Origin: Geobacteraceae bacterium
GTDB taxonomy: Bacteria; Desulfobacterota; Desulfuromonadia; Geobacterales; Geobacteraceae
Direction: 5' to 3'
Length of the DNA stretch: 37,226 nt
NCBI GenBank assembly: GCA_024281055.1
Contig: JAMXLF010000051.1
Location: 1-37,226 of the forward strand
The translations under genes were made by a program, and so were the position numbers. The stretch's first letter is position 1, and every line of letters begins with the position of its first letter. Below the pieces are notes generated by a model. That model saw only the letters and a program-made list of their open reading frames with translations. It had not been told where the DNA came from and did not search any database. Below are positions 1 to 37,226 of this stretch, one piece after another.

Positions 1-1200
1 GACACACGGCTCAACGCCCTCATCCTCTTCGGAAGCGACCAGGAGAAAGAGGACGTCAAGAAACTGATCGCCCTCATCGACGTCGTCCCCCCCACTTCCA
101 GCAGCAAGGTCAATGTCTACTACCTGGAAAACGCCGACGCCACCGATGTGGCCAAGGTACTCGACGGCGTGGTGAAGGGGTCCGTGTCAACCGGCGCGCC
201 CCAGCAGCCGGGTGCGGCACCGCAGCAGTCCCCCTTCGAGGGGGGAAAGATCACCATTACCGCCGACAAGGCGACCAACTCCCTCGTCATCATGGCTTCT
301 CCCACCGACTACCAGAACCTCCTCCAGGTGATCCAGAAGTTGGACAAGCGCCGCCGCCAAGTCTTTGTCCAGGCAATGGTGGCAGAGGTATCCCTCGATA
401 AAGTGAAGGACCTCGGCCTGCAGTGGGGGTTGTTCGGCGCCGCTTCAGACGGCAAGTACGTCAGCGTAGCGGGTTTATACGATCCGCAAAATACCCTCAC
501 CCAGCTCTTTGCTGTCCTGACGGGATTCAGCCAAGCAGGCATTACCCTTCCGGCAACGCTGGGAGGCACGCCGATGAATTTTGCGGCTGTTCTCAAGGCA
601 CTCTTTTCCAACGATGCAACCAACGTCCTTTCCACCCCGACTATCCTGACGTCGGACAACAAGGAGGCGGAGATCTTCGTCGGGCAGAACGTGCCGTTCA
701 TCACCTCAAGCAGCGTCGTCACCGGCGGCATTGCCCAGCAGTCCGTGCAGCGCCAGGATACCGGCATCACCCTTAAGATCACGCCGCAGATCAGCGAGGG
801 GGAGTACGTGAAGCTCGACCTCTACCAGGAGATCTCCTCGGTGACCCCGAACAAGGGACAGGCCACGGACATCGTCACCAACAAGCGCTCGGCCAAGACC
901 TCGGTCGTCGTGAAGGACAAGGACACCGTGGTGATCGGTGGCCTCATCCAGGACCAGGATGTCGAGACCGTCAACAAGATCCCGCTCCTCGGCGACATCC
1001 CGGTCCTCGGCTGGCTCTTCAAGACCACCCATAAGGAGCGGACGAAGACCAACCTGCTCATCGTTCTCACCCCCAGGATCATCAGGGGAGCCCAGGAACT
1101 GGCGGAGGTAACCGACGCCCAGAAGGAGAAGTTCAACAGCGAGGCGGTGCAGTTGGACCAGCCGTTCAGCCTTGAAAAGGGGTTGCAGCTCAAGCCATGA
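1..1200 (+). CDS. gspD: T2SS outer-membrane secretin GspD, 3' part
   Basis: The frame is open from base 1, so the 5' end lies outside the window; 399 codons are visible. GspD forms the outer-membrane channel through which folded periplasmic proteins leave the cell. The visible part starts in the periplasmic N-domain repeats (TRLNALILFGS, then KVNVYYLENADATDVAKVL) and runs into the secretin core: VFVQAMVAEVS, VLSTPTILTSDNKEAEI, VGQNVPFIT, TGITLKITPQI. It ends with the signature VVIGGLIQD, IPLLGDIPVLGWLFK and LLIVLTPRII. The stop overlaps the gspE start as ATGA (1197-1200), which points to translational coupling. A gspC would be expected upstream but cannot be seen. No lipoprotein-type S-domain tail is evident after the secretin core. 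The family assignment is firm. Confidence 0.97.
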   Translation, partial: DTRLNALILFGSDQEKEDVKKLIALIDVVPPTSSSKVNVYYLENADATDVAKVLDGVVKGSVSTGAPQQPGAAPQQSPFEGGKITITADKATNSLVIMASPTDYQNLLQVIQKLDKRRRQVFVQAMVAEVSLDKVKDLGLQWGLFGAASDGKYVSVAGLYDPQNTLTQLFAVLTGFSQAGITLPATLGGTPMNFAAVLKALFSNDATNVLSTPTILTSDNKEAEIFVGQNVPFITSSSVVTGGIAQQSVQRQDTGITLKITPQISEGEYVKLDLYQEISSVTPNKGQATDIVTNKRSAKTSVVVKDKDTVVIGGLIQDQDVETVNKIPLLGDIPVLGWLFKTTHKERTKTNLLIVLTPRIIRGAQELAEVTDAQKEKFNSEAVQLDQPFSLEKGLQLKP

Positions 1201-2759
1201 CCGACAGTTCTGATCTGGAAAAAGTCGCCGAACGGCTCGGCTTACCCTTTCAGGCGGACATCGAGGACAGCCTGGTGGATACCGCCCTGCTGTCCCGGGT
1301 CCCGCTGGCGTTTGTCCGGAACAACCTGCTCCTGCCGCTGCGCGAGGAGGGTGGCCGGCTCCTGGTGGCGGTCGGCAATCCCGCCGACCTCCTGACCATC
1401 GACGAACTGCAGGGCATCTACGGCATGCCGGTGGCATGCATCGCCGTCCCCCCGCAGGCTGTGCTCGACGCCATAAACCGGCTCTACGCACGGCAGTCCG
1501 GCTCGGCCCAGGAGGTGGTGGAAGAGTTGCAGGGAGAAGACCTCTCCACCATAGCCACCGAACTGAACGCGCCGAAAGACCTCCTGGAGCTGACCGACGA
1601 GGCGCCGGTGATCCGGCTCCTGAACTCGATCATCTTCCAGGCGGTCAAGGAGCGGGCGAGCGACATCCACATCGAGCCGTTCGAGCGGGAGCTTGAGGTA
1701 CGCTTCCGGATCGACGGTCTCCTCTATAAGATGCTCGCCCCGCCAAAGGTCGTCCAGGAGGCCCTCATCTCCCGGGTCAAGATCATGGCGGGGCTGAACA
1801 TCGCCGAGAAGCGGCTCCCCCAGGACGGCCGGCTCCGGGTCATCGTCGCCGGCCGGGACGTGGACATCCGCGTCTCGATCCTCCCCACCTTTTTCGGCGA
1901 ACGGGTGGTGCTGCGGCTCCTCGACAAGCAGCGGGGCGTCATCTCCCTGGCCGACATCGGCTTCTCCCCCACCGACGTGCAGGCCATGGAGCGGCTGCTC
2001 GCCCGGACCAGCGGCATCATCCTGGTGACGGGGCCGACCGGCAGCGGCAAGACCACCACCCTCTACGCCGCTCTCTCCCGGATCAACTCGCCGGAGAAGA
2101 ACATCATCACCATCGAGGACCCGGTCGAGTACCAGCTCAAGGGGATCGGCCAGATCCAGGTCAATCCGAAGATCGACCTCACCTTCGCCAACGGCCTCCG
2201 CTCGATCCTGCGCCAGGACCCGGACATCATCATGGTTGGCGAGATCCGCGACGCGGAAACCGCGGAAATCGCCATGCAGGCCTCCCTCACCGGGCACCTC
2301 GTCCTCTCCACCCTGCATACCAACGATGCGGCCACTGCGGTCACGCGCCTCATCGATATGGGAGTCGAACCGTTCATGGTGGCCTCGACCCTCTCCGCGG
2401 TCCTCGCCCAGCGGCTGGTCAGGGTCATCTGCCCCCACTGCAAAGAGGCGTACACGCCGGAGCGGGAGTACGCCGGCATCACCCTGCCGGCAGTCCTCTA
2501 CCGGGGCCGGGGATGCGACAAATGCTTCAACCTGGGGAGTATCGGGCGCACCGGCATCTACGAGCTCCTCCTGATCGACAGTGAGCTCACCTCCATGATC
2601 ATCCGCCAGACACCGGCCGGAGCCATCAAGGAGTACGCCATTTCCCACGGCATGCGAACCCTGCGCGAGGATGGGCTGGCCAAGGCGGCTGCCGGCATCA
2701 CCACCCTCGAGGAAGTGCTCCGGGTTACCCAGGAGGATTATGCCGACCTTCCGCTATAG
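1197..2759 (+). CDS. gspE: T2SS assembly ATPase GspE
   Basis: Cytoplasmic hexameric ATPase that powers pseudopilus assembly; 520 residues, normal for the family. An N-terminal N1E-type region (about residues 1-130) is followed by the N2E/C-terminal ATPase: RASDIHIEPFERELEVRFRI, Walker A GPTGSGKTT with Lys285, and a Walker B region with DPDIIMVGEIRD at 342-353. A zinc-binding four-cysteine module is present at C412/C415 and C440/C443, as in Vibrio/Pseudomonas-type GspE. The start codon sits in the ATGA overlap with gspD and the 3' end overlaps gspF by 20 nt. GspE is expected to dock on GspL and GspF, both encoded downstream. Confidence 0.97.
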   Translation: MTDSSDLEKVAERLGLPFQADIEDSLVDTALLSRVPLAFVRNNLLLPLREEGGRLLVAVGNPADLLTIDELQGIYGMPVACIAVPPQAVLDAINRLYARQSGSAQEVVEELQGEDLSTIATELNAPKDLLELTDEAPVIRLLNSIIFQAVKERASDIHIEPFERELEVRFRIDGLLYKMLAPPKVVQEALISRVKIMAGLNIAEKRLPQDGRLRVIVAGRDVDIRVSILPTFFGERVVLRLLDKQRGVISLADIGFSPTDVQAMERLLARTSGIILVTGPTGSGKTTTLYAALSRINSPEKNIITIEDPVEYQLKGIGQIQVNPKIDLTFANGLRSILRQDPDIIMVGEIRDAETAEIAMQASLTGHLVLSTLHTNDAATAVTRLIDMGVEPFMVASTLSAVLAQRLVRVICPHCKEAYTPEREYAGITLPAVLYRGRGCDKCFNLGSIGRTGIYELLLIDSELTSMIIRQTPAGAIKEYAISHGMRTLREDGLAKAAAGITTLEEVLRVTQEDYADLPL

Positions 2760-3951
2760 CGCATACGGCAAGGGCGGGGGAGAGGTCACCGGCACCGTCG
2801 AGGCGGACAGCCCGCGCGTCGCCCTGGATCGTCTGAAAAAGGACGGCCTCTTCCCCCGGGAAATCGTCCCGGCTGACGAGGTTGCCCCCAAAGGCCACCT
2901 GACGTCCCTGCGCCGGCGGGTCTCCCTGCCGGAACTCGCTCTGATGACCAGACGGCTGGCAACCCTGCTCGGCTCCGCGGTGCCGGTGTACGAGGCGGTC
3001 GCCACCCTCGGCGCCCAAGAGCGGGCAGGAGAGCTGAAAAACGTCCTTGGCCGGGTACGGGAACGGCTGGCCGAGGGGACGGGGCTCGCCAAGGCCATGG
3101 CCGCGGAACCGCGAGTCTTCAGCGACAGCTACGTGAGCATGGTGGCGGCCGGGGAAGCGAGCGGCGCACTGGAAATCGTCCTCGAAAAGCTCGCCGAATT
3201 CCTCGAAGACCAAGACGCGGTCCGGAACAAGGTCGTCACGTCCCTCGCCTACCCGATCCTGATGGTGGTTGTCGGCAGCGGGGTGATGATGTTCCTCCTC
3301 GGTTTCGTCGTCCCTAAGATCGTGACGATCTTCGAGGAAAGCAAGGCCACCCTGCCCCTCATCACCGTGGTACTCATCAAGGTCAGCCACGTGGTGCAGA
3401 AGGGATGGTGGGCATTGCTCCTCCTTGGAGCCGCCACTGTCTTTGCCTACCGGCGGCTGGCGCAGCGCGAGGAGTTCCGCCTCCGCCAGGACCGGTTCCT
3501 GCTCAGGCTCCCCCTGGTCGGAGCCCTCTCGCAACGGCTGCTCCTTTCCCGTTTTGCCAAGGTGCTGGGATTGCTCCTGATGAGCGGCGTGCCGGTCATC
3601 AGGGCCATGGATATCACGAGCGCCGCGGTGGTCAACAGGCAATACCGCTCCTGCCTGGCACAGGTCAAGGAAGAGCTGATCGAGGGAGGGAGCCTCTCCG
3701 CCGCATTGGGGAAAAACTCCCTCTTTCCGCCGCTCCTGGTGCACATGATCGCAGTGGGGGAAAAGAGCGGCGAGCTGGAAAAGATGCTCACCCGGGCAGG
3801 GGACGCCTTCGAAGGCGAGTTCGAGGCGGCGGTGACCCGCCTGATGGCACTTCTGGAGCCTCTGCTCGTCCTGGGAATGGGGGCAACGGTCGGTTTCGTG
3901 GTGGTGGCGGTGCTTCTCCCCATCTTCCAGTTGAATCAGCTGATAAAATAA
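2740..3951 (+). CDS. gspF: T2SS inner-membrane platform protein GspF
   Basis: Polytopic inner-membrane protein of the assembly platform; 403 residues from the chosen ATG. This start (MPTFRYSAYGKGGG) is preferred over an in-frame ATG at 2671 because AGGAGG lies just before it at 2731-2736 and MPxFxYxA is the usual GspF N-terminus. Two GspF repeats are visible, each with LARR/LL-S-type helices (LALMTRRLATLLGSAVP; LLSRFAKVLGLLLMSGVPVI). Three hydrophobic segments follow the family pattern, around ILMVVVGSGVMMFLLGFVV, WWALLLLGAATVFAY and LVLGMGATVGFVVVAVLLP. The gene starts inside the end of gspE. A heptad repeat array follows its stop. Confidence 0.96.
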   Translation: MPTFRYSAYGKGGGEVTGTVEADSPRVALDRLKKDGLFPREIVPADEVAPKGHLTSLRRRVSLPELALMTRRLATLLGSAVPVYEAVATLGAQERAGELKNVLGRVRERLAEGTGLAKAMAAEPRVFSDSYVSMVAAGEASGALEIVLEKLAEFLEDQDAVRNKVVTSLAYPILMVVVGSGVMMFLLGFVVPKIVTIFEESKATLPLITVVLIKVSHVVQKGWWALLLLGAATVFAYRRLAQREEFRLRQDRFLLRLPLVGALSQRLLLSRFAKVLGLLLMSGVPVIRAMDITSAAVVNRQYRSCLAQVKEELIEGGSLSAALGKNSLFPPLLVHMIAVGEKSGELEKMLTRAGDAFEGEFEAAVTRLMALLEPLLVLGMGATVGFVVVAVLLPIFQLNQLIK

Positions 3952-4019
3952 TGTTCAATGTTCTATGTTCAAGGTTCAAGGTTGAAAAGCATGCCATTTA
4001 ACGTTGAACATCGAACTGT
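3952..4019 (+). repeat. Heptad array, GTTCAA family, copy 1
   Basis: Directly after the gspF stop, 7-bp units follow one another: TGTTCAA, TGTTCTA, TGTTCAA, GGTTCAA, GGTTGAA (3952-3986). A short inverted half follows, GTTGAACATCGAAC (about 4003-4016). The array fills the only sizeable gap between gspF and gspG and could fold into a weak hairpin. The same unit occurs at 4482-4592 and 28966-29023. It is not a CRISPR, as there are no spacers and the units are only 7 bp. Confidence 0.8.
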
Positions 4020-4033
4020 TAGGGAGGTTTTTC

Positions 4034-4477
4034 ATGACTCAGACTCTACAAAACGACCGTGGCTTCACCCTCATCGAGATCATGGTGGTCGTGGTTATTC
4101 TGGCTCTCCTCGCGGCCCTGGTCGGGCCGAAAATCATGGGGCGCAGCGATGACGCAAAGATCGCCGACGCCAAGGTCCAGATCCGCAACATCGAGTCCGC
4201 CCTCAAGCTCTACAAACTGGACAATGGCAACTATCCCACCACGGAGCAGGGACTGCATGCCCTGGTGGAAAAGCCGACCGTGGGGCAGATTCCGAAGAAC
4301 TACCGGGCGGAAGGCTACCTGGAGAGCAAGAAGGTGCCCGCGGATCCATGGGGGAACGACTATGTCTATCTCTCCCCGGGTGAGCACAGCGACTACGACC
4401 TCTGCTCCTTTGGGGCCGACGGGACCAAGGGGGGGGAAGGGAAGAACGCGGATATCTGCAGCTGGGATATGCACTAA
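4034..4477 (+). CDS. gspG: T2SS major pseudopilin GspG
   Basis: Major pseudopilin, the main subunit of the periplasmic pseudopilus; 147 residues. The start at 4034 is chosen over an in-frame ATG at 4004 because GGGAGG lies 9-10 nt upstream. The type III leader MTQTLQNDRG is followed by the methylated N-terminus FTLIEIMVVVVILALLAALV (cleavage G10/F11, with Glu at mature position 5). The C-terminal calcium loop is recognisable: YPTTEQGLHAL, VPADPWGNDYVYLSPG, and SDYDLCSFGADGTKGGEGKN. Unusually, two cysteines, C124 and C142, flank this loop and could pair as a disulfide. Heptad arrays lie on both sides of the gene. Confidence 0.97.
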   Translation: MTQTLQNDRGFTLIEIMVVVVILALLAALVGPKIMGRSDDAKIADAKVQIRNIESALKLYKLDNGNYPTTEQGLHALVEKPTVGQIPKNYRAEGYLESKKVPADPWGNDYVYLSPGEHSDYDLCSFGADGTKGGEGKNADICSWDMH

Positions 4478-4481
4478 TTAC

Positions 4482-4592
4482 TGTTCAAAGTTCAATGTTC
4501 AAAGTTAACCACTTGGAGCTTTAACCGTTCTCAGCAGGCCAATTGAACATGACGTTAAAGAAACATAGAACCTTGAACCTTGAACATAGAAC
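4482..4592 (+). repeat. Heptad array, GTTCAA family, copy 2, entering gspH
   Basis: The left half (about 4482-4506) carries TGTTCAA, AGTTCAA, TGTTCAA and AGTTAAC in 7-bp steps. The inverted half (4564-4591) is CATAGAA, CCTTGAA, CCTTGAA, CATAGAA. The spacer between the halves holds the probable gspH start codon. The whole right half is therefore translated as residues 6-15 of GspH. Confidence 0.8.
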
Positions 4593-5103
4593 TGGTTTTC
4601 AAGCTGGTTTCACCCTCATCGAGATGGTGGTGGTGATCGTCATTATCTCGCTCGTGGCGCTCCTCGTCATCCCCCTCTTCCCGTCAACCAACGCCGCGGA
4701 CCTGCGCCGGTCAGCGCGGTCGCTGGCGGCGGCCATCAGGTACCTGGGTGACCAGGCGGTGACGACCAGGATGCCGTATCGCCTCCACCTGGACGTGAGC
4801 GGCAATAGGATAACCATCGGGAAACCGGGCACCGGGGGGGAGAGCGCCCCCGCCGACCCCTTTCTCAACCGGCCCATACTGACGGAGGGAGTCACCATAG
4901 CCGACGTAGAGGTTCCCCGGCTGGGGAAGCTGACCGCAGGGGACGTGGCCATGGATTTCGGCGTGGCGGGACTTGGAGAATTCACGGTCATCCATCTCCG
5001 GGGGGCCGGTGACAGCTACCTTACGATAACGGCGTTCCCTAACGGGGGAAGGGTGACAGTCAGCGACGGATACCAGGAACAGGACGAGGGGGCGAAGCCG
5101 TGA
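4549..5103 (+). CDS. gspH: T2SS minor pseudopilin GspH
   Basis: Minor pseudopilin, part of the pseudopilus system; 184 residues from ATG 4549. A TTG at 4543 is an alternative start two codons upstream, and neither has a clear Shine-Dalgarno sequence. The prepilin motif is QAG|FTLIEMVVVIVIISLVALLV, giving a 20-residue leader. The leader is odd: residues 6-15 (HRTLNLEHRT) are translated from the inverted half of the heptad array. The mature part shows the GspH pattern: LRRSARSLAAAIRYLGDQAV, then a beta-rich domain with VAMDFGVAGLGEFTVIHLRG. The stop overlaps the gspI GTG start (5100-5103). Family assignment is good; the exact start is uncertain. Confidence 0.88.
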   Translation: MTLKKHRTLNLEHRTGFQAGFTLIEMVVVIVIISLVALLVIPLFPSTNAADLRRSARSLAAAIRYLGDQAVTTRMPYRLHLDVSGNRITIGKPGTGGESAPADPFLNRPILTEGVTIADVEVPRLGKLTAGDVAMDFGVAGLGEFTVIHLRGAGDSYLTITAFPNGGRVTVSDGYQEQDEGAKP

Positions 5104-5456
5104 AGGGCTTCACGCTGCTGGAAGTGATGATCGCCCTGGCCATCATGGCGGGCGTCATCATGACGGTCATCAACTCCTTCAACTATCACCTTTCGGTGGT
5201 CAGTCGGGACCGGGAGGAGACAATCGCCATGCTCCTCGCCCGGGCGAAGCTGGAGGACCCCGCCTTCGTAAAGAGCATTGCCGGCAAAGGGACCTTTGCC
5301 CCCGACTGGCCCGGTTTCACCTGGAAAACGGAGATTCAACCGGCGGACTTCCCGGGGGTGACCGGCCAGTTGAACCAGCTGACCATGACGGTTTCCTGGG
5401 ATGATGAGCGGAGAAACCTGTCCCTTGTCCAGTATGTGGCAAAAGCACAGCAGTAG
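5100..5456 (+). CDS. gspI: T2SS minor pseudopilin GspI
   Basis: Small pseudopilin of 118 residues that starts with GTG inside the gspH stop (GTGA). It has a very short leader, MKG, followed by FTLLEVMIALAIMAGVIMTV with Glu5 of the mature protein. The rest matches the GspI domain: AMLLARAKLED, FAPDWPGFTWKTEIQPADFPG, LNQLTMTVSWDDE. In the known tip complex, GspI forms a heterotrimer with GspJ and GspK, both encoded next. Its 3' end overlaps the chosen gspJ start by 23 nt. Confidence 0.93.
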   Translation: MKGFTLLEVMIALAIMAGVIMTVINSFNYHLSVVSRDREETIAMLLARAKLEDPAFVKSIAGKGTFAPDWPGFTWKTEIQPADFPGVTGQLNQLTMTVSWDDERRNLSLVQYVAKAQQ

Positions 5457-6108
5457 TCCGAACCGGCGCGTTTCCTCCCAGGGCTTCACGCTCCTCGAGG
5501 TGCTGGTAGCCCTGGCCCTCCTGGGCATCATTAGCGCCGCCCTCTACGGCACTTACTTCTCCCTCATGCGGGGCAGGGATGCAGCCCAGACGCGGATGAC
5601 AGAGCGCCGGGAGCTCTCCACCACCCTGGATCAGCTGCGCCGGGAGCTGACCGCCGTTTTTTTCACGACGCAGTCGTTGGGAAGCAGCCTCCCCGCCGGC
5701 GATCAGCAGAACATGCAGCTCCATTTCGTCGTCGAGGACCGGGACTTCTTCGGCAAACCGGCATCCGCACTCGACTTCACCGCCTTGGTTCCCCCGCGCG
5801 GCGGCACTATTCCCGCGTCGGACCAGGTCCGGATCCGGTACCGGGTCGAGGAAAAGGACGGGAAGCTGCGCCTGATGCGACTGGAGAAAGACCGTTTTGT
5901 GATCGCCGACCCGCTCCCCTACCCTCAGCTCGAAGAGCTGGAAGGCTTCCTGGTGGAGTGTTCCACCGACGGCACGCAATGGGTGAAGACGTGGGATAGC
6001 GCCATTAACCACGGGCTGCCGAAGTATGTCAGGGTGACCATCCGGGTGAAGGAGGGGGAGAATACCGTAGCGCTTTCCGCCATCGCCACCCCCAGCGTGA
6101 AGCAATGA
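5434..6108 (+). CDS. gspJ: T2SS minor pseudopilin GspJ
   Basis: Pseudopilin of the tip complex; 224 residues from ATG 5434. The leader MWQKHSSSPNRRVSSQG is followed by FTLLEVLVALALLGIISAAL, so cleavage is expected at G17/F18. An in-frame ATG at 5401 would give an 11-residue longer leader; neither has a strong ribosome site, and translation probably re-initiates from gspI. The mature protein shows GspJ features: MTERRELSTTLDQLRRELTA, LDFTALVPPRGG, VRIRYRVEEKDGKLRLMRLE. The stop overlaps gspK by ATGA. Confidence 0.93.
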   Translation: MWQKHSSSPNRRVSSQGFTLLEVLVALALLGIISAALYGTYFSLMRGRDAAQTRMTERRELSTTLDQLRRELTAVFFTTQSLGSSLPAGDQQNMQLHFVVEDRDFFGKPASALDFTALVPPRGGTIPASDQVRIRYRVEEKDGKLRLMRLEKDRFVIADPLPYPQLEELEGFLVECSTDGTQWVKTWDSAINHGLPKYVRVTIRVKEGENTVALSAIATPSVKQ

Positions 6109-7058
6109 AGAGCGAAGGGGGGTTCGCCCTCGTCCTCACCCTGATCGTCACCGCCCTGCTGGTGGCCCTCTCCGCCGAGTTCGTGAGCGAGGTGTTCGTC
6201 GACACCTCCGCCCGCCAGAACTTCGTGGACGGCCAGCAGGCGAGCGTGTACGCCCGGTCCGGCGTCGAGGCCGCCGTCAAGGGACTGCAGCAAATGCTCA
6301 TGCTGCGCCCCAGTTACACGACACTAGCGGACATCTGGGCCACCCCCTACCAGGCCGAGGTGGCAAAGGGAAAGCTCCGGGTGGTCATCGAGGACGAAAC
6401 CGGCAAGCTCTGCATGAACAGGATCGCCTCGCCCACCGGAGAGTTGACGGATACAGACTTTTACTATGCCACGGCGGTCCGCCTCCTCAAGAGACTGAAG
6501 CTGCAACCCTTCCTGCTGGAGGCGGTGGCCGACTGGGTGGGAAGCAACGAAACCCCGCACCCCAATGGCGCGAAGACCCCCTATTACGCCACCCTGAAGC
6601 CCCCCTACCAGGCAAAGGGGGCACTTCTCGACACGGTCGAGGAACTGCGGCTCGTCAAGGGGTTCGATGCCGCGACCTTCGAGGCGCTCCGGCCGTTCGT
6701 GACAGTCTATGGCGTCAGAGTGGGTAATGTGGTCGTTGCGGCACCCATCAACATCAACACGGCGCCGAAAGAGGTTATCGTCTCCCTCGCCGAGAACATG
6801 AGCGACAGTCTTGCCGACGCGGTCATCGACTACCGCAAGACGACGCCGTTCACGACAACCGGCGAACTGGCCAACGTGCCCGGCATGGCCACGATAGCCC
6901 AGAGCATCCAGACGAATATCATCGTGCGCGGACTGGTCTACCGGATCCGCGCCGAGGCTACTGTGGGGGAAACGACGCGGACCATCGAGGCGGTGGTGGA
7001 CCTGAGCAGCAGCGGTCTGTTCCAACAGGTCCCGTACCTCTACTGGAGAGAATACTGA
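6105..7058 (+). CDS. gspK: T2SS minor pseudopilin GspK
   Basis: Large minor pseudopilin thought to cap the pseudopilus tip; 317 residues. The leader MKSEGG is followed by FALVLTLIVTALLVALSAEF. The mature protein lacks the usual Glu at position 5 (it is Leu), which is normal for GspK. A helical GspK domain insertion is visible, followed by the SAM-like motif ININTAPKEVIVSLAENMSD and the region VIDYRKTTPFTTTGELANVPG. The start overlaps the gspJ stop by ATGA, and its TGA overlaps the gspL ATG (TGATG). Confidence 0.95.
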   Translation: MKSEGGFALVLTLIVTALLVALSAEFVSEVFVDTSARQNFVDGQQASVYARSGVEAAVKGLQQMLMLRPSYTTLADIWATPYQAEVAKGKLRVVIEDETGKLCMNRIASPTGELTDTDFYYATAVRLLKRLKLQPFLLEAVADWVGSNETPHPNGAKTPYYATLKPPYQAKGALLDTVEELRLVKGFDAATFEALRPFVTVYGVRVGNVVVAAPININTAPKEVIVSLAENMSDSLADAVIDYRKTTPFTTTGELANVPGMATIAQSIQTNIIVRGLVYRIRAEATVGETTRTIEAVVDLSSSGLFQQVPYLYWREY

Positions 7059-8383
7059 TGAACTATCTGATCGTACAGCTAAGCGGAGACGAGGCGCTCT
7101 TCGCCCGGTTCCAGCACAAGCGGGGAGGACTCGTCTTCGCCGGAGCATCCCGCGAGGCACTCACGGAGGAGGGCGCCCTTACCACCCTGCTGGCAGCCGC
7201 AACAGCCGAGGCCCGGGGTGAGGAGCGGATCGTCCTCGCCCTCTCCCCCACGCACCTGTTCCTGCGCGAGATGGAACTTCCCATCGATGACCGGCGAAAA
7301 CTCCGGGAAGTCCTCCCCCTGGAGCTTAAGGGGGAAACCGCCCTCGACAGCGACGAACTGGTATTCGACGCTCTGCCTCTCGGAGGGGGAAAGATTCTCG
7401 CAATCTGGGGAAAGCGACGGGAGGTGGCGGGAAAAATCTCCCTTATGGCCGATGAGCGGCTGGAGCCGGAAATCGTTACGGCATCCCTGTTTCATTGGCA
7501 CGCCCTCCTCCCGGAAGATGCAAACCGCGGTCACATCGCCGTCACCGACGGTGAGTCCCTGGCCGTCTATCGCGACGGTGCGCCATGCTTCTTCCGGGCG
7601 CTCGGCCCAGGGACGCTGGAAAACGGACTGGCCAGGACCCTGGCCGCCCTGGAGATCGGCAAAGGAATCACCGTCGAAAAGGTGTTCCTGCACGGGGCCG
7701 CAGCCCGGCAGGCTACCCCTCCGGTGATCGGCTCCGCGGAAGTTGCCGCTCTTCCCGTTACCGGGGAACTGGCCAGCGTGTACGGCGACGATGTCACTGC
7801 CGCCAGGGACCTGGCCGGTGCCTATGCCGCTGCCCTCGCCTGCTGCCGGGAAGAGCCGGTCAACTTCAGAAGCGGTGCGCTGGCTTACACCGCCGGCAGA
7901 AAAAAAGCCCTGAAACGGTTGCGCCTTTCCCTGATCCTGGGGGGAGCCTGCGTTGCGCTGCTGCTTGCCGAGACCGGGGTACGCTACTTTCTCGTCAAGC
8001 GGGACCTCGACTCAGTCAACACCTCCATTAACACCATCTACCGCGAAGTTTTCCCCACCAGGAAAAAAGCGGTCGACGAGGTTTCCGAGCTCCGTTCCGA
8101 GATCAAGCGCCTCGGAGGCGGTGCCGCCGGCGGAAGCGTACTGGCCGTGGTGAACAAGCTCGCCGCGGCAAAAAGCGATGATGTCACCGGACTGTACGAA
8201 ATCGAGCTCGATGGCGACCAGCTGAGGGTAAAGGGGGACGCCCGCTCGATCGAGGCGGTAAACGACTTCCGCACCAAGGCCGCAGCGCTCTTTGCCGATG
8301 CCGAAGTTGGGGAGATCAAGTCCCGTCCCGATGGAGGAGTGAGCTTCGTATTCCGTGCCACGGCGAAGGAGGGGGGCAAATGA
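7058..8383 (+). CDS. gspL: T2SS inner-membrane protein GspL
   Basis: Inner-membrane protein with a cytoplasmic actin-like domain that binds GspE; 441 residues. The cytoplasmic part includes the conserved stretch REMELPIDDRRKLREVLPLE. One transmembrane helix follows a basic run at about residues 290-308 (LSLILGGACVALLLAETGV). The periplasmic end has a ferredoxin-like fold pattern (GLYEIELDGDQLRVKGDARS). The start is TGATG-coupled to gspK and the stop is ATGA-coupled to gspM, the usual partner. Confidence 0.92.
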   Translation: MNYLIVQLSGDEALFARFQHKRGGLVFAGASREALTEEGALTTLLAAATAEARGEERIVLALSPTHLFLREMELPIDDRRKLREVLPLELKGETALDSDELVFDALPLGGGKILAIWGKRREVAGKISLMADERLEPEIVTASLFHWHALLPEDANRGHIAVTDGESLAVYRDGAPCFFRALGPGTLENGLARTLAALEIGKGITVEKVFLHGAAARQATPPVIGSAEVAALPVTGELASVYGDDVTAARDLAGAYAAALACCREEPVNFRSGALAYTAGRKKALKRLRLSLILGGACVALLLAETGVRYFLVKRDLDSVNTSINTIYREVFPTRKKAVDEVSELRSEIKRLGGGAAGGSVLAVVNKLAAAKSDDVTGLYEIELDGDQLRVKGDARSIEAVNDFRTKAAALFADAEVGEIKSRPDGGVSFVFRATAKEGGK

Positions 8384-8931
8384 ACTACCACAACCTGCTG
8401 CGCGAATGGTATCAACGCCTGTCCAGCCGGGACCGCCTGCGCCTGGGGATCGGCATTGCGGCGCTCCTCTTCCTGGCGGTTCTCCTCTCCGCCGCCAACG
8501 ATCAGATCAGCCGACTCAGGAATAAGCTCGTCGCACGGGAGGGGGCTGTCTCCGAAATGCTGGTCCTGAAACAGCGCTACCTGGAAGCGAACGCCACCGC
8601 CCAGCGGCTCAGCAACCGGCTGGCGGCAACCCGCCCCGATGACTCACCGGCGAAGCTCATCGAGGAGATCGGCATCAAGGGAAAATCGAGCCAGATAAAG
8701 CCGGTCAAGGGGGAAGAGGGAAGCGGCTTCGTTGAGGATGCCGCCGAGGTGAGGCTTGAGGGGCTGTCCGCCAACGAAGCGGTCAACCTCCTCTACCGGC
8801 TGGAGAAGGGGACAAAACCGGTGGTGATCAAGAAGGCCCTCCTCAAGACCAGGTTCGACGACCCGGCCAGGCTCGACCTCACCCTGACCATCGCCCTGCT
8901 GAAGCCGGCCCCCACCAAGGGCAAGGGGTAG
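8380..8931 (+). CDS. gspM: T2SS inner-membrane protein GspM
   Basis: Bitopic platform protein that partners GspL; 183 residues. It has a short cytoplasmic N-terminus (LREWYQRLSSRDRLRL), a TM helix at about 23-39 (GIGIAALLFLAVLLSAA), a coiled-coil stretch, then a ferredoxin-like periplasmic domain with VRLEGLSANEAVNLLYRLE. Sequence conservation in this family is low. The assignment rests on size, topology and position between gspL and gspN. The start overlaps the gspL stop by ATGA. Confidence 0.9.
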   Translation: MNYHNLLREWYQRLSSRDRLRLGIGIAALLFLAVLLSAANDQISRLRNKLVAREGAVSEMLVLKQRYLEANATAQRLSNRLAATRPDDSPAKLIEEIGIKGKSSQIKPVKGEEGSGFVEDAAEVRLEGLSANEAVNLLYRLEKGTKPVVIKKALLKTRFDDPARLDLTLTIALLKPAPTKGKG

Positions 8932-8933
8932 CC

Positions 8934-9773
8934 ATGCCCCGCCGCCTCCTGACCATCGCGGCCGTTTCGGCGGCGGCCGTGGCGCTCTTCGTTGTCCTCA
9001 CCCTCCTCTTCATCCCGGACCAGGTCCTGCGGGATACCGTGACGCGGGGACTGGAAAGCGCCGGCTTCACCTTCACGGCGACCCGCTTCGGCAAGGCCCT
9101 TCCCCTGGGGATCAGGGCAGAGGGGGTGACCATCGGCAACGACCGTGGCCCGATCCTCAAGGCGGACAGGGCAGTTGTACGGCTTTCCCTCCTTCCCCTC
9201 CTGGCCGGCCGGGTAAACATCGCCGGCACGCTGCGGATCGGCACCGGGGAGGTGAGCGGCACGTTCGCCCTGCGCGGAGGCGGAAAATCGACCATCGCCG
9301 CACACGGCATCAAACTGGAAGACCTCCCGTTCTTCGCGACCGTCACCGGTACCCAGGTCAAGGGGGTCGCGACCGTCCGGGGAAGTTACTCCGGCAGGGC
9401 GACAGCGGCGACAGGCGCACTGCAGGTGGAGATAACGAATGCCGACCTGCGCGGCGTGAAGATCGGGGAAGTTCCCCTGCCGGACGCCGGTTTCGATACG
9501 GTCCGGGGAGCCCTGAAAGTCGGCGGCGGCAGATTAACCCTTGAGAGTCTCACCCTCCAGGGAGAGGGGCTCTACGTCCGGCTCAAGGGAGACCTGCCGG
9601 TCACCGCCTCCCTCCCGGCCTCCCCCCTCAACCTCACCCTGGAGTTGATGCCGAAGCCCCAGTTTCTCGAGAAACAGAAGTTCGTCTTCCTGCTCCTCAC
9701 CAAGTACCAGTCATCCCCCGGCTACTACCAGATCCCCATCCGGGGTGTCCTCGGCAAACCCGTTATCCAGTAA
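8934..9773 (+). CDS. gspN: T2SS protein GspN
   Basis: Protein of 279 residues with one N-terminal membrane anchor (about 5-27, LLTIAAVSAAAVALFVVLTL). A beta-rich periplasmic domain follows, with AsmA-like repeats such as GIRAEGVTIGNDRGPILKAD and GGGRLTLESLTLQGEGLYV. This is the GspN type seen in Geobacter and related deltaproteobacteria; it is optional in other T2SS and its exact role is not settled. It starts 2 nt after the gspM stop and is the last gene of the operon on this strand. No clear intrinsic terminator follows. Confidence 0.85.
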   Translation: MPRRLLTIAAVSAAAVALFVVLTLLFIPDQVLRDTVTRGLESAGFTFTATRFGKALPLGIRAEGVTIGNDRGPILKADRAVVRLSLLPLLAGRVNIAGTLRIGTGEVSGTFALRGGGKSTIAAHGIKLEDLPFFATVTGTQVKGVATVRGSYSGRATAATGALQVEITNADLRGVKIGEVPLPDAGFDTVRGALKVGGGRLTLESLTLQGEGLYVRLKGDLPVTASLPASPLNLTLELMPKPQFLEKQKFVFLLLTKYQSSPGYYQIPIRGVLGKPVIQ

Positions 9774-9801
9774 CAGCCCGCCAATAAGCCCAAATCGTTA
9801 A

Positions 9802-9887
9802 GCCACAGATCAAGGCCCAAGAACCGGATGGAACCGTCGAGAAACTTCGTGTAAGTTTGATCCGCCTTTTCGGCTTTTATCTGTGGC
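9802..9887. repeat. Short inverted repeat between gspN and the M48 gene
   Basis: GCCACAGAT at 9802-9810 is exactly mirrored by ATCTGTGGC at 9879-9887, 68 nt apart. It sits in the convergent gap between gspN and the M48 peptidase gene and may act as a two-way transcript end or be a dispersed repeat. No T-run flanks it, so a classical terminator is not supported. Confidence 0.5.
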
Positions 9888-9901
9888 CAAACCCTAAGAC
9901 T

Positions 9902-11188
9902 CTAATTATCCGCAGTACGTTCGGAGGAGACGGCATTCCTGATTTCAGCGGACCATGCCATCTCCCGCAGTTTACCGACCCGCTCCACGATCGGCGGGTG
10001 GGAATAGTAGACAGTGGCATACAGCGGGTGGGGATGGAGGTTGGCGAGGTTCTCCCTGGAAAGCTTGACGAGGGCCGTGGCCAAGGCCTCCGGCGTGCCG
10101 GTCAGTGCGCAGGCGAAACGGTCGGCCTCCCATTCGTGCCTGCGCGAAAGCCAGCTCGTGAGGGGGGTAAAAGGGAACGCTGCCAGGGAGCCGAGGAAGG
10201 CGAGGATGACGAGCTGGGCGGGAAACGAGGCCCGGTCCAGGCCGAGGAGTGAGGGGAGCCCGCCCCAGGTAACCAGACGGAAAGCCAGGTAAGAGGCAAG
10301 GAGTGCCGTCAGCTCCGTAACGACGAGCCGTTTCAGGATGTGGCCTTTGCGCCAGTGTCCGATCTCGTGGGCAAGTATGGCGAGAATCTCCCCGTGCCCC
10401 ATCTGCCGCAGCAGGGTGTCGAAGAGGACGATCCGCTTCACCCGGCCTATTCCGGTGAAGTAGGCATTGGAGTGGGTGCTGCGGCGCGAGGCGTCCACCT
10501 GCATGACGCGGCTTACCTTGAGCCCCGCCTTTGCCACAAGGGCCCGGATCTCCGCCTCCAGCCCCGCGGTGGTGACCGGCTCGAACTTGAAGAAGAACGG
10601 CTCGATGACGTAGGGGGAGATGTACATGAGGAAGACGGAGACCCCGGCAAAGAAAAGCCAGACCCAGAGCCACCAGCGGGCGGGGCTGACGCGGACCAGG
10701 GCAAGGCCGCCCGCGGTCACGAGGGCCAACAGGAGCGCGGCAATGGCCGTGGACTTGGCAAGGTCGGTAAGCCAGAGCCGGAAGGTCATGGCGTTGAAGC
10801 CGTAGCAGTTTTCGATGCGAAATGTCCGGTAGAGGCTGAAGGGAATATCGAGCACCCCCTCGGCGAAGGCGATGATCAGGAAGAAGACGATCCCGCCGCC
10901 GATGAAGTCGCCGATGTGCGCGGTAACGAACCGGTCATAGACGCCGAGCCAGCCGCCGAACAGGAAGAACATGAGGATGACACTACTGCAGGCCGACTCC
11001 ACGAGGGCCAGCCGGCTCTGGTCAAGGGTGTAGGCGGTAGTGCTGCGGAGGGTTTCGGCGTTGATGGCCGCCTCGAACCTCGGCGGCACTTCCCCGCCAT
11101 GCCTCCGGAGGTGGCGCAGGTTGAGAAAGCGGAGCCACCAAGTGACCGCAAGGACGAGGAGGTATACGCCAAGGAGGACGAACTTCAC
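9902..11188 (-). CDS. M48 family membrane zinc metalloprotease (Ste24-like)
   Basis: Integral-membrane protease of 428 residues, close in design to Ste24/CAAX prenyl protease 1. The zinc site is HEIGH at 274-278 (in ILAHEIGHWRKGH), with the third ligand probably E352 in SRRHEWEADRFA. Several hydrophobic segments precede the catalytic motif (for example LLGVYLLVLAVTWWL, GGGIVFFLIIAFAEGV, LWVWLFFAGVSVFLMYI). One or two more follow it. Family members cleave membrane or misfolded proteins; no specific substrate can be read from the sequence. The start is GTG at 11188, with a weak ribosome site. It lies 36 nt downstream of the mocA-like gene on the same strand, so co-transcription is possible, but nothing ties it to molybdenum metabolism. 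Confidence 0.9.
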   Translation of the reverse strand: MKFVLLGVYLLVLAVTWWLRFLNLRHLRRHGGEVPPRFEAAINAETLRSTTAYTLDQSRLALVESACSSVILMFFLFGGWLGVYDRFVTAHIGDFIGGGIVFFLIIAFAEGVLDIPFSLYRTFRIENCYGFNAMTFRLWLTDLAKSTAIAALLLALVTAGGLALVRVSPARWWLWVWLFFAGVSVFLMYISPYVIEPFFFKFEPVTTAGLEAEIRALVAKAGLKVSRVMQVDASRRSTHSNAYFTGIGRVKRIVLFDTLLRQMGHGEILAILAHEIGHWRKGHILKRLVVTELTALLASYLAFRLVTWGGLPSLLGLDRASFPAQLVILAFLGSLAAFPFTPLTSWLSRRHEWEADRFACALTGTPEALATALVKLSRENLANLHPHPLYATVYYSHPPIVERVGKLREMAWSAEIRNAVSSERTADN

Positions 11189-11224
11189 GGGAAAAAGGGA
11201 AACGGGGTTTCGGTTGTCTGCATG

Positions 11225-11818
11225 CTATCCCCTGTTGAATTGCTCCAGGACATGACAGTACTCCTCCGGGGTATCCATGTCAAGGATCACTCCCGGATCG
11301 GGGACCGCCACCGGCCGTATCCGTCCGAAGTGGAACGCAAGGACGTCCCGCAAGGTGGAGTGGCGGGCAATCTCCTCCAGTACCGGCCGCGGGAACAGGG
11401 TCGGATGGCCCCGCCGTTCCCCGTGGACCGGAATATGGATTCCTCCCGGCTCCCGGACGTGACAATCAAGGAGGGTCCGGTAGGTCTGTGGCCGCACGAG
11501 CGGATGGTCGGCGAGGGCAACGCACACTCCCGTAACGGCGTCGTCAATGACCGTCAGCCCTGTCCGTACGGATTGGGCCATGTCGCTGCCCGGAGTCCTG
11601 TTGCAAACGACAGTCACCAGAAAGGGGCGGACGACTTCCGCAACTGCTTCCCCTTCCGGGGCAACGACCACGACGATGTCTTCGAGCCCCGCCGCCACGA
11701 TGGCTTCGAGACAGCGGACGAGGGCGGGCCGGTCACCCACCGGCAGGAGCTGCTTGGACGTTCCCATCCGCCGCGACGATCCCGCGGCGAGGAGAAGCGC
11801 CGACACCCGATGCTCCAT
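11225..11818 (-). CDS. mocA: MocA-like molybdenum cofactor nucleotidyltransferase
   Basis: Nucleotidyltransferase of 197 residues, probably the CTP:molybdopterin cytidylyltransferase that makes MCD for the hydroxylase encoded upstream. The N-terminal nucleotide-binding signature is LLLAAGSSRRMGTSKQLLPV, and later motifs are ADHPLVRP and GHPTLF. ATG 11818 is chosen over a longer frame because GGAGG lies just upstream and MEHRVSALLLAAG is a natural N-terminus. Its start lies 86 nt inside the 3' end of xdhC. A MobA (GTP) function is less likely, since the neighbours are an xanthine-oxidase-family enzyme and XdhC. Confidence 0.82.
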   Translation of the reverse strand: MEHRVSALLLAAGSSRRMGTSKQLLPVGDRPALVRCLEAIVAAGLEDIVVVVAPEGEAVAEVVRPFLVTVVCNRTPGSDMAQSVRTGLTVIDDAVTGVCVALADHPLVRPQTYRTLLDCHVREPGGIHIPVHGERRGHPTLFPRPVLEEIARHSTLRDVLAFHFGRIRPVAVPDPGVILDMDTPEEYCHVLEQFNRG

Positions 11819-12581
11819 GATTCCTCCGTGTGGCGATGAGCTGGGCAACGATACTGACCGCGATCTCGGCCGGGGTCTCGGCGCCGATAGCGAGCCCCAC
11901 GGGGATGACGATCCGGTCCAGCGCCTCGGGAGCGAATTTCTCCTCGGCCAGGGTCCGCATCAGCACCTCGCGCTTGCGCCGGCTGCCGATTACGCCGATG
12001 TAGCGGGCTGAGGTGGCAAGAGCGGCCCGGGCTGCGACGAAATCGGTTTCGAAGCCGGTGGTGGTGATGACGATGGCATCTGCCCCGGCCACACCCTGTC
12101 CCGCTAGGAACTCCGCTGCCCCCCCGGTGAATGTCGCGTCGGCATCGGGGAGCCGGTCGCGGCTGGCATACTCCGGCCGCTCATCGGCAACGGCCACCTG
12201 GAAACCGGCGAGTTTCGCGGCCGAAGACAGTGCGGCCCCCACGTGGCCGGCACCGATGATCAGAAGGCGCGACCGGCTGGCGTTCGGCTCTATGTAGACG
12301 AGGAGCCTCCCGCCGCAGACATGGCCGTTTTCCTCGGTGAGGGAGATCGGGACGGTGCGGGGAATGCCGCCTGCCATCACCTCCTGGCTCGCCGCGATCA
12401 CCTCCAGTTCCACCTTCCCGCCGCCAACCGTGCCGAGAATGGAGCCGTCCTCCCGCACGAGCATCTTCGCCCCGGCCTTGCGAGGGGAAGAACCTGCGCT
12501 TTCCACCACCGTCGCCAGGGCCGAGGGGATTCCCGCCCGGGAGAGCCGGACGATCTCCTCGTAGATGTTCAGGTCATCCAT
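11733..12581 (-). CDS. XdhC/CoxI family Mo-hydroxylase maturation factor
   Basis: Maturation factor of 282 residues. XdhC proteins hold the molybdenum cofactor, promote its sulfuration and hand it to xanthine-oxidase-family enzymes. An XdhC/CoxI domain comes first (LATVVESAGSSPRKAGAKML, GTVGGGKVE, GHVCGGRLLVYIEP). A Rossmann-type C-terminal domain follows (LLIIGAGHVGAALSSAAKLA, IGVIGSRRKREV, IPVGLAIGAETPAEIAVSI). The start could be ATG 12581 (MDDLNIYEE) or ATG 12596 (MSGVPMDD); the ribosome site is poor for both. The last 30 or so residues, rich in Gly/Ala/Arg, extend past the family end and overlap the mocA-like gene. Confidence 0.88.
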   Translation of the reverse strand: MDDLNIYEEIVRLSRAGIPSALATVVESAGSSPRKAGAKMLVREDGSILGTVGGGKVELEVIAASQEVMAGGIPRTVPISLTEENGHVCGGRLLVYIEPNASRSRLLIIGAGHVGAALSSAAKLAGFQVAVADERPEYASRDRLPDADATFTGGAAEFLAGQGVAGADAIVITTTGFETDFVAARAALATSARYIGVIGSRRKREVLMRTLAEEKFAPEALDRIVIPVGLAIGAETPAEIAVSIVAQLIATRRNHGASGVGASPRRGIVAADGNVQAAPAGG

Positions 12582-12599
12582 GGGCACCCCGCTCATAGG

Positions 12600-12700
12600 C
12601 AAATTCCAAATTCCAAGCACCAAATCTCAAACAATAATCTCTCAATAATTCACTTGGTTTTTTTAATTGTTTGGAATTTGTGATTTGGAATTTGAGATTT
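12600..12700 (-). repeat. Heptad inverted array, CAAATTC family
   Basis: The left half runs in 7-bp steps: CAAATTC, CAAATTC, CAAGCAC, CAAATCT, CAAACAA (12600-12634). The right half is its inverse: TTTGGAA, TTTGTGA, TTTGGAA, TTTGAGA (12670-12697). The middle is AT-rich. It fills the gap between the Mo-hydroxylase large subunit and xdhC and could form a long imperfect hairpin in the transcript. Unit length and two-half design match the GTTCAA arrays, but the unit sequence differs. Confidence 0.8.
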
Positions 12701-12713
12701 CGTAGCATTTCCG

Positions 12714-14870
12714 CTACGCCTTCTTCAACTCCTCAGCCCGGATGGGGAGGCTCCGGATCCGCTTGCCGGTGACGGCGAAGACAGCGTTCGTTACCGCTGC
12801 GGCGATGGGAGGGGTCCCCGGTTCGCCGATCCCGCCCGGTTTCTCCCTGCTCGGCACGATGTGGACCTCCACCCTTGGCATCTCGTTCATCCTGAGCACG
12901 GGGTAGGTGTCGAAGTTCGCCTGCTCCACCCGGCCGTTCTTAAGGGTGATCGCCCCGTGGAGAGCCGCTGACAGCCCATATACGATCCCAGATTCCATCT
13001 GCGCCTCTATGGTGAGCGGGTTTACGTACCTGCCGCAGTCGACGGCGCAGACCACCCGGTGGACCCGCACCTCCCCGCTGTCGCTCACCGACACCTCTGT
13101 CACTTGGGCGACGAAGCTGCCGAAGGAATCGTGCACTGCGATACCCATGCCGTGCCCCGCCGGAAGCGCTTTTCCCCACTCCGCCTTCTCCGCGGCCAAC
13201 TCCAGCACCCCCTTGTGACGTGGGTTAGCTGCAAGGAGGGAGCGGCGGAACTCGAAGGGGTCCTTGCCGGCGTCATTGGCCACCTCGTCGATGAAACTCT
13301 CGACGACGAAACCGGTGTGGGAGTGCCCCACCGAGCGCCACCACTGGACCGGCACTCCGAAGCGCGGGGAGTGAAGCGTTACGAGGATGTTGGGGATGGT
13401 GTAGGGAATGTCTTTCGCCCCTTCCACCGAGGTATGGTCGATGCCGTTCTCGATCATCCTCTTCTCGAACGGGGTGCCGAACATGATCGACTGGCCGACG
13501 ATGGTGTGCCACCAGGCGATGAGGTTGCCGCTCCCGTCGAGGCCCGCCATGAGCCGGTCATGCCACATGGGGCGGTAGTACCCCCCCCTCATGTCGTCTT
13601 CCCGGGTCCAGACCACCTTGACCGGTCTTTTCACCCGTTTCGCCACTTCCGCCGCCTCGGACACGAAGTCGGAGTGGGGATTGCCCCGTCGGCCGAACCC
13701 GCCGCCGAGGAAGGTCGTATGGAGCTTCACCTGCTCCGGGTTGAGGCCCAGGATGTCGGCGGCGGCGGCACGGTCGCCGGTCTGCATCTGGGAGCCGACC
13801 CGGATGGCACAGCTGTCGCCCCGGTAGTCGATGGTACAATTAAGGGGCTCCATGGTGGCGTGGGCCAGGTAGGGGACGTCGTAGTCGGCCGAGACCTTCC
13901 TGATCGCCGCGGCGTACGCCTTGTCCGGGTCACCATCCTTGCGGGCGATGAGGCCCGGTGTTTCTGCCATCCTCTCAAATTCCTCCACCATACCCGGCGT
14001 CGAGAGCCTGGCCCACTCCCCCTCGTCCCAGCTTATCTCCAGGGCATCGCGCCCCTTTTTCGCCGCCCAGAAGCCGGTCGCCACCAGCGCCACGCCGGTG
14101 GGCACCTGCACGACCTGCTTCACGCCGGGAACGGCCTTTGCCCTGGCGGCGTTGAAGCTCTTCACCTTGCCACCAAACACCGGTGAGCGGGCGACGACAG
14201 CCGTCAGCATGCCGGGAAACCGGGCGTCGAGTCCGAACTCCGCCGTGCCGTTCACCTTGGCGGGGCTGTCGAGGCGAAGCTGCGGCTTGCCGAGGATCGT
14301 CCACGCGTCCGGGTTCTTCAACTTGACCTCCTTCGGGACCGGCATTTTCGCGGCGAGAGCGGCAAGCTCGCCATACCCGAAGGATTTCCCCTGCCCGGCC
14401 GTGACCCGGCCATTTTCGGCCCGGCAGCTGGCCAGAGCCACCTTCCATTTTTTCGCCGCCGCGGCGATCAGCATCTCCCGGGCAATGGCGCCCGCCTTCG
14501 ACAGTCGGTCCCACTCGCTCCAGACGCTGCTGCTTCCCCCCGTGACCATCACGGGGCCGTACACGGTGTGGTTGTAAATGGGGGCCACCGGCGACGCCTC
14601 CACACGCACCTTGTGCCAGTCGCACTCAAGTTCCTCGGCGATGAGCATCGGCAGGGAGGTGTAGACCCCCTGCCCCATCTCCGCCTTGTTGATGATGAAG
14701 GTCACCGTACCGTCGCGCCCGATGCGGAGGAAGGCGTTCGGCGCGAAGGCCGCAGCAGCCTCGGCAATCGTCTCGCCGAACGGGAGGTAGAAGCCGAGGA
14801 TGAGTCCGCCCCCGGCCAGGGCACTCGTCTTGAGAAATTCGCGGCGGCTCAGGTTCAGGATATCGTTCAT
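12714..14870 (-). CDS. Periplasmic molybdenum hydroxylase, large subunit (IorB/aldehyde-oxidase type)
   Basis: Catalytic molybdopterin-binding subunit of the xanthine oxidase family; 718 residues. A Tat signal is visible (SRREFLK at 8-14, then a hydrophobic stretch and AEAAAAFA), so the enzyme is exported folded with cofactor. Family motifs include [33 protein letters not shown] (about 385-400) and the C-terminal [14 protein letters not shown] with the presumed active-site Glu near residue 680. The Tat leader and the pairing with a small 2Fe-2S subunit without a FAD subunit match isoquinoline 1-oxidoreductase/periplasmic aldehyde oxidase types. The substrate cannot be told. Its start overlaps the small-subunit stop (ATGA). 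Confidence 0.9.
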
Positions 14871-15331
14871 TTTACGCCTCCTTTCCCCGTTCCTGCCGCG
14901 GCCGCATGGATGGCACGGCGGATGCGCTGGTAGGTGCCGCAGCGACAGATGTTGCCGGTCATGGCGGCATCGATGTCGGCGTCGGTCGGCGGCGGCTTAT
15001 CGTGGAGGAGCGCCGTTGCTGACATGATCTGTCCCGGCTGGCACCAGCCGCACTGTGAGACATCCTCTGCCAGCCACGCCTGCTTCACCGGGTGCGTGGC
15101 AGGGATTCCCTCGATGGTGACGATCTTTTTCCCCTGGGCGTCCTTCACCGGCATCTGGCAGGAGCGCTCGGCCCGGCCGTCCACATGAACGGTGCAGGCG
15201 CCGCACAGCCCCTCACCGCAGCCGTACTTGGTGCCGGTCAGCTGCAGCTTCTCCCGGATGACCCACAACAGCGGGGTATCCGGCTCCACATCCACCGCAT
15301 ACTTCTTCCCGTTCACGTCGAGTGAGATCAT
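14867..15331 (-). CDS. Molybdenum hydroxylase 2Fe-2S subunit (IorA type)
   Basis: Electron-transfer subunit of 154 residues binding two [2Fe-2S] clusters. The plant-ferredoxin-type cluster is in [17 protein letters not shown] and the following C of RSCQMP. The second, helical cluster uses CGWCQPGQ and [14 protein letters not shown]. The start at 15331 is chosen because AAGGAGG lies just upstream; an in-frame ATG eight codons earlier is less likely. It has no signal peptide, so it is probably carried through the Tat system bound to the large subunit. It is the first gene of the unit small-large-xdhC-mocA. Confidence 0.93.
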
Positions 15332-15463
15332 GGCCGCCTCCTTGTGCTCCTTCAAGGGCCTGGCATGATGAGAGTTTTCTTGGACGATGACCGCTCAAGC
15401 GTCAAGTATAGTACGGAAAATTGCAATCACAAGGAAGGAAGACACGTCATTCGCTCATGAAAA

Positions 15464-15504
15464 AATACATCGTTGTATTATTTTAATTATATAGTTGCTA
15501 TAAT
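15464..15504 (+). promoter_or_regulatory. Candidate extended -10 promoter with upstream palindrome
   Basis: TGCTATAAT at 15496-15504 is a perfect extended -10 element, about 90 nt before the PDZ gene start. Upstream, AATACA-TCGT-TGTATT (15464-15479) is a perfect 6-bp-arm inverted repeat placed around the -35 zone, where a regulator could bind. No good -35 hexamer is present, which fits an extended -10 or activator-dependent promoter. The call is by pattern only. Confidence 0.5.
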
Positions 15505-15594
15505 GCCGTCGGTAGAAATCTAAGTCTCACTTTCACAAGCATATTGCGGCAACACTACGTGATTGCGCGTGGAAAATCCGAATCAGGAGGCAGC

Positions 15595-16791
15595 ATGAAA
15601 AAACTTCTAGTAACCTTCACTATTACCGCATTACCTTTCATGCCACATACTTCGATTGCTTCTGATTTTCATGGCGCGTCCGTAACCGATAGAAACGTGC
15701 CGACGGCGGCGTGGAAGGCTGGCATAACCGGCATCCACCCAACAATTGATGACATAGCGCTTGATTCTCCGGCAAAGACTGCCGGATTTGCGACAGGTGA
15801 CATTATCCTGTCGATTAACGGCGAGGCTGTTCATAAAACCGCTGAGTTGAAACAACTCACTGACCATACCCAGAAGATCGAGATACTCAGGGGTAACGGA
15901 AGAAAGACGCTGATAGTTGACGGACGTGCCATTGAAGCCGAAAAGGTCGCTGTAACCGCAATCAAAAAAGAGACACCCCCTGTTACCGAAAATCGGACAC
16001 CTTACATTCAAGGCACAACTTCCCAACAGGACCCCGATGGTGCTGCTCTGAAAGAGAAGTCCGGGACAACGGCAGCACTCCGGGAAAAAATGCCGATCGC
16101 GGCCCACTCCGGCGATATCACGGACGAGTTGATCGAGGTTGCCGGCCACAGGAGAGAATTCAACGACGCCTTTGGGCGAATCGGCCGCAGCGAAATCGAC
16201 CAGCTTTTTTCGGACACATTCACTCCTGAGCTCGCGGAAAAGACGTTCAAGGGATGCCTGAAACGCAGGCTCGACCACCGGGAGATCGCCGATGTGCTGG
16301 CGTGGTACAAAACGCCGATAGGGATGAAGATTGCCGAGGCCGACTCGGTTTGGGATATTAATCGAAAAGAAAAGACGCTGACCTATGTCACTACTGAGTC
16401 AGAGTCGGGTTACAAGGAACGGAGAAATCTGACGGCTCAGATCGAGAAGATGACGGGCGCCTCTGAAACGGAAGTAAGACTGACCCAGAGTATCCTTCGT
16501 AAAATCATAAAGACCATTCCCCATGATTTTCCCGACGCGAAAGCGATCAAGGAACGGCTTCAGAAAGAGATGCCCACCCTTGAGACAAAGCGAAAAGAAT
16601 ATATCGAAAGGATCGCATACACGTATCGCGATCTGTCACTGGCCGAACTCCGTGATTACCTGAAATTCCTGTGTTCCGCCACGGGGAGGAAGTACACAGC
16701 TGCGGTGCGCGAGGCCGCGGAAGAAATCACCAGGAAGATCGCGATAAATATCGAGAAAGAGCTTCACAAGGATTTGATGAAGTTGATGTAG
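15595..16791 (+). CDS. Secreted PDZ protein with DUF2059-like C-terminal region
   Basis: Protein of 398 residues, function unknown. The start at 15595 is chosen because AGGAGG lies 6 nt before it, followed by a Sec signal (MKKLLVTFTITALPFMPHTS, then IAS). A PDZ domain covers about 42-113: SPAKTAGFATGDIILSINGE. A low-complexity linker follows. The C-terminal half has two regions that resemble DUF2059 repeats: about 188-250 (LDHREIADVLAWYKTPIGMK) and about 300-371 (LAELRDYLKFLCSATGRKY). GC is visibly lower than in the flanking genes. The next gene encodes a PDZ-less HtrA-like protease, so this protein may supply its PDZ function. Confidence 0.75.
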   Translation: MKKLLVTFTITALPFMPHTSIASDFHGASVTDRNVPTAAWKAGITGIHPTIDDIALDSPAKTAGFATGDIILSINGEAVHKTAELKQLTDHTQKIEILRGNGRKTLIVDGRAIEAEKVAVTAIKKETPPVTENRTPYIQGTTSQQDPDGAALKEKSGTTAALREKMPIAAHSGDITDELIEVAGHRREFNDAFGRIGRSEIDQLFSDTFTPELAEKTFKGCLKRRLDHREIADVLAWYKTPIGMKIAEADSVWDINRKEKTLTYVTTESESGYKERRNLTAQIEKMTGASETEVRLTQSILRKIIKTIPHDFPDAKAIKERLQKEMPTLETKRKEYIERIAYTYRDLSLAELRDYLKFLCSATGRKYTAAVREAAEEITRKIAINIEKELHKDLMKLM

Positions 16792-16851
16792 ACAGGCTTT
16801 CGATGACCGAAAGACGCAGGTTCGCAAAGATCCCGCGAAGGAGACCCCCAC

Positions 16852-17967
16852 ATGCAATGTCCGAAATGTCTGAAGGAGCAACCATCTGAGACGGAGTGCG
16901 TCTACTGCGGCGTTATCTTTGAAAAATATCAAAAGCAGCATGCTCGCATGGGCTGCGACGAACAGCACCCTCCCGAAGGGGAAAAGTCCCGTCACTTGCT
17001 CTGGTACGGTGTTGCCGGCGTCATCGGTGTCGTGGCGATCGCCTGCTACGCTGCTCTCGGCAAAGGATCAACGACTCCTCGCGCTGCAGGCGAACACGCA
17101 ACGAGTACCTCGACGGCTCCTGCCACCACGGTGAATGCGGATGCTGGCGCCACTGTCATCATGACCGGCATCAAGAGCAGGCTGCAGACAAATTCCCCCC
17201 CGAAAAACAGCATTGAGCAAGCCCGCAATGCCACCGTGTACCTCGCAACCAGCTGGGGCTCCTCAGGATCGGGCTTTTTTGTCGATGATCGGTGTCATAT
17301 TGTGACGAATTCCCATGTCGTCAAGGTTGATGACGAAGCCCTTAGAAGGGCAACCGCGATCCGCGACGAGTATAAGAAGTCGATTGAAATGGAGCAGGAT
17401 TATCTTTCCCAGGTAAAACAGCGATCAAACTTTTCAACAGACATGGCTGCCAGAGAATCTGTTACAGATAGAGAAGCAAGACTTGCGGTTCAGATTGCCA
17501 AGTATGAGAAAATTGCGTCGCTGATTGACAATGCTCAGTCGGATTCGCCCGCCAATATCAAGATCGTGCTCATTGACGGCTCCGAATTGTCGGTGTATTC
17601 GGTCAAACACAGCACGAATTACGACCTGGCGCTGTTGAGCGCACGCTGCGAAGATTCCCCTTTCATCCCGCAATCGGCAACGGACAGTCTTGCCATGAGT
17701 CAAAAGCTGTTTACCGTCGGTAATCCCCAAGGAATGAAATTCACTGTTACCAGCGGGATTTTCTCCGGTTGGCAGAATATCAATAATGTTAAAGTGCTGC
17801 AGACCGACGCTCCCATTAACCCGGGTAACAGCGGCGGCCCGCTGCTCAATGAAAGTGGCAAAGCCATCGGAGTCAATACAGCGGTACTGAGCAACAGCCA
17901 AGGCATCGGTTTTGCTCTGCCCATTGATTACGTATTCAGTGAGTTCAAGAGCGATATAAATCGATGA
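16852..17967 (+). CDS. Membrane-anchored HtrA-like serine protease with N-terminal zinc ribbon
   Basis: Protein of 371 residues, preceded by AAGGAG. The N-terminus is a small cytoplasmic zinc ribbon with C3/C6/C16/C19 (MQCPKC and CVYCG). It is followed by a TM helix at about 49-70 and a low-complexity Ala/Thr linker. A trypsin-like domain has a full catalytic triad: H155 (TNSHVV), D258 (YDLALLS) and S327 (NPGNSGGPLL). About 70 residues of mostly helical, charged sequence are inserted between His and Asp, where DegP has about 30 residues in total. No PDZ domain is present. The downstream gene is convergent. Confidence 0.85.
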   Translation: MQCPKCLKEQPSETECVYCGVIFEKYQKQHARMGCDEQHPPEGEKSRHLLWYGVAGVIGVVAIACYAALGKGSTTPRAAGEHATSTSTAPATTVNADAGATVIMTGIKSRLQTNSPPKNSIEQARNATVYLATSWGSSGSGFFVDDRCHIVTNSHVVKVDDEALRRATAIRDEYKKSIEMEQDYLSQVKQRSNFSTDMAARESVTDREARLAVQIAKYEKIASLIDNAQSDSPANIKIVLIDGSELSVYSVKHSTNYDLALLSARCEDSPFIPQSATDSLAMSQKLFTVGNPQGMKFTVTSGIFSGWQNINNVKVLQTDAPINPGNSGGPLLNESGKAIGVNTAVLSNSQGIGFALPIDYVFSEFKSDINR

Positions 17968-17985
17968 TACCGCTTCCTCACGCCG

Positions 17986-19155
17986 TTAGAAATGCTCCCC
18001 TCTCCCGATCTCTTCCCCTTCCACCGCCGTCCTGCCCGCCTTGCGCCGCTCCCAGACGCTCACCTGCCAGTTGTCCGCTCTCCCCGGCGCGGCGATCCAT
18101 GGGGGAACACGGACATGGAAGTAGGTGGCCAATGCGTTGACGTATGGTTCGTACAGCCAGCGCAGCTCCGCCAGCCTCTCGTCGGCATCGTTCCCCTCGC
18201 GCAGTTTCACACCGTGAGCTGCCAGCCCGGAGCGCAGCTCGGCCAGCTGCCCGGGCGGCAGCCGGTTCTGCCTCAGCTCCAGCGGCTTGGTCTGGAAGAC
18301 GAGGGAGAGATCGACGACCGCGTGCCGGGCCATGGCGAAGGTGAGCTCCGCCTGGCGCTCACAGGCTCCCTCGACACCCGCCATGACCAGCGCGCAGGTG
18401 TCGAGGATCGCCGTCAGCGCCCCGAGCCATGACTGGTTGTCGTGCTGGGAACGGAAATAGGCAAGGACCGGATACGAGAGGTGCCCTTCGAGGAACTCCG
18501 CCGACCACTGCTCCCATTCGTGGAGGAGCTGGCGCAGGGCCTCCATACCCCGCTCGTAGCCATGCCGACGTAGCATCTCCGAGGCTGTCGGGGGGGATCC
18601 GGCGCGTGCGTCGAGGAGCGAGATGAGCATCTCGCGGCGGGCGAAGTACTGGTTGAGGGCGGGAAGATAGCCGATGACTAGGGCGAGGAACGCGAACCCC
18701 ATCCCCGATTCGAGCACCACGAGGAAGCGCGCCAGCGTGGTGCGGGGAATGACGTCCCCCAGCCCGAGGGTGAAGAAGGTGGTGCCGCTCAGGTAGAGGT
18801 CGGTGCTAAAGCCAGCGCTCCCCTCGTGGGTCATGATTGCCGACCCGTTTGCCCAGTGGAGGAGCGCGAAGCCCGTGATCAGCACGACTGCCCAGATACT
18901 CAGAAGGAGCAGGAGCGACAGCGGGCCGAACACGCTCAGCCAGGTTTCCTGGCGCCTGGCCGGGATATGGGAGCGGACCAGTTTCGACCACGGACGCCAG
19001 GTGCGCCGGTAGAAGAAGCGGGTCATGCGGAAGCGGCGGGTCACCCTCCGCGGGAGAACTATGGTTTCGAACCCCTCCCACAGGACCCCCAGGATCAGGA
19101 GCCCTCCGACCAGCGCTGCAACGATTTCCACATATGCCTCCAGGATAGCGCCCAT
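17986..19155 (-). CDS. Two-TM potassium-channel-family protein
   Basis: Protein of 389 residues. N-terminal hydrophobic segments (about 10-27 and 80-100) precede a pore loop with the filter TLGLGD at 129-134 and a further TM helix (FLVVLESGMGFAFLALVIGY). This is the Ion_trans_2 pattern. The filter has Leu-Gly-Leu-Gly-Asp in place of the usual Val-Gly-Tyr-Gly-Asp, so potassium selectivity is uncertain. The C-terminal 210 or so residues are cytoplasmic and helical, with no recognisable RCK or cyclic-nucleotide domain. The gene converges on the protease gene with only 18 nt between the stops. Confidence 0.8.
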   Translation of the reverse strand: MGAILEAYVEIVAALVGGLLILGVLWEGFETIVLPRRVTRRFRMTRFFYRRTWRPWSKLVRSHIPARRQETWLSVFGPLSLLLLLSIWAVVLITGFALLHWANGSAIMTHEGSAGFSTDLYLSGTTFFTLGLGDVIPRTTLARFLVVLESGMGFAFLALVIGYLPALNQYFARREMLISLLDARAGSPPTASEMLRRHGYERGMEALRQLLHEWEQWSAEFLEGHLSYPVLAYFRSQHDNQSWLGALTAILDTCALVMAGVEGACERQAELTFAMARHAVVDLSLVFQTKPLELRQNRLPPGQLAELRSGLAAHGVKLREGNDADERLAELRWLYEPYVNALATYFHVRVPPWIAAPGRADNWQVSVWERRKAGRTAVEGEEIGRGEHF

Positions 19156-19302
19156 AAACCTGCGAGGGAACGGTCTCCGATGACCGTGGCACTGGGACTA
19201 GCTTACCGCATTACTCGTCGGTTGCAACTTCAGGGGAGTTGCTCGCTGCCGCCTACTGACCATCAGTCGCTCAGCCCCGGCATTCAAGCCTATCCGAAAT
19301 GC

Positions 19303-19335
19303 AAAAAAGCCCGCTAGCATTCGCTTGCGGGCTTT
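19303..19335 (-). terminator. Intrinsic terminator of mglBA
   Basis: A 9-bp perfect stem (AAAGCCCGC at 19306-19314 with GCGGGCTTT at 19327-19335) closes a 12-nt loop. On the minus strand the stem runs into a T6 tract. It lies 23 nt after the mglA stop. Confidence 0.88.
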
Positions 19336-19358
19336 CACACATCCATCGGCAGCCTTCG

Positions 19359-19946
19359 CTATTTCCCCTTCTTCAGCTCGAGGAGAATCTGCTTGGCAAT
19401 GGCCTTCAGGGTTTCGAACACCCCTTCGCCGGTGGCGGCGCAGGCCTCGAAGTCAGGGACCCCAGTTGGATTGAGCTCCCGACGGAGTTCTTCGACCGAC
19501 ACGATGTTGGGCAGGTCCCGTTTGTTGTACTGGATCACGTAGGGGATCTTGTCGAGGTCGTATCCCTGTTCCTGGAGGTTGAAGCGAAGGTTTTCCACCG
19601 ACTCGATATTGGCCTCCATCCGCTCTTCCTGGGAATCGGCGACAAAGACCACCCCGTCAACCCCCTTGAGGATCAGCTTCCGGGAGGCGTCGTAGAACAC
19701 CTGCCCCGGCACGGTGTAGAGGTGGAAACGGGTCTTGAAGCCCCTGATCTCCCCCAGGGCCAGCGGCAGAAAATCGAAGAAAAGGGTCCGCTCGGTTTCC
19801 GTGGCAAGGCTGATCATCTTCCCCTTGGCCTCGGTGGCTGTCTTCTGGTAGACGAACTGAAGGTTGGTTGTTTTGCCGCAGAGACCGGGACCGTAGTATA
19901 CAATTTTGCAGTTTATCTCACGGGAGGCGTAGTTGATGAAGGACAT
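19359..19946 (-). CDS. mglA: Ras-like small GTPase MglA
   Basis: Polarity GTPase of 195 residues. The P-loop is GPGLCGKTT (19-27), the catalytic-type residues R53 (TERTLFFD) and Q82 (TVPGQ) are present, and the base-recognition motif is YNKRDLP. G21 and T78 replace the residues usual in Ras, as is diagnostic for MglA. In Myxococcus and Thermus, MglA-GTP marks a cell pole and controls motility machinery; here the target could be type IV pili, but no such genes are in the window. GAGG precedes the start. mglB lies 20 nt upstream, and its product would be the GTPase-activating partner. Confidence 0.95.
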
Positions 19947-19966
19947 CTTGCTTACCCTCGATTGCG

Positions 19967-20458
19967 TTAGCTGAACAGATTGTCGATGTCGTCGTCGGTG
20001 ATCTCGGCGAATGGAAAATCGCTTTCGCCGCTCTTCTCCTTCTCTTCGGCCTTCTGGAGAAGCCGCGCGAAAATGGCGGTCAGCTCGTCCGAGGCCTTTT
20101 TGACCCTGAGGCGGACAAGCCCGAGAGAGGAGCGGGTGTCGAAGAGGACGACAAGAATGACGCGGCCGCCGACGATGGAGATATGGAGGTTGTCCTTTTC
20201 CCCTTCATGGAAGAGAATCGAGAATTCCTTCTCTCCGATCAGCTTGGCTAGGCCGCCGGTGGCGGCGATATTCCCCGCCGTCAGGGACGCCAGCGAGGTG
20301 GTGTCGAACCGTTCGGTCTCACCAACGCCGGATATCAGCTGGCCGTTCTTGTCCACCAGGAAAATCACCTTGGCGTTGGCCTCCCTGAGGAGCTTCTCGA
20401 TAACGGCGTTTATCTGCTTGAATTCCTCATCATACATCACCAACTGAGGATTCGACAT
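19967..20458 (-). CDS. mglB: Roadblock/LC7 protein MglB, MglA-activating protein
   Basis: Protein of 163 residues with a roadblock/LC7 fold: [60 protein letters not shown], and a beta segment [17 protein letters not shown]. MglB dimers stimulate GTP hydrolysis by MglA, encoded 20 nt downstream. The C-terminal tail is acidic (DDDIDNLFS). AAGGAG lies about 10 nt before the start. This is the first gene of the mglBA unit. Confidence 0.92.
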
Positions 20459-20484
20459 AGGCCCTGCTCCTTGCGCCGTGCGTA

Positions 20485-20493
20485 ATTATAACA
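20485..20493 (-). promoter_or_regulatory. Candidate extended -10 promoter of mglBA
   Basis: On the minus strand this reads TGTTATAAT, an extended -10 element, 27 nt before the mglB start. No good -35 hexamer is seen at the expected distance. Pattern-based call. Confidence 0.5.
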
Positions 20494-20620
20494 GCGGGTA
20501 GTTTATAGCAGAATCACGGCGTTATTTCAAGGTTTTTAACTATCTGTCGGCGACAGAACCTCTCGCGCCAACGGCTGCCGGCCGACACGGCCGAGAAACA
20601 GGGAACATTCCCCCTGAGAT

Positions 20621-20659
20621 GGCAAAGGCCCCGACAGCTTGTGCTGCGGGGCCTTTGCC
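20621..20659 (-). terminator. Strong hairpin after por
   Basis: Perfect 12-bp stem GGCAAAGGCCCC (20621-20632) with GGGGCCTTTGCC (20648-20659). An inner CAGC-TTGT-GCTG stem-loop extends it. It begins about 20 nt after the por stop. There is no T-run, so it may stabilise the 3' end or act with a factor. Confidence 0.65.
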
Positions 20660-20679
20660 ATGGACCGGGGCTTTCCCGG

Positions 20680-24273
<3,594 letters not shown>

Positions 24274-24350
24274 AGACTTCCTCCCGTTTTTTTATTCACT
24301 ATCCAGTTTAATTGTCTGCCTCTCTGCATGTCAGAAAGGGTGCACGCAGG

Positions 24351-24944
24351 TTATAATTCGGAACGACCTTCCATGGCTCGCTGCACAGTCGCCGCATCGA
24401 TATACTCTAGATCGCCACCGAGGGGTATGCCGTGGGCAAGGCGTGTAACCCGTATCCCCAGCGGCTTGAGCAGTTTCGTCAGATAGAGGGCCGTCGCTTC
24501 GCCCTCAACGGAAAAGTTGGTCGCCAGTACCACCTCACGAACACCCCCTGCCTCGATGCGTCGCATAAGCTCGGAAATTCGGAGCTGCGCAGGGGTAACG
24601 CCGTTCAAAGGAGACAGAGCCCCCTGCAGAACGTGGTAACGCCCGTGAAACGCTCCGCTTCGCTCGATCGCCAGCAAATCCTGGGATTCCTCAACCACGC
24701 AAATGGCCGACGAATCTCGATCTCCCGTGCAGATGGAACAGGGATCGTTCTCGGTAATGCCGAAGCAGGTTGAACAGAATCGGACCCTGGCGCGGACTTC
24801 CAACAGACTCTCCGCCAGGGCGCTAACGTTTGCGGGTGATTTCATGAGATGAAAGGCAAGCCGTAAGGCGGTTTTTTCTCCAACTCCCGGCAGCTTCTTC
24901 AGTTCACCTACCAGCTTTGTCAACGATCTCGAATTATGTACCAT
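24351..24944 (-). CDS. recR: Recombination protein RecR
   Basis: Ring-forming protein of the RecFOR gap-repair pathway that helps load RecA; 197 residues. It has an N-terminal helix-hairpin-helix (LKKLPGVGEKTALRLAFHLM), a four-cysteine zinc finger (CSTCFGITENDPCSIC), and a Toprim domain (ICVVEESQDLLAIE; REVVLATNFSVEGEATALYL). The C-terminus contains RLAHGIPLGGDLEYIDAATV, typical of RecR. The Shine-Dalgarno is weak. It sits in the common order dnaX-ybaB-recR, here with a 183-nt AT-rich gap before it. Confidence 0.96.
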   Translation of the reverse strand: MVHNSRSLTKLVGELKKLPGVGEKTALRLAFHLMKSPANVSALAESLLEVRARVRFCSTCFGITENDPCSICTGDRDSSAICVVEESQDLLAIERSGAFHGRYHVLQGALSPLNGVTPAQLRISELMRRIEAGGVREVVLATNFSVEGEATALYLTKLLKPLGIRVTRLAHGIPLGGDLEYIDAATVQRAMEGRSEL

Positions 24945-25127
24945 ATTTCGCAGACATTTAAAACATTTTTTTATTATATTATGAATAAAAATTTTTACCC
25001 TTACTAAAACTTACCTCTAACAACCCAGATTTTAAACATTTTTTTGCCTGAACCAATTTTCCGGCACAACCTGACTTCGACTGCCCATCCCTCTTCCAGA
25101 ACAGGCAGAATCAAGTCAAGTTTTCCC

Positions 25128-25442
25128 TTAAAAGAGACCCGGGATATTGAGGCCACCTGTCAGCTTGCTCATCTGCTCCGACATCTCGGCATGCACTTTG
25201 GCAAGGGCCTCGTTGACCGCTGCAACTACCAAATCCTGAAGCATTTCAACATCTTCTGGATCTACAGCCTCCTTTTTAATGGTAAGAGAGAGGAGCTGAT
25301 TCTTGCCGTTTGCAACCGCGACGACAGCGCCACCTCCCGCAGTGCCCTCCGCAGTCTTCTCGGCGGCTTCCTCTTGTAATCTAGCCATCTTCTGTTGCAT
25401 CATCTGGGCCTGCTTCATGATATGCGCCAAACCTTTAGACAT
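25128..25442 (-). CDS. ybaB: YbaB/EbfC nucleoid-associated protein
   Basis: Small DNA-binding protein of 104 residues. The start at 25442 is chosen because GGAGG lies just upstream and [19 protein letters not shown] is the normal N-terminus; a longer frame to 25487 is not needed. The family pattern is clear: an amphipathic helix, a Gly/Ala segment, the beta sheet ([20 protein letters not shown]) and [19 protein letters not shown]. It is flanked by dnaX and recR, the conserved context. Confidence 0.94.
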
Positions 25443-25516
25443 TTGTTCCCTCCGTTGTTCGTTGGTGTTTTTACTCTTGGTGAACAATATTTGCTTAGAC
25501 TAAAACAAAGTTATAC

Positions 25517-27253
25517 TCAATCGCTACTATTGTCGAGTTCCTTGATCTCCCCTATCGCCCCGCCGAAAATCTCCAACGCCGCGGCGACCAGCGGATGTCT
25601 TTTCGCAGTCTGTTTCAGGTTCTGCTGTTTAGCTTCATTTTCAAGGCTTTTTTTTTCCACAAGGGACGGCGGCACACTCTCGGAAACCTCCGCCAAAGAG
25701 ATCAGCCGGATCCCGGGTTCCCCATGAAAAAAGGCATGGGCCAATTCCTTCAGGGTCGCCCCGTAATCAGCCTCTCGCAGGGTGTTGAGATAATAAGATT
25801 GCTCAGGGGTGAAGCCGATCTCCAGAGTCGTCGGGGAAACCTTGAGCGGCCGACCATGATCAAGGAACGAGCCGATACTCGCCTTCCTTTCCTTGACGAA
25901 CGCCACGAAACGCGGCCAAAGATCCGTATCGGCCGGACCGCTGAAACCGTTGTGTTCCGCGACTTCCTGCAACGCCTCCCCCCTGGAAGGTTGCGAATCC
26001 ACGGGAGGTGACGCAGCCGTACTCCGGCTCGTTTGCAGCTGAGGACGGGATTGGCTTGAAGATTGAGACTTCCCCCAGGCAGGGGGTGCCGATGCCACCA
26101 GACCGCTGCCTCCCTTCCCTTCGAGCTGCTTCAAACGCTCGAGGATCTCGTTCACAGGCACCACGGGTACCAACGTGGCCATTCTGAGGAGGGCCATCTC
26201 CAGGAGCAGGCGGGGGAACGTGGCATGGGCCATATCGTTCTCAGCCCTGAGGAGTATCGCCAGGTGTCTCTGCAGGTCCGCCAGATCGACGTCGGCGGCT
26301 GCCGCGTTCAAATCCTCCACCTCTCCGGCGGCAAGGTCCATCAGGCCGTCAATATCCCCTACCGCCTTCAATACGGTCAGGTTCCGGAAATGGTCAATAA
26401 GTTCCTGGCAGAAATGCCGCATGCTGTAGCCGACTGCATCGACTTGCCGGACAACATCCAGGGCGGCCCGGCAATCCTTTGCAAAAACGGCTCGGGAAGC
26501 CTCATGGAGCAAGCGCAGATCGACCACCCCGAGGAGTGTGACCACATCCTCATCCCGGACCTGATCGCCACAGAAGGCCAAGACCTGGTCGAGGGTGGAG
26601 AGGGAATCGCGCATGCTCCCGTCCCCCTTGCGGGCGACCATGGCCAGGGCAGCGTCACTGATGGTTACCCGCTCCTGGTCGACGATGTAACGCAGCCGGG
26701 CCACGATCATCTGCAGGGGAATTCGCTTGAAATCGAACCGCTGGCAGCGGGAAAGGATGGTGATCGGCACCTTGTGCGGCTCGGTGGTGGCGAAAATAAA
26801 CTTCACGTGAGGCGGGGGCTCTTCCAGAGTCTTGAGGAGGGCATTAAAGGCGCTCGTCGAGAGCATGTGCACTTCGTCGATGATGAAAATCTTATAGCGA
26901 CAGCGGGAGGGAAGGTACTTGATATTTTCCCGCAGCTCCCGCACATCGTCGACGCTCGTATTGGAAGCACCATCGATTTCGAAGACATCCACCGCATTGC
27001 CAGCGGTAATTTCGGCACATGCCGGGCAGACATTGCACGGCTCGGCGGTTGGCCCCTTCTCGCAGTTCAGTGCTTTGGCAAGGATCCGGGCCGAACTGGT
27101 CTTACCAACTCCGCGAGCCCCGGTGAAAAGAAAGGCATGGGCCACCCTGCCCGACTCGATGGCGTTTTGCAGGGTCTGGCTGACATGTTCCTGGCCAATC
27201 AGGTCACCGAACGTCTGAGGCCGCCATTTTCGCGCTAGCACAAGGTAGGACAC
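25517..27253 (-). CDS. dnaX: DNA polymerase III clamp-loader subunit tau/gamma (DnaX)
   Basis: AAA+ clamp-loader subunit of 578 residues. The start is MSYLVLARKWRPQTFGDLIG. Walker A is GARGVGKTS, the zinc module is CEKGPTAEPCNVCPAC, Walker B is IFIIDEVHML, and the sensor/SRC motif is LSRCQRFDFKRI. A variable Ser/Gln-rich linker leads to a C-terminal tau-type domain ending in HPLVAAALEIFGG. A run of nine A residues (minus strand, 25656-25648) lies at codons 533-536. One added A would create AAG CCT TGA and end the protein at once, so a shorter form about 43 residues less is possible. The SRP RNA gene lies 77 nt upstream. Confidence 0.96.
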   Translation of the reverse strand: MSYLVLARKWRPQTFGDLIGQEHVSQTLQNAIESGRVAHAFLFTGARGVGKTSSARILAKALNCEKGPTAEPCNVCPACAEITAGNAVDVFEIDGASNTSVDDVRELRENIKYLPSRCRYKIFIIDEVHMLSTSAFNALLKTLEEPPPHVKFIFATTEPHKVPITILSRCQRFDFKRIPLQMIVARLRYIVDQERVTISDAALAMVARKGDGSMRDSLSTLDQVLAFCGDQVRDEDVVTLLGVVDLRLLHEASRAVFAKDCRAALDVVRQVDAVGYSMRHFCQELIDHFRNLTVLKAVGDIDGLMDLAAGEVEDLNAAAADVDLADLQRHLAILLRAENDMAHATFPRLLLEMALLRMATLVPVVPVNEILERLKQLEGKGGSGLVASAPPAWGKSQSSSQSRPQLQTSRSTAASPPVDSQPSRGEALQEVAEHNGFSGPADTDLWPRFVAFVKERKASIGSFLDHGRPLKVSPTTLEIGFTPEQSYYLNTLREADYGATLKELAHAFFHGEPGIRLISLAEVSESVPPSLVEKKSLENEAKQQNLKQTAKRHPLVAAALEIFGGAIGEIKELDNSSD

Positions 27254-27330
27254 AGAGTTTAACCCCGCTTAGAAATTATTAGGCTGACAGGTTGACGGGA
27301 GGGGACAACTACGAGGGTTTTGCGGATACA

Positions 27331-27438
27331 ACTGATAGCTGGGCTCCCCCGCGGCACACGGAGGCGGTTACTGCCGCTGCTTCCTTCCGGACCTGACGGG
27401 GTTCATAACCTTCCGTTGCGCGGGACCCAGCTATCAGT
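27331..27438 (-). ncRNA. ffs: Small bacterial signal recognition particle RNA (4.5S)
   Basis: The minus strand carries the SRP core GTCAGGTCCGGAAGGAAGCA, with the GGAA tetraloop and symmetric internal loop that bind Ffh. The ends pair over 13 bp (ACTGATAGCTGGG with CCCAGCTATCAGT), giving a hairpin of about 108 nt. The ends are set from this pairing and could be trimmed by a few nt. It lies between tRNA-Ser(GGA) and dnaX on the same strand. Confidence 0.93.
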
Positions 27439-27539
27439 TCTACCCGCAAAGCAGAAGCAATGAATGGACACCGATCTGCACGCTGCTTGGGTTATTCCGG
27501 CTCACCCCCAAGGGCTCCGCCGGAATGTGGGGTAAAATC

Positions 27540-27630
27540 TGGCGGAGAGAGAGGGATTTGAACCCTCGGTACGCTATTAACGTACACACGATTTCCAGTC
27601 GTGCTCCTTCAGCCGCTCGGACATCTCTCC
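27540..27630 (-). tRNA. tRNA-Ser(GGA)
   Basis: 91 nt including the encoded CCA. The acceptor stem is GGAGAGA/TCTCTCC, the anticodon loop CTGGAAA gives anticodon GGA, and there is a long variable arm and a TTCAAAT T-loop. It reads UCU and UCC. Confidence 0.95.
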
Positions 27631-27676
27631 GCAAAGGGTAACTATAGTATACCGGCCGCGATTTGTAAAGAGGTTA

Positions 27677-27765
27677 TGGCGGAGAGATAGGGATTCGAAC
27701 CCTAGGTACCCGGGGGGTACACCTGATTTCGAGTCAGGCGCCTTCGACCACTCGGCCATCTCTCC
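27677..27765 (-). tRNA. tRNA-Ser(CGA)
   Basis: 89 nt with encoded CCA. The acceptor stem is GGAGAGA/TCTCTCC, the anticodon loop CTCGAAA gives CGA, with a long variable arm. It reads UCG. It begins 11 nt after the tadA stop. Confidence 0.95.
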
Positions 27766-27776
27766 GTGATTCGTAC

Positions 27777-28238
27777 CTACCCTTTCCGCTTGCGCAGTTC
27801 GGCAAAAAAACCGCTTAAGATGGCGGAGCATTCCGCCTCGCGTACACCGGCCACCAGCTCTACCCGATGATTGAGCCGCCGGTCGGCTGATAGGTCGTAC
27901 AGGGAACCGGCCGCCCCGCCCTTCGGGTCTCGGCAACCGTACACAACCCTGGCCACCCTGGCCAGAAGAATCGCTCCCATACACATGATGCACGGCTCCA
28001 GCGTCACGTAGAGGGTTGCCCCAACCAGCCGCCAGCCGCCGATCTTTTTGGCCGCTTTGCGAATAGCCACCAGTTCTGCATGAGCCGTGGGATCATCCTG
28101 TGTTTCGCGCAGGTTATGCCCTCGCGCCAGAACCACCCCCTCAACCACCACTACAGCACCGATGGGGACCTCACCCCGGTCTGCGGCCTTTCCGGCCTCG
28201 CGGAGCGCGACCCCCATCCAGTAGGCATCATCCCTCAT
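27777..28238 (-). CDS. tadA: tRNA-specific adenosine deaminase TadA
   Basis: Zinc deaminase of 153 residues that converts A34 of tRNA-Arg(ACG) to inosine. Zinc and catalytic residues are H53-A-E55 and P82-C83-I-M-C86. The N-terminus RDDAYWMGVALREA and VPIGAVVV fit the family. The start codon is only 9 nt after the CCA end of the gene for its own substrate tRNA, and no Shine-Dalgarno fits in that space. tRNA-Ser(CGA) follows 11 nt after the stop. It is most simply read as part of one tRNA/mRNA transcript. Confidence 0.95.
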   Translation of the reverse strand: MRDDAYWMGVALREAGKAADRGEVPIGAVVVVEGVVLARGHNLRETQDDPTAHAELVAIRKAAKKIGGWRLVGATLYVTLEPCIMCMGAILLARVARVVYGCRDPKGGAAGSLYDLSADRRLNHRVELVAGVREAECSAILSGFFAELRKRKG

Positions 28239-28247
28239 GCGGTAAAA

Positions 28248-28324
<77 letters not shown>

Positions 28325-28334
28325 GCAGGTTTTT

Positions 28335-28817
28335 CTAACTGGCAGGTACGTAATCCACCAGGGTAAAGCCATATCGAGGATGCTGGAACGCATGGGTGGT
28401 CGGATAGAGAGAGAAGAGCCACCCCTTGAAAATCTCTTTGCCATCCTCCATGACCCTGATCTGAGCCGCCGGATTCTTGGGCTCGTTAGACTGTGAGGTC
28501 AGCGTCGTCCCTTCCATCACGAAATGGGGGAGGAAGGTATCAACCTTGACGCTGAGCCTGGATCCCGGAATGGAGACTGAATTGCCAACTGGTACGGTAT
28601 AGACCGTCTCCTTGCCGCTCACCTTGTCGGTAACGGCAATCTTGACCGCCTTCCATTTCCCCTTGACGCTGTCCGGTATGACGACGGTCGCTTCTTTCCG
28701 CATCCCGCCGGGACCGTGAGACGGTACGGTTTCGCTTAGTTTCTCCTCTTTCCTGGTGCAGCCGGCACTGAGTACCAGAGCACACAGCGCGAAAACCAAC
28801 AGCCTCACGCCACGCAT
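28335..28817 (-). CDS. Putative lipoprotein, DUF2155-like
   Basis: 160 residues from ATG 28817 (a GTG directly before it is also possible); GGAGAG lies 7 nt upstream. A lipoprotein signal ends in the lipobox LSAGC. A charged linker follows, then a beta-rich domain: VYTVPVGNSVSIPGSRLSVK, VDTFLPHFVMEG, AAQIRVMEDGKEIFKGWLF, HPRYGFTLVDYVPAS. The FKGWLFSLYP...F-HP-YGF pattern is what I recall from DUF2155 proteins of Geobacter; the function is unknown. It is set between tRNA-Ser(GCU) and tRNA-Arg, apparently within one transcript. Confidence 0.75.
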   Translation of the reverse strand: MRGVRLLVFALCALVLSAGCTRKEEKLSETVPSHGPGGMRKEATVVIPDSVKGKWKAVKIAVTDKVSGKETVYTVPVGNSVSIPGSRLSVKVDTFLPHFVMEGTTLTSQSNEPKNPAAQIRVMEDGKEIFKGWLFSLYPTTHAFQHPRYGFTLVDYVPAS

Positions 28818-28864
28818 CACAGGGCTCTCCCCTACCCCGAAAGACCCGGGGCAGTGCTGATTTA

Positions 28865-28958
28865 TGGCGGAGAGAGAGGGATTCGAACCCTCGATACCGG
28901 TTTACCCAGTATACTCGCTTAGCAGGCGAGCGCCTTCGACCTACTCGGCCATCTCTCC
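28865..28958 (-). tRNA. tRNA-Ser(GCU)
   Basis: 94 nt with encoded CCA. The acceptor stem is GGAGAGA/TCTCTCC, the anticodon loop CTGCTAA gives GCT, with a long variable arm. It reads AGU and AGC. Confidence 0.95.
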
Positions 28959-28965
28959 TAAAATC

Positions 28966-29023
28966 AGTTCAAAGTTCGATGTTCAACGTTCGATGTTCAC
29001 AACCTTGAACATCGAACCTTGAA
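28966..29023 (-). repeat. Heptad array, GTTCAA family, copy 3
   Basis: 7-bp steps AGTTCAA, AGTTCGA, TGTTCAA, CGTTCGA, TGTTCAC (28966-29000) are followed by the inverted half CCTTGAA, CATCGAA, CCTTGAA (29003-29023). The two halves can pair. It separates tRNA-Ser(GCU) from tRNA-Ser(UGA). Confidence 0.82.
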
Positions 29024-29034
29024 CTTGGTTTTTT

Positions 29035-29120
29035 TGGCGGAGGGAGTAGGATTCGAACCCACGGAACTTTCGTTCAACGGTTTTCAAGACCGCCGCCTTA
29101 AACCACTCGGCCATCCCTCC
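29035..29120 (-). tRNA. tRNA-Ser(UGA)
   Basis: 86 nt with encoded CCA. The acceptor stem is GGAGGGA/TCCCTCC, the anticodon loop CTTGAAA gives TGA, with a long variable arm. It reads UCA and, by wobble, UCG. It starts 6 nt after the serS stop. Confidence 0.95.
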
Positions 29121-29126
29121 GAAAGC

Positions 29127-30464
<1,338 letters not shown>

Positions 30465-30487
30465 TTATTTGCCGAGGTAGGTGCGAG

Positions 30488-31549
30488 GTGCGGAAAAGAC
30501 TGCGTATTCTCTCTGTCCTGTCCGCCTGGGGACTGGCAGCCCTCCACTCTCCGTCTCCAGCAGCTTGCAGGGACATCATCATTAACGCGGTGGGAGATAT
30601 CATGCTCTCCGGTTCGGGCAGCGTCACCTTCCAACGGCGGGGATTCGACTACCCCTTTGCGGCAACTGCCGGCGAGCTGCACAAAGGGGATATAGTCGTC
30701 GGCAATCTTGAGGCGCCAATTGCCCGCGGGGGCACGGAATTCACCGACAAACGGTTTCGCTTCCGCACAGCCCCAAAAACTGCCGCTGCCCTCCGGGAGG
30801 CCGGTTTTGCCGTAGTCACCCTGGCCAACAACCACATGATGGATTTCGGCCCAGCCGCCCTACACGAAACCCTTGTCCATCTGGATAAGACTGGTGTAGC
30901 CCATACCGGCGCCGGGGATTCCCTTGCCGCCGCCCGACAGGAAGCCGTCATTACCGTTGCGGACAAGCGGGTCGCTTTCCTTGCCTACTCCATGACCTTC
31001 CCCACCGAATTTTATGCCACGCCGGACTCAGCCGGCACCGCACCCGGTTACCCCCGTTACTTCCGGGAGGATATCGCCCGGGCTCGGGCAGGCGCCGACC
31101 ATGTCATCGTCTCCTTTCATTGGGGCTCCGAACAGGCGACCGCTCCCCATCCTTACCAGGTCGAAGCTGCCCGGGCTGCCATCGATTCCGGCGCCGACGC
31201 GGTCATCGGTCACCATCCCCACGTGCTCCAGGGAATCGAGTGGTACAAGCGAGGCGTTATCCTCTACAGCCTTGGAAATTTCGTCTTCGGCACCATGAGT
31301 CGCACCTCCGACCGGAGTGTCATCGCCCGGATCACCCTGGACAACGGGGTGAAGAAAGTCGAACTGGTGCCGATCAACGTCCTCAACAAGGAAGTGCACT
31401 TCCAACCACGGGTGCTCGGAGGCAAAAGAGGGGAAGCTGTCATTACCTATCTCAACAGGCTCTCCGCCGACCTCGGAACGGTTATCGTCAACGAGCATGG
31501 ACGCTATTTGGTCGAGAGGTCGCAGGAAGGCCACCCGGCGCGACCGTAA
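30488..31549 (+). CDS. CapA-like metallophosphatase-family protein, exported
   Basis: 353 residues from GTG 30488; GAGGTAGG lies upstream and a signal peptide follows (VRKRLRILSVLSAWGLAALH, cleaved near the CRD). The CapA/PgsA metallophosphatase-like fold is shown by NAVGDIMLSG, VGNLEAPIA, VVTLANNHMMDFG, SFHWGSE, DAVIGHHPHVLQGIE and YSLGNFVFG. Relatives act in poly-gamma-glutamate capsule export or release, but no capB/capC/pgs genes are nearby, so the substrate here is unknown. thpR follows 10 nt after the stop. Confidence 0.88.
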   Translation: MRKRLRILSVLSAWGLAALHSPSPAACRDIIINAVGDIMLSGSGSVTFQRRGFDYPFAATAGELHKGDIVVGNLEAPIARGGTEFTDKRFRFRTAPKTAAALREAGFAVVTLANNHMMDFGPAALHETLVHLDKTGVAHTGAGDSLAAARQEAVITVADKRVAFLAYSMTFPTEFYATPDSAGTAPGYPRYFREDIARARAGADHVIVSFHWGSEQATAPHPYQVEAARAAIDSGADAVIGHHPHVLQGIEWYKRGVILYSLGNFVFGTMSRTSDRSVIARITLDNGVKKVELVPINVLNKEVHFQPRVLGGKRGEAVITYLNRLSADLGTVIVNEHGRYLVERSQEGHPARP

Positions 31550-31559
31550 GGGAGGAGAC

Positions 31560-32123
31560 ATGTACCGGTTATTTGTGGCGATTGACCTGCCGGAAGGAGT
31601 GAAAGCGGCGGTAACGGCGATCGGCGGCACGCTGGAAGGGGCACGTCGTACTCCGGCGAACCAGCTTCACATCACCCTTCGGTTCATTGGCGAAGTGGAT
31701 GAGCACCTGTTCGCTGCCATCAAGACTGCTCTCGCCAGGGTAAGCGTGTCCTCCTTTCCTCTCGCCCTCAGCGGGGTTGGTCACTTCCCTCCGGGGAGAC
31801 ACCCGCGGGTGCTCTGGGTGGGCATGGAGGCAAGCGAGCAGCTCCTCATGCTCCAGCAGGAGGTGGAACAGGCCCTTATCGACGTCGGCATACAGCCGGA
31901 TGAGCGGCGGTTCTCCCCCCACATCACCATCGCCCGTCTACAGGAGACTCCGCCGGCAGCGGTGCTCGCCCTCGAAGAGCGATATCGAAGCTTTGCAAGC
32001 AACCCGTTTCGCGTGGAAACCTTTTTTCTCTATTCCAGCGTCCTCACCCGCGAAGGAGCCGTTCACACCAAGGAAGCCACCTATCCTCTCATCCTTCAGC
32101 CCTCCCCGATTTCTTCCCTGTAA
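31560..32123 (+). CDS. thpR: RNA 2',3'-cyclic phosphodiesterase (2H family, ThpR)
   Basis: Protein of 187 residues in the LigT/ThpR family, which opens 2',3'-cyclic phosphates on RNA and was first known as a 2'-5' RNA ligase. The two catalytic HxT motifs are clear: HITLRFIGEVD and HITIARLQE. The start MYRLFVAIDLPE at 31560 has GGGAGGAGA before it; a longer frame is not needed. It closely follows the CapA-like gene, probably in one unit. The physiological substrate is not known from the sequence. Confidence 0.93.
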   Translation: MYRLFVAIDLPEGVKAAVTAIGGTLEGARRTPANQLHITLRFIGEVDEHLFAAIKTALARVSVSSFPLALSGVGHFPPGRHPRVLWVGMEASEQLLMLQQEVEQALIDVGIQPDERRFSPHITIARLQETPPAAVLALEERYRSFASNPFRVETFFLYSSVLTREGAVHTKEATYPLILQPSPISSL

Positions 32124-32778
32124 CCACAAGACAAGTCCCTTCTGTCAAGATAGCTGGCAGATATCGCCATGTGATAGATCAGTCAGTGACATTTGGCAGA
32201 AGTGGACGACGTATACAATTTATATCGTCAACGTCAAGCTTGACTGCCGCAACAACGATTCTGATTCTTCGAGAAACCTACGCTACATCATTCTCTTCGC
32301 CAGTCGATAATATAAAATAAATTATTATTAATAAAATTTACAAAAAAATTCATGAAAATTCTTATTGACTTAGCTTGTAATGGCAGTAAACTATATTACA
32401 GATAAGAGTCATGCTGGCAACAGCTCGTGAGTGGTTTGACGTTTGTGTGTTTGGTCTATTTTAGACCGTGATTTTGCGATTTAATATTTATTATTAAAGC
32501 ATATTAAAAGAATCAGCCAATCACTTCTGTAACATCCCGTATAAATCTGCATCATTCTTTTAACCTTCAACTATTAATATGGACCAAAGGCGGACGCAGC
32601 TAAGAGCCGATCATACGGATAATAGCAACTTCTATCTGACGAAACCGTCTGCGACAGCATCAGCCATTTCAGGTTCCGCATGTACGGAAAAAACTTATGT
32701 GCAGGGAAGAGAAACTCAAAGCGGCCTCAACAAGCGTACTTCTACATTGGGATATATGATAAAAAAAGGAGGGTTACA
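32124..32778. other. Long AT-rich regulatory gap before the multicopper oxidase unit
   Basis: 655 nt without a convincing gene; clearly AT-rich in its middle. It holds a perfect 12-bp palindrome GTCAAGCTTGAC (32233-32244), a perfect hairpin GGTCTA-TTT-TAGACC (32453-32467), a promoter candidate (separate entry), and a leader of nearly 400 nt. A small hairpin GACG-AAAC-CGTC lies near 32640. I compared the leader with the GEMM cyclic-dinucleotide riboswitch and did not find its core. A 67-codon frame (32579-32782) lacks a ribosome site and is not called. Confidence 0.6.
32365..32392 (+). promoter_or_regulatory. Candidate sigma-70 promoter of the multicopper oxidase unit
   Basis: TTGACT (32365-32370), 16-nt spacer, TAAACT (32387-32392), in an AT-rich setting. 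Transcription from here would leave a leader of nearly 400 nt before the small secreted protein. By eye only. Confidence 0.45.
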
Positions 32779-33006
32779 ATGAACAGGCGCAAAATTTTGA
32801 TGTACCTATGGGTGTCGTTGGCAATTGCGACACCTTCCCTGGGTAACAACCTGGCCAATGCGGCCCCGGGATTCACCAATTACTCGGGTGCCCATGCCAA
32901 GGGTAAACTGAGGGGGACGACAAATGCCCAGCGAAGGGAAGCGGCAAGACGTGCCGCTGCGCAACGCGACGCAGCCTCTGGCCAGACTGAAGGAGGGTCC
33001 AGATGA
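32779..33006 (+). CDS. Small secreted basic protein coupled to the multicopper oxidase
   Basis: 75 residues, not recognised. A strong ribosome site (AAAGGAGGG) precedes ATG 32779. The N-terminus is a Sec signal ([20 protein letters not shown], cleavage likely after ANA near residue 28). The mature part is about 47 residues. It has a Gly/aromatic start ([15 protein letters not shown]) and a strongly basic, Ala/Arg-rich helix ([13 protein letters not shown]). There are no cysteines and few possible metal ligands. The stop overlaps the oxidase start (ATGA, 33003-33006), so the two are translationally coupled. A carrier, chaperone or electrostatic partner of the oxidase is possible but only inferred. 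Confidence 0.75.
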
Positions 33007-36000
33007 ACAGACAACGTGTATTTTCATGGTTGTGTCTGGCACTGGCTGCACTGATTACCGGCTTTAGCCTGAGCGACGCGCTCGCCGCGTATGCTCCGCC
33101 GCCCCAGATACCGACGTGCACCGCCGGCGGGCCAACCCCGTGCACCGACTACTTCGGTGTTCCCAACTACGCCAACAGCCCGCTCCCGGCCGGGGCCATC
33201 ACGGCCATCACAGTAACGGCAGCGGGGAGCGGCTACACCTCTCCCCCGGCAGTCACCATCACCGACCCCACCGGCACTGGTGCGACGGCCACGGCAACGG
33301 TCTCCGGTGGCTACGTTGCTGCCATCACGGTGGTGAACCAGGGCAGCGGCTACATCGCCCCCCAAGTCACCATTGCGCCTCCCCCGGTTTCCACCGGTGT
33401 TACTGCCGAAGCTACCGCAACTGTGGGCGGCGCCCTCACCGGAGGTGTCCGAAAGTTCGTCGATCTGCTTCCCGGCCTGTGCGGGGTTTCGGCGCCCAAC
33501 GGACTGGGGCAGTGTATCCCGGTTGCGGTGCCGGACACCACGACCTTTCCGGCAACTGCAACCAGCCCGGCCAGTGATTATTACGTTGTCGGCCTGAGCG
33601 ATTACACCCAGCAAATGCATACCGACCTCCCCGTCACCAAGCTGCGGGGCTACGTGCAGCTCAACGCACCGACCGGATCCCCTGCAGCCGCGCACCAGTA
33701 CCTGGGGCCCATGATCCTGGCCCAGAAGAACCGCCCCGTGCGGGTCCTGTTCAAGAACCAGGTCGGGACCGGAAGCGCGGGCGACCTCTTCCTCCCGACC
33801 GACACCACGTACATGGGGGCGGGCATGGGACCTGACGGGACGAGCTTCTACACCCAGAACCGCGCCAACCTTCATCTCCACGGCGGACACACGCCCTGGA
33901 TCAGCGACGGCACCCCCCACCAGTGGATTACCCCGCCGAATGATACCGCCACCTACACGAAAGGAGATTCGTTCCAGAACGTGCCGGACATGGTGGGACC
34001 CGGCGCGCCGATCCCCACCTCGACCGCGACCGACGGCCTGGGGTCGTACTATTGGACCAACCAGCAGAGTGGTCGACTGCTCTTCTATCACGACCACGCC
34101 TACGGCACTACCCGTCTGGACGTTTATGCCGGTGAGGCCGCCGGTTACCTGATCGTCGACCCGGCGGGGGAAGAAACCCTGCTTAAGAACGCAACAGCTC
34201 CCGGGACGATCCCCAATACCACCACCACCGGCGCGCTCGACCTGACAACCGCCGATCTGGCGCACCTGATCCCCTTCGTGATCCAGGACAAGACCTTCGT
34301 TCCGCCGGCCGCCCAATTGACCGCGCAAGACCCCACCTGGAATACGACACTATACGGCGGGGCGGGGAGCCTCTGGTTCCCCCACGTCTACATGACGAAC
34401 CAGGACCCGGCCGATCCCATGAATATGAACCCCTTCGGCCGGTGGGACTACGGCCCCTGGTTCTTCCCGCCGCAGACATCGCTCACGGCCGGCCCCCTCA
34501 CGATCCCCTGTGTCTCCGCCGGGCACCCGGGCGTTACGGTACAGTGTCCCATCATACCCAACCCGTCCGGCACGCCTGAGGCCTTCATGGACACCCCGGT
34601 GGTCAACGGCACCGCATATCCCGTCCTCCACGTAGCGCCGTCCGCCTACCGGCTCCAGATGCTTAATGCTGCCAACGACCGGACCTGGAACCTGTCATGG
34701 TTCATTGCCGACGCAACCGGCAAGGAAGTGCCGCTGGTCCCCGCGGTAACCCCCGTACCGGGCTCGGCAACGCCGCTCTGTACGATCGCCACCCAAGTCA
34801 CCAACCCCGGGATCAACGGCCTTGCTGTCGGCGCCCTGGACTCGACCGGCATGCCACTGAACGGCACGGGCCTTCCGGCGAACTGCTGGCCCTCGACCTG
34901 GCCGACCACCACCGGTATGACTTCCGGTCTGACCGGAGTAGTCGCAAACCCGCTCTATGCAGGTCCGGCATGGATACAGATCGGCACCGAAAGCGGCCTC
35001 CTGCCGGCACCGGTGGTGATCCCCCCCACACCCGCCCTCTACGAGACCAACCCTAAAAGCGTCACGGTTGGCAGCGTCTCGACCCACGGGCTTCTCCTGG
35101 GGCCGGCCGAGCGGGCCGACGTCATCGTCGACTTCAGCAAGTTTGCCGGCAAGACGCTCATCCTTTATAATGACGGCCCGGCGCCGATTCCCGGTTACGA
35201 CATCCGCTACGACTACTACACGGGTAATGCCGACCTGACCTCGACGGGGGGCGCACCGACAACCCAGCATGGTTATGGCCCCAACACACGGACGATCATG
35301 CAGGTCGTGGTGGACGGAACGGCGCCGAACGCCACGCCGTTCAGCCTGGCCACGTTGACCGCGGCGTTCGCCACAACCTCTACGACCACGGGCCTCTTCA
35401 ACTCGCTTCAGAATCCCCCGGTCATACCGGAGTCAGCGTACAATTCCGCCTTTAATGCTACATATCCCAACACCTACATGAAGCTCCAGGATGACTACAT
35501 CAGCTACGTCAACAGCGACGGCACCCTGCCGGGAATCACCGTGACCGCCGGAGGGAGTGGTTACACCTCTGCCCCTGCGATCACCTTCACGGGTGGAGGA
35601 TGCACGACCACCCCGGTCGCAACAGCCACCGTTTCAGGCGGAGCCGTCACCGCCATCACCCTTACCAGCCCGGGTGCCGGTTGCACCTCCGCCCCCACCG
35701 TCACCATCGGCGGTCCCGGCACGGGGGCGACAGCCATTGTCGGCGCATATATACAACGGAAGGCCATCCAGGAGCTCTTCACTGCGGATTACGGCCGGAT
35801 GAATGCCACCCTGGGGACCGAACTGCCGTTGACCAGTTTCCTTACCCAGACGACTATCCCCTTGGGGTACATCGATCCCCCCACCGAGATCTTCAGGGAC
35901 GGCGAAATACAGTTCTGGCGCGTAACCCACAACGGTGTCGATACCCATCTCATCCACTTCCATCTCTTCGATGTGCAGGTAATCAACCGGGTCGGCTGGG

Positions 36001-37226
36001 ACGGCACCGTCAGACCGCCTGACCCGAACGAGTTGGGATGGAAGGACACCGTGCGGATGAACCCGCTCGAGGACATCGTGGTCGCTTTGCGACCCGCAAA
36101 GATGACCCTGCCATTCCCGCTCCCCGATAGCGTCCGCCCCCTGGACCCGACCATGCCCCTTGGCACCACCACGCAGTTCACCGGCATCGACCCATTCACC
36201 AATCTGCCGATGACTGTCGTCAACCAGATGGTCAACTTCGGCTGGGAGTATGTCTGGCACTGCCACATCCTCGGCCATGAAGAGAATGACATGATGCGGC
36301 CGATGGTCTTCCAGGTACCGCCTGAGGCTCCGACCGGTCTGAGCGCGACAGTCCAAACAACTCCCTCGGCGGGTGTTCTGCTTACCTGGACGAACCACGC
36401 AGTTAGCGCCACCAGCTTCACCATCCAGCGGGCGCTGGATGCCGGATTCACGACCGGCCTGGCTACGTTCACACTCGGAACTCCCAGCATGGCGGCAACA
36501 CCGCTCCCGCAGGGAACGACGACGTACCTCGATGCCACAGTGGCACCCGGGACGACATACTATTACCGGGTCGCATCCACTAAGACATTCCCGGCACGAC
36601 AAAGCCCCACGTGGTCTCCCACTCCTGTAACCGAAGACGTCAGTTCCGCCTGGTCGGTTTCAGCATCCATTCTGAGCGCAGGCTTGGGGCTAACGGCGAA
36701 TCCGTCCAGCCCATCACTGACAGGAACTACTGTTGCCATCACCGCAACTATGCCTGGCGTCTCGGTTCGATACCAGTTCTGGCTGCTGGCCCCGGGGGCA
36801 ACAACCTGGACCCTTGGGCAGGCTTACAGCACCAATCAGACCTGGAACTGGAAAACGACCGGATTGCCGGCAGGCTCATATGTAATCAGGGTCTGGGCGA
36901 AAAATTCCGGTTCGGCGGCCACGTATGACCAAGCCACAAACCTGTATTACACCCTCAACTATCCGCCAGCAACAGCGGTCGCCGTGGCTGCGAATCCCCT
37001 TCCCCCCGCTACCGCTGGGGCAAGCGTCACATTTACCGCCACCGCCTCTGGCGGCACTGGCACTTACCAGTATGAGTTCTGGCTGCTCGCCCCGGGGGGA
37101 ACGACCTGGACCTTGGGTAAGGCATACAGCTCCAGCAACACTTGGACGTGGAACACGACCGGATTGAAAGCCGGCAGCTATACGGTCAGAGCCTGGGCAA
37201 AGAATGCCGGATCGACGACAGCCACC
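33003..37226 (+). CDS. Very large secreted multicopper oxidase, 5' part (OmpB/OmpC-like)
   Basis: Open to the window end; 1408 codons visible, 3' end missing. AAGGAGGG precedes the ATG, which overlaps the small gene. A Sec signal ([15 protein letters not shown], cleavage near LAA|YAP) is seen, with no twin-arginine motif. All four copper motifs are present: HLHGGH at 291-296, HDH at 363-365, HLIHFH at 982-987, and [12 protein letters not shown] at 1086-1097, giving a full type 1 plus type 2/3 set with axial Met1097. GSGYTSPP-type beta repeats lie at about 65-149 and again inside the oxidase at 844-914. After the oxidase come a fibronectin III-like domain (about 1106-1205) and at least two 100-residue repeats. 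A related Geobacter protein, OmpB, is linked to reduction of insoluble metal oxides and is secreted by a type II system. Confidence 0.93.
36687..37226 (+). repeat. Tandem 300-bp coding repeat at the oxidase C-terminus
   Basis: Two units with the same register 300 bp apart: [19 protein letters not shown] (from 36774) and [19 protein letters not shown] (from 37074), both going on to W-W-TTGL-AGSY-VR-WAKN-GS. DNA identity is high, so duplication is probably fairly recent. The array continues past the window end. The domains look like beta-sandwich surface modules. Confidence 0.85.

Follow-up and report, generated by a model that had tools for sequence, protein, structure and literature searches.

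The window analysed here (37,226 nucleotides from a soil Geobacteraceae bacterium) ends within the gene of a giant multicopper oxidase (P0001) which, judged from its sequence and its predicted structure, is a complete CotA-fold multicopper oxidase core, interrupted by a separate beta-repeat module. The best explanation, towards which we lean, is that the module serves as a surface-extension or binding decoration on an intact CotA-type three-domain oxidase. A hydrophobic leader was read by eye from the N-terminal translation, and the enzyme is probably secreted. The gene and its catalytic features are located as follows:

33003 to 37226, forward strand: giant multicopper oxidase (P0001), 1408 aa visible, with a hydrophobic N-terminal leader, truncated by the end of the contig (C51)
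33444 to 36320, forward strand: catalytic core with the CotA fold (residues 148-1106), split by the site C repeat pair
33873 to 33881, forward strand: copper motif 1, H291-L-H293
34089 to 34097, forward strand: copper motif 2, H363-D-H365 (CotA equivalents 153/155 in the alignment)
35946 to 35963, forward strand: copper motif 3, H982-xx-H985-x-H987 (H982 aligned with CotA 419)
36258 to 36293, forward strand: copper motif 4, H1086-C1087-H1088 to M1097 (M1097 at CotA position 502)

The CotA-type set of motifs (HxH, HxH, HxxHxH and HCHxxxH....M) is present in full, and reading of the residues together with the CotA alignment confirmed an earlier observation, made in a preliminary description of this DNA, that all four copper motifs are intact. 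The AlphaFold2 model of the oxidase (mean pLDDT 83.1, pTM 0.88) contains three cupredoxin domains in the CotA arrangement according to structural alignment: CotA (7y8b) matched model residues 121-1079 with a Z score of 32.7 and an rmsd of 1.9 over 477 of its 490 residues. A Foldseek search with the model returned a best E of 1.1e-37, and phmmer matched the sequence to CotA (1gsk) with an E of 5.3e-34. Plasmid records searched with P0001 gave no match at E ≤ 1e-20.

The repeat is a two-unit beta-repeat of the GSGYTSAP type. Across homologues it is found mainly at three sites, of which two are occupied in the giant oxidase:

33195 to 33449, forward strand: site A, the pair near the N-terminus (residues 65-149, with units detected at 67-105 and 107-144)
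34713 to 34718, forward strand: site B, position after residue 571, at which relatives carry repeats and the giant oxidase carries none
35532 to 35744, forward strand: site C, core repeat pair (residues 844-914; units 844-882 and 883-914)

The preliminary description had placed pairs at 844-914 and 65-149 and suggested a profile search with the repeat alone and a structure prediction, both of which bore it out. A repeat profile of 10 rows, built without those of the giant oxidase, recovered residues 67-141 with 62.3 bits and 844-912 with 61.4 bits, far above the best score of 4.3 bits in 1000 full shuffles; 1000 local shuffles gave no reported match. PHROG profiles, which were made independently of this analysis, matched both pairs as well (best E 2.2e-21). 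In the AlphaFold2 model both pairs are all-beta segments, site A (model residues 36-119) with pLDDT values of 73-94 in blocks of 10 residues and site C with block values of 91-96. The site C pair is taken to lie in the linker from domain 2 to domain 3; a strand (933-940) in the conserved segment KAIQELF..YGRMNA.LG.E begins 19 residues past it. The two cysteines for which a disulfide had been considered, C867 and C894, are both present in the site C pair, the latter occupying the alignment column of the near-invariant Tyr of GxGY. In a 29-row alignment covering far-apart phyla, the Gly and Tyr of GxGY and the Pro that follows are invariant or nearly so. The composition is rich in Gly, Thr and Ala, with no obvious pattern of binding residues, a point against the decoration reading. 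TRF reported no DNA-level tandem repeat in the giant oxidase gene, which gives no sign of a recent DNA-level tandem duplication.

The wide separation of copper motifs 2 and 3 had been described as about twice that of ordinary laccases and as partly due to the repeat pair. Both statements hold: the motifs are 617 residues apart in the giant oxidase versus 264 in CotA in the same alignment, and about 71 of the 353 excess residues (roughly one fifth) belong to the repeat. Judged by the ends of the alignment segments, the excess is located at 391-515 (+89), 565-691 (+106) and 725-957 (+158, repeat included). The remainder is common among relatives, the spacing being 506 in L022-L024, which have no site C array, and 335-659 in the 95 homologues without a core repeat. 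Because the median in these 95 proteins is already 541, the insert was ruled out as the cause of the doubled spacing.

Homologues were sampled from the best 80 of 306 genome-contig loci plus 40 family loci picked by hand from a scan in which up to 12 first-look candidates per genome were scored, so that its counts are lower bounds. The resulting 133 ORFs were reduced to 120 by dropping five overlapping loci of the own genome, seven identical rows and the near relative L026, which is identical to L030 over 80 residues at motif 4, and to 119 by removing a 520-aa ORF without core motifs; three oxidases of 714-752 aa, distant or short, were kept. The motif rule yielded no ORF for L051 and caught only a different, 714-aa ORF for L070. 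The repeat is present in 49 of the 119 homologues and absent from 70, at site A in 32, at site B in 9 and at site C in 15 (with the array of L075 at residue 779 counted as site C), so that it is no integral part of the cupredoxin fold, and other oxidases have it as well. Both paralogues in the same genome carry repeats at site B. Between 1 and 18 units were detected per array and nearly always at least two, the counted array of L065 being a single unit of 19 bits; at site C, 18 units were detected in L021, six in Anaeromyxobacter oryzae (L108) and two in the giant oxidase. On a FastTree phylogeny of the 119 cores, in which 32 of 116 inner branches were open, at least 20 presence changes were counted (A 14, B 6, C 8). 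This tolerance of changing presence, copy number and site fits a surface decoration rather than a catalytic element.

That the module had been copied into the enzyme, as the preliminary description proposed, was followed through the identities of the units, which average 0.50 within an array and 0.45 between proteins. The nearest of 145 units to C1 of the giant oxidase is its own A1 (identity 0.69; next 0.67), which speaks for copying from the N-terminus. Against it, A1 has closer matches in two other proteins (0.72 and 0.71), and the nearest units to C2 and A2 lie elsewhere. Units at different sites of the same protein are on average 0.451 identical versus 0.448-0.453 for units of different proteins. 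A copying of the site C module from the N-terminus, as read from these sequences, is unproven.

The repeat also occurs in phage proteins. Eighteen PHROG families matched the giant oxidase at E ≤ 1, 17 of them best on a repeat pair; the best stretch of phrog_18315 (1107-1203) lies outside the pairs. The families matching the repeat include head closure (PHROG 460), baseplate wedge and tail fibre proteins. When the predicted array of L108 (mean pLDDT 77.9, pTM 0.63, weak at 150-167 and 178-185) was used as query in place of the giant oxidase's own pair, 42 viral protein models in BFVD matched at E ≤ 0.001 (lowest 1.5e-12). The named ones are phage proteins except for two of Sylvanvirus. Neck and baseplate proteins of phages match both in sequence and in fold, and P22 gp10-like models are among the repeat matches. 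A tblastn search of phage records with the insert gave no match, possibly owing to low-complexity masking. Among PDB entries, phmmer with the N-terminal pair found no relative at E ≤ 1 and a profile search had no match better than E 0.05; fold searches with the L108 model reached a best E of 3.8 (Foldseek) and a best Z of 2.0 (VIA). Pfam searches yielded no credible model for the repeat, and its motif strings were not mentioned in the open-access literature searched, where a description under another name would escape. The absence of solved relatives does not prove a new fold.

Outside phages, most carriers in the genomes searched were oxidases. All nine repeat-bearing ORFs found in 48 family genomes were oxidases (E ≤ 1e-6), as were 14 of the 15 found in 395 genomes of the phylum (E ≤ 1e-8). 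The phylum counts are lower bounds, with up to 14 first-look candidates scored per genome, as are those of a further search in which 150 of 182 candidates were scored in one genome. Five non-oxidase carriers were met, i.e. a collagen-like protein, two large repeat-rich proteins, a short ORF and a DUF2589 protein, of which the first three look by eye like surface proteins. A general adhesin would be expected to be common in other surface proteins, yet the repeat was found mostly in oxidases, which counts against the decoration reading. This near-confinement hints at a job tied to the enzyme, or simply at inheritance, and is itself biased towards oxidases because the profiles used to search for the repeat were derived from these enzymes.

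Three other explanations were weighed. We regard as extremely improbable, and reject, the idea that residues 844-914 are an integral cupredoxin element of the oxidase family. Prediction confidence for the segment is high, and the last repeat strand continues into the next core segment (strand at model residues 883-899), as such an element would; against this, 104 of the 119 homologues (e.g. L022-L024) have no site C array, and CotA, without the insert, aligns over nearly its full length. It is mainly the many homologues without it that mark site C as an extra element. A shared insert in all relatives, or a model without a separate repeat domain, would have spoken against an inserted module; instead, the CotA core is complete apart from this separate module, and the majority of relatives have no insert at this site. 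A substrate gate or lid, in which the site C module near the type 1 copper entrance would restrict or guide substrate by analogy with the CueO helix, appears improbable. In CotA-type enzymes the type 1 copper is carried by domain 3, and site C is placed directly ahead of this domain. However, the identical type of module is found at sites A and B too, the 18 units of L021 would make a very large lid, and the CueO profile alignment to the giant oxidase ended in domain 2, so that it gave no equivalence of the two places.

Rather unlikely, though less so than a lid, is a neutral spacer, i.e. a tolerated, weakly selected insert at permissive loops that is maintained by recombination among the genes of giant oxidases and has no binding role. 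The range of unit numbers, the divergence of the units, the lack of a DNA-level tandem array in the gene and the 70 homologues that manage without the repeat are all in line with it, and the last of these also counts against a binding decoration. The reading frames nevertheless remain open, and the Gly, Tyr and Pro positions are (nearly) invariant in 29 rows from distant phyla. Free drift would be expected to produce scatter and decay, so the recurrence mainly at three sites, nearly always with two or more units, counts against a neutral spacer.

If the repeat is a surface-extension or binding decoration, the two-unit module would decorate the N-terminal leader and the junction of domains 2 and 3, project from the enzyme surface and act as an extension or binding patch that keeps the oxidase attached to a matrix or to particulate substrate. 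Catalysis would run as usual, from the type 1 copper to the trinuclear cluster. The module may plausibly adhere to minerals, polysaccharide or cells. The C-terminal array may serve the same anchoring purpose:

36678 to 37226, forward strand: C-terminal Ig/Y_Y_Y-like array, truncated where the contig stops (judged by eye to span approximately residues 1226-1408 and to extend further)

Of the growing C-terminal array proposed earlier, the array itself stood, with Y_Y_Y and Big_7 matches that are both below the Pfam cut-off, and the growth is unproven. A phage Fn3-like Pfam model matched weakly (E 0.027), with no fn3 match. At the end of another contig (C102), a stop-terminated open frame of 167 aa is 66% identical to residues 1256-1408 (153 residues) and is likely, by this similarity, the continuation of the giant oxidase; the ends of C51 and C102 showed no exact overlap when compared.

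Directly upstream of the oxidase lies a small gene:

32779 to 33006, forward strand: small basic ORF (P0002) with a hydrophobic leader; frame open from 32680, likely start at 32779 by eye

Its stop codon overlaps the oxidase start codon (ATGA), and the protein is probably secreted. In many relatives a small basic protein is encoded directly upstream of the oxidase or fused to it.

More tentatively, and as a possibility we hold well below the decoration itself, the beta-repeat, for which no Pfam or PDB relative was found, may belong to an exterior kit common to phage particles and giant extracellular oxidases. It would have entered repeatedly at three favoured sites, from a pair to an 18-unit array in the catalytic-domain linker, giving adjustable reach or grip on a solid substrate, with a dedicated small basic partner as upstream gene or fused N-terminal segment. 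Large multicopper oxidases outside the cell have been linked to the chemistry of insoluble iron and manganese, and a module varying from 1 to 18 detected units may offer a way into the question of how such an oxidase is retained beside a solid. Being placed at favoured sites, shared with phages and found mostly in these oxidases, it is amenable to deletion and swap. Long insertions between the catalytic domains of a laccase-like enzyme are shown here to occur naturally.

With CotA laccase and bacterial bilirubin oxidase (1gsk, 7z5p; structural match across some 480 residues at a Z of about 32) the giant oxidase shares the three-domain core, the four copper motifs and the axial Met; it differs from CotA in its two repeat pairs, its leader, its C-terminal Ig-like array and a stretch from motif 2 to motif 3 that is longer by about 350 residues. 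Its likeness to OmpB (GSU1394) and OmpC from Geobacter sulfurreducens and to MofA from Leptothrix, all extracellular oxidases, is one of description: it is a large multicopper oxidase from a Geobacteraceae bacterium, has a putative leader and carries a candidate Ig-like part at its C-terminus. An EXXE iron-binding motif is ascribed to OmpB; the visible 1408 residues contain none, and the C-terminus beyond the contig end could hold one. In the four genomes of genus g6, no repeat was detected at E ≤ 1e-6, and L196 holds two lineages of HLHG-bearing oxidase, the second of which shares 34% identity with P0001 across 104 residues. CueO is likewise a multicopper oxidase with an extra element; in CueO this is a helix close to the type 1 copper, in the giant oxidase a beta-repeat. 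With phage virion modules, finally, the giant oxidase has the GSGYTSAP-type repeat in common by profile and, as read from the L108 array, by predicted fold; in phages it sits in particle proteins, whereas here it lies inside an enzyme.

The oxidase ORF P0001 is the last ORF of contig C51, which makes up the window in full. All four copper motifs, described earlier as intact, could be read in it:

33003-37226, forward strand: multicopper oxidase ORF, last in the contig, 1408 residues, open at the contig end
H291/H293: copper motif 1, intact
H363/H365: copper motif 2, intact
H982/H985/H987: copper motif 3, intact
H1086-C1087-H1088 and M1097: copper motif 4, intact, CotA numbering from alignment

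M1097 aligns with residue 502 of the laccase CotA, the axial Met of that enzyme. CotA (phmmer E 5.3e-34) and the bilirubin oxidases are the nearest solved relatives by sequence. At the end of another contig of the same genome (C102), an open frame of 167 residues, part of the C-terminal Ig-like array, is terminated by a stop (L012:6784-7287); it probably supplies the 3' end that the oxidase gene lacks in the window.

The repeat unit comprises about 37 residues of the approximate form [32 protein letters not shown]. A profile built from ten repeat rows, with the window's own units left out, matched residues 67-141 (62.3 bits) and 844-912 (61.4 bits), whereas the best of 1000 full shuffles reached 4.3 bits and no match was reported for any of 1000 local shuffles. 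The repeat pairs proposed for the N-terminus and the interior of the oxidase region were thus confirmed, at about 62 bits each, and public phage profiles match both places too. The preliminary description had also ascribed a roughly doubled spacing between copper motifs 2 and 3 in part to the inner pair. The gap of 617 residues stands (264 in CotA, i.e. 353 residues extra), but the repeat provides only about 71 of the 353. By alignment segment, the excess over CotA is +89 (391-515), +106 (565-691) and +158 (725-957), and the repeat share of about 71 residues lies in the last of these. Since the gap, measurable in 117 of 120 ORFs, has a median of 541 (range 335-659) in the 95 homologues without core repeats, the doubled spacing is largely a family trait.

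Structure prediction, which had been proposed as a check, was performed with AlphaFold2 on residues 28-1106 using a 66-row alignment (model residue equals protein residue minus 27) and gave a mean pLDDT of 83.1 and a pTM of 0.88. Both pairs were predicted as strands and turns, the N-terminal pair (site A) at model residues 36-119 (block pLDDT 73-94) and the core pair (site C) at 817-890 (block pLDDT 91-96). The core aligns with CotA: VIA-align placed 477 of the 490 residues of CotA (7y8b) on model residues 121-1079 (Z 32.7, rmsd 1.9), and therefore almost the entire CotA is matched by about half of this stretch. The site C pair stops 19 residues ahead of strand 933-940. This strand is taken to open domain 3 according to the domain limits of CotA, and site C is for this reason placed in the linker between domains 2 and 3.

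P0001 has a match at E <= 1e-20 in 30 of 48 genomes of its family, the Geobacteraceae; from the named genome collection, the best 80 of 306 encoding stretches were retained as relatives. The repeat is present in 49 of 119 non-redundant oxidases, at site A (leader, about 64-149) in 32, at site B (domain 2, after 571) in nine and at site C (837-917 in most of them, near 779 in one) in 15. Both paralogues in the window's genome have sites B and C occupied and site A empty. At site C, two units were detected in the window, six in Anaeromyxobacter oryzae and 18 in L021, a locus of genus g5 of the same family and the row closest to the window in a FastTree tree of the cores. The presence of the repeat must have changed a minimum of 20 times on this tree (14 for site A, 6 for site B and 8 for site C), with gains and losses inseparable. 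Most arrays are probably old, because units within one array (mean identity 0.50) are just slightly more alike than units of different proteins (0.45). The L021 frame (460-6984) encodes 2175 residues, and its 18 units cover about 700 residues, placed between catalytic domains 2 and 3. N-terminal arrays such as those of L127 and L130 contain five full repeats and a partial unit at both ends, and look as though they were self-closing.

The repeat profile was derived from oxidase repeats, which biases all of the following counts toward oxidases. The proposed search with the repeat alone placed 13 of 13 matches in the window's genome (E <= 0.01) inside three oxidase ORFs, and the 48 family genomes yielded 23 matches (E <= 1e-6) in seven genomes and nine ORFs, all nine of them oxidases. 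In a phylum sample of 395 genomes, at least 13 genomes and at least 15 ORFs were matched at E <= 1e-8 (lower bounds, with up to 14 candidates per genome scored); the 15 ORFs among the matches listed were 14 oxidases and, as the only non-oxidase carrier, a DUF2589 protein with an inserted pair. In this protein (L155:1192-2145) the single pair lies just ahead of the main DUF2589 match. Among 24 genomes selected for a repeat in their oxidase, at least 23 were matched at E <= 1e-8, with at least 28 ORFs: 24 oxidases, identified by ORF length (22) or motif (2), and four others, all within one 12.6-Mb Verrucomicrobia genome. The latter, named by eye, are a collagen-like protein, its neighbour, a short ORF, and two large repeat-rich proteins.

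The most interesting part is the repeat family itself, for which our searches yielded neither a model nor a structure nor, in open-access papers, a printed motif: we obtained no credible Pfam model, no relative among PDB sequences and no match of the six-unit A. oryzae array (L108) among PDB folds. The model of this array (pLDDT 77.9, pTM 0.63, weak around 150-185) matched 42 predicted viral proteins at E <= 0.001, the best of them (E 1.5e-12) without a name. Apart from two of Sylvanvirus, the named matches are phage proteins, including P22 gp10-like, neck, virion structural and baseplate wedge proteins. By these matches, phage particles and the giant oxidases have a module in common.

One further ORF adjoins the oxidase:

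32680-33006, forward strand, likely start 32779: P0002, small basic ORF with hydrophobic leader and basic tail, directly upstream of the oxidase

Its stop overlaps the oxidase start (ATGA), and Pfam returned no match for it at E <= 1. By a fixed rule, devised like the tail profile after examples had been seen, a P0002-like ORF is in place at 40 of 113 oxidases versus 9 of 1991 random anchors; the 40 are alike in make-up rather than all demonstrably homologous, with only about 19 reaching E < 0.01 by profile. A segment resembling the P0002 tail occurs within the oxidase itself in 14 of 137 N-terminal entries (>= 5 bits; some phylum-sample loci repeat one ORF) versus 0 of 685 shuffles. In L077, for instance, the segment reads [23 protein letters not shown], where P0002 has [23 protein letters not shown]. 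The fused segment was found in none of the 40 oxidases with a separate ORF versus 13 of the 73 without (Fisher p 0.004, optimistic as rows are related). The P0002-type protein looks like an oxidase partner, either split or fused. Another small ORF, which has a hydrophobic leader and the motif CxVVExPDHYEAxC, is found upstream of the oxidase genes and close to them in L010, L011 and L027. A genus g6 genome (L196) carries two further leader-bearing ORFs near the giant oxidase, one of 1069 residues (1136-4345) and one with a copper motif, cut by the locus end (17915-19001), which shares 34% identity with P0001 across 104 residues.

P0001 is well supported as a variant, in its architecture, of an enzyme type already known. 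Its oxidase core is intact, and the beta modules are additions of variable site and number. The module may serve as a surface extension or grip. The main rival reading is that the repeat is a neutral spacer; that it forms a substrate lid is a further possibility. For P0001, a surface extension or grip is the candidate role we infer, and mineral or matrix contact would be the natural guess by analogy, because the published account of the OmpB-type oxidase of Geobacter gives it a fibronectin domain possibly involved in attachment (PMC5566968). OmpB differs in that an EXXE motif is reported for it, whereas the visible 1408 residues of P0001 contain none. A soil metatranscriptome study reports high expression of Geobacter genes that combine fibronectin III parts with laccase parts (PMC6199725).
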